NCBI RefSeq assembly: GCF_014202225.1
Contig: NZ_JACHGE010000004.1
Location: 124,001-188,000 of the forward strand
Direction of reading: 5' to 3'
Source of the DNA: Algibacter amylolyticus
GTDB taxonomy: Bacteria; Bacteroidota; Bacteroidia; Flavobacteriales; Flavobacteriaceae
DNA: 64,000 bases
This document shows, piece by piece, positions 1 through 64,000 of the stretch. A model generated the notes under the pieces. It had not been told where the DNA came from and made no database searches. It saw only the letters and a program-made list of their open reading frames with translations. The stretch's first letter is position 1; every line of letters begins with the position of its first letter. The translations under genes and the position numbers were made by a program.

Positions 1-736
1 ATGCGAAATCTCTAATCCAAACTGTTGTATCAGGATAAATTTCTAATTCTTCTTTTATAATAACATCACTACGCTTAACACCTCTATTTCTCGCAGCCTC
101 TTGAATATCCATGTGGCTGTATTGGAATTTAAATTTAGTAACATCCCATGTACGTTGCCCATTGTAAGACTCTTCTAAAGGTAAATACATGGTATCCATA
201 ACCTCGGCATAGTATTCGTCTAAATACTCTGAAGTATCAAAGATTAAATCAATGTCTTTATTAATTTTTCTGCCTTCGTAGCCTGTTGGCCCTAAACCAG
301 TATAATTGTCATACATGTATTTTTCGTAAACAGACATGTTTTCTGGGTCTGCATCACTAAATGCAAATTCGCCAATAGTACCTTCATCCGCCTGAGTTAA
401 ACCCACTTCGTCTGCTAATACGGCTAGTTTCATTCTAACGATAGAATCTCTTACCCAGTTTACAAACTGACGGTACTCGCTGTTTGTAATTTCTGTAGCA
501 TCCATGTAAATGGCTCTAACAGTAACAGTTTTAGAAGGAGCATCCTGCACTCCTGCAAGATCATCATCCGCCTTACCCATTATAAATGCGCCTCCAGGAA
601 TTAGCTCCATGCCAAAAGGCTTCTCTGGATGCCACTTTTTTCCTTGAACACCAACTAGTTCGCCTCTATTTTTAGAGCCACAACTTGCTAACATTGCAAA
701 AACTGAGGTTAACAATATAAATTTCTTAATATTCAT
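1..736 (-). CDS. gldK: GldK, gliding motility / type IX secretion lipoprotein (5' part only)
   Basis: The reading frame starts at 736 and runs off the left edge after about 245 codons, so only the N-terminal part is present. It begins MNIKKFILLTSVFAMLASC, a lipoprotein signal with lipobox LASC, followed by a formylglycine-generating-enzyme-like (SUMF1) fold start with GMELIPGGAFIMGKADDD and an EITNSEYRQFV segment. This matches GldK, the outer-membrane lipoprotein that forms the ring of the type IX secretion and gliding machine with GldN. In known flavobacteria gldK is followed by gldL, gldM and gldN, which would lie left of this window. Upstream lie an arginase-fold gene and topA, the usual neighbours. 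Confident from sequence and context; the C-terminus cannot be judged. Confidence 0.9.
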   Translation of the reverse strand, partial: MNIKKFILLTSVFAMLASCGSKNRGELVGVQGKKWHPEKPFGMELIPGGAFIMGKADDDLAGVQDAPSKTVTVRAIYMDATEITNSEYRQFVNWVRDSIVRMKLAVLADEVGLTQADEGTIGEFAFSDADPENMSVYEKYMYDNYTGLGPTGYEGRKINKDIDLIFDTSEYLDEYYAEVMDTMYLPLEESYNGQRTWDVTKFKFQYSHMDIQEAARNRGVKRSDVIIKEELEIYPDTTVWIRDFA

Positions 737-894
737 AGAAAACTTGAGGTTAATTATTTTAAGCTTCATTATTGAGAGCGTAAACATATTTATATATTTT
801 TAATAAAACAACTTTTTATCCAAAAAAATAACATTTCGTCGTAAAAATTCAGCTTTTAAACGATGAAATTGGTATTTCAACTAAATTCTATTCT

Positions 895-2061
895 TTAAAC
901 GCTATTCTTTTTTAATGCTTTATACCACCTGTCTGGCAATTCATTGTTACAGGCGTCAAGATAATCTTGGTGCATGCATGGTAATAACGTATGTCTTTTT
1001 AATTTATTATTAACATTTGATAAAAAAGGAATTTCAATCCACCATCTACCGGTTTTATTACTCTTGTAAAAAATCAATTCCTCTGATTCGACTAAAGTAA
1101 TGTATTTTTGATAATTACTATCCTCTGAAAAATCATCATCATTAACACGATAGTTTACCCCTTCAACAAAATACCATAACATTTGAGCTACCAACATTGA
1201 GGTAAGCTCATCGTCCTTGGACGGCCTATATTCATAAATACCAAACGAAGATACTTTATTACTTATGCCCGCATATCGCGCTATAGCACATATTTCTTTA
1301 CCATCTAAACCGTTTGGCGAATATTTTTGTTTTGCACTTACTTCCGATCCTTTTACCGAAGATAAGTCTATACTAACAATATTTGCATCTCTTAAAGCCG
1401 GCTCAACAACAGTAATATCGTTAGAAACGGTTCCGAGCCTATAAGACTCAAAATATAAGTTTTCCATCAAATCTATTTCTTCTTGCGAATTAAAATAGGT
1501 TTGATAACCAATGGTTGCATAGTTAAACAGGTTATAAGGCTGGTCCAATATTATTTTACCAACAAAGCTATTGTTTTTTATTGGTTTAGTGGAATCTCCT
1601 AAGTTAAATTGCGAATCTACATTTGCAATATTAACCATAGGGATTAAATTATCGTAAGCTCTATAATTAGCATAAGTTAAATCTTGCGATCCACCAAGTA
1701 TAATAGGAATCACTCCTTTTTTAACTAAAATAGTTATCGCTTCTCTTACAGCAAAATAAGTATCTTCTACACTTTCGCCTTTGTCAATATCGCCTAAATC
1801 TGCTATTGAAGTATTCCAACTACCCGGAAATAAGCTATAAAATGATCTTCTTATTTCGTTAAGATTAATTTCTTCGCCTATATAATTAATATCATTCCGA
1901 TTTTCTAAAACCCCTAAGATGGCTATTTTAACACCATCAAGATCTGGAATTCCATTTTGAACCGAATGAATTTTAATTTTACGACCAAGAGCTTGCGCAG
2001 ACAAAAGCTCGTTATGAGCTAGAACCGCATCTGAAACTGGAGTTAAAAAATTAAAATTCAT
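895..2061 (-). CDS. Arginase/formimidoylglutamase-fold protein, probably catalytically inactive
   Basis: This 388-residue protein has the layout of the ureohydrolase (arginase, formimidoylglutamase) family. The three metal-binding motifs can be located but are degraded. The GGGH motif reads GGSQ (126 is Gln, not His). The DAHFD motif reads DSQFN (Gln151 and Asn153 replace His and Asp). The SIDMDVLDP motif reads SIDLSSVKG (Ser234 replaces Asp). About four of the six manganese ligands are lost, so hydrolase activity looks unlikely. It ends about 160 bp upstream of gldK and starts 6 bp after topA, so it may be co-transcribed with one or both. Annotation pipelines would probably call it formimidoylglutamase; I would call it an arginase-fold pseudoenzyme of unknown role. 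Confidence 0.8.
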   Translation of the reverse strand: MNFNFLTPVSDAVLAHNELLSAQALGRKIKIHSVQNGIPDLDGVKIAILGVLENRNDINYIGEEINLNEIRRSFYSLFPGSWNTSIADLGDIDKGESVEDTYFAVREAITILVKKGVIPIILGGSQDLTYANYRAYDNLIPMVNIANVDSQFNLGDSTKPIKNNSFVGKIILDQPYNLFNYATIGYQTYFNSQEEIDLMENLYFESYRLGTVSNDITVVEPALRDANIVSIDLSSVKGSEVSAKQKYSPNGLDGKEICAIARYAGISNKVSSFGIYEYRPSKDDELTSMLVAQMLWYFVEGVNYRVNDDDFSEDSNYQKYITLVESEELIFYKSNKTGRWWIEIPFLSNVNNKLKRHTLLPCMHQDYLDACNNELPDRWYKALKKNSV

Positions 2062-2067
2062 TTATAT

Positions 2068-4587
2068 TTATTTCTTTTTTGCTGCTGGCTTCTTTTTAGC
2101 TGGTGCTTTCTTTTTAGCCGCAGGTTTTCTTGCTTTCTTTTTAGGCGTATTAGCTTCTATAATAGCTTTAGCCTCATCCAAGGTCATATCGGTAACATCA
2201 ACCGTTTTAGCCAACTCTACCTTCACTTTGCCTTTTAAAACATTATGGCGGCCCCAACGTGCTTTTTCAACGCGTATGCCTTCATCTTCCCAATTATGAA
2301 TAACCTTATCAATCTCTTTTTGAATTTTTGTTTCAATCAATTCAACAATTTCATCATCAGATAAATTATCCCAATCGTATTTTTTGTTTACGTTAATAAA
2401 CATATTGTTCCATTTTATAAATGGTCCAAAACGTCCTTTTCCTTTTTGTACTGGTAAATCTTTGTACATGTAAATTGGAGCATCTGCTTTTTGCTTTTCT
2501 TTAATTAAAACAATAGCATCGTCTAACTCTACACTTAAAGGATCTGTACCTCTAGGAAGCGATACATAAGCTTCTCCAAACTTTACATAAGGTCCAAAAC
2601 GTCCATTATTAACGGTAACTTCCTCATCTTCAAATTTACCTAGAGTTTTAGGAAGCTGGAACAAATCCATAGCTTCTTCATAGGTAATTGTATTTAGCTG
2701 TTGGTCTGGACTTAAACTAGCAAATTGCGGTTTCTCCTCATCATCAACAGTACCTATTTGTACCATTGGACCGAACTTACCTAAACGCACACTTACACGT
2801 TTTCCCGTTTTAGGATCTTCTCCTAAAATACGTTCTCCAGATTCTCTATCGGCATTTTCCTTAACATCCTCAACAACAGGATGAAACTCCTTGTAAAAAG
2901 ACTTCATCATTTCTGTCCAATCTACATTTCCTTCGGCTATTTCATCAAAATCGGCTTCTACCTTAGCAGTAAAATTATAATCTAAAATAGCGTCAAAATG
3001 ATTTACCAAAAAGTCGGTTACAATTATTCCAATATCAGTTGGCACCAACTTCCCTTTATCTGACCCTACTTTTTCGCTTAAAGTCACATCTTTAACAGTT
3101 CCCTCTTGCAAAGTAAGCTGAGCGTAACTTCTCTCAACACCTTCAACAGTACCTTTTTCAACATAATTTCTGTTTTGAATAGTCGAAATAGTTGGTGCGT
3201 AAGTAGACGGACGACCAATACCTAACTCTTCTAGCTTTTTAACTAAAGAAGCCTCGGTATATCTTGCTGGCGGACGCGTATAACGCTCTGTTGCCGATAT
3301 ATAATTATTAAGCAATGTCTCGTTAGTTTTCATTGCTGGAAGCATACCATCTTGCTCTACATCTTCATCATCGGTACCTTCTAAATACACTTTTAAAAAG
3401 CCATCGAAAGTAATTACTTCTCCATTGGCTGTAAATGTTTCTTTATGCGTTGAAGCACTAATTTTAACATTAGTTCTTTCCAATTCGGCCTCACTCATTT
3501 GAGAGGCAATGGCACGTTTCCAGATTAAATCGTATAAACGCGCTTGATCTCTATCTATATTTACAGAGTGCGTTGCAAAATTGGTTGGACGGATAGCCTC
3601 ATGCGCCTCTTGAGCACCTTTAGCTTTACCTTTATAATTTCTTGGTTTACTATAAGAATCGCCATAAGCATTAATAATTTCTGCTTCGGCTCCTTTTTTA
3701 GCTTCGTCTGATAGATTTACACTATCCGTTCTCATATAAGTAATTAAACCGGCTTCGTATAGGCGTTGCGCCATGGTCATGGTTTTACTTACTGAAAAAT
3801 ATAACTTTCTTGACGCTTCCTGTTGTAACGTTGACGTTGTAAACGGTGCAGCAGGCGATTTTTTTGCTGGTTTTTTAGTTAAATCGGCAACCTTAAAATC
3901 GGCTGAAGCGTTTTGCTCTAAGAATTTTTTAGCTTCGGCTTTCGTAGAAAAATTCTTTGGAAGCTTAGCTTTAAACGTTTGCCCATCTTCATTAGAAAAT
4001 TCTGCATCTATTCTATATGAACCTTCTGGAGTAAACCCTTGAATGTCACGTTCCTTTTCAACAATTAATCTCACAGATACAGATTGTACACGACCTGCAG
4101 ATAAACCACCTTTTACTTTTCTCCAAAGTACTGGCGATAACTCGTAACCTACTATTCTATCTAAAACACGACGCGCTTGTTGTGCATCTACCAAATCGTA
4201 ATCAATACTTCTTGGGTTTTCAATAGCTTTTAAAATAGCTCCTTTAGTAATTTCATGAAAAACAATACGTTTCGTCTTGTCTTTATCCAGTTTTAAAGTT
4301 TCGGCTAAATGCCACGCAATAGCCTCACCCTCGCGATCCTCATCACTTGCTAACCAAACCATGTCGGCTTTTTTAGCTAAGTCCTTCAGTTTTTTAACAA
4401 CTGCTTTTTTATCTTTAGAAACTTCGTATTTGGGTTTAAAATCACCATCAACATCAACCCCTAATTCCTTGGAAGGTAAATCGGCAATATGCCCGAAACT
4501 AGATTCTACTTTAAAATCTTTTCCTAAAAATTTTTCAATGGTTTTTGCCTTTGCAGGTGACTCCACTATCACTAAATTCTTCGCCAT
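2068..4587 (-). CDS. topA: DNA topoisomerase I (type IA)
   Basis: This 839-residue protein relaxes negative supercoils by single-strand passage. The N-terminal Toprim domain begins KNLVIVESPAKAKTIEKFLG and carries the acidic metal-binding motif SDEDREGEA at 81-89. The catalytic tyrosine is Tyr284 in LITYMRTDS. Instead of Cys4 zinc fingers the C-terminal third has four short repeats of the GKFGPMVQIG / GRFGPYVKFG / GRFGPFIKWN / ARWGRHNVL type (topoisomerase C-terminal repeats). It ends in a Lys/Ala/Pro-rich tail that probably contacts DNA or RNA polymerase. An exact Bacteroidota -7 box (TACATTTG on the minus strand, 4607-4614) lies about 20 bp before the start codon. Length and motifs are normal for Bacteroidota TopA. 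Confidence 0.98.
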   Translation of the reverse strand: MAKNLVIVESPAKAKTIEKFLGKDFKVESSFGHIADLPSKELGVDVDGDFKPKYEVSKDKKAVVKKLKDLAKKADMVWLASDEDREGEAIAWHLAETLKLDKDKTKRIVFHEITKGAILKAIENPRSIDYDLVDAQQARRVLDRIVGYELSPVLWRKVKGGLSAGRVQSVSVRLIVEKERDIQGFTPEGSYRIDAEFSNEDGQTFKAKLPKNFSTKAEAKKFLEQNASADFKVADLTKKPAKKSPAAPFTTSTLQQEASRKLYFSVSKTMTMAQRLYEAGLITYMRTDSVNLSDEAKKGAEAEIINAYGDSYSKPRNYKGKAKGAQEAHEAIRPTNFATHSVNIDRDQARLYDLIWKRAIASQMSEAELERTNVKISASTHKETFTANGEVITFDGFLKVYLEGTDDEDVEQDGMLPAMKTNETLLNNYISATERYTRPPARYTEASLVKKLEELGIGRPSTYAPTISTIQNRNYVEKGTVEGVERSYAQLTLQEGTVKDVTLSEKVGSDKGKLVPTDIGIIVTDFLVNHFDAILDYNFTAKVEADFDEIAEGNVDWTEMMKSFYKEFHPVVEDVKENADRESGERILGEDPKTGKRVSVRLGKFGPMVQIGTVDDEEKPQFASLSPDQQLNTITYEEAMDLFQLPKTLGKFEDEEVTVNNGRFGPYVKFGEAYVSLPRGTDPLSVELDDAIVLIKEKQKADAPIYMYKDLPVQKGKGRFGPFIKWNNMFINVNKKYDWDNLSDDEIVELIETKIQKEIDKVIHNWEDEGIRVEKARWGRHNVLKGKVKVELAKTVDVTDMTLDEAKAIIEANTPKKKARKPAAKKKAPAKKKPAAKKK

Positions 4588-4606
4588 ACTTCATTTTTTG
4601 AAGCTA

Positions 4607-4614
4607 CAAATGTA
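4607..4614 (-). promoter_or_regulatory. Candidate -7 promoter box of topA
   Basis: On the minus strand this reads TACATTTG, an exact TAnnTTTG box, 20 bp before the topA ATG. No clear TTTG -33 element is at the usual distance, so this is a partial match. Confidence 0.4.
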
Positions 4615-4669
4615 TATCAAAAAAAGTTTACCTGTAGCATTTTATGGATTAACTGTGTATTATCGAAAC

Positions 4670-4708
4670 AAAAAAACCTGATTTAAACATAGTAAAATCA
4701 GGCTTTTT
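4670..4708 (-). terminator. Intrinsic terminator after the membrane-protein gene
   Basis: On the minus strand CCTGATTT (complement of 4695-4702) pairs with AAATCAGG (complement of 4677-4684) around a 10-base loop and is followed by a run of seven T. It lies just past the stop codon of the gene at 4731-5516 and separates it from topA. Confidence 0.8.
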
Positions 4709-4730
4709 CCTATAAACAAATTTATTTTTT

Positions 4731-5516
4731 TTATTCTATTGTTGTAGTTCCTATTTCATCAATAGCACTATGCTCATCAAATCCTATTACATTTTTATAA
4801 ATCAAATATACAGGATGATAAGTAAAAGCGGTTGTAAACAACAACCCAACACCACATAATAAATACCCTACTATGTTAGCTAACAATGCCGAAACAATTA
4901 TTAAACCAAATGAAATAAGCCATTTTTTTGTTCCTAATTTAAAACTTGCCTTTATAATTTCGCCTACCGTTAAATCTGGATTAAAAGCAAAAAACACTGC
5001 AAAAAATGATAATGGCACCATGGCATATAATAAAGGTATATAACAAAGTAACGCCGATGGTATAGCAATTCCTATTGTAGCAAGCGTAATCATAAACGTT
5101 TTCCCTAAATATTGCTTCTTAACAAAATAGAAAAAATCTGGAGTTACCACTTGCTCGTTATTATCAAGTTTTCTCATTATTCTGTAAAAACCAGCATTAA
5201 TAGCAAACGTTACAGAGCCTAAAACAAGTACTGCAACTATAATAAACAATATGTATAAGGCAGACATACCGGCAAAGAAACCTTCCATGCCACTGCTATC
5301 TGCATAACCGTTTTCTTGCTGTGCTATAACCATACCTATTAATGGTATATAAAACACAATAATTAAAGGCAACATAATTAACATGGTAAACAAAAGCATT
5401 AAAAACCCTTGTAACCACGTTTTTTTAAATAACTCGATAGATTCACTAAAAATAATCCCAAAATCTAGATCTTTAGCCTGTTCAATTTTACCTAAAAGCG
5501 TATCAATAACATTCAT
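4731..5516 (-). CDS. Multi-pass membrane protein, unknown function
   Basis: This 261-residue protein has a short soluble N-terminus and about five or six hydrophobic segments (roughly residues 35-62, 85-115, 140-180 and 195-230), with small Gly/Ala-rich turns. The N-terminal stretch IIFSESIELFKKTWLQGF is the kind seen in Bacteroidota membrane proteins related to the DUF4013 / glycerophosphodiesterase membrane-domain group. No catalytic motif is visible. It is a single-gene unit with its own downstream terminator, lying between topA and an LVIVD lipoprotein gene on the same strand. The identity of the family is a guess from architecture; the membrane location is well supported. Confidence 0.7.
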   Translation of the reverse strand: MNVIDTLLGKIEQAKDLDFGIIFSESIELFKKTWLQGFLMLLFTMLIMLPLIIVFYIPLIGMVIAQQENGYADSSGMEGFFAGMSALYILFIIVAVLVLGSVTFAINAGFYRIMRKLDNNEQVVTPDFFYFVKKQYLGKTFMITLATIGIAIPSALLCYIPLLYAMVPLSFFAVFFAFNPDLTVGEIIKASFKLGTKKWLISFGLIIVSALLANIVGYLLCGVGLLFTTAFTYHPVYLIYKNVIGFDEHSAIDEIGTTTIE

Positions 5517-5581
5517 ACTATAATAATTTGGTTAGAAAAACTGTAAGTATATTAACTTACAAACAAGTTGCAATTATACAT

Positions 5582-5607
5582 AAAAAAATCTGCCCGTAAG
5601 CAGATTT
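5582..5607 (-). terminator. Intrinsic terminator after the LVIVD lipoprotein gene
   Basis: On the minus strand AAATCTGC pairs with GCAGATTT around a 6-base loop and is followed by a T run. It lies about 20 bp past the stop of the gene at 5627-6859. Confidence 0.75.
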
Positions 5608-5626
5608 GAAACAACATTTATTTAGC

Positions 5627-6859
5627 TTAGTTTAGTTTGAAAGCGCTAATTAAATTAACATCGTTTTCTTTATATTCATATTGATAGAGTGTGTTATCGC
5701 CAATCATTAGCAAGCTTTCTTCCAAAGGAATAACATCTTTAGCCTGTACATTTTTTAAAGTTTTTACCAACACCAAATCTTTAGGGCTTTCTCTATTAAA
5801 TAGTTTTAAACCCGCCGTACCATCGCACACATAAAGCATATTTTCCTTTACTCCCAAACCATAAGGGTTCTCTAAGGTATAGCGTTGCGCTAATGTAGGT
5901 GTTGTTTTATCGCTAATATCGATAACCTCTAGCACACTTTCCAGTTGTCCACAAGCATTACCGCCACGTAGCGTTACATAAGCATAGTCGCCATCTACAA
6001 CAACCGGATCGCAACCTTCCCAATGCGTAAACTCCGAAACATACTCAGGCAAATTCGGGTTATCCAAACTATAAATATACATACCATTCGTACTACCTAA
6101 ATACAAATACCCATCGGCCTGAAACATAGTTTCTATATTCCATCCCGCATACGTGGTATTTTCAAGGACTGGTTCTTTTAAATTCTGAATATTAAAAATA
6201 GACATTTCATAATTACCAACCGCATACAAGTACTTATTTACAATTTGAAAACGCGCTAAGGAACCACCTACACCCGTTACAGACTCCACATTAGAAGCTA
6301 ACACATCGCCATCAAAAAACATAACATCTGTGTTTTTTTTACGACGCTCGGTGGCCAAAGTCCATCCTACAATTATATCTTCATTATAATCAAACTTACC
6401 ATAATCTACAACTTGAGCTTCAACAGGAACAGCGTAATCATAAACATTAAACACATCTTCCAACCGTTCAACAAACTCAACATTATTAATATCCCTAATA
6501 TCAAAAACAACCAAATCGGTTGCACTATCGGCATATAAAAACCCATCCTTAACCGAGATATCCTCGTTACCAGGGATTTTAATAAATTTTATAGCTTCAG
6601 GTAACTCGGGGTTTGAGTTATCAATAATATGAATTCCATTATCTACATCGCCAATAAAAATATAATTTCGATACACATAAATTTTACCAACCGCCTCAAT
6701 ACTTTTAGGCGCATCAATTTTTACGGCGCTCCTAAAAGCAGTCTTACTCATTAATTGCGGCGTTGCAACTTGTACAAACTCATAATCGTCGTCGTCATTA
6801 TTATCACAAGACCAAACAGAAACAAGCAGAGATAATAGTAAAAGGTACTTAAATTTCAT
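5627..6859 (-). CDS. LVIVD-repeat lipoprotein (beta-propeller type)
   Basis: I place the start at 6859, giving 410 residues, because the protein then begins MKFKYLLLLSLLVSVWSC, a lipoprotein signal with Cys at 18, followed by the acidic DNNDDDD stretch common in exported Bacteroidota lipoproteins. A longer in-frame start at 6934 would put 25 extra hydrophobic residues before it. The body holds repeated blocks such as GIHIIDNSNPELPE, GMYIYSLDNPNLPEY and VLEVIDISDKTTPTLA, the LVIVD repeat (a beta-propeller blade). Such proteins are cell-surface or periplasmic, with unknown ligands. A terminator follows; the upstream gap holds repeat copy A. Confidence 0.85.
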   Translation of the reverse strand: MKFKYLLLLSLLVSVWSCDNNDDDDYEFVQVATPQLMSKTAFRSAVKIDAPKSIEAVGKIYVYRNYIFIGDVDNGIHIIDNSNPELPEAIKFIKIPGNEDISVKDGFLYADSATDLVVFDIRDINNVEFVERLEDVFNVYDYAVPVEAQVVDYGKFDYNEDIIVGWTLATERRKKNTDVMFFDGDVLASNVESVTGVGGSLARFQIVNKYLYAVGNYEMSIFNIQNLKEPVLENTTYAGWNIETMFQADGYLYLGSTNGMYIYSLDNPNLPEYVSEFTHWEGCDPVVVDGDYAYVTLRGGNACGQLESVLEVIDISDKTTPTLAQRYTLENPYGLGVKENMLYVCDGTAGLKLFNRESPKDLVLVKTLKNVQAKDVIPLEESLLMIGDNTLYQYEYKENDVNLISAFKLN

Positions 6860-6928
6860 AAACAAGGTGTTTTTAATAAAGATGTAAAAACATAAAAAGG
6901 TTGCGTATATAATATAAGTTTTTTTATA

Positions 6929-7039
6929 GCGCAACCCAAAAGGGTCGGGCTAAAAGCCTGTCTTGAGCTTAGTCGAAAGGTTGCAAGTCCTCGCACCTTC
7001 TTCGTCGGGCTGTGGGCTATCCAATACTATCCCTTGCGC
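6929..7039 (+). repeat. Structured dispersed repeat, copy A (divergent ends, internal insertion)
   Basis: This 111 bp copy has the family core AGGGTCGGGCT and the TGCAAGTCCTCGCAC ... CGTCGGGCTGTGGGCT arm shared with copies E and G. Its ends are GCGCAA and TTGCGC rather than GCGTTA and TAACGC, but they are still exact inverted complements. It also has about 23 extra bases (near 6954-6980, including TTGAGCTTAGTCGAAAGG) that the other copies lack. It lies between the divergent LVIVD lipoprotein and miaB genes. Confidence 0.85.
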
Positions 7040-7120
7040 GCTTACTCAAAACCGCTTAACACAACCCAACAAAACTTAAAAAATCACAGTTCAAAATAAG
7101 ATATAAAATCAAACTGCCAC

Positions 7121-7153
7121 TTTGTCACTAAATGTAAATTTATTGTATCTTTG
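7121..7153 (+). promoter_or_regulatory. Bacteroidota-type promoter of miaB
   Basis: TTTG at 7121-7124 and TATCTTTG at 7146-7153 are separated by 21 bases. This fits the Bacteroidota primary-sigma consensus (-33 TTTG, -7 TAnnTTTG). The miaB start follows 36 bp downstream. Confidence 0.65.
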
Positions 7154-7188
7154 CATACTTATTGACCCGGTAGAAATATCGACACACT

Positions 7189-8637
7189 ATGGAAAAGACA
7201 ATAGACGAAAATAAACAAGGCCAATCTTTAGTTATAGACAAAAAAGAAGGCAACAAACGTAAACTTTTTATCGAGAGCTACGGTTGCGCCATGAATTTTA
7301 GCGACAGCGAAATTGTTGCATCTATAATGGCTAATCAAGGTTTTAACACCACACAAAACCTAGAAGAAGCCGATTTGGTTCTAGTAAACACCTGCTCTAT
7401 TCGCGATAAAGCAGAACAAACCGTACGTAAACGCCTTGAAAAATATAACGCAGTAAAACGCGACCATAACCCAAACATGAAAGTTGGTGTATTAGGTTGT
7501 ATGGCCGAACGCTTAAAAACTAAATTTCTTGAAGAAGAAAAAATAGTAGACCTAGTAGTTGGACCAGACGCCTACAAAGATTTACCAAACCTTCTTGCCG
7601 AGGTAGACGAAGGTAGAGATGCTATAAACGTTATCCTATCTAAAGAAGAAACCTATGGAGATATATCGCCGGTGCGTTTAAACACCAACGGCGTTTCTGC
7701 ATTTGTATCCATTACTCGTGGCTGCGATAATATGTGTACTTTTTGTGTGGTACCTTTTACTCGCGGTAGAGAACGTAGTAGAGATCCACAAAGTATTATT
7801 GAAGAAGTTAACGACCTTTGGAGCAGAGGTTACAAAGACATTACTCTACTTGGGCAAAATGTAGATAGCTATTTATGGTATGGTGGCGGCCTTAAAAAAG
7901 ATTTCGAAAAAGCCAGCGATATGCAAAAAGCAACTTCGGTAAATTTTTCTAACCTATTAGAAATCTGTGCCAAAGCACAACCTAAAATGCGTATTCGTTT
8001 TTCAACATCAAACCCTCAAGATTTAACTTTAGATGTGGTTAAAACCATGGCTAAATATCAAAACATCTGTAACCATATTCATTTACCCGTGCAAAGTGGA
8101 AGTAATCGTATTCTTAAAGAAATGAATCGCTTACATACCCGAGAAGAGTATATGGAATTAATTGATAACATTAGAGAAATCATACCTAATTGCACCATCA
8201 GTCAAGATATGATTGTCGGATTCCCAACCGAAACTGAAGATGATTTTCAAGATACTATTTCCTTAATGAAATACGTAAAATATAATTTTGGTTACATGTA
8301 TAAATATTCTGAACGCCCAGGAACTATGGCTGGCAGAAATATGAAAGATGATGTTCCAGAGGATACAAAAAAACGTAGACTACAAGATATTGTAGACTTG
8401 CAGCGTATTCACAGCGAAATTAAAACCAAAGAATGGTTGGGTAAAACAGTTGAAGTACTTATTGAAAAGGAATCTAAAAAATCAGATCAGCAATGGTCTG
8501 GTCGTACCTCAGAAAGTATTGTATGTGTATTCCCAAAAGGCCATTATAAAGTAGGCGATTTTGTAAATGTAAAAGTTACTAACTGTACAAGTGCAACGCT
8601 TATTGGAGAAGCTGTAGGGTTCTCACAAAACACTTAA
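7189..8637 (+). CDS. miaB: tRNA-2-methylthio-N6-dimethylallyladenosine synthase MiaB
   Basis: This 482-residue radical-SAM methylthiotransferase adds the 2-methylthio group to i6A37 in tRNAs reading UNN codons. The N-terminal UPF0004 domain has its three cluster cysteines in YGCAMN, NTCSIRD and LGCMAERL. The radical-SAM motif is GCDNMCTFC with the following RGRERSR. A TRAM RNA-binding domain fills the last 65 residues or so (GRTSESIVCVFP ... VKVTNCTSATLIGEA). A 20-residue polar N-terminal extension precedes the conserved core. It starts the block miaB, small exported protein, sigma-54 activator, lptE, TPR-like gene, secG. Confidence 0.98.
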   Translation: MEKTIDENKQGQSLVIDKKEGNKRKLFIESYGCAMNFSDSEIVASIMANQGFNTTQNLEEADLVLVNTCSIRDKAEQTVRKRLEKYNAVKRDHNPNMKVGVLGCMAERLKTKFLEEEKIVDLVVGPDAYKDLPNLLAEVDEGRDAINVILSKEETYGDISPVRLNTNGVSAFVSITRGCDNMCTFCVVPFTRGRERSRDPQSIIEEVNDLWSRGYKDITLLGQNVDSYLWYGGGLKKDFEKASDMQKATSVNFSNLLEICAKAQPKMRIRFSTSNPQDLTLDVVKTMAKYQNICNHIHLPVQSGSNRILKEMNRLHTREEYMELIDNIREIIPNCTISQDMIVGFPTETEDDFQDTISLMKYVKYNFGYMYKYSERPGTMAGRNMKDDVPEDTKKRRLQDIVDLQRIHSEIKTKEWLGKTVEVLIEKESKKSDQQWSGRTSESIVCVFPKGHYKVGDFVNVKVTNCTSATLIGEAVGFSQNT

Positions 8638-8648
8638 ATGTATTATGT

Positions 8649-9125
8649 ATGAGTAAAAGTATAGTGTTATTCTTAGGGTTTGCATTTGTATTATCAACTA
8701 ATTACGCTCAAGTTAACCTAGAGCTAAACACGGTTAACACCAATTACCTTGCAATTACTAACACTATAAAAGTTAAAACTCTAGCATCTAACCTTTCTTT
8801 TAATTCTAATAAACTTATAAATTTATTAAATAAAAAATTTGGTCTATTTAACGAAGCATCAAAAGGTAAATTAGGAGTAACCTACTTATGGAAAAATATA
8901 GCCCTAAAAAATATAAATACCGAAGGTGGTACTTTGATTATATACGATTCACATTATGATAAAAAACAAGAACATCTAAATGGTAAAATCACTCATATCA
9001 AAATACCAATTGTAAATATTTACATATTAGACATGAACAATAAAAACATTTTAGATTCAAATAAAAACGAAACTAAAATGACAAAATATTTTAAAAAGCT
9101 TATTAAGAAAGCAAGTAAAAATTAA
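8649..9125 (+). CDS. Small exported protein, unknown
   Basis: This 158-residue protein starts 12 bp after miaB and is probably in its transcript. It opens with a signal peptide (MSKSIVLFLGFAFVLSTNYAQ), cleaved around the AQ site. The mature part is lysine- and asparagine-rich, with predicted beta segments and no cysteine. I recognise no family. It may be specific to this lineage, as the flanking miaB and sigma-54 activator genes are otherwise a common pair. Confidence 0.7.
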   Translation: MSKSIVLFLGFAFVLSTNYAQVNLELNTVNTNYLAITNTIKVKTLASNLSFNSNKLINLLNKKFGLFNEASKGKLGVTYLWKNIALKNINTEGGTLIIYDSHYDKKQEHLNGKITHIKIPIVNIYILDMNNKNILDSNKNETKMTKYFKKLIKKASKN

Positions 9126-9157
9126 CTAAAAAGATTCCCATTTAATGGGTAATTATT

Positions 9158-10429
9158 ATGGAATCAATTCAAGCTATAAAACAACGTTTTGGAATTATTG
9201 GTAATAACCAAGCACTAAATCGCGCTATCGAAAAGGCCATACAAGTAGCGCCTACCGATATCTCGGTTTTAGTTACTGGAGAAAGTGGTGTTGGAAAAGA
9301 AAGTATTCCAAAAATAATCCATCAATTATCTCATAGAAAACACAACAAATACATTGCTGTAAACTGTGGTGCCATTCCAGAAGGCACTATAGACAGTGAG
9401 TTGTTTGGGCACGAAAAAGGAGCCTTTACAGGAGCAACACAAACTCGCGAAGGCTATTTTGAGGTTGCCGATGGTGGCTCCATTTTTTTAGATGAAGTTG
9501 GCGAATTACCATTAACAACTCAAGTACGTTTATTACGTGTTTTGGAAAACGGCGAATTTTTAAAAGTAGGATCTAGCAAGGTTCAAAAAACAGATGTTCG
9601 TATTGTAGCCGCAACAAACGTAAATATGTTTGAAGCTATCGAAAAAGAAAAATTTCGTGAAGATTTATATTACAGATTAAGTACGGTAGACATTAACTTG
9701 CCACCACTTAGAGAGCGACAAGAGGATATTCATATTTTATTCCGGAAATTTGCCAGCGATTTTGCATTAAAATATAAAATGCCAACAATAAAACTGACTG
9801 ATAATGCTATTCAAGTTTTATTAAAACATCGTTGGGGCGGAAACATTCGTCAATTGCGTAATATAGCCGAACAACTTTCTGTTTTAGAACAAAACCGTAC
9901 GGTAAGCGCATCAACATTACAAGGTTATTTACCTGCTTCGTCGGGCACTAACCTGCCTGCTGTTATTAAAACATCTAAATCGGAAAGCGATTTTAGTAGC
10001 GAACGCGAAATTTTATACAAAGTACTTTTCGACATGAAAGCCGACCTAAACGACTTAAAAAAGTTGACTATGGAACTCATGAAAAACGGCAACGTAAAAG
10101 ATGTTGAAAAAAATAACGAAAGCCTGATTCAAAAAATTTATGGCGATAACGATGATGAGGATATCGATTTTAAAGAAGCTAACTCAAACAACGACCTCAT
10201 CGCTATTACAGAACATAATTCAAGTAAAGATACTCCAACACCTGTTCAAGATAAATATTACTTTGCCGAAGAAATTGAAGAGGAAGAAACGCTCTCATTA
10301 CACGATAAGGAATTAGAATTAATTAAAAAATCGCTTGAACGTCACAACGGAAAACGTAAATTAGCAGCCGAAGAATTAGGTATTAGCGAACGTACACTTT
10401 ATCGAAAAATTAAGCAGTTCGATTTATAA
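9158..10429 (+). CDS. Sigma-54-dependent transcriptional activator without sensor domain
   Basis: This 423-residue AAA+ enhancer-binding protein activates RNA polymerase carrying RpoN. Walker A is GESGVGKE at 41-48, the sigma-54 contact loop GAFTGA is at 88-93 and Walker B is SIFLDEVGE at 108-116. The arginine-finger region includes FREDLYYRLS and LPPLRERQED. A Fis-type helix-turn-helix ends the protein (KLAAEELGISERTLYRKIKQ). There is no receiver, GAF or PAS domain in front of the AAA+ core; instead an acidic linker of about 120 residues sits between AAA+ and HTH. Activity must be set by level, partner proteins or the linker. A sigma-54-like promoter lies before groES, 2 kb downstream. Confidence 0.95.
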   Translation: MESIQAIKQRFGIIGNNQALNRAIEKAIQVAPTDISVLVTGESGVGKESIPKIIHQLSHRKHNKYIAVNCGAIPEGTIDSELFGHEKGAFTGATQTREGYFEVADGGSIFLDEVGELPLTTQVRLLRVLENGEFLKVGSSKVQKTDVRIVAATNVNMFEAIEKEKFREDLYYRLSTVDINLPPLRERQEDIHILFRKFASDFALKYKMPTIKLTDNAIQVLLKHRWGGNIRQLRNIAEQLSVLEQNRTVSASTLQGYLPASSGTNLPAVIKTSKSESDFSSEREILYKVLFDMKADLNDLKKLTMELMKNGNVKDVEKNNESLIQKIYGDNDDEDIDFKEANSNNDLIAITEHNSSKDTPTPVQDKYYFAEEIEEEETLSLHDKELELIKKSLERHNGKRKLAAEELGISERTLYRKIKQFDL

Positions 10430-10503
10430 CAATAAACAAAGTTAATCGTTACAACAATACTCTAATAATCACAAATAACGCAAGTTATACATCGATTTAA
10501 CAA

Positions 10504-11010
10504 ATGAAACACACAAAATACATCATTATTCTTCTATTAACCATAACTTTTTTTAGCTGTGGCATATATTCATTTACTGGAGCATCAATTCCTCCTGGTA
10601 CAGAAACTTTTCAGGTAAACCGATTTGAAAACACATCGTTACTTGTAGAACCAGGTTTAGAAAACGAATTTAAAATAGAACTTGAAGATTATATTTTAAA
10701 TCAAACCAATTTAACTTTAAACCCATCTAGAGGCGATTTAATTTATGAAGGTGAAATTACAGATTATAGAATCTCACCTACTACAGCTACGTCGTCAAAT
10801 ACAGCAGCACAAAACAGATTAACCATTAGCGTTAAACTTCGTTTTTTCAACACCAAAAAAGAAGAAGACGATTTAGAACAAAGCTTTTCTTTTTTCTATG
10901 ACTATCCTGCTAGCACACAATTAATAGGAAGCGTAAAAACAACAGCACACGAAGAAATTTTTGAGCGTATTACTCAAGATATATTTAACGCTACATTAGC
11001 AAAATGGTAG
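10504..11010 (+). CDS. lptE: LPS assembly lipoprotein LptE
   Basis: This 168-residue lipoprotein has a signal ending TFFSCGIYSFTG with Cys at about 19. The motif run SIPPGTETFQVNRFEN, then LEDYILNQTNLTL, then a GEITDYRISPT strand is the Bacteroidota LptE pattern. LptE plugs the LptD barrel and helps insert lipopolysaccharide into the outer membrane. It sits 74 bp after the sigma-54 activator and before a TPR-like gene and secG, a common arrangement in flavobacteria. Confidence 0.9.
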   Translation: MKHTKYIIILLLTITFFSCGIYSFTGASIPPGTETFQVNRFENTSLLVEPGLENEFKIELEDYILNQTNLTLNPSRGDLIYEGEITDYRISPTTATSSNTAAQNRLTISVKLRFFNTKKEEDDLEQSFSFFYDYPASTQLIGSVKTTAHEEIFERITQDIFNATLAKW

Positions 11011-11053
11011 TTATTAATAAATAACATAAAAGCAATAAATTAAGGTATAACCA

Positions 11054-12013
11054 ATGAACCAAACAGATTTTACATATATTTTACATCACCCTCAAGTTAT
11101 TTCTCATGAGCAAACGGAGGCTGTAAAATCTATTATTGAAAGGTTCCCCTATTTTCAAGCGGCACGCGCTATACACTTAAAAGGATTAAAAAACCAAAGT
11201 AGTATTTCATACAATCAAGAACTTAAAACCACGGCAGCTTACACAACCGATCGTAGTATTTTATTCGATTATATAACATCTGAAGCTTTCATTCAAAATG
11301 AAATCTCTAAGGCCATTAAAAAGAATACTGAAAACTTAAAAGGCATCCCTGTAAATGTTGAAGACATTTCGGTTAACCGAAACGTTACTATTGACGATAT
11401 TTTAAAACAACAAATTAAAGATACCGATGGTGTTTTAGACCCTGCTTTATTCGAACCTAAAGAATATAGACCTAAAAAATTCACGGGTTTTAAACCAGAT
11501 GAATCAAAAGATATTGAAAATGCCACCAAGGAAAACAAAACTCAAGAAGCAACACCCGAAGACTTATTGAACCTTGGTCAACCGCTTCAATTTGACAAAA
11601 AAGAAACACATTCCTTTAATGAGTGGTTAAAGTTATCTCAATTTAAACCTATAGAACGCGAGCAAGAAAAAGAAACGAACACACAAGAAGAAAGACCTGT
11701 AGAAGTTAAACCTTCAAAAGGATTAGCAAAAGCTGAAAAGTTTCAACTTATCGATAAATTTATTGCCAAAAACCCAAAAATAAGCCCTGATAAAACGGCA
11801 CCTTCCAAAGGGAATTTGGCAAATGCACAAATGATACAGCCAGAGGCTTTAATGACCGAGACTTTAGCACGTATTTATGTTGAACAAAAAAACTACAAAA
11901 AAGCAATTCAATCTTATAAAATTTTAAGTTTGAAATATCCAGAAAAAAGTAGTTTCTTTGCAAACCAAATTAAAGCTGTAGAGCACATACAAGAACAAAA
12001 CAATAGAGAATAA
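11054..12013 (+). CDS. Conserved flavobacterial protein with C-terminal TPR-like segment
   Basis: This 319-residue protein has no signal peptide. The N-terminal 90 residues (HHPQVISHEQTEAVKSIIE ... RSILFDYITS) form a conserved block found in flavobacterial proteins next to lptE and secG. The middle is Lys/Glu-rich and probably disordered. The last 60 residues (TETLARIYVEQKNYKKAI, YKILSLKYPEKSSFFA) look like a TPR unit. The stop codon overlaps the secG start in TAATG, so the two are translationally coupled. Function is unknown; position suggests a link with export or envelope assembly. Confidence 0.75.
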   Translation: MNQTDFTYILHHPQVISHEQTEAVKSIIERFPYFQAARAIHLKGLKNQSSISYNQELKTTAAYTTDRSILFDYITSEAFIQNEISKAIKKNTENLKGIPVNVEDISVNRNVTIDDILKQQIKDTDGVLDPALFEPKEYRPKKFTGFKPDESKDIENATKENKTQEATPEDLLNLGQPLQFDKKETHSFNEWLKLSQFKPIEREQEKETNTQEERPVEVKPSKGLAKAEKFQLIDKFIAKNPKISPDKTAPSKGNLANAQMIQPEALMTETLARIYVEQKNYKKAIQSYKILSLKYPEKSSFFANQIKAVEHIQEQNNRE

Positions 12014-12369
12014 TGAGTACGTTTACAATATTTTTAGTCCTTATAGTAGTTGTAGCATTTTTGCTAATCGTTGTAATTATGGTTCAAAACCCTAAAGGTG
12101 GCGGATTATCATCATCTTTTGGTGGTGGCGGTACACAACAATTAGGTGGTGTAAAAAAGACAACCGACTTTTTAGATAAAAGTACATGGACATTAGCAAC
12201 TTTGTTATTAGTATTAATACTAGTTTCAAACATTGCAATTGATAGAGGGAATGCAGGTATAGAATCTAAAGCTTTAGATACCGATGCACAAAGCACACAA
12301 CCTTTACCAGCTGTACCAACAACAAATGACACAACGACTGCAACTCCAGAGGATTCGGCAGCAGAGTAA
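12013..12369 (+). CDS. secG: Preprotein translocase subunit SecG
   Basis: This 118-residue inner-membrane protein has two hydrophobic segments (about 3-24 and 56-76) flanking the SecG signature NPKGGGLSSSFGGGG. SecG helps SecYEG translocation. The C-terminus is Thr/Pro/Asp-rich and probably disordered. It starts inside the stop codon of the preceding gene and is followed by a strong intrinsic terminator at 12391-12420 that closes the lptE-secG transcript. Confidence 0.95.
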   Translation: MSTFTIFLVLIVVVAFLLIVVIMVQNPKGGGLSSSFGGGGTQQLGGVKKTTDFLDKSTWTLATLLLVLILVSNIAIDRGNAGIESKALDTDAQSTQPLPAVPTTNDTTTATPEDSAAE

Positions 12370-12390
12370 TTAGCATAAAAACAAACAATT

Positions 12391-12420
12391 AAATGCCAAC
12401 TTATAGAGTTGGCATTTTTT
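12391..12420 (+). terminator. Intrinsic terminator after secG
   Basis: AAATGCCAAC (12391-12400) and GTTGGCATTT (12408-12417) form a perfect 10-bp stem around a 7-base loop, followed by T residues. Confidence 0.9.
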
Positions 12421-12450
12421 GTTTCTGCAAGTTTGTCAGTTAACAAGTAA

Positions 12451-12466
12451 TGGCACATTTTTAGCA
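12451..12466 (+). promoter_or_regulatory. Sigma-54-like (-24/-12) promoter of groES-groEL
   Basis: The sequence TGGCACATTTTTAGCA matches the RpoN consensus TGGCACRNNNNTTGCW at every defined position except one (A for T in the -12 TTGC). It lies 43 bp before the groES start, at a sensible distance for a start site near 12476. I see no good TTTG / TAnnTTTG promoter in the same gap. A sigma-54 activator gene is 2 kb upstream. This is a sequence match, not proof. Confidence 0.6.
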
Positions 12467-12509
12467 CCTTACTTAATCATTAATATAAATTATAAAAAAC
12501 TATATAAAA

Positions 12510-12785
12510 ATGGCATTAAACATTAAACCCTTAGCAGATCGTGTTCTTATTGAACCTGCTGCAGCCGAAACCAAAACAGCTTCAGGAATTATTATTCCAG
12601 ATAATGCAAAAGAGAAACCACAAAAAGGAACTGTAGTTGCTGCTGGCCCAGGAACAAAAGATGAGCCTATTACAGTTAAAGTTGGAGACACCGTTTTATA
12701 TGGAAAATACGCAGGAACAGAACTTAAACTTGAAGGTAGCGATTATTTAATCATGCGTGAGAGTGATATACTGGCAATTATCTAA
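12510..12785 (+). CDS. groES: Co-chaperonin GroES
   Basis: This 91-residue protein forms the heptameric lid of the GroEL folding chamber. Typical segments are [19 protein letters not shown], the mobile-loop region [16 protein letters not shown], the roof-loop [10 protein letters not shown] and [12 protein letters not shown]. It is followed after 123 bp by groEL. The gap before it carries the secG terminator and a sigma-54-like promoter. No CIRCE (HrcA operator) inverted repeat is visible. Confidence 0.98.
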
Positions 12786-14540
<1,755 letters not shown>

Positions 14541-14583
14541 TGGTGAATACCCATACACATTGACTCCTGTCAATTTATAAACT

Positions 14584-14616
14584 TAAAAGCCTTTGATTTT
14601 CATCAAAGGCTTTTTT
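14584..14616. terminator. Bidirectional terminator between groEL and the GIY-YIG gene
   Basis: AAAAGCCTTTGAT and ATCAAAGGCTTTT form a long stem with a 4-base loop, with T runs on both strands. It can end groEL on the plus strand and the minus-strand gene that stops at 14636. Confidence 0.85.
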
Positions 14617-14635
14617 ATTTTATATATTTCAATTT

Positions 14636-14986
14636 TTAATTAAACCAAACCGCATAACGTTTTCTACGCAACTCTAAAGCTAATGCTTCTTCCATTTTTA
14701 AAGCTTCGGCTCTAGAACTTATAGGATCGATATGATTGTACAAACTAGGTCTTAAATACGATCCATATTTCTGTACAATATTGGACGACAACTTATAGCC
14801 TTTCTTATTTCTATACCCTGTTTTATGTTGGATGAATCTTTCTTTAGGCGTTTTACTTGTCATACCTACATACAAACATTCTAATACGCCATTAAATTGC
14901 GGATTTGCTGCACGAAACTTAGCATTTTCAGTATACACCCGTTTGGATAATTCTATCACATAAATACGATATTGCGCTTTAGGCAT
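14636..14986 (-). CDS. Stand-alone GIY-YIG nuclease-like protein
   Basis: This 116-residue protein consists of one GIY-YIG-like domain. The first strand reads YRIYVIEL, the second motif CLYVGMTSKTPKERFIQH, with a conserved Arg (RF) and His, and a candidate metal-binding Glu in KMEEALALEL. The usual GIY is only approximate (YVI) and YIG reads YVG, as in several single-domain members. It starts 12 bp downstream of the stop of the HMA gene on the same strand, so it may be a read-through passenger of the metal cluster. No partner domain is present; its substrate is unknown. Confidence 0.7.
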   Translation of the reverse strand: MPKAQYRIYVIELSKRVYTENAKFRAANPQFNGVLECLYVGMTSKTPKERFIQHKTGYRNKKGYKLSSNIVQKYGSYLRPSLYNHIDPISSRAEALKMEEALALELRRKRYAVWFN

Positions 14987-14998
14987 AAAGGTTATACT

Positions 14999-15406
14999 CT
15001 AGTGGTTATGATTATGGTCGTCACCTTCTTCATGCTTATGCTCTTCTTCTTTTTTTGGTGCATGGTCGTCAATTACCGCCTCATCACGATATTTACAACA
15101 AGGGTGCACAGTAGCATAAGCTTCATCTGTTGCCTTTAATACTTTAGTGTCGTGTCCAGCAGCAAGCACTTGCTTTTCTATTGTAGCAACGCTTGTTTTA
15201 CGGTCGTCGAAAATTAATTTCAACTCATGGGTGTCTATACTCCAATCTGCAAACTTTACGCCTTTTGTATTTAAACATGCCTTTTCAATACGTGCTTTAC
15301 ACATACCACAAATACCATCCACCTCTATTGATGCTTTGGCATTTTTGTTTTGTGCGAATGTTAATGTTCCGGTTAGCATTAAAGCTATTACTAATAGTTT
15401 TTTCAT
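14999..15406 (-). CDS. Periplasmic heavy-metal-associated (HMA) protein with His-rich tail
   Basis: This 135-residue protein has a signal peptide (MKKLLVIALMLTGTLTFAQ), then an HMA fold with the metal motif GICGMC (Cys33, Cys36). A second cysteine pair in HPCCKYRD (Cys103-104) follows, and the end is a histidine- and glutamate-rich tail (EEEHKHEEGDDHNHNH). This suggests a copper (or similar soft-metal) binding protein in the periplasm or outside. It is the last gene of the minus-strand metal cluster, 84 bp after the TonB receptor. Function is inferred from motif and context. Confidence 0.85.
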   Translation of the reverse strand: MKKLLVIALMLTGTLTFAQNKNAKASIEVDGICGMCKARIEKACLNTKGVKFADWSIDTHELKLIFDDRKTSVATIEKQVLAAGHDTKVLKATDEAYATVHPCCKYRDEAVIDDHAPKKEEEHKHEEGDDHNHNH

Positions 15407-15490
15407 GTTTTAATTATTTAATATTTTTAATATCCTCGTTAGAGGTCTTCTTAATTAATTTTCTAGTTATTAATTTAAACTTCTATTTTT

Positions 15491-17743
15491 CTAACGAAGT
15501 TTAAATCGCAAGCCTGCATAATACATGCTTCCAAAAATGGGGCCATATACAAAGGTAGAATCAAAATTCGCACCAAAAGGGTCTTCTGCACCTAAAATAG
15601 GATTAGACTGTCTTAAATTTGTAATATTCTCACCTCCTAAATATACTTCAAATTTTGGAGAAAACACCTTGGTTATTTGCGCATTTAAAGTTGCAACCGT
15701 TGGTGTTCGCTCGGGCAATTGATACTGGGTAGGATTCGCACTTGTATTGGCATAACGTTGGTCACTTAACCAATTAAAGGTGGCATCAAACTTCCAGAAA
15801 TCGAGTTTTGTTTCGTTATGTTCGGTCTCGTATCCAATATTTGTAAAAAATCGATGTTTAGATGTTAACGGGCGCTCTAATCTGCCTGAATTATAATCGG
15901 TTTTTACATCATAAAATTTATAAGCCATTCGCAAATCTACATGCTCAAAAACATTATAATTCAATTCGGCCTGAAAACTATTTGCAAAACTTTTTCCGTC
16001 TAAATTATAAAAATTTATCTCGGTAGGGGTTTCCCAATCTACTACAATTTGATTTTTAAAATCGGTTTTATAATAATCTAAAGTTATATCTGCTTTCCTG
16101 CCAAAAAGATTAAAACCTTGTAAATAAGATACGCCATAATTCCATGCAATTTCAGGGTCTAAACCATACACACTTCCTCCAGTATCTAGTATATTAATTT
16201 GTCTAGATGTAGAGAACATTTGTTGGTTTTCGGTAAAAATATTAGCACTTCGTTTCCCTCTACCAAACGATGCTCTAAAGGCCGATTTACTCCACGGCGA
16301 ATAACGTGCATGAACTCGTGGTGTTATAAATTCACCTAACAAATTATGATGATCCACTCGCACACCTGCAGTAAGATTAAACAGCTCTAAATTATCAAAA
16401 CTATACTCAAAAAACGCACCTACCGAGTTTTCGGTTCTTTCAAAATCTGCATCTAACGCCCCCGCATTTACAAACTCGTCGTAATGATCGTAAGTATAGC
16501 TAATTCCTGTTTTTATTTTATGTCTAGAATCGCTAATTATAGAGTTATAAATAGCATTTGCATACAAACTGTTATGTGTAATATCATAAGTATTTAAACC
16601 AAAATACGATTCTTGTTTATGGCTACTATAAGCCGTTTGCACCCCAAGACTTTGCCACGGAATTTCCGGGTTAACATAACCAAACTTAGTAGAAATCTCA
16701 TAACGTTTCGTATTAATTTCGCCACCCCAATTATTGGTTGTTAGCTTATCGGTATCTGGATTAAAATCCAACTCGCCCATTTGCTTTTCATCATTTAAAA
16801 ACTTCAAATTAACAAAGCTTACAAAACCCTTTTCTGTATCGGTATATTGCCAACGATTCATCAGGTTAATTTGATTAAATTTTGGCATATCCAAAAAGCC
16901 ATCATCATTAACATCATGCTCACCATTATGTGTATTACCATGAATATACAAACCCGTATGCCATTTATCGCTCACCTTAGTGTTTATGTGTGTATTAAGC
17001 TCCAACCGCTCGCTAGATGCGCCGTATAAGTTAACAAACAATTTATCGTCGGTAGATGGTTTAACCAATTCGGCATTAATTTGGCCAGCAATACTTTCAA
17101 ACCCATTAACAACACTACCGGCACCTTTGGTAATTTGAATACTTTCCACCCAAGTTCCAGGAATAAAACTTAAACCATAGGCTTGCGATGCCCCACGAAT
17201 AGACGGGATATTTTCGGTGGCAATTAAAATATAAGGGGTCGTTAACCCTAGCATTTTAATTTGTCGTGTTCCCGTCATAGCATCGGCAAAATTAACGTCT
17301 ATAGAAGGGTTTGTTTCAAAACTCTCCGAAAGATTACAACAAGCCGCCTTTAACAACTCTGCACTACTCACATTAATAACATTAGCCGATTTATAATACG
17401 ATTTCGCGGTGGTTTGCTTTCTAGATTTTACCATAACGGCATCTAAATTATCGCTAGGTTGCAACCAATGCTTAATTTTTTTAGGCGCATTAACAGTTAA
17501 TGTATCTGTTTTAAAACCAACGTAACTTATAATAAGCTTCCGGTATTCTGGCTTGTACGATAGCGAAAAATTACCATCAATATCGGTTACCGTTCCAACT
17601 TCTGTACCTTGCCAATAAACGTTAGCTCCTGCCAACCCTATTTCTCTGGTTTTATCGTAAGCATCAAGTATTTTTCCTGTTATATTATCTTGCGAAAACA
17701 GCAAAACCGGGAGCATTACAACTATATATATAATTTTTTTCAT
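15491..17743 (-). CDS. TonB-dependent receptor of the metal cluster
   Basis: I start this at 17743 (750 residues) because the signal peptide MKKIIYIVVMLPVLLFSQ begins there; the longer frame to 17776 takes in part of repeat copy B. After the signal come a carboxypeptidase-regulatory-like domain (ITGKILDAYDKTRE ... GNFSLSYKPEYRKLIISYVGFKTD, about 20-95), a plug domain with an unusual adjacent cysteine pair (AACCNLSE, 135-136), and a 22-strand-type barrel ending in MYYAGLRFKLR. The CC-containing plug and the two HMA genes on either side suggest copper or related metal uptake. Substrate is inferred. Confidence 0.9.
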   Translation of the reverse strand: MKKIIYIVVMLPVLLFSQDNITGKILDAYDKTREIGLAGANVYWQGTEVGTVTDIDGNFSLSYKPEYRKLIISYVGFKTDTLTVNAPKKIKHWLQPSDNLDAVMVKSRKQTTAKSYYKSANVINVSSAELLKAACCNLSESFETNPSIDVNFADAMTGTRQIKMLGLTTPYILIATENIPSIRGASQAYGLSFIPGTWVESIQITKGAGSVVNGFESIAGQINAELVKPSTDDKLFVNLYGASSERLELNTHINTKVSDKWHTGLYIHGNTHNGEHDVNDDGFLDMPKFNQINLMNRWQYTDTEKGFVSFVNLKFLNDEKQMGELDFNPDTDKLTTNNWGGEINTKRYEISTKFGYVNPEIPWQSLGVQTAYSSHKQESYFGLNTYDITHNSLYANAIYNSIISDSRHKIKTGISYTYDHYDEFVNAGALDADFERTENSVGAFFEYSFDNLELFNLTAGVRVDHHNLLGEFITPRVHARYSPWSKSAFRASFGRGKRSANIFTENQQMFSTSRQINILDTGGSVYGLDPEIAWNYGVSYLQGFNLFGRKADITLDYYKTDFKNQIVVDWETPTEINFYNLDGKSFANSFQAELNYNVFEHVDLRMAYKFYDVKTDYNSGRLERPLTSKHRFFTNIGYETEHNETKLDFWKFDATFNWLSDQRYANTSANPTQYQLPERTPTVATLNAQITKVFSPKFEVYLGGENITNLRQSNPILGAEDPFGANFDSTFVYGPIFGSMYYAGLRFKLR

Positions 17744-17761
17744 TCTTAATAAATTTAATTT

Positions 17762-17845
17762 GGGCGTTACCCACAAGGGGTCGGGCTTTCACTACTCGCT
17801 CCTCCTTAGGTCGGGAGCTTAAACATGCCGTTCAATCCCTAACGC
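17762..17845 (+). repeat. Structured dispersed repeat, copy B
   Basis: This 84 bp copy has ends GGGCGTTACC and CCCTAACGC (GCGTTA 17764-17769 pairs with TAACGC 17840-17845). The core is GGGTCGGGCTTTCACTAC and the central stem is GCTCC / GGAGC (17798-17802 with 17814-17818). The closing side AAACATGCCGTTCAATCCC is shared with copies C and F. It lies between the HMA-MauE gene and the start of the TonB receptor. Confidence 0.9.
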
Positions 17846-17866
17846 AAAGGCTAACACCGTTTTATA

Positions 17867-18592
17867 TTAATTCGATAATAACATAATCACAGCCATTACA
17901 ATCATAATGCTGTTTTCAATAAAAGTAGCTTTAGTCATAGGGAGTTTCAATGCCGTTCCTAAGCAGGCACATTGTATAGACTTTTTATCTAGCAATGTTT
18001 TTGTTACTCCAATAGTGGTAATTCCTAAAACAACTAAAGTAATTATTAATGCAAATAAAATTTCGATGCGCATTAAAAACATAACACCAAGCCCCAATTC
18101 TATAAAAGGATAAACCCAACCATAAGCAGGAATTGCTTTAGCTAGCGGATCGTACATTTTAAATGATTCTGGAAAACCTTTTAAATCGAGGAGTTTGAAA
18201 AAACTAAACACAATATAGAATAAGCCCATAAAATCGAGCATAAAACCACTTGCATCCCAAGGCTTGTAGTTTAGTAAAACGGAAGCCACAATAATATAAC
18301 CAAATATTAAAAACAAAGGAAAGAGTTGTTTTAATTCTGATTTTTCTGCTTCTACCTGTGTTGAAGCCGTATTGAAAACATTAGACGCTTTTTTTTCTAG
18401 TATAGTATATTTTTCAGGTAAGGCGTTTTGAATTTTCTTTAAAGCAATATGCTTATTCATTTCAATAACGGCTTCAGTGGTTTCTAAATCTACTGATGCT
18501 TTTGTAACACCATCAATCGCATTTAATTTGCTTTCAACAGAGGTTCTGCATCCATTACAGGTCATACCTGTAACTGTATATGTATGTTTCAT
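17867..18592 (-). CDS. HMA domain fused to a MauE/DoxX-like membrane domain
   Basis: This 241-residue protein begins with an HMA metal-binding domain (GMTCNGC, Cys12 and Cys15; residues 1-68). A linker and four transmembrane segments of the MauE type follow (about 90-240), with the conserved IQCACLG cysteine motif between the last two segments. It may pass metal ions or reducing equivalents across the inner membrane. It lies between the HYC_CC_PP gene upstream and the TonB receptor downstream, and this set recurs in Bacteroidota. Exact transport role is unknown. Confidence 0.85.
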   Translation of the reverse strand: MKHTYTVTGMTCNGCRTSVESKLNAIDGVTKASVDLETTEAVIEMNKHIALKKIQNALPEKYTILEKKASNVFNTASTQVEAEKSELKQLFPLFLIFGYIIVASVLLNYKPWDASGFMLDFMGLFYIVFSFFKLLDLKGFPESFKMYDPLAKAIPAYGWVYPFIELGLGVMFLMRIEILFALIITLVVLGITTIGVTKTLLDKKSIQCACLGTALKLPMTKATFIENSIMIVMAVIMLLSN

Positions 18593-18626
18593 TTTGAAAT
18601 TTATTTGAATTAATAAATCGTTTTAT

Positions 18627-18647
18627 ATTTCCGCGACAGCGAAAACC
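18627..18647. repeat. Short imperfect hairpin, possible decayed repeat
   Basis: The sequence TTTCCGCGACAGCGAAA can fold as CGC/GCG with flanking TT/AA and a bulge. It resembles the hairpin at 63408-63425 and may be a decayed copy of a short palindromic repeat. The evidence is weak. Confidence 0.3.
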
Positions 18648-18687
18648 TTAAAACCCCTTACTTATGAGGCTTAAAAAAATCTATAAA

Positions 18688-19089
18688 TCAAATAATGAAA
18701 ACTTGGTCTAGAACCTGAATATCGGTGACCAAATTAGGTGGAGAATAATCTTTATGAGGAATAGTTTGTTTTGGTAAACTCGCAAAACAATCTATATAAC
18801 TGTATGTAAAAGCTGCAAGAAATTGCTGTTTTTCAAAGTCTAAATCTTCAAAGGTAGATACTGTTAATTCATCTTGTCCTTTAAAAACATCAATCTCGTC
18901 TTTACAACATGTTTTCTTTAAAAGCACTTCTAAAGCTTCCATTTCGCACTTTTCGGCATCAGCAAACATAGATACATCTACTAAAACATCACCACAAAAA
19001 TGTTTCTCGATGGTAAAAGATACCGTCGAAAACAATACGAGTAATGCCATTAAGGCCGAAAAACTTTTATGTAATAGTACTTTTATCAC
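18688..19089 (-). CDS. HYC_CC_PP family protein, metal cluster
   Basis: This 133-residue protein has an N-terminal hydrophobic segment (about 8-27) acting as signal or anchor. It then shows the three marks of the HYC_CC_PP family: His-aromatic-Cys (HFC, 30-32), a Cys pair (TCCKDE, 61-62) and a Pro pair (YSPPNL, 117-118). Members are usually found beside HMA proteins and a TonB receptor, exactly as here. The cysteine and histidine positions fit metal binding outside the cytoplasm. An exact -7 box (TAATTTTG on the minus strand, 19094-19101) lies just before the start codon, making this the probable first gene of the four-gene metal unit. Confidence 0.85.
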   Translation of the reverse strand: MIKVLLHKSFSALMALLVLFSTVSFTIEKHFCGDVLVDVSMFADAEKCEMEALEVLLKKTCCKDEIDVFKGQDELTVSTFEDLDFEKQQFLAAFTYSYIDCFASLPKQTIPHKDYSPPNLVTDIQVLDQVFII

Positions 19090-19093
19090 GCTG

Positions 19094-19101
19094 CAAAATT
19101 A
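19094..19101 (-). promoter_or_regulatory. Candidate -7 box of the metal cluster
   Basis: On the minus strand it reads TAATTTTG, an exact TAnnTTTG match, but only 4 bp before the HYC_CC_PP ATG. The transcript would be almost leaderless or start downstream. No clear -33 TTTG is seen. Confidence 0.3.
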
Positions 19102-19173
19102 CGAAAAATTCGAGACTCTACAGCCCATTTATAAAATGATTAACACTTCGGTTTTAGAAAGTACTAGGAAGAT

Positions 19174-19602
19174 TCAGTTTTTAATTTTGTGATAATAAAA
19201 CGCTGGCAATAGCAGAATTAAAAGAATTGGCTGAATTAAAAACCTACGGATATTAAAAAACAAATAATAATCTTCCTGCCTTGGGTTAACTACAAAATAA
19301 AGATAAAACACCATAAGCACTAAAAAGGCTATAACATAAATTAAAGCAGAAAATTTTATAATGCTTTTATCTTTAAAAACAACAAACAAAATAGCCAATG
19401 AAATTACTGTGTTTAAAGCATAGCGCAACGTTGTAAAACCAACTAATTTTGCTATTTCGCGTCGCGGACTATCAATATACAAATAGTCATTTTGAAAAAA
19501 AGTTAAATACGGATCGTAAAACAATACACCTTCGTAAAACCGTATTAAAACCAACAGGACAACAAACACTAAAACCAATATGGTTGTTATAACTTTATGC
19601 AT
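19174..19602 (-). CDS. Exosortase F system-associated membrane protein
   Basis: This 142-residue protein has four hydrophobic segments and the conserved stretch RFYEGVLFYDPYLTFFQND near the N-terminus, plus NPRQEDYYLFFNIRRFLIQP in the last loop. These match the small membrane protein that always accompanies exosortase XrtF. The start overlaps the end of xrtF by 8 bp, so the two are translationally linked. Its job is unknown; it may present substrate or stabilise the exosortase. Confidence 0.9.
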   Translation of the reverse strand: MHKVITTILVLVFVVLLVLIRFYEGVLFYDPYLTFFQNDYLYIDSPRREIAKLVGFTTLRYALNTVISLAILFVVFKDKSIIKFSALIYVIAFLVLMVFYLYFVVNPRQEDYYLFFNIRRFLIQPILLILLLPAFYYHKIKN

Positions 19603-20146
19603 CCTTTTTATTTAATTTAGAAAAGCGGTTTACCCAAAAAACCCACAATAAAAACACCATACCGTAAATTATACCAGGAAAAACCACAGCGTGCAAGACA
19701 TCTTTATATTCGGGATAATAATACAAACCAATGGTTAAAACTACAATACGTAATAAATTAACAACATATAATAAAACGCTACCCGAAAGGATGTAAAATA
19801 GCGTTGTTTTTAGCTTTCCGGAAAAGGCAACAACAAACGATATAAATAAGATTATTACACTAAAACCATTACAACCTTCTATAATTCTTGCTAAGTACTT
19901 TCCATTTAATAACACTTTCATGGATGGCTCATCTGGATGCGGCAGTACTTGCGTAGGATAACCCAAATTGTTTAATACGTTTTCGGTTTGCACCGCTACT
20001 AAATGCGTGAAATAATCTGGATAAAATTTAGACCCGTCCGAAAACTGTAAATACAGCTTATAGCCTACCGATAATACGGTATAAACCAACAAAAACGTAA
20101 GGATAAATTTTATTACCGACTTGTATTTTACAAAAAGTGCCTTCAA
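19595..20146 (-). CDS. xrtF: Exosortase family protein XrtF
   Basis: This 183-residue polytopic membrane protease-transpeptidase homologue carries the exosortase catalytic triad: Cys92 in EGCNGFS, Arg133 in NLLRIV, His152 in LHAVVFPG. Exosortases cut C-terminal sorting tails of exported proteins and pass them to a surface carrier. XrtF is a short flavobacterial form found with its small partner (19174-19602). I see no PEP-CTERM-like substrate in the window, and no extra exosortase genes, so its substrate must lie elsewhere. Confidence 0.92.
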   Translation of the reverse strand: MKALFVKYKSVIKFILTFLLVYTVLSVGYKLYLQFSDGSKFYPDYFTHLVAVQTENVLNNLGYPTQVLPHPDEPSMKVLLNGKYLARIIEGCNGFSVIILFISFVVAFSGKLKTTLFYILSGSVLLYVVNLLRIVVLTIGLYYYPEYKDVLHAVVFPGIIYGMVFLLWVFWVNRFSKLNKKDA

Positions 20147-20215
20147 AAATAAATTTTAAAACTGAATATCGAAATTACACCTTTTTAAATACTTTTACCA
20201 AAAACTTTAACAGTT

Positions 20216-20674
20216 ATGTCTTTAGAAAAATTAAAACCACAAATAGAAACCATAGTAGCCAATTCTGAAAAAACGGTGGACGAACGCCTTTTAGCTATTT
20301 GCGAATTACTTGAAAAGCATGTGGAGTATTACAATTGGGTTGGTTTTTACTTTAGAAACGGCACTAAAGAAGAATTACACTTAGGCCCATATGTTGGCGC
20401 ACCAACAGACCATACGGTTATTCCTTTTGGCAAAGGCATTTGCGGTCAGGTGGCTGTTAGTAATCAAAACTTTGTGGTACCAGATGTAGCGGCTCAAGAC
20501 AATTATATTGCTTGTAGTATAACCGTAAAATCTGAAATTGTTGTGCCTATTTTTGTGAATGGCGAAAATATTGGACAGATTGATATCGACTCGAATACCA
20601 TAGATCCGTTTACAGAAAAAGATGAACGCTTTTTAGAATTTGTAAATAAAAAAATAGCAGAGATACTTTATTAA
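20216..20674 (+). CDS. GAF-domain protein, free methionine-(R)-sulfoxide reductase-like
   Basis: This 152-residue single GAF domain matches the family of free methionine-R-sulfoxide reductase (YebR/MsrC). Characteristic stretches are NWVGFYFR, LGPYVGAPTDH, FGKGICGQVA and YIACSITVKSEIVVPIF. Two of the redox cysteines are visible (Cys76 and Cys100); the third cysteine of the E. coli enzyme has no counterpart. The likely role is reducing free methionine sulfoxide with thioredoxin. It is divergent from xrtF, with a 69-bp gap. Confidence 0.85.
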   Translation: MSLEKLKPQIETIVANSEKTVDERLLAICELLEKHVEYYNWVGFYFRNGTKEELHLGPYVGAPTDHTVIPFGKGICGQVAVSNQNFVVPDVAAQDNYIACSITVKSEIVVPIFVNGENIGQIDIDSNTIDPFTEKDERFLEFVNKKIAEILY

Positions 20675-20821
20675 AACTCCCTGCTTAAAAAACATAAAGA
20701 TTAAAGGCTATAAAGACTTCAATTTTTAAATTTTCATTTCCTTGTTAACAACTTCGCGATTTCGTTAAAAAAAGGGCGTCTTTTTTAAGAATTAGGCGCT
20801 TATTTTATTGAATGAAATACC

Positions 20822-20829
20822 TACTTTTG
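20822..20829 (+). promoter_or_regulatory. Candidate -7 box of purH
   Basis: TACTTTTG is an exact TAnnTTTG match 74 bp before the purH start. The nearest TTG (20808-20810) is too close for a normal -33 element. The rest of the 229-bp gap (20675-20903) shows no gene and no riboswitch I recognise. Confidence 0.4.
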
Positions 20830-20903
20830 CGAATAATTACAAACTTTAGCAAAAAACGCTATTAAATAACAAAATTTCATTCTAAAACTTTAAAAAAGTA
20901 CCA

Positions 20904-22436
20904 ATGAGCAACGAAAAAACTATTAAGTCGGCATTAATATCTGTATTTAGTAAAGATGGTTTAGAGCCTATTGTAAAAGAGCTTGATAAACAAGGGGTAA
21001 CCATTTATTCTACAGGTGGTACAGAAAAATTTATTAACGATTTAGGTATAAAAGTTGTTCCGGTGGAAGATGTAACATCTTACCCTTCTATTTTAGGTGG
21101 TCGTGTAAAAACTTTACACCCAAAAGTTTTTGGAGGAATTTTAAACAGACAAAACCACGATGGTGATGTTGCCGAATTAGCAGAATATGAAATTCCGCAA
21201 ATTGATGTGGTTATTGTCGATTTATATCCGTTTGAAAAAACTGTAGCATCTGGAGCTAGCCAACAAGATATTATTGAAAAAATTGATATTGGAGGTATTT
21301 CTTTAATACGAGCGGCAGCTAAGAATTTTGCCGATGTTATATGTGTATCTTCTGTTGATGATTATGCAGAGTTTTTAGAATTGATTTCCGAAAATAATGG
21401 TTCAATTTCTGAAGAAAACAGAAAACGTTTTGCTGGTAAAGCGTTTAACGTATCGTCGCATTACGACACAGCTATTTTTAACTACTTTAACCAAAACCAT
21501 GAGGAAGCTGCGTTAAAAATTAGCGAAACTAAAGGTAAAGTGTTACGTTATGGCGAAAACCCACACCAAAAAGGATTCTTTTTTGGGAATTTTGATGAGT
21601 TATTTACAAAACTTCACGGTAAAGAATTAAGTTACAACAACCTATTAGATGTTGATGCGGCGGTTAACTTAATGTTAGAGTTTAAAAATGATGCACCTAC
21701 ATTTGCCATTTTAAAACACAACAACGCATGTGGTTTAGCACAACGCGACACCTTACACCAAGCTTATGTTGATGCCTTAGCTGGCGATCCTGTTTCTGCT
21801 TTTGGTGGTGTATTAATTAGTAACAAAGAAATTGATGCTGCTACGGCCGAAGAAATTCACAAGTTATTTTGTGAGGTTGTAATTGCTCCTTCTTTTGCTG
21901 CTGATGCTTTAGAGATACTAAAAGGCAAAAAGAATAGAATTTTATTAGAAATTCATGACGTTGAAATGCCTAAAATGAATGTAAGAAGCTGTTTAAACGG
22001 TGTTTTACTTCAAGAAAGAAATAACATTACTGATACTGTTGAAGGTTTAAAGAACGTTACCAATACGGCACCTACACAAGACCAAATAGACGATTTAATT
22101 TTTGCTTCTAAAATTTGTAAGCACACAAAATCTAACACTATTGTTTTAGCTAAAAACAAACAATTATGTGCTAGCGGAACAGGACAAACAAGTCGTGTTG
22201 ATGCCTTAGAGCAAGCTATACATAAAGCAGGAACTTTTAAATTTGATTTAAACGGAGCTGTAATGGCAAGTGATGCTTTTTTCCCGTTTCCGGATTGTGT
22301 TGAAATTGCTAAAAATGCAGGTGTTAATGCGGTAATTCAGCCAGGTGGTTCTATTAAAGATCAATTAAGTATTGATTATTGTAACGATAATGGGGTTGCT
22401 ATGGTAATGACAGGTACACGTCATTTTAAACACTAA
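20904..22436 (+). CDS. purH: Bifunctional AICAR transformylase / IMP cyclohydrolase PurH
   Basis: This 510-residue enzyme carries out the last two steps of purine synthesis. The N-terminal IMP cyclohydrolase domain (1-190) has STGGT, SYPSILGGRVKTLHPK and GGISLIRAAAKN. The C-terminal transformylase domain has LRYGENPHQKG, ILKHNNACG, VSAFGGV and the end signature MASDAFFPFPD ... ESIQPGGSIKDQ-like block. Everything expected is present. It is alone here with no other pur genes, and repeat copy C lies 70 bp downstream. Confidence 0.98.
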   Translation: MSNEKTIKSALISVFSKDGLEPIVKELDKQGVTIYSTGGTEKFINDLGIKVVPVEDVTSYPSILGGRVKTLHPKVFGGILNRQNHDGDVAELAEYEIPQIDVVIVDLYPFEKTVASGASQQDIIEKIDIGGISLIRAAAKNFADVICVSSVDDYAEFLELISENNGSISEENRKRFAGKAFNVSSHYDTAIFNYFNQNHEEAALKISETKGKVLRYGENPHQKGFFFGNFDELFTKLHGKELSYNNLLDVDAAVNLMLEFKNDAPTFAILKHNNACGLAQRDTLHQAYVDALAGDPVSAFGGVLISNKEIDAATAEEIHKLFCEVVIAPSFAADALEILKGKKNRILLEIHDVEMPKMNVRSCLNGVLLQERNNITDTVEGLKNVTNTAPTQDQIDDLIFASKICKHTKSNTIVLAKNKQLCASGTGQTSRVDALEQAIHKAGTFKFDLNGAVMASDAFFPFPDCVEIAKNAGVNAVIQPGGSIKDQLSIDYCNDNGVAMVMTGTRHFKH

Positions 22437-22505
22437 TACAAAATTAATGTTGCTCCTTGACGTGTTGAATTTTTAATAAGTTTTAAGTTTTTAGCACACC
22501 GGAGC

Positions 22506-22605
22506 GCGTTAGGGATTGAACGGTATGTTTGAAATCCTTTTTGTTTTTCCTTAAAAAAAAACAAAAAGATTGAGTAGTGAAAGCCCGACCTTTTTAGGTA
22601 ACGCC
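22506..22605 (-). repeat. Structured dispersed repeat, copy C (A/T-rich central stem)
   Basis: Read on the minus strand, this 100 bp copy starts GGCGTTACC and ends TTCAATCCCTAACGC (GCGTTA 22506-22511 with TAACGC 22599-22604). The flanks match copies B and F (GGTCGGGCTTTCACTACT and AAACATACCG), but the central GC-rich hairpin is replaced by CTTTTTGTTTTT / AAAAACAAAAAG. It fills part of the 327-bp gap between purH and mreB. The rest holds only a weak promoter-like TATATTTA at 22697. Confidence 0.9.
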
Positions 22606-22763
22606 ATAATTTTAAAACAATAGTCTAAAAACCGATGAATAACGTATAACAAACAGTGACATTATTTTGACAAGAATTTGAACCGGTTAAAAGTCATATA
22701 TTTAGTAACTTTTATTACATTTACGGGATTCGTTTTTAAACCATATAAAATATTTAATAGCAC

Positions 22764-23792
22764 ATGGGATTTTTTGATTTCTTAACTGAAGAAATTGCAA
22801 TAGATTTAGGTACTGCAAACACACTTATTATTCATAACGACAAGGTTGTTGTTGACGCACCCTCTATAGTAGCCCGCGACAGGATTTCTGGTAAAATTAT
22901 TGCCGTTGGCCAAGAAGCGAGTTTAATGCAAGGCAAAACCCATGAAAATATTAAAACAATTAGACCGCTTAAGGATGGTGTAATTGCAGATTTTGATGCC
23001 TCGGAGCAGATGATAAGTATGTTTATTAAAAACATACCGGCTTTAAAAAAGAAGTTTTTTACTCCTGCTTTACGTATGGTTATTTGTATTCCTTCTGGAA
23101 TTACAGAGGTTGAAATGCGTGCGGTAAAAGAAAGTGCAGAACGTGTTAATGGCAAGGAAGTTTACTTAATACACGAACCTATGGCTGCGGCTATTGGTAT
23201 TGGTGTGGATATTATGCAACCAAAAGGTAATATGGTTGTTGATATAGGTGGTGGTACTACCGAAATTGCTGTTATTGCTTTGGGTGGTATTGTTTGCGAT
23301 AAATCTGTAAAAATTGCAGGTGATGTTTTTACGAACGATATTGTTTATTACATGCGTACACAACACAATCTTTATGTGGGTGAGCGTACTGCCGAAAAAA
23401 TAAAAATTCAAATTGGTGCTGCTACTGAAGATTTAGAATTACCTCCAGAAGACATGAGTGTTCAAGGTCGTGATTTGTTAACAGGAAAACCAAAACAAGT
23501 TTCTATATCGTACAGAGAAATTGCTAAGGCTTTAGATAAATCTATACTTCGTATTGAAGATGCGGTTATGGAAACCTTATCGCAAACGCCTCCAGAATTG
23601 GCTGCCGATATTTATAACACAGGTATTTACTTAGCGGGTGGTGGCTCTATGTTACGTGGTTTAGATAAGCGTTTATCGCAAAAAACAGATTTACCGGTTT
23701 ACATTGCGGAAGATCCTTTACGCGCCGTTGTAAGAGGTACTGGTATTACACTTAAAAATTTACCTAAATACAAAAGTGTATTGATAAAGTAA
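22764..23792 (+). CDS. mreB: Rod-shape actin homologue MreB
   Basis: This 342-residue actin-fold ATPase forms membrane-bound filaments that steer side-wall synthesis. The start IAIDLGTANTLI is the phosphate-1 motif, VVDIGGGTTEIAVIALGGIV phosphate-2, and YLAGGGSMLRGLDKRL the adenosine motif. The N-terminal MGFFDFLTE helix is amphipathic and fits membrane anchoring. It is the first gene of mreB-mreC-mreD-mrdA-rodA, with short gaps or overlaps between all five. Confidence 0.98.
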   Translation: MGFFDFLTEEIAIDLGTANTLIIHNDKVVVDAPSIVARDRISGKIIAVGQEASLMQGKTHENIKTIRPLKDGVIADFDASEQMISMFIKNIPALKKKFFTPALRMVICIPSGITEVEMRAVKESAERVNGKEVYLIHEPMAAAIGIGVDIMQPKGNMVVDIGGGTTEIAVIALGGIVCDKSVKIAGDVFTNDIVYYMRTQHNLYVGERTAEKIKIQIGAATEDLELPPEDMSVQGRDLLTGKPKQVSISYREIAKALDKSILRIEDAVMETLSQTPPELAADIYNTGIYLAGGGSMLRGLDKRLSQKTDLPVYIAEDPLRAVVRGTGITLKNLPKYKSVLIK

Positions 23793-23813
23793 TAGCTTAA
23801 AAGAGGCAGCCCC

Positions 23814-24626
23814 ATGCAACAAATTATTAATTTTATAATAAGAAACAAAAACTTTTTGTTGTTCTTGTTGCTGTTTGGCATTTCGCTTTTATTCACAATA
23901 CAATCGCACTCCTACCATAAAAGTAAGTTTATTAATTCGGCTAATTTTTTAACCGGAGGTGTTTATAATTCGGCTAATAACGTTACAGGCTATTTTAACT
24001 TAAAAACCCAAAACGAATTACTTGCCGCCGAAAACAAAAGGCTTAGAAAACTACTTTTAAACGTTAACAATAACGCCGATTCAATATTTATTGACAGCCT
24101 TACATTTAGCGAGGATTATAGATTTTACAGCGCAAATATTATAAAAAACAGCTATTCGTTAAACAACAATGTTTTAACTATAAACAAAGGGATAAATGAT
24201 AGCATTCAACAAGATTTTGGTGTAATCTCATCCAAAGGAATTGTTGGTATTATTGATAAAACTAGTGGCAACTACGCTACCGTTATCTCTATTTTAAATG
24301 GTACAAGCAGCATTAGTGCGCAGTTAAAAAAAACAAATCATTTAGGGTCGCTAATTTGGGATGGTAAAGATTCTAAATTCACACAACTTATCGATATACC
24401 CAAAATAGCCAAAGTAAAAGCTGGAGATACTATTATAACTTCTGGGCAGTCCTCCATATTTCCTAAAGGCGTTCCTGTAGGAACCATTGAAAGTTTTAAG
24501 CTAGACCAAGCTGAGAATTATTACGAAATTAACGTTAGGTTGTTTAATGACATGACTAGTATTGAGCATGTGTACATTATAGAAAACGCTAATAAAGAAG
24601 AAATCTCTAATCTACTAGGTAACTAA
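23814..24626 (+). CDS. mreC: Rod-shape protein MreC
   Basis: This 270-residue bitopic protein has one N-terminal transmembrane segment (about 10-30), a coiled coil (NLKTQNELLAAENKRLRKLL, about 55-80) and the two beta domains of MreC, with SSKGIVGIIDKTSGNYATV and VKAGDTIITSGQSSIFPKG. MreC links MreB with PBP2 and RodA in the periplasm. It starts 21 bp after mreB and its stop overlaps the mreD start (TAATG). Confidence 0.95.
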   Translation: MQQIINFIIRNKNFLLFLLLFGISLLFTIQSHSYHKSKFINSANFLTGGVYNSANNVTGYFNLKTQNELLAAENKRLRKLLLNVNNNADSIFIDSLTFSEDYRFYSANIIKNSYSLNNNVLTINKGINDSIQQDFGVISSKGIVGIIDKTSGNYATVISILNGTSSISAQLKKTNHLGSLIWDGKDSKFTQLIDIPKIAKVKAGDTIITSGQSSIFPKGVPVGTIESFKLDQAENYYEINVRLFNDMTSIEHVYIIENANKEEISNLLGN

Positions 24627-25132
24627 TGAATAGTATTTTCTCTATACATACCGTCCGCTTTTTAGTATTAGTATTTGTACAGGTTTTAATACTGAATCAT
24701 ATAAACTTTTTGGGGTATATAAATCCGTATATCTACATCCTATTTATTGCCTTATTTCCTGTTAAAAACAACCGGGTTGTATTAATTTTATTAAGTTTTT
24801 TATTAGGTTTAACCGTAGACATGTTTTTAGACACAGGCGGCATACATGCCGGTGCTTGTGTATTTATTGCATACGCGAGACCTGTAATTTTAAAATCGTC
24901 TTTCGGGATGATTTACGAGCACCAAAGTATTAAATTTAACACAGTAGAATTCGGCTCCAAACTCACCTATTTTACGCTGTTAACTGTACTGCATCATATT
25001 GTTTTATTTTCGTTGGAAATTTTTAGTGTTTCTAGAATACTATTAATCCTTCAAAAAACGTTATTCTCAAGTATATTCACTATTTTATTAAGTGTTATCG
25101 TAACTATAATTTTTAGTAGAAAAACTAAATGA
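24626..25132 (+). CDS. mreD: Rod-shape protein MreD
   Basis: This 168-residue inner-membrane protein has five or so hydrophobic segments and the family-like NPYIYILFIALFPV and SFLLGLTVDMFLDTGGIHAGAC motifs. It is part of the elongasome. Both its ends overlap neighbours: TAATG with mreC and ATGA with mrdA, so the operon is tightly coupled. Confidence 0.93.
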   Translation: MNSIFSIHTVRFLVLVFVQVLILNHINFLGYINPYIYILFIALFPVKNNRVVLILLSFLLGLTVDMFLDTGGIHAGACVFIAYARPVILKSSFGMIYEHQSIKFNTVEFGSKLTYFTLLTVLHHIVLFSLEIFSVSRILLILQKTLFSSIFTILLSVIVTIIFSRKTK

Positions 25133-27066
25133 GACAATTTTTACTCTTCATTACCATAATTGCTGTTGGCTTATTATTTATTGCAAGGTTGTTTTACCTT
25201 CAAATATATAATTCTAGCGGGCATGATTTGTATGAAGATAATGCCATAAGAAAGGTTTACGATTACCCTAAACGTGGTTTTGTATATGACAGAAATGGCG
25301 AGCTGTTAGTGGCTAACCAACCCTCTTATGATGTTATGGTTATTCCTCGTGAAGTTGAACCATTAGACACCCTAGAATTTTGTGAATTGTTGAAAATTGA
25401 CAAATCACAGTTTATAAAAAAATACGAGAAAGCTAGACATTATTCTCCTCGATTACCTTCGGTTTTTGTATCGCACCTTTCAAAGGAAGACTATGCTGTT
25501 CTTCAAGAAAAAATGCGAAAATTTCAAGGCTTTTATATCCAAAAGCGTTCTTTAAGAGACTACGAAACCACTATTGGCGCAAATGTATTAGGCGATATTG
25601 GAGAAGTTAACAATGGCGATATAAGACGAGACCCATATTACAAAATGGGCGATTTAAAAGGAAAACAAGGTATTGAAGCTTCTTATGAAAAAACACTAAG
25701 AGGTGTTAAGGGGATAAAATTTATTCAGAAAGATAGATTTAACAAAAATATAGGCCCTTATAAAGGTGGTAAATTTGATACCATACCCGAACAAGGAAAA
25801 GACATTACTATAACCATTGATGCACAGTTACAGGCTTATGGTGAATTGTTAATGCAAAACAAACGTGGTGGCGTTATAGCGATAGAACCCGCAACGGGCG
25901 AAATTTTATCTATGGTAGCCGCTCCAACCTACGACCCTAATCTTCTTGTTGGTAGAGACCGCTCTAAAAACTTTACTAAACTTTACAACGACTCCATTGC
26001 AAAACCACTTTTTAATAGAAGTTTACAGGGTGTTTACGAACCCGGATCTCCTTTTAAATTAATGAATGCATTAATTGCGCTTCAAGAAGGTGTTGTAACT
26101 CCAGAGGAAACCGTTACATGTTATGCGGGTTACAAATATGGCAATCGATTTATGAAATGCCACTGCCACCGAGGCACAAGAAACGACATGATAGGTGGTA
26201 TACAACGCTCTTGCAATGCCTATTTTGCTACGACTTACAGAAAAATTTTAGATAAAAATGGCAATGCCTCCGAAGGTATAGACAACTGGAGTAAGCATGC
26301 ACAAAGCTTTGGGTTAGGAAACTTTTTAAATAACGATTTATTTGTAGGCCAGAAAGGTAGAATTCCAGATAGAGCCTATTACAAAACTATTTATCCTAAT
26401 ACGTTTTACTCTACGTACACCATATCAAACGCAATTGGGCAAGGTGAAGTTGCTACTACACCAATTCAGTTGGCAAATATGGCGGCAGCGATTGCTAACA
26501 GAGGCTATTATTTTACACCGCACATTATAAAAAATATTGAAGGCGAAACGTTACCAGAACAGTTTACCCAACCAAAATACACAACCATAGACAGAGATAA
26601 TTTCGAGCCTGTAATTGAAGGCATGCTGCAGGTGTACAAAAAAGGAACCGCTGCAAGTTTACAAATTAAGGATATTGATATTTGTGGAAAGACAGGAACA
26701 GTTGAAAATTTCGTAAAAATTGATAGCGTAAAAACACAATTAACAGACCACTCTATCTTTTTAGCATTTGCTCCAAAAAACAACCCCAAAATAGCCATTG
26801 CTGTTTTTGTTGAAAACGGATATTGGGGAAGCAGGTTTGCCGGAAGGATAGCCAGTTTAATGATTGAAAAACATATAAAAGGCCACACCACTAGAAAGGA
26901 TATGGAAGATTGGCTTTTAAGACATACTTTAGAAAACGAGTATGCTAAACCATTTTCGGGAGAGTCTTTTGGTATTAATGGTTATACCACATTACAAATT
27001 GTTGAAGAACAAGAATACTACCGTTTAAAGAAAGAGTTAAACCGAATTAATAAAGCTGAAAGTTGA
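25129..27066 (+). CDS. mrdA: Penicillin-binding protein 2 (elongasome transpeptidase)
   Basis: This 645-residue class B PBP crosslinks side-wall peptidoglycan. It has an N-terminal membrane anchor (5-22), a dimerisation or pedestal domain with YPKRGFVYDRNGELLVANQPSYDV, and a transpeptidase domain with the active-site motifs SPFK (in EPGSPFKLMNA), SCN (in IQRSCNAYF) and KTG (in CGKTGTVENF). It works with RodA, encoded next in TGATG overlap. No frame damage is seen; length is usual for Bacteroidota PBP2. Confidence 0.97.
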   Translation: MRQFLLFITIIAVGLLFIARLFYLQIYNSSGHDLYEDNAIRKVYDYPKRGFVYDRNGELLVANQPSYDVMVIPREVEPLDTLEFCELLKIDKSQFIKKYEKARHYSPRLPSVFVSHLSKEDYAVLQEKMRKFQGFYIQKRSLRDYETTIGANVLGDIGEVNNGDIRRDPYYKMGDLKGKQGIEASYEKTLRGVKGIKFIQKDRFNKNIGPYKGGKFDTIPEQGKDITITIDAQLQAYGELLMQNKRGGVIAIEPATGEILSMVAAPTYDPNLLVGRDRSKNFTKLYNDSIAKPLFNRSLQGVYEPGSPFKLMNALIALQEGVVTPEETVTCYAGYKYGNRFMKCHCHRGTRNDMIGGIQRSCNAYFATTYRKILDKNGNASEGIDNWSKHAQSFGLGNFLNNDLFVGQKGRIPDRAYYKTIYPNTFYSTYTISNAIGQGEVATTPIQLANMAAAIANRGYYFTPHIIKNIEGETLPEQFTQPKYTTIDRDNFEPVIEGMLQVYKKGTAASLQIKDIDICGKTGTVENFVKIDSVKTQLTDHSIFLAFAPKNNPKIAIAVFVENGYWGSRFAGRIASLMIEKHIKGHTTRKDMEDWLLRHTLENEYAKPFSGESFGINGYTTLQIVEEQEYYRLKKELNRINKAES

Positions 27067-28343
27067 TGGTTAGGAATACTAACAGACATTTTAAATTTGA
27101 TTGGATTACCATTATTCTTTTCTTTCTTTTAGTAGGTTTTGGTTGGTTAAATATTTTATCGGCTTCACATATAGGTGTAACGGTAGATTATTTTGATTTC
27201 TCGCAACCCTTTGGAAAGCAACTTGTATTTATATTTCTAACCTTTGGTTTGGTAATTTTATTACTTGCAGTAGATGCCAAATTTTACGAACGCTTTTCTA
27301 GTATTATTTATATTATTTCGATGCTCTCTTTAGTCGGGCTTTTTATTTTTGGTAAAAACGTAAATGGTGCGACCTCATGGTATGGTATTGGCGGTATGAC
27401 TATTCAGCCAAGTGAGTTTGCAAAAACAGCTACAGCGCTTGCAGTAGCCAAATACGTAAGTGATTTAAACACGAATATAAACACTCTTAAAGATCAAATT
27501 CAAACCTTTATTATTATTATTATTCCTGCTATTTTAGTTTTGTTACAAAACGATACAGGTAGCACTATTGTTTATGGTGCCTTCTTTTTTGTTTTGTATC
27601 GCGAAGGGTTGCCTAAATACTATTTAACCATAGGTATTTCGATACTTTTACTTTCTATATTATCCCTAAAATTTGGAGCTCTTGTAGCAACTATTACAGC
27701 CTTAATATTTGTAATAGCGTTTCATTTTTTAAGTAAGATTAAGTTACGTGTTTTTCAATCTGTCTTTATTTTAGTAGCTGCGATAGCCGTATCGTTTGGT
27801 GTAAAATTCTTTTACCAAAGTATTTTACAACCACACCAACAAGACCGAATAAGTCTGTGGTTACGCTTAGAAAAAGACCCAAAAAAGCTAGAGCAAATGA
27901 AACGTACTTTTGCTTATAACCTAAATGAATCTGAAAAGGCAATAAGCTCGGGAGGGTTTACAGGAAGAGGTTTTATGGAAGGCACACGAACTACAGGTAA
28001 ATTTGTACCCGAACAACACACCGATTATATTTTTAGTACAGTTGGCGAAGAGTGGGGCTTTGTAGGTAGTGCATTGGTTGTTATTTTATTCGTTTTACTC
28101 CTACTCCGTATTTTACATTTAGCAGAGTTACAAAAATCGCAGTTTAGTCGTGTTTATGGCTATGGCGTTGCCTCTATTATCTTTATTCACTTTTTCATAA
28201 ACATTGGTATGGTTATGGGCTTAATCCCCACAATTGGTATTCCGTTACCTATGTTTAGCTATGGTGGATCTGGACTTTGGGCCTTTACAATTCTTATTTT
28301 TATATTCGTAAAACTAGATTCCAACCGAATAAACGAGTGGTAA
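27066..28343 (+). CDS. rodA: Peptidoglycan glycosyltransferase RodA
   Basis: This 425-residue SEDS protein polymerises glycan strands with PBP2. I chose the ATG at 27066, which overlaps the mrdA stop in TGATG, over a TTG three bases before. About ten transmembrane segments are visible. Typical motifs are SWYGIGGMTIQPSEFAKTA, LQNDTGSTIVYGAFF, QQDRISLWLRLEKDP and the end block GLIPTIGIPLPMFSYGGSG. It is the last gene of the rod-shape operon; the next gene, a lipoprotein peptide deformylase, follows after 64 bp. Confidence 0.97.
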   Translation: MVRNTNRHFKFDWITIILFFLLVGFGWLNILSASHIGVTVDYFDFSQPFGKQLVFIFLTFGLVILLLAVDAKFYERFSSIIYIISMLSLVGLFIFGKNVNGATSWYGIGGMTIQPSEFAKTATALAVAKYVSDLNTNINTLKDQIQTFIIIIIPAILVLLQNDTGSTIVYGAFFFVLYREGLPKYYLTIGISILLLSILSLKFGALVATITALIFVIAFHFLSKIKLRVFQSVFILVAAIAVSFGVKFFYQSILQPHQQDRISLWLRLEKDPKKLEQMKRTFAYNLNESEKAISSGGFTGRGFMEGTRTTGKFVPEQHTDYIFSTVGEEWGFVGSALVVILFVLLLLRILHLAELQKSQFSRVYGYGVASIIFIHFFINIGMVMGLIPTIGIPLPMFSYGGSGLWAFTILIFIFVKLDSNRINEW

Positions 28344-28407
28344 CCGATAATTGATATTAATTATAGTACGCTTACGTTTCCATACTAGTTAATTTAAAAT
28401 CTCGTGC

Positions 28408-29034
28408 ATGTATAAAACAATCAAAATTCTTATTGTATGCTTAGTTATAACTAGTTGTTCTAGCTCGAGGAATGCGTTTAAAAAATCATTTTCTCTCAAG
28501 GAAACAGCATTAATTATGAATTCCGATAGCTTAAAACCTATGCGTGTTTACAAGATAAATAACATAAACGATTCCTTATTATTAAGAAAGAAAAGTGCTT
28601 ATATAAAACCAAATAGTAAAGACCTGGTTTTAAAAACTTTTATAAATCGGCTTTATGCCACGGTAAGAAATAGTTCATCATTAGGTGTTGGCATTGCTGC
28701 GCCACAGGTTGGTATATTAAAAAACATTATTTGGGTACAACGTTTTGATAAAGAAGAGTTTCCTTTTGAAGTCTACTTGAATCCTAAAATTGTTTCTTAT
28801 TCTGAAAAAAAGCAAACAGTAAAAGAAGGCTGTTTATCTATTCCAAATCGCTCTGAAACATTAGATTCTAGATCGCTTTCTATTACAATCGACTACGATA
28901 CTATGAATTCGGAACATAAAACAGAAACCGTTAGTGGATTTACATCGGTAATATTTCAGCATGAAATAGATCACTTGAACGGCATTTTGTATCTCGATCA
29001 TTTAAAAAAAGATATAAAAAACACTGGACCTTAA
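28408..29034 (+). CDS. Peptide deformylase domain behind a lipoprotein signal
   Basis: This 208-residue protein has all three peptide deformylase motifs: GVGIAAPQ (93-100), EGCLS (140-144) and QHEIDH (184-189). The metal ligands are Cys142, His185 and His189, and Glu186 is the general base. Unlike housekeeping deformylases it begins with a clear lipoprotein signal: a positive start, the hydrophobic ILIVCLVIT and the lipobox ITSC with Cys17, then a 70-residue linker. It should thus sit in the periplasm or on the outer membrane, away from ribosomes. It follows the rodA operon by 64 bp on the same strand. Substrate is unknown. An intact catalytic site argues that it is an enzyme, not a relic. 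Confidence 0.85.
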   Translation: MYKTIKILIVCLVITSCSSSRNAFKKSFSLKETALIMNSDSLKPMRVYKINNINDSLLLRKKSAYIKPNSKDLVLKTFINRLYATVRNSSSLGVGIAAPQVGILKNIIWVQRFDKEEFPFEVYLNPKIVSYSEKKQTVKEGCLSIPNRSETLDSRSLSITIDYDTMNSEHKTETVSGFTSVIFQHEIDHLNGILYLDHLKKDIKNTGP

Positions 29035-29148
29035 TCTGTCCTAAATTATCCATTATTTTATTTAGTAAATAAGGATAAAATAATTCTATATATTTGTAAT
29101 ACACAATTAAACAGACCCCAAGTATAACCTATTCCTAAACTTATCTAC

Positions 29149-29625
29149 ATGAAAAATTATCTTATAATATTCGTAATCAGTTTATCCTTTACTGCCTTTA
29201 CACATGCTCAAAAAATTGACACCGAAAAAGTATTTGGGGGCTACAAGTACACGTATAATAATGAACTTATATCTATTGGCGATTTAGCATCCATAATTGA
29301 GACCAATACGGATGCTTATAAATTGATAAAAAAAGGAAGAACAAACCGTAGCTTATCTGGTGTTTTAGGCTTTGTTGGTGGCGGATTAATAGGATGGCCA
29401 ATAGGCACCTCGTTAGGTGGCGGCGAAGTAAATTGGACATTAGCCGGTATTGGAGCAGGACTTATAGCTGTGGCTATACCAATTTCGACGCGTTCAAATA
29501 AAAAAATTAATCAAGCAGTAGAGCTTTACAATGCCTCTATAAACCCAACATCGAGTACTACTTTTAAACCTGAGTTTAAAATTATAGCCAATGGTAGAGG
29601 TTTTGGATTAGCCATGAATTTTTAA
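29149..29625 (+). CDS. Small exported protein with glycine-zipper segment, unknown
   Basis: This 158-residue protein has a signal peptide (MKNYLIIFVISLSFTAFTHAQ). The middle holds two hydrophobic, glycine-rich stretches (VLGFVGGGLIGWPIGTSLGG and a GIGAGLIAVAIPI run) that could insert in a membrane. The end is basic and polar. An exact -7 box (TATATTTG, 29089-29096) lies about 50 bp upstream, so it probably has its own promoter. I recognise no family. Confidence 0.7.
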   Translation: MKNYLIIFVISLSFTAFTHAQKIDTEKVFGGYKYTYNNELISIGDLASIIETNTDAYKLIKKGRTNRSLSGVLGFVGGGLIGWPIGTSLGGGEVNWTLAGIGAGLIAVAIPISTRSNKKINQAVELYNASINPTSSTTFKPEFKIIANGRGFGLAMNF

Positions 29626-29632
29626 ATTCGGC

Positions 29633-29968
29633 TTACTTTTTCAACTCTAGTTTTTCGGCAAAATAATCGCAAAAATCTTTCATTGTAGCACTCATTTTAT
29701 CATCTTGAGTCGCTCTTAAAAAAGTATCGCTCATAGCCACTAAGGTTTGATGAAAAAATATTTTCATCTCATCAACAGGCATATCTTTTGTCCATAAATC
29801 TATACGCATAGCTTCTTTAGCTTTGGCATCCCAAACGGCAAGCATCATAGCTTTAGCTTCCTCGTTAGTTACACCGCCATCTTGTGCTGTCCAATGCAAT
29901 TTTTCAGGCACCCTATTTTCATCTAATTCAACATTTAATACTATTTTTGATGTTGTTGTATTTGCCAT
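29633..29968 (-). CDS. gldC: Gliding motility protein GldC
   Basis: This 111-residue cytoplasmic-looking protein matches GldC of gliding flavobacteria (SKIVLNVELDENRVPEKLHWTA and EEAKAMMLAVWDAKAKEAMR segments). GldC is needed for gliding in Flavobacterium johnsoniae, with unknown biochemistry. It shares one base with the gldB stop (at 29968), and a promoter lies in front of gldB. Together gldB-gldC next to nadE is a normal flavobacterial order. Confidence 0.92.
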   Translation of the reverse strand: MANTTTSKIVLNVELDENRVPEKLHWTAQDGGVTNEEAKAMMLAVWDAKAKEAMRIDLWTKDMPVDEMKIFFHQTLVAMSDTFLRATQDDKMSATMKDFCDYFAEKLELKK

Positions 29969-30930
29969 TACTTACGTGGTTTAAACTTTGAGTTATTAAA
30001 AATATCTTCGGTACTTTTCATTAACATGTCTTTTAAAGACACATCATTTTGTTTCATATATGCCCTAACAATTTGCCAACCTATATACTGCCCTAAACGC
30101 CCAGGCGAATCGGCATCAATTTCTTCCAAATAAAATTTAGAAAATGGCGCTGGATTTATAAAGCGTCGAGGTAATTTGGTATCTGTACTAAACAGTAATT
30201 CGCGACTTACAAAAAATCGCCAAATATAACTTTCGTTAGCCATAGCCCAATTTATATCTTCTTCGGTATAACCAATGCGTTCCGCTTCAGTTTTAAAAGG
30301 CAACATAACATCTTTAAAATATAAAAGTTTACCATAGTAAACCATTTCGTCCAATAAGGTTTTACGCTTTGGGTGGTATGTATACTTTTCGGCATAGGCA
30401 TTTGCAAGATCTACAACCAATTGATTTTTATTAAAATTTGCCTTTAAATAATTGGCTATTCCGCCATAAAATTCATGGTCGCTACCTAGGTAAGAATCTA
30501 GAGCAATAACGGCAATAGTGTCGGTTACAATAACACTATTTCTGTAATCCACATCGTTTGTTATGGTAATGATTCGAGGCGGATTAAATTCTGGATAGTA
30601 ATACTTTAAATGATTAAATAAAGATTCTATTTCCCCCTCAGTGCTATTAAAATCTGAAAAGGCTTTATCAACCTCATTAAATAATTGAATTTGTAAGGTA
30701 TCTGCTTTTTTTGACAACCAAAAAGAATCGGTATATTTTTCAGAAAACAGAAAAGGATAAGCTGTTTTTAAATTGGATAGTGTACCTGAGTTTACCTGGG
30801 CAAACAATCTATCAAAACGTTCAATTTTAACGTCAGTGTTTATTTTAGCAATCTCAGTTTCAAGGGCATTTTCTTTTTTACAAGAAACAACCATCAACAT
30901 TACCAATAAAAATAAAATTATAGATTTCAT
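29968..30930 (-). CDS. gldB: Gliding motility lipoprotein GldB
   Basis: I place the start at 30930 (320 residues), where MKSIILFLLVMLMVVSC gives a clean lipoprotein signal with Cys17; an ATG six codons earlier is also possible. The body has the GldB features EIAKINTDVKIERFDRLFA, YYPEFNPPRIITITNDVDY, ALDSYLGSDHEFY and the end GQYIGWQIVRAYMKQND. GldB is an essential gliding lipoprotein with a metalloprotease-like (DUF2268-like) fold region. It is followed directly by gldC. Confidence 0.93.
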   Translation of the reverse strand: MKSIILFLLVMLMVVSCKKENALETEIAKINTDVKIERFDRLFAQVNSGTLSNLKTAYPFLFSEKYTDSFWLSKKADTLQIQLFNEVDKAFSDFNSTEGEIESLFNHLKYYYPEFNPPRIITITNDVDYRNSVIVTDTIAVIALDSYLGSDHEFYGGIANYLKANFNKNQLVVDLANAYAEKYTYHPKRKTLLDEMVYYGKLLYFKDVMLPFKTEAERIGYTEEDINWAMANESYIWRFFVSRELLFSTDTKLPRRFINPAPFSKFYLEEIDADSPGRLGQYIGWQIVRAYMKQNDVSLKDMLMKSTEDIFNNSKFKPRK

Positions 30931-30987
30931 AGAAAACTTAAACGTCATAAATTTTTATAAATTGAACGTTTGGGTTATTTTTGTTTG

Positions 30988-31019
30988 CAAAGGTACTGTT
31001 ATACCTATTAAGATTCAAA
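30988..31019 (-). promoter_or_regulatory. Bacteroidota-type promoter of gldB-gldC
   Basis: On the minus strand TTTG (complement of 31016-31019) and TACCTTTG (complement of 30988-30995) are separated by 20 bases. This is the best match to the Bacteroidota consensus in the window. The rest of the gldB-nadE gap is A/T-rich and empty. Confidence 0.75.
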
Positions 31020-31185
31020 ATAAGGCATATAATTATATTCTATTTTACACCTATTTTATAATAACCTAGAACTATAACTTATGCTATGCTTATGTTTCCT
31101 ATTTCATTGGTTTATTAAATAAGTAAAAATAACAGTATGTCATTTTAAAATTTTATTGGTATTATTACATATAAATTCATTTAAT

Positions 31186-31974
31186 ATGCAAACAGAAAAA
31201 GTTGAAAATCATATTGTAAATTGGTTAAAAGATTATGCCACTAAAGCTGGCGTAAATGGTTTTGTAGTTGGAGTTTCTGGAGGTATTGACTCTGCTGTAA
31301 CCTCAACCCTGTGTGCAAGAACCGGACTTCGTGTTTTATGTGTTGAAATGCCAATACACCAAGCAGAAAGTCATGTAAGTCGTGCCAACGAGCATATTGC
31401 ACAACTTAAAACCCGATTTACTAATGTTGATGCCACACGTGCCGACTTAACACCTGTTTTTGAAGAATTTAAAACCGAAGTATCTTTGGAAGGCAAACAG
31501 GCCACAGTAGATATGGCTTTAGCCAATACACGTGCTCGATTACGAATGACAACGCTATATTACTACGCCGGACTTTACGGATTATTAGTTGCTGGAACAG
31601 GTAATAAAGTGGAGGATTTTGGTGTTGGTTTTTACACTAAATATGGTGATGGCGGTGTAGATTTAAGCCCTATTGCCGACTTAATGAAATCTGAAGTATA
31701 CAACTTAGGTGAAATTTTAGAAGTTCCTGAATCTATAATGAAAGCTTCACCTAGCGATGGTTTATTTGGTGATGCAAGAAGCGATGAAGACCAAATAGGT
31801 GCATCTTACCCAGAATTAGAATGGGCTATGAACATGGATGAAGAAGGCAAAACTGCCAATGATTTTAATGGTAGAGAGCAAGAAGTTTTTAATATTTACA
31901 AGCGCTATAACAACAATAATAAGCATAAGATGGTTCCTATTCCTATATGCGAAATTCCTCGTAATTTGTTGTAA
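31186..31974 (+). CDS. nadE: NH3-dependent NAD+ synthetase
   Basis: This 262-residue enzyme makes NAD+ from deamido-NAD+. The ATP-pyrophosphatase loop is GVSGGIDSAV. Further family blocks are TLYYYAGLYGLLVAGTGNKVEDFGVGF, TKYGDGGVDLSPIADL and PSDGLFGDARSDEDQIGASY. I start at 31186 (MQTEKVENH), since the extra 10 codons in front have no conserved content. There is no glutaminase domain, so ammonia is the nitrogen donor or a partner supplies it. It is divergent from gldB. Confidence 0.96.
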   Translation: MQTEKVENHIVNWLKDYATKAGVNGFVVGVSGGIDSAVTSTLCARTGLRVLCVEMPIHQAESHVSRANEHIAQLKTRFTNVDATRADLTPVFEEFKTEVSLEGKQATVDMALANTRARLRMTTLYYYAGLYGLLVAGTGNKVEDFGVGFYTKYGDGGVDLSPIADLMKSEVYNLGEILEVPESIMKASPSDGLFGDARSDEDQIGASYPELEWAMNMDEEGKTANDFNGREQEVFNIYKRYNNNNKHKMVPIPICEIPRNLL

Positions 31975-31976
31975 TT

Positions 31977-32008
31977 TTTGCAGAATATTTAAAAAAGTAT
32001 TACATTTA
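31977..32008 (+). promoter_or_regulatory. Candidate promoter of the response-regulator gene
   Basis: TTTG (31977-31980) and TACATTTA (32001-32008, one mismatch to TAnnTTTG) are 20 bases apart and lie 67 bp before the start. It overlaps the end of nadE only by the first few bases after the stop. Confidence 0.4.
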
Positions 32009-32074
32009 CCACAGCTTATATCTCTCAACATAACTTTCTCTCAATTAGTTAATTAAAAAATAAGCTGTACAATT

Positions 32075-32704
32075 ATGATAAAATTATTAATAGCAGACAA
32101 CCACCCAATTACGCGGAAGGGACTAGAAGTCCTATTCTCAGCATCATCCAACATCAAGATTGTTGGAAGTGTAGATGATGGCGAAGCCATCTTAGATTTT
32201 GTAAAGAAAAATCCAGTAGACATCATTTTAACAGAAACTGATTTTCCGAAATTAAACGGATTAACAGTATTACGTTATTTAAAAAATGATTTCCCGGATA
32301 TTAAAACCATTATTCTTAGTTCGCAACCCGAAGAAGTTTATGCCATAAACGCCGTTAAAGCAGGCGCTGCAGGTTACATAAACAAATCTGAAAATGTGAT
32401 TACTATTAATGAAGCCATTTTAAAAGTTCATGAAGGTGGCATTCATTTAAGTAACGATTTAACGCAACAACTTGCGTTTGGTACTCGAGTTAATAAAGGT
32501 GGGAATTTTTACAAAAAACTTTCTACAAGAGAAGCCGAAGTATTAAAACTTCTTACCATAGGTAGAAAGAACAAAGAAATTTCTAAAGAGTTAGATATTA
32601 ACGAAAAAACAGTTAGTACGTACAAAGCTCGTTTAATGAGAAAACTTAAAGTTACTAATTTAGTTGATTTAGTAAATCAAGCTAAACTTAGTCAACAAGT
32701 ATAG
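32075..32704 (+). CDS. LuxR-type response regulator with Glu at the phospho-acceptor site
   Basis: This 209-residue protein has a receiver domain (1-120) and a LuxR/NarL HTH (145-205, KLSTREAEVLKLLTIGRKNKEIS). The receiver keeps Asp8, the switch Ser82 (TIILSS) and Lys104 (AGYINKS). At the phospho-acceptor place the consensus LMD reads LTE, so Glu54 stands for Asp. A Glu there often mimics the phosphorylated state or frees the protein from a kinase. No histidine kinase gene is nearby. The next gene, dnaG, converges from the other strand 8 bp later. Confidence 0.88.
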   Translation: MIKLLIADNHPITRKGLEVLFSASSNIKIVGSVDDGEAILDFVKKNPVDIILTETDFPKLNGLTVLRYLKNDFPDIKTIILSSQPEEVYAINAVKAGAAGYINKSENVITINEAILKVHEGGIHLSNDLTQQLAFGTRVNKGGNFYKKLSTREAEVLKLLTIGRKNKEISKELDINEKTVSTYKARLMRKLKVTNLVDLVNQAKLSQQV

Positions 32705-32711
32705 CAATTAG

Positions 32712-34673
32712 CTACAAAACTCTGTTTAGTTTTCTAGACAGTAACATTTTTAGGCCCGAATAGTCTTTTACTTCTTCAAGTATATTTCTATTCGAGTCTA
32801 TTTTGTTTTTAAGGGTTTCCTGCTGAAACTCTTTTACTTTTAAATCTATTAAAAAGCAACGTAAACTCAATATAGTTTCACTTACCAACTGCGCAACACT
32901 ATTCATTTTTTGCTTAGGAAAAATATTCATCCTATTCCAATCATCCAAGGCATAGCGCTCATCGTCCATTAAAATAGTTGTAATTTCATTAGCCATATTT
33001 TGGTCTACAGAATTCACAAATGTTTTTAACTCAAAATTTTTATCTTGATTTAAACGGTCTATAATAGTATAGTACATTGTTTTAAAATGCGCATTTGTAA
33101 ATTGCATTTCATCCTCTTGAAGATCTAAAAATATTTTTTCGAATACTTTAGCCTGTTGAATAATAGGCTCTAGAATCAATTCGCCCTTTTCATTTTCCTT
33201 TAAAACTAAATCTTCAAAGTCTTCAGTTTTATTTCCGTAAAGCAATAATATTTCTATTATTTTTCGCTCTAACAGATATTGTACATCAACTTTTTCAACT
33301 GGTTCTTGGTGGTGTTTAATAACATCAAAAGCCTGTTGCTCGGGAGCTCCTTTTTTATGGTCGTCTTGCGATTCCTTTTTATCCATTTGAGCTAACGTAC
33401 TAAAAAGCACCTCTTCACTCAAATCCATAATTCTAGCACATTCCTGTATATAAATCTCTTTTTTTATACGGTCTGGAATTTTAGATATACTATTAACAAT
33501 ATCTCTTACCGTATCAGCCTTTTTTATAGGGTCGTTTTTTGAATCTTCAAACAAAATAGACGCCTTAAATTGAATAAAATCTTTAGCGTTTTCATTTAAA
33601 TACAGCGTAAGCTCCTCCAATGTATTTTGTCTAGCAAAACTATCTGGATCTTCGCCTTCTGGGAATGAACAGACCTTAACATTCATGCCCTGTTCTAGAA
33701 TTAAATCGATACCTCTAAGTGACGCTCGCATTCCTGCCGCATCGCCATCAAAAAGTACTGTTATATTTTTTGTTAATCTGTTTATTAATCTAATTTGCTC
33801 TGAGGTTAAAGCCGTACCCGATGAAGACACCACGTTATGAATTCCTGTTTGATGAAATTGAATAACATCGGTATAACCTTCAACCAAATAACAATTATCC
33901 TCTTTAGCAATACTTTGCTTAGCATGATAAATACCGTAAAGCACTTTACTTTTATGGTAAATATCACTTTCTGGCGAGTTTACATATTTTGCAGCCTTTT
34001 TATCGGCAATTAAAATACGTCCGCCATAGCCTAAAACACGACCACTCATACTTTTAATAGGGAACATAACGCGTCCCTTAAACCTATCGAAACGTTTATC
34101 TTCCTTTACAATTGTAAGTCCCGTTTTGGCTAAAAAATCTATATTATACCCTTGCTTTAAGGCCTCGTCTGTAAAAGCTTGCCACTCGTTAAGAGAATAC
34201 CCTAAATCGAATTTTTTTATGGTTTCTTCTGTAAAACCACGCTCTTTAAAATAACTTAAACCAATAGATCGTCCTTGGTCGGTTTTATGTAGTACTTTTT
34301 GGAAATAAGTATTTGCAAATTCACTTACTAAATACAGACTTTCGCGTTCGTTAGCTTTTTCTTTCTGCTCATCAGATTGCTCGGTTTCATCTAATTCAAT
34401 ATTATACTTTTTAGCTAAATACCGAATCGCCTCTGGATAAGTAAAATGCTCATGCTCCATTAAAAAGGACACAGAAGTACCACCTTTTCCCGTCGAGAAA
34501 TCCTTCCAAATCTGCTTTACTGGCGATACCATAAAACTTGGAGAACGCTCATCACTAAAAGGACTTAACCCTTTAAAATTACTTCCTGCTTTTTTAAGCT
34601 GAACAAAATCCCCAATAACCTCCTCTACTCGGGCGGTTTCAAATACTTGATCAATGGAAGATGGTGATATCAA
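32712..34673 (-). CDS. dnaG: DNA primase DnaG with altered zinc-ribbon
   Basis: This 653-residue protein lays the RNA primers for replication. The Toprim core is intact (YLVEGYTDVIQFHQTG, VVSSSGTALTSEQ, VLFDGDAAG, PEGEDPDSF). The N-terminal CHC2 zinc-ribbon keeps its frame (SPFSDERSPSFMV ... KDFSTGKGG) but the four ligands are gone: Ser37, Ser40, Asp58 and Thr61 replace Cys, His, Cys, Cys. The fold may hold without zinc. I believe other flavobacterial primases share this, from memory of related proteins. The C-terminal helicase-binding domain is of normal length. Confidence 0.95.
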   Translation of the reverse strand: MISPSSIDQVFETARVEEVIGDFVQLKKAGSNFKGLSPFSDERSPSFMVSPVKQIWKDFSTGKGGTSVSFLMEHEHFTYPEAIRYLAKKYNIELDETEQSDEQKEKANERESLYLVSEFANTYFQKVLHKTDQGRSIGLSYFKERGFTEETIKKFDLGYSLNEWQAFTDEALKQGYNIDFLAKTGLTIVKEDKRFDRFKGRVMFPIKSMSGRVLGYGGRILIADKKAAKYVNSPESDIYHKSKVLYGIYHAKQSIAKEDNCYLVEGYTDVIQFHQTGIHNVVSSSGTALTSEQIRLINRLTKNITVLFDGDAAGMRASLRGIDLILEQGMNVKVCSFPEGEDPDSFARQNTLEELTLYLNENAKDFIQFKASILFEDSKNDPIKKADTVRDIVNSISKIPDRIKKEIYIQECARIMDLSEEVLFSTLAQMDKKESQDDHKKGAPEQQAFDVIKHHQEPVEKVDVQYLLERKIIEILLLYGNKTEDFEDLVLKENEKGELILEPIIQQAKVFEKIFLDLQEDEMQFTNAHFKTMYYTIIDRLNQDKNFELKTFVNSVDQNMANEITTILMDDERYALDDWNRMNIFPKQKMNSVAQLVSETILSLRCFLIDLKVKEFQQETLKNKIDSNRNILEEVKDYSGLKMLLSRKLNRVL

Positions 34674-34765
34674 AAGATTATGTTTTTAGTGCATGTAAAA
34701 GTAATATAAAATAATACATTTTTTAAGTTAAACGCCTTAAGTAATTAAAAAAATGGTGGTATTAA

Positions 34766-34930
34766 AACTATTCAACTAAACATTATCAATCTTATAAACG
34801 CTTTGTAATTAAAGGCTATAAAGTTGAATCTCAACAAATCAATTCAGAATTAAAAAAACCTATTCCAATCCCAGATTTAGGATTTTATAAAAATTTGCCT
34901 CTTAACACTCAAATAATAAATAAATCATAA
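34766..34930 (+). pseudogene. Possible gene remnant upstream of the ATP-grasp operon
   Basis: Within the 390-bp gap between dnaG and the ATP-grasp gene, one frame stays open for 54 codons to a TAA at 34928, with protein-like content (for example KRFVIKGYKVESQQ and KPIPIPDLGFYKNLPL) but no start codon. A short ATG frame (34753) just upstream is out of phase and stops. This looks like the 3' end of a decayed gene. I recognise no family. The rest of the gap is A/T-rich, with a weak TACATTTA at 35041 as possible promoter. Confidence 0.35.
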
Positions 34931-35063
34931 TTTCTTCATATAAAAATAGCAGAATTAAAATTATTTTCAACATTAATTATAAATCACTAATTTATTTTCA
35001 ATCAAGTTCATAATTTTTTAAATATTGCACAAAATATTACTACATTTAAGAAAACGTAAAACT

Positions 35064-36506
35064 ATGGCCAAGACCGATTTATTTTCTTCATACGACTTAC
35101 TCCCTAAGACATGGGATGAAATGTATAACGATAGTTCTGTGTTTAGAACGCAGTACGAAGAATTTATAACGTACTTAGAAAACACTTCTTCAGAAAAACT
35201 CACAAAAAAAGAAGACCTTGCTAAACAACTATTTATGAGTCAAGGTGTTACTTTTACGGTCTACAATGATAATGAAGGTATAGAAAAAATATTCCCTTTT
35301 GATATTGTTCCTAGAATTATAACATCTAGCGAATGGAATAAAATTGAGTCTGGTATAAAGCAACGTCTTAAAGCTTTAAACTTATTTATAAAGGATATTT
35401 ATAATGAGCAGTTTATAATAAAAGACGGCATAGTACCAGGAGAGTTAATTTATTCGTGCCCCAATTATTTACGTGAAATGAAAGGTGTAAAAGTACCTCA
35501 CGATATTTATGTACATATTTCTGGAGTCGATTTAATTAGAAATAACGATGGTGAATTTTATGTCCTTGAAGATAATTTAAGAACACCATCTGGTGTAAGT
35601 TATATGTTAGAAAACAGAGAAATTTCTAAACGTTTGTTTCCTGGTATTCTACCTAAAAGTAATGTAAGATCGGTATCCAACTATCCTAATTTATTATATA
35701 AAAAGCTTAAAGAGCTATCAAATAAACCAGAACCTAATATTGTTTTACTAACACCAGGTATTTATAATTCGGCTTATTATGAGCATACTACTTTAGCGAG
35801 ATTAATGGGTATTGAGTTGGTTGAAGGAAGTGATTTAGTTGTAAAAAATCATTATGTTTATATGAAAACCACCAACGGTTTAAAACAAGTAGATGTTATT
35901 TACAGACGTGTTGATGATGATTTTTTAGATCCCTTAGAATTTAATGAAAAAAGTGTTTTAGGAGTTGCCGGAATTATGGCAGCTTATAGAAAAGGTCATG
36001 TAAATATTGTTAACGCACCAGGAACTGGTATTGCTGATGATAAAGCAATTTACATTTACGTACCCGACATGATAAAGTATTATTTAGGGGAAGAACCTAT
36101 TTTGAAAAACATTGAAACCTACCAATTAGGCAGACCAGATGAGCTTGACTATGTTACTAAAAACATAAAAGACATGGTAATTAAAAAGACTGATGGTAGT
36201 GGAGGTTACGGCATGCTAATGGGACACGAAGCTACTAAGGAGGAAATAAAAGACTATTTAGACAACGTAAAGAAAAAGCCTGAAAACTTTATAGCACAAC
36301 CTATTTTACGCCTTTCAACAGCGCCTTGCTATATTGATGGTAAGTTATCGCCTCGCTGTATCGATTTACGACCATTTGCTTTAACCGGTAAAGATGGTAT
36401 AGATATTTGCCCTGGCGGACTAACCAGAGTAGCCCTAAAAAAAGGTTCGTTGGTAGTTAATAGCTCGCAAGGTGGAGGTAGTAAAGATACATGGGTAATA
36501 GAATAA
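35064..36506 (+). CDS. Circularly permuted ATP-grasp protein (type 2)
   Basis: The start at 35064 (480 residues) is chosen because MAKTDLFSSYDLLPKTWDEMY is the conserved beginning; the 13 codons in front look non-coding. Family blocks are FPFDIVPRII, NLFIKDIYNEQF, DLIRNNDGEFYVLEDNLRTPSGVSY-like, NAPGTGIADDKAIY, and the ATP-binding lysine/glycine loop VIKKTDGSGGYGMLMG. These proteins are predicted peptide or amide ligases. It is first in a three-gene operon with an alpha-E protein and a transglutaminase-like protein; that trio recurs in many bacteria and was predicted in comparative work to make or attach a peptide. Product is unknown. Confidence 0.9.
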   Translation: MAKTDLFSSYDLLPKTWDEMYNDSSVFRTQYEEFITYLENTSSEKLTKKEDLAKQLFMSQGVTFTVYNDNEGIEKIFPFDIVPRIITSSEWNKIESGIKQRLKALNLFIKDIYNEQFIIKDGIVPGELIYSCPNYLREMKGVKVPHDIYVHISGVDLIRNNDGEFYVLEDNLRTPSGVSYMLENREISKRLFPGILPKSNVRSVSNYPNLLYKKLKELSNKPEPNIVLLTPGIYNSAYYEHTTLARLMGIELVEGSDLVVKNHYVYMKTTNGLKQVDVIYRRVDDDFLDPLEFNEKSVLGVAGIMAAYRKGHVNIVNAPGTGIADDKAIYIYVPDMIKYYLGEEPILKNIETYQLGRPDELDYVTKNIKDMVIKKTDGSGGYGMLMGHEATKEEIKDYLDNVKKKPENFIAQPILRLSTAPCYIDGKLSPRCIDLRPFALTGKDGIDICPGGLTRVALKKGSLVVNSSQGGGSKDTWVIE

Positions 36507-36527
36507 TTCTTTTAAAAAAGTTAATAT

Positions 36528-37451
36528 ATGTTAAGTAGAGTAGCAAATAATCTTATTTGGTTAGATAGATATATGGAACGAGGAAACGGCATTTTAAGTT
36601 TACTTAAAGTAAACTATTACGCCAACCAAGACTCTCCCGAATTATTTTCTTGGACACCAATAATGAAAACATTTACAACCTATGATAATGAATTTTACAC
36701 TGAGGACTCTTTGGAGTGCATTAAATTTATGGTGCTAAACACAGAAAATTCTAATTCAATTTTAAATATTGTAACTAAAGCCAGAGAAAATGCAAGAAGT
36801 GTTCAAGAACATATTTCTAGAGAGCTTTGGTTATGCATTAATAATTACTATCTCTATCTTACAAAGAACGATTTACCAAAAAAACTCGAAGAAGACCCTG
36901 TTCAATTCTTAGAAGATTTAAGAAATTATCACCTTGTATATTATGGCACCTCCGATATTACCCAAGAGCGTGGCCCATCATATTACTTTATGAATATAGG
37001 CAAATATTTAGAACGTGTAATACTTATATCAGATTTTACTTCGCTTAAACTTATAGATATTAGTAACACAACCGATGCTTTGGAAAAAAGTTTTTACTGG
37101 AAAAACTTATTGCTTTCTATTGGTGGATATCAACTGTATTTGAAAACGCATAAATCGACATTTAACGAAGAGCACGTTATAAGTATGGTATTTCAAGATA
37201 AGTTATTTCCTAGATCGGTTTATTATTGTATAAATAAACTTAATAAACACATTAATCAGTTAATTGATTGCAAAGAACTAGAAAAAAATAAAATAGATTT
37301 TTTATTAGGAAAACTTGAAAGCACCATTAAATATACCACCATTGAAAATATTAATAACCAAGGACTAACTAGTTTTATTAGTGATATAAAGGAAGATATT
37401 AGAAATATTTCTTTAAACATTAATGCCGTTTACTTTTCTCAAAACAATTGA
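36528..37451 (+). CDS. Alpha-E domain protein (DUF403)
   Basis: This 307-residue, mostly helical protein begins MLSRVANNLIWLDRYMERGN, the standard alpha-E start (LARVAENLYWLGRYxERAE in relatives). It has the ARENARSVQEHISRELW motif with Arg and Glu residues that may form an active or binding site. It lies 21 bp after the ATP-grasp gene and ends just before the transglutaminase start. The family nearly always accompanies ATP-grasp type 2 proteins, so a joint reaction is likely; biochemistry is unknown. Confidence 0.9.
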   Translation: MLSRVANNLIWLDRYMERGNGILSLLKVNYYANQDSPELFSWTPIMKTFTTYDNEFYTEDSLECIKFMVLNTENSNSILNIVTKARENARSVQEHISRELWLCINNYYLYLTKNDLPKKLEEDPVQFLEDLRNYHLVYYGTSDITQERGPSYYFMNIGKYLERVILISDFTSLKLIDISNTTDALEKSFYWKNLLLSIGGYQLYLKTHKSTFNEEHVISMVFQDKLFPRSVYYCINKLNKHINQLIDCKELEKNKIDFLLGKLESTIKYTTIENINNQGLTSFISDIKEDIRNISLNINAVYFSQNN

Positions 37452-37462
37452 TTCTAAACCTT

Positions 37463-38407
37463 ATGGCCACATTTTATATTAAACATATTACCAAATACAT
37501 TTATAGCAGTACAGTAATTGATGGTGCTACATTATTAAGGCTACATCCCATAAATGATGAATACCAAAAGGTAGAATCTCATTTAATATCTGTAACCAAT
37601 AACCCATATATTGAAACTTTTATAGATTTCTTTAACAACCGTGTAGGCACTTTTATGGTTACTGAACCACATAGTGAATTAAGTATAATATCGGACATTG
37701 AAGTTCATACAACCGAACGAATTTATCCAGACGATAGCGCAGATATTGCATCGCAATGGAAAGAATTAAACCGTATAAAAAACACCATTGAATTTATTGA
37801 TTACACTAAATTTAAAGCCTTTAATGGATGTGAAGACATTAAAGACATCATTTTAGATAAAATGCTTAAAACCAAATCGCCGTTTAAAGCGGTACTTGAG
37901 TTATGTGAATATGTACATGATAATTTTGAGTACAAATCTGGTATAACCAATGTAAACACACCTATTGAAGAAGCTTGGGAACTGCAAGCCGGTGTATGTC
38001 AAGATTTTACCAACGTGTTATTAAAAATGGTAAAAATGTTAGGCATGCCGGCACGTTATGTTAGCGGTTACATTTGCCCTAATAATACTATTACTAGAGG
38101 AGCAGGTGCTACTCACGCTTGGGTTGAGGCCTATATTCCGTTTTACGGTTGGTTAGGCATAGACCCTACAAATAACGCCATAGCTAACGAAAACCACGTA
38201 AGGATTGCTGTGGGGCGCTATTATAGCGATTGTTCTCCGGTAAAAGGCGTTTATAAAGGTAGCGTTGAAGCAGAAATGGAAGTAAGTGTAGAAGTTAAAA
38301 CTACTAAAAATGCTATTGTAGACACTCCTGTATTTAATACTTCGACAACAAATAATAGCTACAAACGAAATTTAGAAGTTATGCAACAAGGGCAGCAGCA
38401 GCAATAG
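37463..38407 (+). CDS. Transglutaminase-like cysteine protease of the ATP-grasp operon
   Basis: The start at 37463 (314 residues) gives MATFYIKHITKYIYSSTV, the bacterial transglutaminase N-terminal domain opening; a TTG at 37448 would add five codons and overlap the alpha-E stop. The catalytic triad is intact: Cys179 in AGVCQDFTN, His218 in ATHAWVEAY, Asp234 in GIDPTNN. No signal peptide is seen, so it acts in the cytoplasm. It may cut or transfer the peptide made by the ATP-grasp ligase. The last residues are glutamine-rich (QQGQQQQ). It converges with the polyprenyl synthase gene, one base apart. Confidence 0.92.
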   Translation: MATFYIKHITKYIYSSTVIDGATLLRLHPINDEYQKVESHLISVTNNPYIETFIDFFNNRVGTFMVTEPHSELSIISDIEVHTTERIYPDDSADIASQWKELNRIKNTIEFIDYTKFKAFNGCEDIKDIILDKMLKTKSPFKAVLELCEYVHDNFEYKSGITNVNTPIEEAWELQAGVCQDFTNVLLKMVKMLGMPARYVSGYICPNNTITRGAGATHAWVEAYIPFYGWLGIDPTNNAIANENHVRIAVGRYYSDCSPVKGVYKGSVEAEMEVSVEVKTTKNAIVDTPVFNTSTTNNSYKRNLEVMQQGQQQQ

Positions 38408-38408
38408 A

Positions 38409-39386
38409 CTACTTTTTTCTATCAATAACATAATTCACCATAAGTTTAAGTGAACTTTTATAATCTGAATCCGGAAAACTTTCGAGTAGCTGAAGCGCTT
38501 CTTCTTGAAATGTCTTCATTTTGGTAACCGCGTAGTCCAAACCACCATTATCTTTTACAAAGGCGATAATTTCTTTAACGCGTTTTGCATCTTTATTATG
38601 ATTTTTAACCGAATTAATTAGCCACTTTTTATCCTTTTTTGAAGCTTGGTTTAACACATGAATTAAAGGCAACGTCATTTTTTGTTCTTTAATGTCGATA
38701 CCTGTAGGTTTACCAATTTGTGTATCGCCATAATCAAACAAATCATCTTTTATTTGAAATGCCATACCAATTAACTCGCCAAACTTACGCATAGACTCTA
38801 CGTGTGCTGAATCTGGTTTAACAGAAGCCGCTCCCAAACTACAACATGCCGCAATTAAGGTTGCAGTTTTTTGCCTTATAATTTCATAATAGATATCCTC
38901 TGTAATATCTAGTTTTCTAGCTTTTTCTATTTGAAGTAATTCGCCTTCACTCATTTCTCGCACAGCTATTGAAATGATTTTAAGCAAATCAAAATCATTA
39001 TTATCAATAGATAACAACAAGCCCTTAGACAATAAAAAATCACCAATTAAAACAGCTATTTTATTTTTCCAGAGTGCATTTACCGAGAAAAAACCACGTC
39101 TGCGATTACTGTCATCAACCACATCATCATGCACTAAAGTAGCGGTATGTATTAACTCGATTACCGAAGCCCCTCTATAAGTACGCTCGCTAACCTCGCC
39201 ATTAGAAACCATTTTAGCTACCAAAAAAACAAACATTGGTCGCATTTGTTTCCCTTTGCGGTTTACAATGTAATGGGTAATCCTATTTAACAATGCTACC
39301 TTACTAGACATAGAAAGCTGAAACTTTTGCTCGAAAAGATCCATTTCATAGGCTATAGGCTGCTTAATTTGTTCTACTACTTTCAA
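38409..39386 (-). CDS. Polyprenyl diphosphate synthase (long-chain, trans)
   Basis: This 325-residue enzyme extends isoprenoid chains. The first aspartate-rich motif is LVHDDVVDDSNRRRG and the second is FQIKDDLFDYG, with the SVNALWKNKIAVLIGDFLLS and GKPTGIDIKEQKMTLPLI blocks around them. In this phylum it probably makes the side chain of menaquinone (IspB/octaprenyl or heptaprenyl type). An exact -7 box (TAGATTTG on the minus strand, 39405-39412) lies before it. Chain length cannot be told from sequence here. Confidence 0.93.
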   Translation of the reverse strand: MKVVEQIKQPIAYEMDLFEQKFQLSMSSKVALLNRITHYIVNRKGKQMRPMFVFLVAKMVSNGEVSERTYRGASVIELIHTATLVHDDVVDDSNRRRGFFSVNALWKNKIAVLIGDFLLSKGLLLSIDNNDFDLLKIISIAVREMSEGELLQIEKARKLDITEDIYYEIIRQKTATLIAACCSLGAASVKPDSAHVESMRKFGELIGMAFQIKDDLFDYGDTQIGKPTGIDIKEQKMTLPLIHVLNQASKKDKKWLINSVKNHNKDAKRVKEIIAFVKDNGGLDYAVTKMKTFQEEALQLLESFPDSDYKSSLKLMVNYVIDRKK

Positions 39387-39562
39387 ATATAATTACAGTT
39401 TTAGCAAATCTACTAATTCTGTTATATCTATGCTATAATCTTGAAACAAAAACAGACAAAAATTAATTTTACATTACAACAAAAATAAATGTTATTAATC
39501 GGTAAAATGCTTCTTTGTAAGATAAAAAACATAATTTAATCAATAACTTTAAATTATATAAT

Positions 39563-40384
39563 ATGCGAAAAATTACTTTATCTCTTTTATTTTTAATTAT
39601 AACAATATCTCTTAATGCTCAAACAGTAGCTTGGTCATCTGACTCGGAAGATTATGCAACAGCCGATTGGGGTATTTTAGATAGCGATGAGGACGGAAAC
39701 AACTGGAGCGTATACACTGGCGGTGGAGAATCTTTAGGATTTAGTTCTGGTGCCATATTTTATTCTGAATCTTGGAATTCAACTGCTGGTGCCCTTCAAC
39801 CGGATAACATACTGTTTACGCCTATTATTGCCGTAGCTAGTGATGCCGTAACGATATCTTACAAAATGAAAGTTGCTGCACTATTTTCGCCCGACTTTGC
39901 CGAAAAATTTGCTGTTTATGTATATGACAACGATGATGAAACCGCAGGAGATATCCTAATATATGAAGAAACCTTAACTGCTGGTGGTGATGGAACCGCT
40001 AAAGATATTACCGCAGAAATTCCTGCTTCATTTGCTGGTAAAAATATTGGAATTTATATAAGGCATTATGATTGTACTAATCAGTACCAAATTGCAGTTG
40101 ATGATTTTGAGGTATCGTACACAACTTCATTATCTGTAAATGATAACACCTTCAAAATAACTAAGGCTTACCCAAATCCTGTGCTTGATATTATTAAAAT
40201 AGACACGAAAAATGTCATAAACTCAGCTCTAATAATTAATCAACTAGGGCAAACAGTTTTGAATATTAAATCCAATAAAATAGTAAACAATTCTATTGAT
40301 TTAACTGGACTAAAGCAAGGTTTGTATTTTCTAAACTTGAAATCTGAAGGGCGATCTGCCACAATTAAAATTACAAAAAACTAA
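39563..40384 (+). CDS. Secreted choice-of-anchor / cleaved-adhesin-type protein with type IX sorting tail
   Basis: This 273-residue protein has a signal peptide (MRKITLSLLFLIITISLNAQ), a beta-sandwich of the cleaved-adhesin (choice-of-anchor J) type (about 22-185, with FTPIIAVASDAVTISYKMKV and NIGIYIRHYDCTNQYQIAVDDF), and a C-terminal type IX sorting domain (AYPNPVLDIIKID ... TGLKQGLYFLNL ... TIKITKN). It is therefore exported by the T9SS to which gldK belongs, and released or bound at the surface. It is a single-gene unit with a strong terminator. Ligand is unknown. Confidence 0.88.
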   Translation: MRKITLSLLFLIITISLNAQTVAWSSDSEDYATADWGILDSDEDGNNWSVYTGGGESLGFSSGAIFYSESWNSTAGALQPDNILFTPIIAVASDAVTISYKMKVAALFSPDFAEKFAVYVYDNDDETAGDILIYEETLTAGGDGTAKDITAEIPASFAGKNIGIYIRHYDCTNQYQIAVDDFEVSYTTSLSVNDNTFKITKAYPNPVLDIIKIDTKNVINSALIINQLGQTVLNIKSNKIVNNSIDLTGLKQGLYFLNLKSEGRSATIKITKN

Positions 40385-40400
40385 TTTTTAGTTTAGTTAA

Positions 40401-40432
40401 AAAAAGAACTGCAAATGCAGTTCTTTTTTTTT
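40401..40432. terminator. Bidirectional terminator after the T9SS protein and rlmN
   Basis: AAAAAGAACTGC and GCAGTTCTTTTT form a 12-bp stem with an AAAT loop, flanked by A and T runs. It ends the plus-strand gene and overlaps the stop codon of rlmN on the minus strand. Confidence 0.9.
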
Positions 40433-41472
40433 TAAGATTTATTAGCTAACTGCCCGCAAGCGGCATCAATATCCTTACCTCGGCTTCGTCTTACTGTTAC
40501 GGTTATATGGTTACTTTCTAGAACCTCAACATACATATCTATCGCTTTAGATTGTGCTTGTTGAAACTCGCCATCGTCTATAGGATTATACTCGATAATG
40601 TTTACTTTACTTGGTGCAAATTTGCAAAATTCGACTAAGGCATCTACATCTTTTCTTTTGTCGTTTATACCATCCCAAACTACATACTCGTAAGTAATTC
40701 TGTTTTTAGTTTTAGCATACCAATATTGCAATGCTTCTCTTAAATCGTTAAGCGGAAAGGTAGCGTTAAAAGGCATAATAGACGTTCTAACCTCATCTAT
40801 AGCAGAATGCAGAGATACGGCTAATTTAAACTTAACATCATCATCGGCCATTTTTTTAATCATTTTTGGCACACCAGATGTTGATACTACAATACGTTTT
40901 GGCGACATCCCTAAACCTTCTGGCGAAGTAATTTTATCGATAGCTTTTATAACGTTATTATAATTCATGAGTGGTTCGCCCATACCCATAAACACAATAT
41001 TACTTAAGGGACGATTATGATATAAACGACTTTCGTTATCGATAGCTACTACTTGATCGTAAATTTCGTCTGGATTTAGATTACGCATACGCTTTAAACG
41101 TGATGTTGCACAGAACTTACAATCTAAACTACAACCTACTTGACTGGATACACAGGCTGTTGTTCTTGTTTTTGTTGGTATTAAAACAGACTCTACTATT
41201 AAATCGTCGTGAAGGCGAACGGCGTTTTTTATGGTACCATCTGAACTGCGTTGCATCTGGTCGACCTTAATGTGGTTTATTACAAAGTTATCTTCAAGCA
41301 TTTGACGGGTTTCTTTTGAAACATTCGTCATATCCTCAAATTTATGCGCTCCTTTTTGCCATAACCATTCGTAAACCTGATTACCACGAAAGGCTTTATC
41401 TCCATTTTTCTCAAAGAATTCTCTTAGTTGCTCTTTGGTTAATGCGCGTATGTCTTTTTTCTTGATTTCCAT
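40432..41472 (-). CDS. rlmN: 23S rRNA / tRNA adenine-C2 methyltransferase RlmN
   Basis: This 346-residue radical-SAM enzyme methylates A2503 of 23S rRNA and A37 of some tRNAs. The cluster motif is CSLDCKFC in SQVGCSLDCKFCATSRL, preceded by the RTTACVSSQ stretch. GMGEPLMNYNNV and VVSTSGVPKMI follow, and the C-terminal methyl-bearing cysteine is in AACGQLANKS. An exact -7 box (TATTTTTG on the minus strand, 41480-41487) sits just before the start. The hairpin at 41498-41520 lies in the region where the -33 element would be. Confidence 0.97.
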   Translation of the reverse strand: MEIKKKDIRALTKEQLREFFEKNGDKAFRGNQVYEWLWQKGAHKFEDMTNVSKETRQMLEDNFVINHIKVDQMQRSSDGTIKNAVRLHDDLIVESVLIPTKTRTTACVSSQVGCSLDCKFCATSRLKRMRNLNPDEIYDQVVAIDNESRLYHNRPLSNIVFMGMGEPLMNYNNVIKAIDKITSPEGLGMSPKRIVVSTSGVPKMIKKMADDDVKFKLAVSLHSAIDEVRTSIMPFNATFPLNDLREALQYWYAKTKNRITYEYVVWDGINDKRKDVDALVEFCKFAPSKVNIIEYNPIDDGEFQQAQSKAIDMYVEVLESNHITVTVRRSRGKDIDAACGQLANKS

Positions 41473-41497
41473 TTGGATGCAAAAATAAGGAAAAAAG

Positions 41498-41520
41498 CCT
41501 CCTTAATCCTCTAAAGGAGG
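41498..41520 (+). repeat. Decayed partial copy of the cloverleaf repeat
   Basis: The sequence from AAGCCTCC through TCCTCTAAAGGAGGA and AACTCTTA follows the order of the first half of the cloverleaf element at 63845-63933. The hairpin is kept as CCTCCTT (41498-41504) / AAGGAGG (41514-41520). The other half is missing. It is directly upstream of rlmN. Confidence 0.5.
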
Positions 41521-41755
41521 AAACTCTTATATATGAACTTATATTCCCTTTTTCAATTTTGATAAGTTTCGCTTAAAATAATTTATATTTAGCTGCAAAT
41601 TTGTAATCCCCATGCAGTTTACGACTTGACTTTGTAAAAAATTTCCGCTACCTTCGTTTAACATCAGATATAAAACATTAAAACGATTTCATATCAAGTC
41701 GTTAAACGAACCTACCAAAAACAAGTTCAACTTAACTTATACAGCAAATACACCC

Positions 41756-41843
41756 GCATTAGGGATTGTAGCGACATCCTTTTTTTGCTGCCATATATGG
41801 CAAAAAAAGATACAGCGTAAAGCCCGACCCTTGGGGAATGCCC
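41756..41843 (-). repeat. Structured dispersed repeat, copy D (altered ends, A/T central stem)
   Basis: Read on the minus strand this copy starts GGGCATTCCCC and ends CAATCCCTAATGC. The end arms are GCATT / AATGC, a G-to-A change matched by C-to-T on the partner side. The core GGGTCGGGCTTTACG is normal, but the central stem is TTTTTTTGC...CCA / TGGCAAAAAAA (41780-41808). The 435-bp rlmN-queA gap that contains it also holds the queA terminator and the decayed hairpin; nothing else is seen. Confidence 0.88.
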
Positions 41844-41854
41844 AAATTATTACC

Positions 41855-41883
41855 CATAAAAAAGCCCCTTAAAAAAGAGGCTT
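41855..41883 (-). terminator. Intrinsic terminator after queA
   Basis: On the minus strand AAGCCTCTT and AAGGGGCTT form a stem with one mismatch around a short loop, followed by a T run. It lies about 25 bp past the queA stop. Confidence 0.7.
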
Positions 41884-41907
41884 ATTATGATTTAATATAC
41901 TTTGTTA

Positions 41908-42957
41908 TTATATGATTAACATGGCATCGCCGTAGCTATAGAAGTTGTATCCTTCTTTAATTGCCTCGTCGTAAGCGCGTTTTATAAAATCGTGACCTGC
42001 AAAGGCTGAAACCATCATTAACAACGTTGATTTTGGCGTATGGAAGTTGGTTATCATTGCGTTTGGAATTGTAAACTCATAAGGTGGAAAAATGAATTTA
42101 TTTGTCCAACCATCGTACTCATTTAACTGGCCATTAGTTGATACTGCACTTTCTACGGCGCGAACCGCTGTAGTACCTACGGCGCAAATACGACGTTTTT
42201 CTTTTAAACCTCTGTTTACAATATTTACGGCTTCTGGTCCTATTTTAAGCTCTTCGCTATCCATTTTATGTTTAGATAAATCCTCTACCTCAACTGGATT
42301 AAAAGTACCTAAACCTACGTGTAATGTTACTTCGGCAAAATTAACACCTTTTATTTCTAAACGTTTTAATAGGTGTCTAGAAAAGTGAAGTCCTGCTGTT
42401 GGTGCTGCTACTGCTCCTTCGTTTTTAGCGAAAATAGTTTGGTAACGCGCCTCATCTTCTGGCTCTACATCTCTTTTTATGTACTTAGGAAGTGGTGTTT
42501 CGCCTAACTCATTTAATTTAATACGGAATTCTCTGTAAGACCCATCGTAAAGGAAACGTAATGTACGCCCTCTTGATGTTGTATTATCTATTACCTCGGC
42601 TACTAAAGTATCGTCATCACCAAAATAAAGTTTGTTACCAATTCTTATTTTACGTGCTGGATCTACTAAAACATCCCAAAGGCGTTGCTCTTCGTTTAAT
42701 TCTCTTAATAAAAACACCTCGATTCTTGCTCCTGTTTTCTCTTTGTTTCCAAAAAGTCGTGCAGGAAATACTTTAGTGTTATTTAAAACTAAGACATCGT
42801 CCTCATCAAAATAGTCAATAACATCTTTAAACATTTTATGCTCAATAGTCTGTTCTTTTCTATTAAGTACCATTAAACGAGATTCGTCTCTGTTTTCTGC
42901 AGGATACTCAGCTAGTCGTTCTTCTGGTAATTCGAAACCGAAGTGTGATAATTTCAT
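41908..42957 (-). CDS. queA: S-adenosylmethionine:tRNA ribosyltransferase-isomerase QueA
   Basis: This 349-residue enzyme turns 7-aminomethyl-7-deazaguanine in tRNA into epoxyqueuosine. Family stretches are [71 protein letters not shown] and [18 protein letters not shown]. Length is usual. It has its own promoter and terminator and is flanked by two copies of the structured repeat (D downstream, E upstream). Confidence 0.98.
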
Positions 42958-42987
42958 GTTTTAGTTTTTATTAATATTTAGAAAGCG

Positions 42988-43019
42988 CAAATATACAATC
43001 TGAACATAGGGGTTGTCAA
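42988..43019 (-). promoter_or_regulatory. Bacteroidota-type promoter of queA
   Basis: On the minus strand TTG (complement of 43017-43019) precedes TATATTTG (complement of 42988-42995) by 21 bases. The box is 31 bp from the queA start codon. Repeat copy E begins about 35 bp further upstream. Confidence 0.6.
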
Positions 43020-43055
43020 GTAAATGACTGTTTATTATTAAAAAAGGTGTGTTTT

Positions 43056-43143
43056 GGGCGTTACCACAAGGGTCGGGCTATACGTTACAAGTCCTCGCAC
43101 TTCCTTCGTCAGGCTGTGGGCTATCCACTACTATCCCTAACGC
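43056..43143 (+). repeat. Structured dispersed repeat, copy E
   Basis: This 88 bp copy runs from GGGCGTTACCACAAGGGTCGG to ACTATCCCTAACGC, with GCGTTA (43058-43063) pairing with TAACGC (43138-43143). The arm ACAAGTCCTCGCAC ... GGCTGTGGGCT is shared with A and G. It lies between the end of aroA and the start of queA. Confidence 0.9.
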
Positions 43144-43171
43144 AAACCTCAATTTAACTTAAGCTTTAAAA

Positions 43172-44395
43172 TTATTTTTCAACTTTAAAACCAATGGATT
43201 CTAAATCGTCCCAAAAAGTTGGGTACGATTTTGAAACTACCATGGCATCCTCTATTACTATTGATGTTTTAAGTGCTAAAGGCGCAAATGCCATTGCCAT
43301 TCTGTGGTCGTTATAGGTTGCAATAGCTACCATTGATTTTATTGAGTTTGCAGCCGATAGATGTAAAGATTTGTCTGTAATTTTTACTTGGCCACCTAAT
43401 TTTTCTATCTCGGTTTTTAATGCTACAAGTCTGTCTGTTTCTTTAATTTTTAGGGTATGTAGGCCTACTAAATCGCATGGCATACCTAATGCAAAACAGG
43501 TTACTGCTATAGTTTGGGCAATATCTGGAGCGTTTTTTAAATCTAACGTTAGAGGTTCTAAGTTAGAGGATTCCTTTTTTAATGTTACCCAATTTCCGTT
43601 AAACACGGTAGATACACCAAAGTGTTTATAAATTTCTACTAAAGCCGAATCGCCTTGTAAAGAGTTTGATTTGTACGATGATAACTTAATTTCTGTACCC
43701 ACATCGCTTAAAGCTACAATACTGAAATAATAGGACGCTGATGACCAATCTGACTCTACGGTTAGCGTTTTAGGTGCTAACTTTTTAGTATTTGGCTTTA
43801 CTGTTATTACATTTCCTACAAATGACGACTCTACGCCTATTTCGTCCAACAGACTTAAGGTCATGTTTATGTATGGAATGGACGTGATTTCGCCTTCTAA
43901 AGTTAACTCCAAGCCGTTTTCTAACTTTGATGCTATAAGCAGTAATGCCGATATGTATTGGCTACTTACATTGGCTTTTAAGGATACTTTGTGTTTTGTA
44001 AGCTTAGTGCCTTTAATTTTTATTGGCGGATAGCCTTCGTTAGCTTCATAACTAATTTCGGCTCCTAATTCTTGTAGGGCTTCAACCAAAATTTTAACTG
44101 GGCGCTCTGTCATTCTTTTCGATCCAGTAAGAATGGTATCTCTACCTTCTTGAATTGAAAAATATGCCGTTAAAAAGCGCATAGCCGTACCTGCGTGATG
44201 AATATCGACAACTTCTGATTGTGAACTTAATGCGTTTGTCATTAAATTACTATCATCAGAGTTTGAAACGTTTTCTAGTTTAAACTCAGGATATAAGGCT
44301 TGTAACAATAACAATCTGTTAGATTCACTTTTTGAACCTGTTATTTGTACAGCAGATTTTTGGGCTATTTTAGATTTTTGAAGTGTAAAGTGCAT
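43172..44395 (-). CDS. aroA: 3-phosphoshikimate 1-carboxyvinyltransferase (EPSP synthase)
   Basis: This 407-residue shikimate-pathway enzyme makes EPSP. Recognisable parts are ITGSKSESNRLLLLQAL, HHAGTAMRFLTAYFS, RMTERPVKILVEAL, VSSQYISALLLIAS, ESDWSSASYYFSI, LKIKETDRLVALKTEIEKLGG and NDHRMAMAFAPLAL. An exact -7 box (TAAATTTG on the minus strand, 44426-44433) is 31 bp before the start. It feeds chorismate to the Phe/Tyr operon found 8 kb away. Confidence 0.97.
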   Translation of the reverse strand: MHFTLQKSKIAQKSAVQITGSKSESNRLLLLQALYPEFKLENVSNSDDSNLMTNALSSQSEVVDIHHAGTAMRFLTAYFSIQEGRDTILTGSKRMTERPVKILVEALQELGAEISYEANEGYPPIKIKGTKLTKHKVSLKANVSSQYISALLLIASKLENGLELTLEGEITSIPYINMTLSLLDEIGVESSFVGNVITVKPNTKKLAPKTLTVESDWSSASYYFSIVALSDVGTEIKLSSYKSNSLQGDSALVEIYKHFGVSTVFNGNWVTLKKESSNLEPLTLDLKNAPDIAQTIAVTCFALGMPCDLVGLHTLKIKETDRLVALKTEIEKLGGQVKITDKSLHLSAANSIKSMVAIATYNDHRMAMAFAPLALKTSIVIEDAMVVSKSYPTFWDDLESIGFKVEK

Positions 44396-44518
44396 ATTCT
44401 TAAAATTCTAATTTAAAAGAAGTCGCAAATTTACTCCATAATGGAGATTAATGCTAAGTTAATTAGTCTTTTTTTCTAGGTTTCGCCTAAAGGCTGCCCA
44501 CATACCATTCTAAAATAG

Positions 44519-44845
44519 TTATTTCAATTTTTCGTTATTATGGTGCCTATCGTGGTCGCGTTTTCCTTTTTTATCCATTCTTTTATCGAAAGCACTTTGT
44601 AAATCGACTCCGGTTTGGTTAGCTAAACATAACACAACAAACATAACATCGGCAAGTTCTTCGCCTAAATCTTTGTCTTTATCGCTTTCTTTTTCGCTTT
44701 GTTCGCCATAGCGTCTAGCAATAATTCGTGCCACCTCACCAACTTCCTCGGTAAGTTGCGCCATATTTGTAAGTTCATTGAAATAGCGAACACCATGTTC
44801 CTTTATCCAATCATCTACTTCTTTTTGTGCGTTTTGTATGTTCAT
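44519..44845 (-). CDS. MazG-like nucleotide pyrophosphohydrolase
   Basis: This 108-residue all-alpha protein has the MazG metal motif EEVGEVARI and the partner EELADVMFVVLCLAN. It should hydrolyse nucleoside triphosphates (house-cleaning) to monophosphates. The C-terminus is basic and His-rich (KKGKRDHDRHHNNE). Its start codon shares one base with the stop of the DUF3857 gene upstream (44845), so the two are coupled. Confidence 0.9.
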   Translation of the reverse strand: MNIQNAQKEVDDWIKEHGVRYFNELTNMAQLTEEVGEVARIIARRYGEQSEKESDKDKDLGEELADVMFVVLCLANQTGVDLQSAFDKRMDKKGKRDHDRHHNNEKLK

Positions 44846-46854
44846 TATCCTTTTGTTAAAACTATTTGTTCGGCTTCTTTTTCTACGAGTTTACTAAAAT
44901 AAGCTTTTAAAGCATCATAATAAATAGGTGATATGATTGACGTGCTAATCTGTGTCTCTACTGCCAATTGCACCTTATTACTTTGCGCTGTAATATTATA
45001 TTTAAACATGCCTAAATTATCTGGAAGAGTAAACACTCCTGGTTCTGGAAGACTTTCTATTTTATAACCTTCTGGTATGGTAATAATAACGCGATAACTT
45101 GTGTTTGATGGATAACCAAAATCTACAGGAAATTCTCTTTTTTCAATTTTAAAAGGATTCTCGCTAGTTCTTAAAAAGAATAACGGTGAAAAATATATTT
45201 TATCGCCAATAATATCTGCCTGACTTTCCTTTGTAAATTTATAAGATTCCATAACTGGCTTAGATAAATCCAAGTCATTCTTAACAGTATAATCTGAAAT
45301 CTCTAAACCGTTATATTTATTTTCTAGTTTTTCTAAATAGTCCTCTTTATTAACATCTATGTATTTTTCTCTAAATGATAATGCTTTGTGATTGGTTTTA
45401 ACGCTTCTAAAACCACCATCAATATCTCCGTTATTATTTAGCGTAAGCATCATGGCAATATTATTTTTAGATTGTTCATTTGGATACAAATCTATTAAGG
45501 TAGAACCTCCTTTTTCTGCAACAATTCTACCTTGCCAATTTAACGCTTTAAAAGGCAATACATTTGGCACACTATACTCACTGGTAGCGTCCAATAAAAC
45601 CCCGCCATCATCAAACTTCACATAACTTACTACATAATTGTAGCCCTCTCTGGTTGGAAACAAAGGCACACCATTTTGCCTTGTACTTACTAATACTGGA
45701 TACGCTCTTAAACCAGCATGCTGTAACATAGAGGTAAGCATTAAGTTTATATCTGCAACATTACCTACTTGCTCTTTATAGGCTTTTCTTACTCCGTTAT
45801 CTGTATAGTAACCGTAATACCCATTCCATTTCATATTAGTCTTTACATAATTGAATATTAATGCCGCTCTTTTAGCTGGATCGGAAACGGAACCTATTAG
45901 TGCATCAATATCTTTTTCGTAATACCCTTTTTTATCAAGTTCGGCACCAAAACTAGAACTTTCATAAATCTTTTTTACAACATCCTCCCAAGTAGTTGAA
46001 TAGTATTCTATGGCGCTATTAGGGAACTTAATATAAGAAAGCTCATATTTCACCGAAGACCTGTAATTATTCATGTTATTTACATAAGGCTCATTTTTTA
46101 ATGCTGAAATATTTGACAGACTATATGTTGCTTCGTTTATTTTATATTCTAAACTAGAACTAGAATAATCAGTTCTTACCGCAGTAGTAGTCGCATCAGA
46201 TCTAGATTTATTAACAAAAGTTATTTTATCTCTTGCAGAACTTACTATAGGTTTTATTAATAAATACCCTTTTGTATTTACTTTAAAATTAAAATACTCT
46301 GGAGCTTCAAATTTTGCTTCAAGCTTTTTAATTGGAATATCTTCTTGGAATATAAAATCATCGACATTTGAAATAAAAGGAGATTCAATTCTATATTTGT
46401 ATTCTATAACAGTACCTGGTGTTATTTTTGGCATTGTAAACTTTATCTGGTTTACATACTTATTTAATTCAGAATCAAAAATCCCATCTTTGGTTAGTTT
46501 AAAATCTTCAACCTTTCCGCTAATTAAATTATAAGTATACCCTTTAAGTCCTGATATTTTTTCTTTACTACCGCCATTAACATGTAATCGTATCTGTTTT
46601 GTTGCGTACTCAAAACCTTCTTGGTTATAGATTTTAATACGCTCATGAACTTCTGTTATTTGTTGGAAACCTTCGCCTTGGCTATATTGAAAAAAAGTAT
46701 GTCTGTTTTTATATAAATACGTCGCATTGGCCGCTGAATCTAAAGGATTAACTTGTTCTTGAAGTTCTTCTTTAGACACTTTTCCAAATTTAAAATCTTG
46801 TGAAAAAGTTGTTCCCGATATTAATAGGAAGGATAAAATGGTAATAATTCTCAT
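44845..46854 (-). CDS. DUF3857 / transglutaminase-fold exported protein, active site lost
   Basis: This 669-residue protein has a signal peptide (MRIITILSFLLISGTTFSQ), a DUF3857 domain (about 50-250) and a transglutaminase-like domain (about 310-430), then a C-terminal beta domain. Where its neighbour has GDCKALT this one has GNVADIN, so Val366 stands at the cysteine. The histidine place also reads Tyr407 (YNYVV). The aspartate (LLDATSEY) remains. It is thus probably not a protease or transferase but a binding protein. It lies 14 bp after a second DUF3857 gene. Confidence 0.85.
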   Translation of the reverse strand: MRIITILSFLLISGTTFSQDFKFGKVSKEELQEQVNPLDSAANATYLYKNRHTFFQYSQGEGFQQITEVHERIKIYNQEGFEYATKQIRLHVNGGSKEKISGLKGYTYNLISGKVEDFKLTKDGIFDSELNKYVNQIKFTMPKITPGTVIEYKYRIESPFISNVDDFIFQEDIPIKKLEAKFEAPEYFNFKVNTKGYLLIKPIVSSARDKITFVNKSRSDATTTAVRTDYSSSSLEYKINEATYSLSNISALKNEPYVNNMNNYRSSVKYELSYIKFPNSAIEYYSTTWEDVVKKIYESSSFGAELDKKGYYEKDIDALIGSVSDPAKRAALIFNYVKTNMKWNGYYGYYTDNGVRKAYKEQVGNVADINLMLTSMLQHAGLRAYPVLVSTRQNGVPLFPTREGYNYVVSYVKFDDGGVLLDATSEYSVPNVLPFKALNWQGRIVAEKGGSTLIDLYPNEQSKNNIAMMLTLNNNGDIDGGFRSVKTNHKALSFREKYIDVNKEDYLEKLENKYNGLEISDYTVKNDLDLSKPVMESYKFTKESQADIIGDKIYFSPLFFLRTSENPFKIEKREFPVDFGYPSNTSYRVIITIPEGYKIESLPEPGVFTLPDNLGMFKYNITAQSNKVQLAVETQISTSIISPIYYDALKAYFSKLVEKEAEQIVLTKG

Positions 46855-46868
46855 AAGTTATTGGTTGG

Positions 46869-48776
46869 TTATTTTTTAATTAAGGCAATTTTAGCATTAT
46901 CTTGTTTTAATACTGTTTTATAAAAGTCTCGAAAACCACTATAGTCTTCCTTGGGAAACTCGCCATCATTTATTTTAAATTCTCGTTTATAAACAAGTTT
47001 GCTTTCATCCTTTACAAGGATTTCTGTTTTATAATATCCAAACTTGTTTTCTATTAATACACTTTTAGGCAACGCCTCTACTTTATATTCTGAGGGAAGC
47101 GCAACTTCAACTTCGTCTATATCCTTAAAACCTCTGTTTACTTTAAGAGGAAACTTCCTGTTTCTATAACGATCTGGCACGTGTATATTTCTATTTAATG
47201 CGTTAATGGTTAATAACATTCTATTGCCTATAACTTTAGTGTAATTTGCTGCTTTAAAATCGACATGCTCAATAAATTCAATATCTTTTTTATTGTTTTC
47301 AATGGCCATATTATTAATGGACATATCATTTATATAACGCCAACGTTTTTTATAATATTTATCTAAATCTCGTTCTGTTTCTGTTTCAACCCAATATTTA
47401 TCATCGTATTGAATGCCTTTAGAATTTATAATGGCATTTGCTTCTAGTGTTCCATCATTAGAGATACTATAATTTCCTTTTATGGTTTGTAAATTATCCT
47501 CGACCTTATATTTTTTGGTGTGTTTAATTTCTCCTCCATCTGGCGAAATAACTAACACATCTCTATCATCTGTAAAATCTCCAATAAAACCAAAAGGCAA
47601 TTTTTGACTAGTACACTCTAACCAAATATCATCCTGCGCTGTAGGGATATTTAAAATCGCATGATTGCCTTGCATTGCAGCAAAATCCTTCTCTAAATCT
47701 CTTTGTGAATCACCGGCATAAACTACGGTGTAGTTAGACTCAATACCCACAGCTTTTAACAAGGTCATGGTATAATTTGTTAGAGCTTTACAATCACCAT
47801 AACCTAACCTATCTACTTCGGATGCATTAAAGGGTTTCCATCCGCCAATACCTACTTGCACACTTATATATCTAACTTTATCTTGTACGTATTTATATAT
47901 TTTTTTTGCTTTAGCAATATCATCTGGTTCATCCTTAACTAGTTCTTGAATCATAGTTATGGTACTAGCTGGTAAATCGTGTGTGGTTTTTATTAAATCA
48001 TGATACATCCATTTTCCAAAATCATTCCAATTCTCTACGTGAGATTGAACGCCTTCCAGATTAAACTGATTGGATGTCACTAAGATTTTTGGAGCCATAT
48101 TAAAAAATGCAGGCGCATAACTTTCTGGTTTTATGGCTTCAATATTTTTAACGTTATAGGAAATTGAACCATCTAACTCCTCTTTCTCCAAATCAAAATC
48201 AAGGAAGTTTTTCTCCTTGGATCTTATTGTCAAATCTGTTGGAAAATTAATTTGATAACTACTTTTTTCAACGCTTAAAAAATAATTATTAACAGGCATA
48301 AATGATTGAATAAAAGCCGTAGTAGTGCTTACAACTTCAGAAGTAAACACCATAGTATAAGGATATCCAATTGGTGTATAATCTAAATATTTCACTCTTG
48401 AATCTGAATATAATGTACCGCCATCAACAGCACTAACATCTTTAAAATCCTTCTTCTTTATTTTTTTAATTTCAGATCCAAAATCATTATAAACAAGCAC
48501 TTCTAGGTCTTTTATATTTACATTATTATCATAATGCACATACGTGTTTATGGCATCATCACCTTCTTTATTTAAAACTGTAACAATAGTTTTTTCTAAA
48601 ATATGCATTTCGCTCGAAGACTTTAAATCAATTTGCACATGACTAGAGCGAACTACAGCATTAGCATTTTTACTCAGGTTTGGCCGAATAGTAAAGCTTG
48701 TTAATAGGTTTTCTTGCGAAAAAAGTTGAAAAGAAATAAGGTAAAGAAAAAATACAGCAAGATTTTTAAAGCTCAT
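46869..48776 (-). CDS. DUF3857 / transglutaminase-fold exported protein, probably active
   Basis: This 635-residue protein has a signal peptide (NLAVFFLYLISFQLFSQ), a DUF3857 domain and a transglutaminase core at about 280-400. The core keeps Cys329 in GYGDCKALTN and His372 in QGNHAILNI; the acidic member is Glu387 in WLECTSQ rather than Asp. It is followed by the degenerate paralogue, so an active and inactive pair is made from one transcript. Substrate is unknown; the location should be periplasm or surface. Confidence 0.87.
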   Translation of the reverse strand: MSFKNLAVFFLYLISFQLFSQENLLTSFTIRPNLSKNANAVVRSSHVQIDLKSSSEMHILEKTIVTVLNKEGDDAINTYVHYDNNVNIKDLEVLVYNDFGSEIKKIKKKDFKDVSAVDGGTLYSDSRVKYLDYTPIGYPYTMVFTSEVVSTTTAFIQSFMPVNNYFLSVEKSSYQINFPTDLTIRSKEKNFLDFDLEKEELDGSISYNVKNIEAIKPESYAPAFFNMAPKILVTSNQFNLEGVQSHVENWNDFGKWMYHDLIKTTHDLPASTITMIQELVKDEPDDIAKAKKIYKYVQDKVRYISVQVGIGGWKPFNASEVDRLGYGDCKALTNYTMTLLKAVGIESNYTVVYAGDSQRDLEKDFAAMQGNHAILNIPTAQDDIWLECTSQKLPFGFIGDFTDDRDVLVISPDGGEIKHTKKYKVEDNLQTIKGNYSISNDGTLEANAIINSKGIQYDDKYWVETETERDLDKYYKKRWRYINDMSINNMAIENNKKDIEFIEHVDFKAANYTKVIGNRMLLTINALNRNIHVPDRYRNRKFPLKVNRGFKDIDEVEVALPSEYKVEALPKSVLIENKFGYYKTEILVKDESKLVYKREFKINDGEFPKEDYSGFRDFYKTVLKQDNAKIALIKK

Positions 48777-48843
48777 AGAATTGTAGAAAAAACATTTAAA
48801 AACGGAATATATTATTTTTATAATTATTTTTCTATAAGAAAAA

Positions 48844-49380
48844 TCATATTTCGTTGTAATACATGTTTTTTAGTTTACAAACTAAAAACCGAATAGCCAA
48901 TATTAAAAAACAAGGCAGAAAAATATATTTAAATTCACTAAATAGCACTGCTACACCTCTAGAAGAAATAAAGTTTTCAACACCAAGTGGAGACACTAAT
49001 ATGTCTCTAAACTGAAAAAAGAATCGCTTATTATTAAAAGGAATAAAAAACCCAACACCTTTTCCGCCAGAAGTCATAGCATCGAAAACACCGTGTGAAA
49101 TCATAGAAAGACAAATAACTAAAAACCAAATGAGCTTATTTTTCTTGCCTATAGTAAGCATTAATAATAAAGCCCAAAGTACAGCAAATAGTATGGAGTG
49201 TGTAAAGCCACGATGCCCTAAAGGATGCTCGTAAGCAAAACCTAGCTTAAAGGCAATAACATCAAAATCGGGTAAAATTGCAGAACACACCGCGGCTAGC
49301 ACTAACCATTTTAGGTTTTTATTATCAATAACTTTTGCTATTGTAAAACCAACTATACCGTGCCCAAATAAAGATGCCAT
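48844..49380 (-). CDS. Membrane-bound YdjM-type metal-dependent hydrolase
   Basis: This 178-residue membrane protein has the family histidine and aspartate sites: FGHGIVGFT at the start, LPDFDVIAF, HRGFTHSILFAVLWALL and MISHGVFDAMTSGGKGVGFFIPF. It belongs to the YdjM / LexA-binding inner-membrane group (DUF457), which has hydrolase-like metal ligands in membrane helices. It starts one base into the dtd stop, so it is co-translated with dtd and rsgA. Confidence 0.85.
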   Translation of the reverse strand: MASLFGHGIVGFTIAKVIDNKNLKWLVLAAVCSAILPDFDVIAFKLGFAYEHPLGHRGFTHSILFAVLWALLLMLTIGKKNKLIWFLVICLSMISHGVFDAMTSGGKGVGFFIPFNNKRFFFQFRDILVSPLGVENFISSRGVAVLFSEFKYIFLPCFLILAIRFLVCKLKNMYYNEI

Positions 49381-49832
49381 TACTCTTTATTTTTCGAATC
49401 GATTATTATAGTAACCGGACCATCATTTAAAAGCTCAACTTTCATGTCTGCTCCAAATTGCCCTGTTTGAACCTTTTTACCTAAATCTTTTTCTATTTGA
49501 TTTACAAAATCTTGATAAAGCGGTATGGCCACTTCTGGTTTGGCGGCTTTAATATAACTTGGCCTGTTTCCTTTTTTGGTTGACGCTTGCAAAGTAAACT
49601 GACTTACTACAATAATATCGCCATTAGTATCTTTTAGCGACATATTCATAACGCCGTTTTCGTCTCCAAAAATTCTTAGGTTTACTATTTTGTTGGATAG
49701 CCATTTAATATCTTCTGGAGTATCTTCATTCACTATACCTAGTAATATTAGAAGTCCGTTTTCTATCGAGGCTACTTTTTCGCCTTCAATCGTTACGCTA
49801 GCTTTAGTGACTCTTTGTATAACTACTTTCAT
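49380..49832 (-). CDS. dtd: D-aminoacyl-tRNA deacylase
   Basis: This 150-residue enzyme removes D-amino acids from tRNA. Family signatures are MKVVIQRVTKASVTIEG, GLLILLGI, the active-site strand VVSQFTLQAST and the C-terminal NDGPVTIIID (the cross-subunit Gly-Pro motif region). It overlaps rsgA by 4 bp upstream and the YdjM-type gene by 1 bp downstream, forming the unit rsgA-dtd-ydjM-like. Confidence 0.97.
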   Translation of the reverse strand: MKVVIQRVTKASVTIEGEKVASIENGLLILLGIVNEDTPEDIKWLSNKIVNLRIFGDENGVMNMSLKDTNGDIIVVSQFTLQASTKKGNRPSYIKAAKPEVAIPLYQDFVNQIEKDLGKKVQTGQFGADMKVELLNDGPVTIIIDSKNKE

Positions 49833-50779
49833 TCTTTATCCCAAATATCCGTTCTATAATGCTCATCTTCACCTTCTAAAATCTGCACGTAGCTTCGATA
49901 GCGCGAATATGCAATTTCTTCATTCTCTAAAGCGTCCTTTACAGCACATTTGGGCTCTTTTAAATGCAAACAATTGTTGAATTTACAATCCTGCTTAAGC
50001 TTAAATATTTCCGGAAAATAATCTCCAACTTCTTCGCGTTCCATATCCACCACACCAAAACCTTTAATACCTGGCGTATCAATAATTTTGGCATCGAAAC
50101 TTAAATCGAACATTTCTGCAAATGTTGTGGTATGCTGCCCTTGGCTATGTTGTGTAGATATCTCTTTGGTTTTTATATTTAAAGTAGGTTCTATAGTGTT
50201 TACCAATGTCGATTTTCCAACTCCAGAATGGCCAGAAAACATACTGGTTTTGCCAAGCATTAAGGCTTTTACTTTATCTACATTTTTACCTGTAGTTGCA
50301 GATACTCCAATACACTCGTAACCTATTTGGCGGTATTCATGCGCCAAGTAACGAACTTCATTTAAAGTTTCTTCATCATACGTATCAATCTTATTAAATA
50401 GCAAAACCGTTTTAATAGAATACGCTTCGGCTGTTACTAAAAATCTATCAATAAAACTTGTAAGGGTTGGCGGATTATTAATAGTAATCATTAAGAATAC
50501 CTGATCTAAATTGGCAGCAATAATATGGGTTTGCTTAGATAAATTAACAGATTTCCTAACGATATAATTAACCCGATCGTGAATGTTATGAATAACACCA
50601 GTTTCTGTATTGTTATCCGTTTCTAATTCAAAATCTACTACATCGCCAACCGCAATAGGATTAGTACTTCTTATACCTTTAAGACGGAATTTACCTTTAA
50701 TACGGCATTCGTAAGTATGGCCCAATTCGGTCTTAACGGTGTACCAACTTCCTGTAGATTTATAAACGTGTCCTGTCAT
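49829..50779 (-). CDS. rsgA: Ribosome small-subunit-dependent GTPase RsgA
   Basis: This 316-residue circularly permuted GTPase helps finish 30S subunits. It has an N-terminal OB fold (1-70), then the permuted G motifs: NKID (G4), then SATTGKN (G5), GHSGVGKST (G1), the switch region and DTPGIKGFG (G3). The C-terminal zinc domain has CKFNNCLHLKEPKC. Length and order are normal. It is the first gene of a three-gene overlapping unit. Confidence 0.97.
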   Translation of the reverse strand: MTGHVYKSTGSWYTVKTELGHTYECRIKGKFRLKGIRSTNPIAVGDVVDFELETDNNTETGVIHNIHDRVNYIVRKSVNLSKQTHIIAANLDQVFLMITINNPPTLTSFIDRFLVTAEAYSIKTVLLFNKIDTYDEETLNEVRYLAHEYRQIGYECIGVSATTGKNVDKVKALMLGKTSMFSGHSGVGKSTLVNTIEPTLNIKTKEISTQHSQGQHTTTFAEMFDLSFDAKIIDTPGIKGFGVVDMEREEVGDYFPEIFKLKQDCKFNNCLHLKEPKCAVKDALENEEIAYSRYRSYVQILEGEDEHYRTDIWDKE

Positions 50780-50824
50780 TCATTAGATTATACTACAAAA
50801 TAACAATTTTTTAATTGATTTACA

Positions 50825-50926
50825 TTAACCTATAATTGCTTTTTTAGGAGATAATCGTTTTCCGTTAACAATAAACTTTTCATCCAATACTCCATTATAA
50901 ATGAATTTTAATGTACGTCTAGGCTC
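50825..50926 (-). pseudogene. Possible gene fragment in the rsgA upstream gap
   Basis: One minus-strand frame is open for 33 codons and reads like protein (LKFIYNGVLDEKFIVNG and RLSPKKAIIG), ending at a TAA (50825-50827). It has no start and a stop directly upstream at 50927. It could be the last part of a lost gene. Next to it an inverted repeat CTCTTAC (50924-50930) / GTAAGAG (50964-50970) is present. Confidence 0.3.
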
Positions 50927-51010
50927 TTACTAAAAAACTTATTAATCTTTAGTAGCTAAAAAGGTAAGAGTATTTTTATATTAGCACCTTAATTTCAAAC
51001 AAAAAACAAC

Positions 51011-51652
51011 ATGAAAAACTTATTACCTTGTATTTTTATTTTTTCTTTTATTTTCGGTATCAATGCACAAACAAAATTGTATGTACATAAAGATGCAGAC
51101 ACTTATGTTGCAAACACAAAAACAATAGCGATTTTACCATTGAAAGTTCAAGTTAAACTAAGACCAAAAGAATTAAAAGACTTTACGCCTGAGCAAATTA
51201 TTGAAATGGGTAAAAATGAAGCATTAGATATTCAAAAAGGAATGCACTCTTGGTTTTTAACTAGAAAAAAAAGAGGCTCTTTATTAGTTGATGTTCAAAA
51301 CCCAACTAGAACAAATGCTATATTAAAGAAAAACGGTATTGATATTCATTCTTATGATGAATATTTGCCAAGTGAATTAGGTGAAATTCTTGGTGTTGAA
51401 ACAATTATCACAGGTAGTTACGAAACAAACAAACCGATGTCAAATGGTGCAGCTATTGGACTTGCTGTATTAACTGGGGGAATGTTTGCTACAAATACCG
51501 CGACTATGAATATGGATTTTACTAGCACTACTGATGATGAATTAGTAGTCAACTATTTAAAAAAGATTAAAGGATCTTTAGGTTCTGACGCACAAGATTT
51601 AATTAACGTGTTAATGAGAAAAGTATCTAGACGTATACCTTATACTAAATAG
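51011..51652 (+). CDS. Exported protein with CsgG-like features, unknown
   Basis: This 213-residue protein begins with a signal peptide (MKNLLPCIFIFSFIFGINAQ). The mature part has a TIAILPLKVQV strand, a long helix region (DIQKGMHSWFLTRKKRGSLLVDVQN), LPSELGEILGVETIITGSYET and a hydrophobic AAIGLAVLTGGMFATNTAT segment. This order (an ILPF-like strand, then a helix, then LGVdyiitGs) recalls the CsgG/GNA1162-type fold, but the match is loose. It is a single-gene unit ended by the terminator at 51719. Confidence 0.65.
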   Translation: MKNLLPCIFIFSFIFGINAQTKLYVHKDADTYVANTKTIAILPLKVQVKLRPKELKDFTPEQIIEMGKNEALDIQKGMHSWFLTRKKRGSLLVDVQNPTRTNAILKKNGIDIHSYDEYLPSELGEILGVETIITGSYETNKPMSNGAAIGLAVLTGGMFATNTATMNMDFTSTTDDELVVNYLKKIKGSLGSDAQDLINVLMRKVSRRIPYTK

Positions 51653-51718
51653 TAATTTATTAATACTACAACAGGCTTTAAAAATGTAAAAGCCTGCAAC
51701 AATAAAAAGTTACCATAA

Positions 51719-51752
51719 AAAAAATGCCTCACTAAAAGCGAGGCATTTTTTA
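51719..51752. terminator. Bidirectional terminator between 51652 and the DAHP synthase gene
   Basis: AAAAATGCCTC and GAGGCATTTTT form a perfect stem around a 9-base loop with A/T runs on both sides. It ends the plus-strand gene and the minus-strand Phe/Tyr operon. Confidence 0.9.
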
Positions 51753-51775
51753 TAGAATTTATTTAACAGATTATC

Positions 51776-52858
51776 TTATCCGTTAATCACTTTTTCTTGA
51801 TGATTAATAGATTCCTGATGAACCGCTTTAAACATTTTCAAGATAAACTCTTCACTTAAACCATGTTGCTCACCTTCAAGTACCATTTTACCTAAAATCT
51901 CGTTCCAACGTTTAGATTGTAAAACAGCAACGTTTTTTTGCTTTTTAAGGGCACCAATGCTGTCAGAAGTTTTCATTCTCTTTCCTAATAAATCAAGAAT
52001 TTGATTATCAACAATATCAATTTGAGCTCTTAAATTATCTAAAGAACTATTGTATTCTGCCTCAGTGTTAGATTCCTTTCTAATTTTCAAATCTTTCATA
52101 ATTTGAACTAAAGTAGAAGGCGTAACCTGTTGTGCAGCATCACTCCACGCATTTTCAGGATCGTAGTGCGTTTCAATCATTAAACCATCAAAATTCAAAT
52201 CTAAAGCCGTTTGCGATACATCAAAAATCATATCTCTTTTTCCTGTAATATGCGACGGATCGTTAATTAAAGGAATATCAGGATATTTATTTTGAAACTC
52301 GATAGCCAATTGCCATTCTGGAGTATTTCTATATTTCGTTTTTTCGTAAGTAGAAAAACCTCTGTGTATTGCACCAATATTTTTAACACCAGCCGTATAA
52401 ATTCTTTCAATACCACCTAACCATAAAGCTAAATCTGGATTTACTGGATTTTTAATTAATACAGGTTTATCAGTACCTTTTAAAGCATCAGCAATTTCTT
52501 GCATAATAAAAGGAGACACTGTAGAACGTGCACCAATCCATAATAAATCAATATCATGCTCTAAAGCCAATTTTACATGAGCCGCATTAGCAACCTCCGT
52601 ACACACTTTCATACCTGTTTCAGCCTTTACTTTTTGTAACCATTTCAAACCTAAAGCACCAACACCTTCAAACATTCCAGGTCTAGTTCTTGGTTTCCAA
52701 ATCCCAGCTCTAAAATAGCTTACATCTGTGTCTTTCAATTCGTGAGCAATTTTTAATACTTGCTCTTCTGTTTCTGCGCTACATGGACCTGCAATTACTA
52801 ACGGATGATCTAAATTTAAATCATCTAACCAGGTTCTCATTTTTTTTGTGTTTTCCAT
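51776..52858 (-). CDS. Bifunctional DAHP synthase / chorismate mutase (type II)
   Basis: This 360-residue enzyme joins the first step of aromatic synthesis with chorismate mutase. The N-terminal domain (about 1-265) is the KDO8P-like DAHP synthase, with PLVIAGPCSAETEEQV, RAGIWKPRTRPG, WIGARSTVSPF, KNPVNPDL and IHRGFSTYEK. The C-terminal 90 residues are an AroQ-type mutase (LRAQIDIVDNQILDLLGKRM). Fusion of the two is a known feedback device: prephenate acts via the mutase part. It is the last gene of the Phe/Tyr operon. Confidence 0.95.
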   Translation of the reverse strand: MENTKKMRTWLDDLNLDHPLVIAGPCSAETEEQVLKIAHELKDTDVSYFRAGIWKPRTRPGMFEGVGALGLKWLQKVKAETGMKVCTEVANAAHVKLALEHDIDLLWIGARSTVSPFIMQEIADALKGTDKPVLIKNPVNPDLALWLGGIERIYTAGVKNIGAIHRGFSTYEKTKYRNTPEWQLAIEFQNKYPDIPLINDPSHITGKRDMIFDVSQTALDLNFDGLMIETHYDPENAWSDAAQQVTPSTLVQIMKDLKIRKESNTEAEYNSSLDNLRAQIDIVDNQILDLLGKRMKTSDSIGALKKQKNVAVLQSKRWNEILGKMVLEGEQHGLSEEFILKMFKAVHQESINHQEKVING

Positions 52859-52930
52859 TTTTACTTAATATTTAGCTGCTTAAGCTATTTCATTTACTAT
52901 TTATTTTGTACTCTTTTATTCTCTTCTATT

Positions 52931-53016
52931 GGGCGTTACCACAAGGGTCGGGCTTTCACTACTCGCTCCCTCCTAAAAAGTCGGGGAGCTCAAACATGCC
53001 GTTCAATCCCTAACGC
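52931..53016 (+). repeat. Structured dispersed repeat, copy F
   Basis: This 86 bp copy runs from GGGCGTTACC to AATCCCTAACGC (GCGTTA 52933-52938 with TAACGC 53011-53016). The central stem is GCTCCC / GGGGAGC and the closing side CAAACATGCCGTTCAATCCC matches copy B. It sits inside the Phe/Tyr operon between tyrA and the DAHP synthase gene, so it would be transcribed within that mRNA. Confidence 0.9.
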
Positions 53017-53051
53017 GGGCACATCCGTAAACTTTAGTCTTCTAACCTCCT

Positions 53052-53903
53052 TTAAACAATCCCGTTCAATATATCTTTAATGCGATTAGTATTTTGCATC
53101 TCATTAAAAATCTCGTCAAAGTTATCACTTTTCATTAACTCCTTAAAATGCGTCAAATTGTTTATATATTCCTCTAACGTTTCAACAACATTATCTTTAT
53201 TCTGGTTAAAAATTGGTGTCCACATTTCGGGCGAACTTTTAGCCAAACGCACCGTAGATGCAAATCCACTTCCTGCCATATCAAAAATATCGCGCTCATT
53301 ACGTTCCTTATCAATAACCGTTTTACCTAGCATAAACGAACTAATATGCGATAAATGCGATACATAAGCAATGTGCTTATCATGGTCCTTTGGGTTCATA
53401 TAACGAATGCGCATACCAATATCTGTAAACAACTTTAATGCTTTTTCCTGCAGCTTAAATGTTGTTTTTTCAACCTCACATACAATATTAGTTTTCCCTA
53501 TAAACAAACCTTCAATAGCCGCTGTTGGTCCAGAGTGTTCTGTTCCTGCAATAGGATGCATCGCTAAAAAGTTACGACGTTTTGGGTGGTTTTCAACCAC
53601 TTTACAAATAGCTTCTTTAGTAGAACCTGCATCAACCACTAAACCAGTATCAGATATTTTATCTAAAATGGTTGGTAGCAATTTAACAGTAGCATCCACC
53701 GGAATAGACACGATAACCAAATCGGCATTTCCTAGATCGTCTAAAGTTGCTTTTTTATCAATTAAACCGAGTTCCAAGGCTTTTTCTAGTGTGGCATCTT
53801 TTCTACTAATACCATGAATAATCGCATCCGGATTATGCTTTTTGATATCAATAGCAAGACTACCTCCAATTAAACCTACTCCTATGGCGTATATATTTTT
53901 CAT
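53052..53903 (-). CDS. tyrA: Prephenate dehydrogenase
   Basis: I start at 53903 (283 residues), which gives MKNIYAIGVGLIGGSLA, the NAD-binding Rossmann loop right at the N-terminus. HPIAGTEHSGPTAAIEGLF holds the catalytic His, and VSHLSHISSFML and MAGSGFASTVRLAKSSPEMW are the standard later blocks. It converts prephenate to hydroxyphenylpyruvate for tyrosine. It starts one base after the aminotransferase stop, so they are coupled. No ACT or mutase domain is attached. Confidence 0.95.
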   Translation of the reverse strand: MKNIYAIGVGLIGGSLAIDIKKHNPDAIIHGISRKDATLEKALELGLIDKKATLDDLGNADLVIVSIPVDATVKLLPTILDKISDTGLVVDAGSTKEAICKVVENHPKRRNFLAMHPIAGTEHSGPTAAIEGLFIGKTNIVCEVEKTTFKLQEKALKLFTDIGMRIRYMNPKDHDKHIAYVSHLSHISSFMLGKTVIDKERNERDIFDMAGSGFASTVRLAKSSPEMWTPIFNQNKDNVVETLEEYINNLTHFKELMKSDNFDEIFNEMQNTNRIKDILNGIV

Positions 53904-53904
53904 A

Positions 53905-55050
53905 CTACTTAACACGTGCTATAGCTTCTTCTAAAACTTCGGTCGATGCGCATAAAGAAAACCTAATATAACCTTCGCCTTTGGTTCCAAAAATAGTTCC
54001 TGGCGTTATAAAAATATGGTTCTCTTTTAATACTAAATCAATAAACTCTTCAGCCTTTAAATACGCAGGTAATTTTGCCCAAACAAAAAGTCCTGTTGCT
54101 TCCTTATCGTAAGTACAATTTAAGGCATCGGCTAATTGCCAAACTAAATCTCTACGCTCTTTGTACACATTGTTTAAAGTTGCAAACCACATGCTAGAAC
54201 ATTTTAAAGCCTCAATAGCGCCCTTTTGTATGCCGTAAAACATACCAGAATCCATATTACTTTTTACCTTTAATATATTACTAATATGCTCGCTAGATCC
54301 TAAAACCATTCCTACACGCCATCCGGCCATATTAAAGGTTTTACTTAAAGAGTTTAACTCTAAACACACATCTTTTGCGCCTTCAACATTTAAAATACTT
54401 TTAGGGGCGTCGTTTAAAATAAAACTATAAGGATTATCATTAACTATTAAAATATTATGACGCTTACCAAATGCTACTAACTCTTCAAAAACATATTTTG
54501 TAGGTTTTGCACCTGTTGGCATATGCGGATAATTAACCCACATTATTTTAACTTTACTTAAATCTTGGCTTTCTAAAGCTTTAAAATCTGGCATCCAATT
54601 ATTCGCTTCATCCAACTCGTAAAGCACACCTTTAGCACCTACCAATTTTGTAACCGATTGGTATGTTGGGTATCCAGGGTTAGGAATTAAAACTTCATCG
54701 CCTTCATTTAAGTAGGCCATAGATATATGCATGATACCTTCCTTACTTCCCATTAATGGTAAAACCTCTGTACTTGGACTAATATTTACCGAAAACTGAG
54801 TTTTATAAAAACGCGATATGGCATCTCTAAGTTCTGGTAATCCTTGATAACTCTGGTATTTATGAGCTATTGGATTTTCAAAACTTGCAGAAATAGCAGA
54901 TAATACCTTTTTTGGTGGTTGTAAATCTGGACTCCCAATACCTAGGTTTATAACAGGTTTTCCGTTTGCAATAAGCAAGTTTACTTCTCTTAATTTTTTC
55001 GAAAAGTAATATTCTTCAACCGTTTGTAACCTTTTAGCTGGTTCAATCAT
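53905..55050 (-). CDS. Class I/II aminotransferase of the Phe/Tyr operon
   Basis: This 381-residue PLP enzyme has the fold-type I marks: VINLGIGSPDLQPP, NPGYPTYQSV, MWVNYPHMPTGA, VNDNPYSFIL and the PLP lysine in NSLSKTFNMAGWRVGM. In this operon it probably transaminates phenylpyruvate and hydroxyphenylpyruvate, the last step to Phe and Tyr. It overlaps the pheA stop by 4 bp. Family alone could also fit aspartate or LL-DAP aminotransferase; context favours the aromatic role. Confidence 0.9.
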   Translation of the reverse strand: MIEPAKRLQTVEEYYFSKKLREVNLLIANGKPVINLGIGSPDLQPPKKVLSAISASFENPIAHKYQSYQGLPELRDAISRFYKTQFSVNISPSTEVLPLMGSKEGIMHISMAYLNEGDEVLIPNPGYPTYQSVTKLVGAKGVLYELDEANNWMPDFKALESQDLSKVKIMWVNYPHMPTGAKPTKYVFEELVAFGKRHNILIVNDNPYSFILNDAPKSILNVEGAKDVCLELNSLSKTFNMAGWRVGMVLGSSEHISNILKVKSNMDSGMFYGIQKGAIEALKCSSMWFATLNNVYKERRDLVWQLADALNCTYDKEATGLFVWAKLPAYLKAEEFIDLVLKENHIFITPGTIFGTKGEGYIRFSLCASTEVLEEAIARVK

Positions 55051-55874
55051 ATCTTGGCATTTTTATATTCTCCTAACACTTTAAAATCGTCGCCCATAAT
55101 GTCAATTACAGATTTTGCTTTTTTAAAGTCTAAATAATTTTCAAAAGTTACATCCACAAAAAACGCATACTTCCATGGGGTTTCTACAATGGGTAAGGAT
55201 TGAATTTTTGTTAAATTCAGCTTACAATCGCTCATTACATTTAAAATAGTAGCGAGACTCCCTCGTTTATGGTTCGCTTCAAATTTAACCGAAGCTTTAT
55301 TTATTTCACTTTCTAATACCTCAGCATTTTTGCGCTTTACAATTACAAAACGAGTTTCGTTATGCTTAATGGTTTGTATGCTATGTGCTAAAATATCTAA
55401 CTCAAAAATTTCGGCTGCTTTAACACTAGCAATAGCACCAATTCCTGATATATTTTTTTCTTGTATACGTCGCGCTACCTCGGCAGTATCTTTATCTTCA
55501 ACCAGTTTAATATGCGGATATTGCTTAAAAAACTCTTTACATTGTAACAAGGCCATTGGGTGTGAATACACTTCCTTAATATCTGCAATATTTTGATTTG
55601 GCAACACCATTAAATTATGCTGTATATCCAAATAATGCTCACCAACAATATGTAAACCATACTTATCAATTAATGCATAATTAGGAATTATAGAACCCGC
55701 AATAGAATTCTCTAAAGCCATAATGGCAGCATCACATTCCTTAGTAATTAAAGCGTCTACAACTCTATCAAAAGTCATGCACTCTATAACATCTACAGGG
55801 TTACTAAAAAACTCCTGCGACACAATGTGATGAAAAGATCCTATTACACCTTGTATGGCTACTTTGTTTATCAA
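55047..55874 (-). CDS. pheA: Prephenate dehydratase
   Basis: This 275-residue enzyme makes phenylpyruvate from prephenate. The catalytic domain (1-185) has NKVAIQGVIGSFHHIVSQEFF, AIMALENSIAGSI, YSHPMALLQCKEFF and NETRFVIVK, where Thr and Arg are catalytic. A C-terminal ACT domain (about 200-270, HKRGSLATILNVMSDCKLNLTKIQSLPI) should bind Phe for feedback. It is the first gene of the operon and lies behind a leader peptide and terminator that form an attenuator (55933-56109). Confidence 0.96.
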   Translation of the reverse strand: MINKVAIQGVIGSFHHIVSQEFFSNPVDVIECMTFDRVVDALITKECDAAIMALENSIAGSIIPNYALIDKYGLHIVGEHYLDIQHNLMVLPNQNIADIKEVYSHPMALLQCKEFFKQYPHIKLVEDKDTAEVARRIQEKNISGIGAIASVKAAEIFELDILAHSIQTIKHNETRFVIVKRKNAEVLESEINKASVKFEANHKRGSLATILNVMSDCKLNLTKIQSLPIVETPWKYAFFVDVTFENYLDFKKAKSVIDIMGDDFKVLGEYKNAKI

Positions 55875-55932
55875 AACTTAATTTTTAATTCTATTTACCT
55901 ATAATTCGTATTCAATGCATTAAAGGTTAAAC

Positions 55933-55961
55933 AAAAAAAAGTCTCGATTTTCATCGAGACT
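55933..55961 (-). terminator. Attenuator terminator in the pheA leader
   Basis: On the minus strand AGTCTCGAT pairs with ATCGAGACT (9 bp, 4-base loop), followed by eight T residues. It lies 59 bp before the pheA start, inside the leader, not at a gene end, so it should stop transcription before the operon. Its first arm GTCTCG can instead pair with CGAGAC inside the leader peptide frame (complement of 55999-56004), giving an antiterminator. Confidence 0.88.
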
Positions 55962-55985
55962 CATATTTTAATTTATACCTATAAA

Positions 55986-56069
55986 TTATACATACAGCGT
56001 CTCGTTTCTTTTGCTAAAAAAGAAATAGAAATAGTTGCTAAAATATGTATAACCTGTTGTCATTGTCAT
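55986..56069 (-). CDS. pheL: Phe/Tyr leader peptide of the pheA operon
   Basis: This 27-codon frame starts ATG at 56069 and stops TAA at 55986. Residues 7-18 read YTYFSNYFYFFF, nine aromatic out of twelve; in all there are five Tyr and five Phe. Downstream codons spell SKRNETLYV, and their DNA carries the CGAGAC segment that is complementary to the terminator arm. Stalling at Tyr or Phe codons would free this segment and prevent termination; translation to the stop would cover it. It fits the classical amino-acid attenuation model for the pheA-aminotransferase-tyrA-DAHP synthase operon. A second in-frame ATG (56063) is possible. The gene symbol follows the E. coli analogue by role, not homology. 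Confidence 0.85.
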   Translation of the reverse strand: MTMTTGYTYFSNYFYFFFSKRNETLYV

Positions 56070-56079
56070 AATTGAGTGG

Positions 56080-56109
56080 CTAAAGTAATTAATTATTTAA
56101 GAAATCAAA
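56080..56109 (-). promoter_or_regulatory. Promoter of the pheA leader transcript
   Basis: On the minus strand TTTG (complement of 56106-56109) and TACTTTAG (complement of 56080-56087, one mismatch) are 18 bases apart. Transcription would start around 56074, only a few bases before the leader ATG. Confidence 0.55.
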
Positions 56110-56190
56110 ATACATTAAAACCTTTTTTTATCTTTTCTGAAAAGTTTTAAAGATTTTATAGTAAATATCACTTTACATTATATAATCATT

Positions 56191-56198
56191 TATTTTTG
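56191..56198 (+). promoter_or_regulatory. Candidate -7 box of gldA
   Basis: TATTTTTG is an exact TAnnTTTG match 18 bp before the gldA start. A TTTA at 56172 is the nearest -33-like element, at a short distance. The gap 55875-56215 thus holds divergent promoters and the pheA leader. Confidence 0.45.
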
Positions 56199-56215
56199 AA
56201 CAAATTAATTTAATT

Positions 56216-57112
56216 ATGTCTATTGAGGTTAATAACATATCTAAAATTTACGGTAAACAAAAAGCTTTAAATAACATTTCCTTTAAGGTAGGTAAACCAG
56301 AAATAGTTGGTTTTTTGGGACCTAATGGCGCAGGTAAATCTACCATGATGAAAATTTTAACCACCTACCTTAATGCCAATGAAGGTACGGTTAAGGTAAA
56401 TGGTTTTGATATTTTAACTAACACCAAAGCCGTACAGCAGAGTGTTGGTTACCTTCCCGAACATAACCCTTTATATTTAGAGCAGTATATAAAAGAGTAT
56501 TTAAGCTTCAATGCAAACATTTATGGTGTTAGCAAAAACCGTATAGATGAAGTCATTGAATTAACTGGCCTAACACCCGAAGCTCACAAAAAAATTGGAG
56601 AGCTTTCTAAAGGGTATCGCCAACGAGTAGGTTTAGCCAATGCCTTACTGCACGACCCCGAGGTTTTAATTTTAGATGAACCAACAACCGGTTTAGACCC
56701 AAACCAATTAGTAGATATTAGAAACCTTATTAAATCTATAGGTGCCACCAAAACTGTATTTCTTTCTACACATATTATGCAAGAGGTTGAAGCCATGTGC
56801 GATCGTGTTATTATTATTAATAAAGGCGAAATAGTAGCAGATAAAAAGCTAAAGGATTTACGTGACGAAAAAGAACAAGTGGTTATTGTGGAGTTCGATT
56901 ACCGTGTTGAGGATGCTTTTTTACTAAAACTACCTAAGGTTGAAAAAGCGATAAACACCTATGGTTTTGTTTACGAAATCACTTTTAAAACCGCAGAAGA
57001 TATGCGCTCGCATGTTTTTGATTTTGCGCACGATAACCAGTTAAAAATTCTTCAACTTAATCAAAAGAACACAAGTTTAGAAACTCTATTTAGAGAATTA
57101 ACCAACGTATAA
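56216..57112 (+). CDS. gldA: Gliding motility ABC transporter ATPase GldA
   Basis: This 298-residue ATPase has Walker A GPNGAGKST, Q-loop PEHNPLYLEQYIKEYL, signature LSKGYRQRVG, Walker B VLILDEPTTGLD and the switch His in STHIMQ. Sequence and length fit GldA, the ATPase that works with membrane proteins GldF and GldG, which are not adjacent here (gldA is also separate in F. johnsoniae). A role in gliding in this strain is inferred from the family. Confidence 0.88.
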   Translation: MSIEVNNISKIYGKQKALNNISFKVGKPEIVGFLGPNGAGKSTMMKILTTYLNANEGTVKVNGFDILTNTKAVQQSVGYLPEHNPLYLEQYIKEYLSFNANIYGVSKNRIDEVIELTGLTPEAHKKIGELSKGYRQRVGLANALLHDPEVLILDEPTTGLDPNQLVDIRNLIKSIGATKTVFLSTHIMQEVEAMCDRVIIINKGEIVADKKLKDLRDEKEQVVIVEFDYRVEDAFLLKLPKVEKAINTYGFVYEITFKTAEDMRSHVFDFAHDNQLKILQLNQKNTSLETLFRELTNV

Positions 57113-57196
57113 CACCTGTTAATTCAGAAATAAGTAATATATTTCTTCTTTGTTTTTAAAACTGGTTAACCAATTTATGATAATTATCATCTTTAA

Positions 57197-57283
57197 ATGG
57201 CTACTCAAGTTTTATTTTTGTCTGAAGACGAAATTTTAAACGAAATGATTTTAAATGCTAGAGTCTTAAAAGTAGTCTACTAG
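57197..57283 (+). CDS. Small ORF upstream of pta, unknown
   Basis: A 28-codon frame (MATQVLFLSEDEILNE and then MILNARVLKVVY) starts at 57197 and ends with TAG, 26 bp before pta. Its residue mix is protein-like, but it is short and unrecognised. It could be a small protein, a leader or the remains of a gene. Confidence is low. Confidence 0.3.
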   Translation: MATQVLFLSEDEILNEMILNARVLKVVY

Positions 57284-57309
57284 TATTTTTTCATCCTTAA
57301 ACAAATACA

Positions 57310-59400
57310 ATGAGCAAAGGAATTTATGTAGCAACCATCGAACCTAATAGCGGTAAATCGGTTGTTGTACTAGGTTTAATGCGTATGTTATTAGGTAAAA
57401 CTGCCAAAGTAGGATACTTTAGACCAATTATTGAAGACACAAAAGCCGGTGAAATGGATAATCATATAAATACTGTGATTTCCTATTTTGAACTTGATAT
57501 TAATTATAAAAAAACCTTTGCTTACACCAGAAGCCAGGTTTTAGATTTATACAACAAAGGAAAATCGGGCGATGTTATTGACGAAATCATAAAAAAATAT
57601 AAATACCTAGAAGACCACTTTGATTTTGTTTTGGTTGAGGGTACCGATTTTTCGCATGAAAACTCGAGTTTAGAATTAGACATTAACCTTCTAATATCTA
57701 AAAACTTAGGATTACCAGCCATCATTGTTTCGCAAGGTGATGGAAAATCCTTATCGGAGATTGTCGATAATGTACAATTAGCTCACGACACCTTTAAAGG
57801 AGAAGTTGAAGTGCTGTCTTTAATGACCAATAAAATTAATCCTAACGATGTTAGCACTTTAAAATCGCTTTTAAAAGCTAGAATTAATAGTGGAACCGAT
57901 ATTACGGTAATCCCAAAAATTAAAAGTTTAGCAAGCCCAACCATTAAGGAAATTTCTAAAAAACTTGATGGCACGATTCTTTTTGGCGAGGATATGATAA
58001 ATAACCAAGCCGAAAATTTTAGCGTGGGAGCTATGCAATTACGTAACTACTTAACGCATTTAAAAGAAAATGCCTTAGTAATTACACCTGGTGACAGAGC
58101 AGATATTATTTTAGGGGCGCTGCAAGCCAACATCTCTAAAAATTATCCAAAAATAGCAGGTATTATTTTAACAGGTGGTTTAATTCCAGAAGAACCTATT
58201 CTGAAATTAATTGAGGGATTATCTAGTGTTGTACCTATAATTAGCGTTAAAGCGGGCACCTTTTATGTAACCAACACAATAGGTAAAATACGTTCTAGAA
58301 TATATGCCGAAAACACCGAAAAAATTGAAACCTCTATTGCTACTTTTGAAAAACATGTAGCCACAGAAAAATTAGCTGAGGACTTAGTTACTTTTGAATC
58401 TGGTATTTTCACCCCAAGAATGTTTCAGTACAATTTACTGCAGCGTGCATTAAAAGATAAAAAACATATAGTTTTACCCGAAGGCTACGACGAACGTATT
58501 TTACGTGCAGCAGCCCGTTTAATTGATGCTCGTGTGGTCGATTTAACTTTAATTGGCGAGGAAGATAAAATACGCGAACGCCTTATACGTTACGATATAC
58601 CGTTAAACATAGAAGACGTTAATATTGTTTTTCCTCAAAACTCACCGCACTTTAAGGACTATGTAAATACGTTTTATGAACTAAGAAAACATAAAAACGT
58701 TAACTTAGATATGGCTCGAGATGCCATGTCCGATGTGTCGTATTTTGCAACCATGATGATTTATAAAGGACATGCCGATGGTATGGTTTCCGGAGCCATT
58801 CATACTACAGCACATACCTTGCGTCCTGCGTTACAATTTATAAAAACTAAACCCGGCGTAAATATTGTCTCTTCAGTATTCTTTATGTGTTTAGAAGACC
58901 GCGTTTCCATTTTTGGAGATTGTGCCATTAACCCAAACCCAAATGCAGAGCAACTAGCCGAAATAGCCATTTCATCTGCCAAAACTGCTAAAGATTTTGG
59001 CGTAGAACCTAAGGTTGCAATGTTATCATATTCATCTGGTGCTTCTGGTAAAGGTGAAGATGTAGAACGCGTTAGAAAAGCTACAGAAATTGCAAAAGCA
59101 AAGGCTCCAGATTTAAAAATTGAAGGGCCTATTCAATACGATGCCGCAGTAGATATGCGTATTGGTAAAAGTAAATTACCGGACTCGGAAGTTGCAGGAC
59201 AAGCAAGCGTTTTAATTTTTCCAGATTTAAATACAGGTAACAACACTTACAAAGCGGTACAACGAGAAACAGGAGCTTTAGCTATTGGCCCCATGCTACA
59301 AGGTTTAAACAAACCTGTAAACGATTTAAGTAGAGGCTGTACTGCCGACGATATTTATAGCACCGTAATTATAACCGCCATTCAAGCTCAAGATTTTTAA
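57310..59400 (+). CDS. pta: Phosphate acetyltransferase (long form)
   Basis: This 696-residue enzyme converts acetyl-CoA and acetyl phosphate. Three domains are visible: an N-terminal P-loop BioD-like domain (IYVATIEPNSGKSVVVLGLM, 1-210), a DRTGG regulatory domain (about 220-330), and the C-terminal catalytic PTA domain (about 375-696, VLPEGYDERILRAAARLID, MVSGAIHTTAHTLRPAL, MLSYSSGASGKGEDVERV, NDLSRGCTADDIY). It is followed after 3 bp by ackA. Confidence 0.97.
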   Translation: MSKGIYVATIEPNSGKSVVVLGLMRMLLGKTAKVGYFRPIIEDTKAGEMDNHINTVISYFELDINYKKTFAYTRSQVLDLYNKGKSGDVIDEIIKKYKYLEDHFDFVLVEGTDFSHENSSLELDINLLISKNLGLPAIIVSQGDGKSLSEIVDNVQLAHDTFKGEVEVLSLMTNKINPNDVSTLKSLLKARINSGTDITVIPKIKSLASPTIKEISKKLDGTILFGEDMINNQAENFSVGAMQLRNYLTHLKENALVITPGDRADIILGALQANISKNYPKIAGIILTGGLIPEEPILKLIEGLSSVVPIISVKAGTFYVTNTIGKIRSRIYAENTEKIETSIATFEKHVATEKLAEDLVTFESGIFTPRMFQYNLLQRALKDKKHIVLPEGYDERILRAAARLIDARVVDLTLIGEEDKIRERLIRYDIPLNIEDVNIVFPQNSPHFKDYVNTFYELRKHKNVNLDMARDAMSDVSYFATMMIYKGHADGMVSGAIHTTAHTLRPALQFIKTKPGVNIVSSVFFMCLEDRVSIFGDCAINPNPNAEQLAEIAISSAKTAKDFGVEPKVAMLSYSSGASGKGEDVERVRKATEIAKAKAPDLKIEGPIQYDAAVDMRIGKSKLPDSEVAGQASVLIFPDLNTGNNTYKAVQRETGALAIGPMLQGLNKPVNDLSRGCTADDIYSTVIITAIQAQDF

Positions 59401-59403
59401 TAT

Positions 59404-60591
59404 ATGCAAGTATTAGTTTTAAATTCAGGAAGTTCTTCCTTAAAATTTCAATTGTTCGCCATGCCCAAAGCCACTATTTTATGTTCTGGCTTAATTGAGC
59501 GCATTGGGTTTAACGATGCAAAATTCATATTCAAAACAAATGGCAATACTATTGAGGTTATTGAAGCTATACCCAACCATAAAGTAGGTTTAGAATTACT
59601 ATCTAAACAATTACTACATAAAGAAACGGGTATTATAAAATCGGCAGATGGTATTGATATTGTGGGTCATCGTGTGGTTCAAGGTGGTGCATCATTTAAT
59701 AAAACAACCGAAATCACGCCATCTGTAAAAGCTAAAATAAAAGACCTTTTTAGTTTAGCGCCATTGCACAATCCTGCTAATTTTGAAGGTATTGAAGTTG
59801 CCGAAATTGTATTCCCTAAGGCAAAGCAAGTTGCCGTTTTTGATACCGCATTTCATCAAACTATACCCGAGCATGTTTACAAATATGCCATTCCTAATGA
59901 GTTTTCAGAACAATACAAAATCCGCCTATATGGGTTTCATGGCACAAGTCATAAATACGTATCAGAAAAAGCAATTGAATATTTAGGCAAACAAAATTCT
60001 AAAATAATAAGCATACATTTAGGAAACGGCTGTAGTATTACCGCTATAAAAAATGGTAAAAGCATTGACCATTCTATGGGTTTAACTCCTTTAGACGGCT
60101 TAATTATGGGCACACGAAGTGGCGCTATCGATCCTTCTGTAATTTTTCATTTAGCAAAAAAACTAGATTATAGTTTGGATGAGATTAACACCCTTTTACA
60201 GAAAAAAAGCGGCATGTTAGGGCTAACTGGTTATAGTGATTTAAGAGATATTCAAGCGGAAGCTGAAAAAGGAAACAAAGCCTGTAAGCTGGCCTTACAA
60301 ATGAATGCGTATCGTATTAAAAAATACATAGGGAGCTATACCGCCATATTAAACGGATTGGATGCTATTGTGTTTACCGCTGGAATTGGCGAAAACTCGC
60401 CAGAAATGCGAGAACTTGTTTGTACAGATTTGGATTATTTAGGCATCAACTTAGATCTTGAAAAAAATAAAATACGCCCAAGTAAATTGACTACTGTTAA
60501 CTCTGAAGCTTCCAAAGTAAAAGTTTTGGTCATTCCAACAAACGAAGAGTTAGAAATAGCAAAACAGGCGGTAAATTTATTCCAGAATTAA
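59404..60591 (+). CDS. ackA: Acetate kinase
   Basis: This 395-residue kinase makes ATP and acetate from acetyl phosphate. The start VLVLNSGSSSLKFQLF and the blocks VGHRVVQGG, AVFDTAFHQTIPE, GFHGTSHKYVS, HLGNGCSI, MGLTPLDGLIMGTRSGAIDP and FTAGIGENSPEMR are canonical. With pta it forms the acetate overflow and substrate-level phosphorylation path. Its last 15 bases overlap the end of the convergent GIN-domain gene. Confidence 0.98.
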   Translation: MQVLVLNSGSSSLKFQLFAMPKATILCSGLIERIGFNDAKFIFKTNGNTIEVIEAIPNHKVGLELLSKQLLHKETGIIKSADGIDIVGHRVVQGGASFNKTTEITPSVKAKIKDLFSLAPLHNPANFEGIEVAEIVFPKAKQVAVFDTAFHQTIPEHVYKYAIPNEFSEQYKIRLYGFHGTSHKYVSEKAIEYLGKQNSKIISIHLGNGCSITAIKNGKSIDHSMGLTPLDGLIMGTRSGAIDPSVIFHLAKKLDYSLDEINTLLQKKSGMLGLTGYSDLRDIQAEAEKGNKACKLALQMNAYRIKKYIGSYTAILNGLDAIVFTAGIGENSPEMRELVCTDLDYLGINLDLEKNKIRPSKLTTVNSEASKVKVLVIPTNEELEIAKQAVNLFQN

Positions 60592-61323
60592 TCGACCTCT
60601 ATAAAGTTCTTCCACATTAATAATTGGAGGTGTATTTACAGAAATAACATCTCCAATACCCGATATTGTTCCAGTAATTTCTTGTTGTGGGTTCACAATC
60701 ATATCATTTGAACCTCTGTTATTCACACTCACTGTTTGAGCCTCTAAATTGCGCCCTTCAAAACGGGATGTTCCAGATGCAAAGGTTACGCTCAAATTAT
60801 CAGTTTGTCCGGTAACATAAGCGACCGATAAGTTATTAAATACCACTCTAAAACTTGCATTATCAATTTGCAGCCTAAAATCGCCTACATTAAAAGAACC
60901 CGGAGCTCCAAAATCTTCCGATAAAATAGTTAACTCCGGATACGTTAAAACCCCATCAGAACTAATATCAAATTGTGTCGAGCTTCTAATTTCGGTAATA
61001 TTACGTGCCGTAACATACACTTTAGTAACACCATAATCTCTAACATAATTACAAGTATTATTATCGGTTAAGGTTAATCTGCCATCTACAACCTCGGCAG
61101 TAACATCATTTAATAAATTCTTTCCGGTTTCAATAATAACACTTTGGGTAGCATCTTGTTTAATAACTAGCTCAACATCTCGATTTACTAGAATTTTAGT
61201 AAAACTTGCAACGGTAACTTCTTGTTGTAAAATGTCGCCGGTTTTTTGAAAACAATCGCCAGCATCTTCACTATCGCAAGCAATACCAACAATTAAAAAT
61301 AGTATGTAAATCAACTTTTTCAT
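60577..61323 (-). CDS. GIN-domain (DUF2807) lipoprotein
   Basis: This 248-residue lipoprotein has the signal KKLIYILFLIVGIAC with Cys16, a short acidic linker, and a DUF2807 (putative autotransporter adhesin head GIN) beta-helix domain: VASFTKILVNRDVELVIKQD, VTAEVVDGRLTLTDNN, ITEIRSSTQFDI, IDNASFRVVFNNLS, EITGTISGIGDV. It starts four bases inside the stop of the PagL-like gene (ATGA overlap), so the two are coupled. Function is unknown; surface location is likely. Confidence 0.88.
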   Translation of the reverse strand: MKKLIYILFLIVGIACDSEDAGDCFQKTGDILQQEVTVASFTKILVNRDVELVIKQDATQSVIIETGKNLLNDVTAEVVDGRLTLTDNNTCNYVRDYGVTKVYVTARNITEIRSSTQFDISSDGVLTYPELTILSEDFGAPGSFNVGDFRLQIDNASFRVVFNNLSVAYVTGQTDNLSVTFASGTSRFEGRNLEAQTVSVNNRGSNDMIVNPQQEITGTISGIGDVISVNTPPIINVEELYRGRLILE

Positions 61324-62420
61324 AATCGTACACCAATTCCAAATTCGACTCCTTCAGCTTTTGCACCATGAGATTTTAACGACATAACACCAAACCATTT
61401 GTTAGCAAAATAACGTTTCAAGCCTAGTCTAGTATAAACACGTCCTTCAAAATCGAAAGGATAATACACATAATACCCCAACTGCGTAATAAGTGATGTT
61501 TTGTTTATAAATAATTCATGCCCAGCAAAAACACCAACACGTTTATGGTCTTCGTTACCCGTAAGTCCATCCTCAGGAAAAGCAACACTTCTGTAGTAAA
61601 TAAACTCTTTTAAAAAGTTAGAGAAAAACACATCGGTTCCTAATTGCAACGCACTCGATTTATTAATCCGTTTATCAGCGTAAGCAGATGCTACATACAT
61701 GGCGTATTGCCCGCTTCCAAAAATATCGCTTTCATTAATGCCCGCTCTAAATACCACATTATATTTAATAGGCTCAGAGAAATCTTGATCTGCTTGTTTA
61801 TCTAACGTATGTTGATATTCTAAATCTTTATCTGCCAAACTATACGTTAAACCCAGATTAAAGGTTATAGAATTTGTACCATTATTAGGCGATTTTACAT
61901 TAGCATTAGAGTAATGAATTAACGAAAATCCACTTTGCAACCCAAACCTATCAAAAATACGCTCCTTTTTATAGTTTAACATCACGTAAGTACTACTTCC
62001 AAATTTAGACCCAAATGCCACATTTTTAAAATTGGTTTCTCTATCGTACGGATTCGTGTTATGCGCCATTCCTTGCCCAATACGAAACATTACATTCCGT
62101 TTAAAAAAGTAAAAGTTGTAATGTGCATAAAGCGAATAATTATTCCCTAAAACAGGGTTCTTCATGTCTTGGTAAGCAAAAGACACACCATAATCTGGAT
62201 AATTAAAACGCTGTTCCCAATCTTTAAAACCGTACGTTTTTTTATTCCAACTTAAAATAACACCATCGGGATGTCCCGTAATTAAATGAAGAATTTCGTT
62301 GTTGTGCAGTGCAATATTTCCTCGAAAATAATTCACATCCACATACGACGTGTTTGTTTTGTCCTGAGCAAAAACAATAACACTAATAAAACTTAAAACA
62401 CAACTAAAAAATAATTTCAT
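61320..62420 (-). CDS. Acyloxyacyl hydrolase (PagL-like lipid A deacylase)
   Basis: This 366-residue protein has a signal peptide (MKLFFSCVLSFISVIVFAQ) and an outer-membrane barrel with amphipathic strands to the end (VEFGIGVRL). The family motif FSLIHYSNANVKSPNNGTN has the His and Ser of the PagL active site. It should remove an acyl chain from lipid A. It lies 24 bp after metF, and before the GIN-domain gene. Confidence 0.85.
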   Translation of the reverse strand: MKLFFSCVLSFISVIVFAQDKTNTSYVDVNYFRGNIALHNNEILHLITGHPDGVILSWNKKTYGFKDWEQRFNYPDYGVSFAYQDMKNPVLGNNYSLYAHYNFYFFKRNVMFRIGQGMAHNTNPYDRETNFKNVAFGSKFGSSTYVMLNYKKERIFDRFGLQSGFSLIHYSNANVKSPNNGTNSITFNLGLTYSLADKDLEYQHTLDKQADQDFSEPIKYNVVFRAGINESDIFGSGQYAMYVASAYADKRINKSSALQLGTDVFFSNFLKEFIYYRSVAFPEDGLTGNEDHKRVGVFAGHELFINKTSLITQLGYYVYYPFDFEGRVYTRLGLKRYFANKWFGVMSLKSHGAKAEGVEFGIGVRL

Positions 62421-62444
62421 ATTGGAGGTCTAGTAAAGCAATAA

Positions 62445-63401
62445 TTAAAATAATGCTTGAGCAATGGCTTTTACGTTATCACTTTTACCCATAGAGTAGT
62501 AATGTAAAACAGGAACACCCGCTTCACGCAACTCTTTAGATTGCTGAATAGCAAACTCCACACCTACCTGTCTTACTGCTTGGTTGTCCTTACAACCCTC
62601 AACCGCATCAATTAAATCTTGAGGCAAATCAATTTTAAAAACCTGCGGCAAAATTTGTAAATGGCGTTTTACAGCAATAGGTTTTATGCCCGGAATAATA
62701 GGCACATTAATACCCATTTCTCTTGCCTTATCAACAAACTCAAAATACTTGTTATTATCAAAAAACATTTGCGTAACCACGTAATCTGCACCAGCATCAA
62801 CCTTAGCCTTTAAACGTCTTAAGTCTGTAACTAACGATGGCGCTTCCATGTGCTTTTCTGGGTAGCCAGCAACACCAATACAAAAATCAGAATTATGCTC
62901 TACAACAACATCATCATGCAAATATTGTCCTCTATTTAAAGTCGCAATTTGCTCTACCAACTCGCTAGCATAGGCATTTCCACCTTTAACCGGTTTAAAA
63001 TAAGGCTCGTCTTTCATGGAATCTCCTCGAAGCGCCATAACATTATCTAAACCTAAATAATGACAATCTACCAACACATATTCCGTTTCCTCTTTGGTAA
63101 AACCACCACACAATAAATGCGGAATCGCATCCACCTTATACTTATGCATAATAGACGCACAAATACCTACTGTTCCTGGTCGCATTCGCGTAATACGCTT
63201 ATCTAAAAGTCCGTTACCTTTATCAATATACACATATTCCTCTCTAGAGGTCGTTACATCAATAAATGGCGGTTTAAACTCCATTAAAGGGTCTATATTA
63301 TTGTATAAATCCTGAATGTTTTTTCCTTTTTTTGGCGGTATCACTTCAAAAGAAAACAAAGTTTTACCGTTAGCGTTTTTTATATGGTCTGTTACTTTCA
63401 T
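62445..63401 (-). CDS. metF: 5,10-methylenetetrahydrofolate reductase
   Basis: This 318-residue flavoenzyme makes 5-methyl-THF for methionine synthase. Visible are FSFEVIPPKKGKN (active Glu), the strand PPFIDVTTS, IPHLLCGGFTKEE, NVMALRGDSMKDEP, VVTQMFFDNNKYFEF and PIIPGIKPI. The upstream region on the minus strand carries a perfect hairpin (63408-63425) and repeat copy G. It is downstream of a 77-residue gene and metH, so the methyl-supply genes are together. Confidence 0.97.
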   Translation of the reverse strand: MKVTDHIKNANGKTLFSFEVIPPKKGKNIQDLYNNIDPLMEFKPPFIDVTTSREEYVYIDKGNGLLDKRITRMRPGTVGICASIMHKYKVDAIPHLLCGGFTKEETEYVLVDCHYLGLDNVMALRGDSMKDEPYFKPVKGGNAYASELVEQIATLNRGQYLHDDVVVEHNSDFCIGVAGYPEKHMEAPSLVTDLRRLKAKVDAGADYVVTQMFFDNNKYFEFVDKAREMGINVPIIPGIKPIAVKRHLQILPQVFKIDLPQDLIDAVEGCKDNQAVRQVGVEFAIQQSKELREAGVPVLHYYSMGKSDNVKAIAQALF

Positions 63402-63407
63402 TACTAT

Positions 63408-63425
63408 TTCCTGCGAAAGCAGGAA
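63408..63425. repeat. Short perfect palindromic hairpin before metF
   Basis: TTCCTGC GAAA GCAGGAA is a 7-bp perfect stem with a GAAA loop, starting 7 bp before the metF start codon on the minus strand. Hairpins of this kind are common as scattered short repeats in flavobacteria; here it would also fold next to the metF ribosome start. Confidence 0.6.
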
Positions 63426-63502
63426 TCTATTTATTGTTAATATTCTATTTTCTTAGCCACGAATTTACAAACGAATTCTTAAAGCTACTTTTTTATTTTT
63501 TT

Positions 63503-63590
63503 GGGCGTTACCACAAGGGTCGGGCTTTACCTTGCAAGTCCTCGCACCTCCTACGTCGGGCTGTGGGCTTTACACTGCAATCCCTAACGC
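63503..63590 (+). repeat. Structured dispersed repeat, copy G
   Basis: This 88 bp copy runs from GGGCGTTACCACAAGGGTCGG to GCAATCCCTAACGC (GCGTTA 63505-63510 with TAACGC 63585-63590). The central arm is GCAAGTCCTCGCACC ... GTCGGGCTGTGGGC. It ends 4 bp before the stop codon of the 77-residue gene and lies between that gene and metF. Confidence 0.9.
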
Positions 63591-63593
63591 AGG

Positions 63594-63827
63594 CTAACCT
63601 AACATTTTTGTTACCTCATCAAAGCTTTCTTTATACTCCCAATAAATCCATCTACCATCGGTATAATCTGTTAAAATATAGGTTTCGCTAACAGATTTTA
63701 TTCTAGACACAGCCACAAGTTTCTTCGAAAATGTATCCGAATTTACATGCAGCAAAACTTCTTTATTCTTATTGTCATATCCATGAGATATCACATAGCT
63801 TCCTAAAGTTAATTCTATAAATTTCAT
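63594..63827 (-). CDS. Small protein between metH and metF, unknown
   Basis: I choose the ATG at 63827 (77 residues, MKFIELTLGSYVISHGYDN). A longer frame to 63893 would start inside the cloverleaf repeat, so its extra residues are artefactual. The protein is mixed alpha/beta with a Tyr/Trp-rich middle (TDYTDGRWIYWEYKESF) and no cysteine or signal. I recognise no family. It lies in the methyl-supply cluster, between the cloverleaf repeat and copy G. Confidence 0.65.
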   Translation of the reverse strand: MKFIELTLGSYVISHGYDNKNKEVLLHVNSDTFSKKLVAVSRIKSVSETYILTDYTDGRWIYWEYKESFDEVTKMLG

Positions 63828-63844
63828 AATTATTCTTCTTTTAA

Positions 63845-63933
63845 AAGCCTCCCCTAACCCCTCCGAAGGAGGGGAACACTTACTCTTGCACAACAGTAAG
63901 AGTTCCTCCCCATGGGGAGGTTAGGTGGGGCTT
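63845..63933 (-). repeat. Cloverleaf-like structured repeat
   Basis: This 89 bp element has an outer stem AAGCCTCCCCTAACC (63845-63859) / GGTTAGGTGGGGCTT (63919-63933), 13 of 15 paired plus a wobble. It encloses three hairpins: CCCCTCC-GAA-GGAGGGG (63858-63874), a 9-of-10 stem with CTTACT...AGTAAG (63875-63904) and the perfect palindrome CCTCCCCATGGGGAGG (63905-63920). It is located between metH and the 77-residue gene. A partial relative is at 41498. The strand is arbitrary. Confidence 0.8.
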
Positions 63934-63937
63934 CTAA

Positions 63938-64000
63938 TTATTCTTCGGCTAATGTTGGGTGCAACCACTTTCTTGCCTTCTCCTTTGTTATTCCTTTTCG
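63938..64000 (-). CDS. metH: Methionine synthase C-terminus (MetH activation-domain end), partial
   Basis: The frame enters from the right edge and ends with TAA at 63938. The last residues are RKGITKEKARKWLHPTLAEE, which fits the end of the AdoMet-binding activation domain of B12-dependent methionine synthase as found in flavobacteria. Its place upstream of metF supports this. Only 20 codons are seen, so the call leans on context. Confidence 0.6.
   Translation of the reverse strand, partial: RKGITKEKARKWLHPTLAEE

Follow-up and report, generated by a model that had tools for sequence, protein, structure and literature searches.

Does the short region upstream of pheA in Algibacter amylolyticus act as a switch on the operon behind it and, if so, by which mechanism and in response to which amino acids? 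We addressed this question on a 64-kb stretch of the genome, termed the window below, and on the corresponding loci of related bacteria. The pheA product of the window is 98% identical to that of locus L011, which places the host near Algibacter pectinivorans. The genes behind the region were assigned by domain matches:

51776-52858, minus strand: DAHP synthase-chorismate mutase (PF00793+PF01817)
53052-53915, minus strand: tyrA, prephenate dehydrogenase (PF02153, PF20463)
53905-55050, minus strand: class I/II aminotransferase (PF00155)
55047-55874, minus strand: pheA, prephenate dehydratase (PF00800), TTG start at 55874, the first gene after the terminator

A first reading of the DNA, made from the letters alone (the sequence-only reading), had named the same four genes as one operon, and the domain matches agree with it; the DAHP synthase-chorismate mutase gene would be on the same transcript as tyrA despite a gap of 193 nt. 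This operon content agrees with the amino acids that the leader codons described below would read. The gene next to the pheA locus in divergent orientation is gldA. Within the 193-nt gap that follows tyrA (52859-53051, minus strand) we noticed a structured-looking stretch, GCCCGCGTTAGGG ... GGTAACGCCC; a search for a second attenuator in this gap gave no Rfam match at E≤1. Elsewhere in the window, at 41748-41833 on the plus strand, lies a Flavo-1 RNA (Rfam RF01705, 60.3 bits), for which the passage concerned in PMC9723704 reports that no clear function was found.

Between gldA and pheA, the following parts can be read on the minus strand:

56109-56080, minus strand: promoter TTTG-N18-TACTTTAG of Bacteroidota type (TTTG at 56109-56106, TACTTTAG at 56087-56080), read from the sequence
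56069-55986, minus strand: leader ORF MTMTTGYTYFSNYFYFFFSKRNETLYV with its stop codon, 27 codons, ATG at 56069, read from the sequence; it holds the aromatic regulatory codons
56043-56055, minus strand: segment 1 (AGGTTATACATAT, leader codons 5-9), which can pair with 55995-55983
55999-56004, minus strand: segment 2 (CGAGAC), in the leader frame, starting 14 nt 3′ of where the last Phe codon begins
55953-55960, minus strand: segment 3 (GTCTCGAT), first terminator arm, which can also pair with segment 2
55941-55948, minus strand: segment 4 (ATCGAGAC), second terminator arm
55933-55940, minus strand: T8 tract of the predicted intrinsic terminator, read from the sequence

All four parts that the sequence-only reading had described, namely promoter, leader, in-frame CGAGAC and terminator, are directly legible at these coordinates and in this order. 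The 27-codon leader carries the aromatic core YTYFSNYFYFFF, with nine aromatics in twelve residues. The terminator hairpin has the form GTCTCGAT-GAAA-ATCGAGAC (55960-55941) and runs into the T8 tract, so that a predicted intrinsic terminator stands between the leader and the first gene, as expected of an attenuator. Since CGAGAC is also the core of the second terminator arm, the GTCTCG of the first arm is able to pair with either. For the RNA 56078-55930, the folding energy is –31.8 kcal/mol compared with –20.1 in shuffled sequences (z = –3.6), and 2 of 200 shuffles were as low. We propose that the element is a classical ribosome-mediated transcription attenuator, a reading to which we assign a probability of about 0.92. 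It is backed here by the parts themselves, their conservation, the covariation of the 2:3 and 3:4 helices, the distance from the regulatory codons to segment 2, and selection at the aromatic codons.

AT-rich DNA is rich in Tyr and Phe codons, and we therefore measured the background rate of aromatic ORFs. The background set comprised 905,396 nt, searched on both strands, from the window and 80 further loci (L011-L090), every one of which holds pheA; ORFs with an ATG start and a length of 10 to about 61 codons were counted. At least eight aromatics in 12 residues were found in 82 ORFs of this set, 81 of them the pheA leader, one per sequence, while the single other ORF, in L058, has no terminator. 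Demanding at least seven aromatics together with a terminator likewise gave 82 ORFs, of which 81 are the pheA leader, and the window holds no ORF with at least seven aromatics besides this leader. When the genome was searched for another copy of the switch with one letter pattern of segments 2-3-4, which would miss copies with other letters, only the pheA locus matched. The arrangement of leader and terminator is not a product of chance.

The loci used for comparison were the best matches to the pheA of the window, supplemented by sets of 80, 20 and 20 regions picked among the matches listed. Leaders were accepted with at least five aromatics in 12 residues for the close and family counts, for part of the class and other-class counts and for the further 20 regions, and with at least six elsewhere. 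In the close set, 118 loci were reduced to 90 distinct upstream regions by removal of identical ones, and leader and terminator are present in all 90. They were also found in 79 of 80 further, more divergent genomes of the family (pheA 64-82% identical). The conserved aromatic leader and terminator that the sequence-only reading had proposed to look for in Flavobacteriaceae thus exist. L162 (G022) is the sole exception among these 80 genomes. By eye, a tandem array of units of about 100 nt occupies the place of the attenuator upstream of its pheA.

At the level of the order, 24 of 29 loci pass the rule of at least six aromatics, four of the 29 (L199, L200, L201 and L203) being genomes counted before. 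Three loci of this sample (L216-L218) have weaker leaders, the tails of which match their own terminators by eye, and no element was found in two of the 29 (L221 and L224). At the level of the class, 12 of 25 loci pass, and two more (L232 and L238) carry five aromatics, giving 14 of 25. Among the further 20 chosen regions, the element was found in all three of family f9 and in all seven genomes drawn from a further six families of the class (the 2:3 match of L322 being weak), and it was not found in families f5 (0/7) and f16 (0/3). In other classes, one scan of 20 genomes detected no element; overall, 3 of 23 genomes are positive (L285, L287 and L288), with a 2:3 match of only 4 bp in L287, and the element therefore looks rare outside the class in the sample examined. 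Because the sampling started from the best pheA matches, the counts for class and phylum are weighted towards closer relatives.

An attenuator requires that the antiterminator and the terminator compete for the same arm. The 2:3 helix was scored as the best ungapped helix that the first terminator arm can form with the sequence lying between the last aromatic codon and the terminator, in 52 representative elements less than 80% alike. The score was 19.4 for arms with their own leaders, 13.7 for arms combined with other leaders and 11.2 with shuffled leaders. None of 20,000 permutations reached the sum of the own pairs, and 48 of the 52 elements are individually significant (p≤0.05); the permutation test leaves shared ancestry in, and the shuffle p-values are uncorrected. 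The own leader is the best or tied-best match for just 12 of the 52 arms, because relatives share a pair type. The pair types include CGAGAC/GTCTCG, CGGGAC/GTCCCG and CAGGACT/AGTCCTG as well as GTTAGGATTGT/ACAATCCTGAT, AGCGAGGCTTT/AAAGCCTCGTT, TGAAGCGGGA/TCCCGCTTCA and AGAGCGGTC/GACCGCTTT. We preferred this permutation of matched arms to a covariance model since the identity of the segments differs between clades and the permutation promised to discriminate more sharply.

An alignment of 79 sequences (MAFFT) was also evaluated column by column. The 3:4 helix is paired in 98.7% of the cells, with double changes in all eight pairs. The 2:3 helix is paired in 80.2% of the cells compared with 74.9% in shuffles, and it shows 43 double-changed cells compared with 18.9, a value reached in 0 of 500 shuffles. 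Two of the five alignment measures are ordinary for 2:3 (number of pairs with double changes, 30/500; number of pair types, 271/500), in part because leaders of the CGGGAC type fall one MAFFT column out of register, a shift that depresses the values for 2:3. Compensatory changes, which the sequence-only reading had suggested searching for in the CGAGAC/GTCTCG and terminator stems, are thus found in both. The predicted antiterminator would be mutually exclusive with the terminator, as it takes up the first terminator arm. For the 1:2 hairpin, the window shows a 13-nt match (shuffle p = 0.003), and across the 52 representatives the own pairs score 17.4 compared with 14.3 (0/20,000 permutations), with only 16 of 52 individually at p≤0.05. 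This hairpin may form, on weaker evidence than the other two helices.

That the conserved pairing is internal to the RNA and covaries also bears on another possible role, in which the terminated leader RNA would chiefly be a small RNA acting in trans. Attenuation would indeed yield a terminated RNA of about 140 nt each time, and a function in trans would be compatible with attenuation rather than exclude it. As the chief role it is extremely unlikely, given where the pairing partners lie. A terminator/antiterminator switch is in principle also compatible with several kinds of sensor, such as a T-box, a riboswitch or a protein, next to which the small ORF would be incidental. A PyrR-site match is present, at 29.2 bits below the cut-off of 54. 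At the site, every Rfam family stays below its cut-off, the ten matches listed at E≤10 include no T-box, and no T-box covariance match at gathering score was obtained in the window. Such a sensor would also leave the selection at the aromatic codons and the constant distance from these codons to segment 2 (see below) without a role, and we consider it very improbable.

Counted from the first base of the last aromatic codon, the distance to the start of segment 2 is 8-16 nt in 187 of 188 elements, with 103 elements at the mode of 14 nt; the loci of family f77 span a wider range than this main set, from 10 to 21 nt. Relative to the leader stop codon, by comparison, the start of segment 2 varies in the 188 elements between 27 nt 5′ and 8 nt 3′ of it. 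Judged by the size of the ribosome footprint, a distance of 8-16 nt would place segment 2 about where the front edge of a ribosome lies that has stalled on the last aromatic codon. The regulatory codons are therefore placed such that segment 2 would be left free under a stalled ribosome, as attenuation demands. The leaders of L037, L053, L055, L061 and L142 end right after FFFS or FFFR, and in such short-leader loci (e.g., L055 and L142) segment 2 is kept 3′ of the stop codon, its spacing to the aromatic run unchanged.

The 180 distinct leaders contain on average 5.3 Phe, 3.8 Tyr and 0.6 Trp residues. Trp codons occur in 106 of them, chiefly in columns with Tyr or Phe elsewhere. We compared the aromatic codons of nearest leaders over all columns. 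Single-base differences were synonymous in 90 cases, exchanged one aromatic residue for another in 73 and led to or from a non-aromatic residue in 42, whereas mutation alone would predict 11%, 11% and 77%, respectively. Aromaticity is hence kept in 163 of 205 single-base codon differences, compared with about 23% expected. Among two- and three-base differences over all columns, 42 exchanged one aromatic residue for another, while a non-aromatic residue was involved in 45. A first count (68 synonymous, 56 aromatic, 10 non-aromatic) was dropped because it covered only columns at least 80% aromatic, which favoured the claim. As far as the aligned leaders allow us to judge, selection seems to act on the aromatic nature of a residue more than on which aromatic it is. 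This codon selection argues that the leader is translated, with runs of codons for the products of the operon, as in known attenuators. Since Trp often replaces Tyr or Phe, the element probably senses aromatic supply in general. The sequence-only reading had called it a Phe/Tyr attenuator: the attenuator part is supported, and the specificity is better described as aromatic.

A conserved peptide core and selection on its codons could also be expected if the ORF encoded a genuine small aromatic-rich protein, perhaps a membrane protein, and the hairpin were merely its terminator. In that case, one would not expect leaders to stop after FFFS or FFFR while segment 2 survives; the residues past the aromatic run are not kept, and the tail of the leader changes in step with the terminator arm. 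A small protein as the function of the ORF is therefore hardly credible.

Under attenuation, the start of transcription, the behavior of the ribosome, termination and the response to amino acids would be as follows. RNA polymerase would start a few bases 5′ of the leader ORF, with a ribosome following it. With ample charged aromatic tRNAs, the ribosome would pass the FYFFF codons, reach the stop codon and cover segment 2 (CGAGAC); segment 3 would then be free to pair with segment 4, and transcription would end before pheA. If Phe- or Tyr-tRNA (or, in many relatives, Trp-tRNA) were scarce, the ribosome would stall in the aromatic run just short of segment 2. Segments 2 and 3 would then pair before segment 4 is made, no terminator would form, and the operon would be read.

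Masked folding is consistent with this order of events. With segment 4 not yet made, the mean probability of 2:3 pairing over 188 elements is 0.95 under a stalled-ribosome mask compared with 0.64 without a ribosome; for the window, the values are 0.99 and 0.83. As 2:3 already reaches 0.83 without a ribosome there, protection by the 1:2 hairpin appears weak in the window. The value of about 0 for a ribosome at the stop codon arises by construction where segment 2 is masked and is not counted as evidence. Once segment 4 is present, the minimum-energy fold of the stalled RNA is the terminator and not 2:3, so antitermination would have to be kinetic.

The region in front of the leader points to a short distance between promoter and ORF. 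The promoter at 56080-56109 agrees with the Bacteroidota consensus, and transcription would start shortly before the leader ATG. Only 10 nt separate the –7 box TACTTTAG from the leader ATG in the window, and the 5′ untranslated region is thus probably very short. Of 188 non-identical elements, 174 have a TAnnTT[TAG]G box in the 75 nt preceding the leader ATG, where shuffles predict 26, and in 162 the box stands 8-24 nt before the ATG, where shuffles predict 6; among the 174, an 18-nt spacer separates the box from a TTTG-like one in 123. In L118, an extra small ORF (ATGAAACATCCAACAACG...) and an inverted repeat were seen by eye between the promoter and the aromatic leader.

In family f77, the aromatic cassette can be doubled. 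At least one cassette was found in 28 of 30 loci, and 14 of the 30 carry two in series before pheA (L252, L254, L255, L258, L261, L262, L265, L267, L269, L271, L272, L274, L275 and L279). The 2:3 match is individually significant in 18 of these 28 serial cassettes, and in both cassettes in 5 of the 14 loci. The second leader begins 1-48 nt beyond the first terminator. In each of the 14 loci, a TAnnTT[TAG]G box stands 5′ of the first leader and the stretch from the first terminator to the second leader is free of such boxes; both cassettes are therefore probably on one transcript. Our search of the open literature found no paper on tandem ribosome-mediated leader attenuators.

A similar design precedes hisG in the window's own genome. 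At this separate locus (L283, G000:C3), a leader MTFIQLHHHFHICSQAK is followed by a strong terminator, and by eye CTCAAGCG can pair with CGTTTGAG of a terminator arm. This candidate his operon attenuator differs from the pheA element in that it would sense His.

Parts of this picture have precedents. A 2021 study of Flavobacterium psychrophilum (PMC9723704) described a structured 5′ element in front of pheA that also occurs in other genera and has no Rfam hit, and the same paper separately mentions “strong clues” for attenuation by leader peptides at amino-acid operons. The F. psychrophilum pheA element is very probably the one analyzed here; the section devoted to it presents neither a leader sequence nor an alternative pairing or covariation. 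Leader-like small ORFs are mentioned in a passage on Bacteroides thetaiotaomicron (PMC7366714), and the relevant passages of PMC4833913 and PMC2965389 do not describe the pheA element. A fuller account of the pheA attenuator was not found in the open literature; subscription papers were mostly outside this scope, and the attenuation survey of Lopatovskaya et al. 2010 (Mol Biol) may hold cases from Bacteroidetes. The suggestion of the sequence-only reading that the element might be undescribed hence stands for its anatomy and covariation, while its presence 5′ of pheA had been reported. What is new here is the anatomy of the element, the comparative proof, its presence in several other families of the class and its serial doubling in f77.

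A covariation-supported attenuator in 79 of 80 family genomes and in other families offers a handle on the regulation of amino-acid genes in Bacteroidota, and the doubled form of f77 makes serial control testable. In this phylum, translation generally starts without Shine-Dalgarno pairing, and the element is a natural test of whether ribosomes closely trail RNA polymerase in bacteria with such starts. Taking all observations together, one attenuator, probably old within the class, might control pheA in many families of Bacteroidota, read the pooled supply of Phe, Tyr and Trp from leaders that lie near the 5′ end of the RNA and are independent of Shine-Dalgarno sequences, and act in one family, in doubled form, as two serial aromatic checkpoints. 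We give this joint reading an even chance; if true, transcription and translation would have to be closely coupled in these bacteria.

The mechanism itself is classical, and attenuation of this kind is already known. The attenuators of enterobacterial pheA (pheL), trp and his combine a leader rich in codons for the product with a 2:3 antiterminator that competes with a 3:4 terminator, and the position of the stalled ribosome decides between them. At the site studied here, the Rfam model Phe_leader (RF01859) scores 18.6 bits compared with a cut-off of 55 (E = 1), which places the element outside that family. It resembles the enterobacterial systems in its leader of product codons and its alternative 2:3 and 3:4 helices. 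It differs from them in the mixed Phe, Tyr and Trp codons, in an ATG 10 nt from a Bacteroidota-type –7 box, in a segment 2 that lies in or just after the leader ORF, and in its weak 1:2 hairpin.
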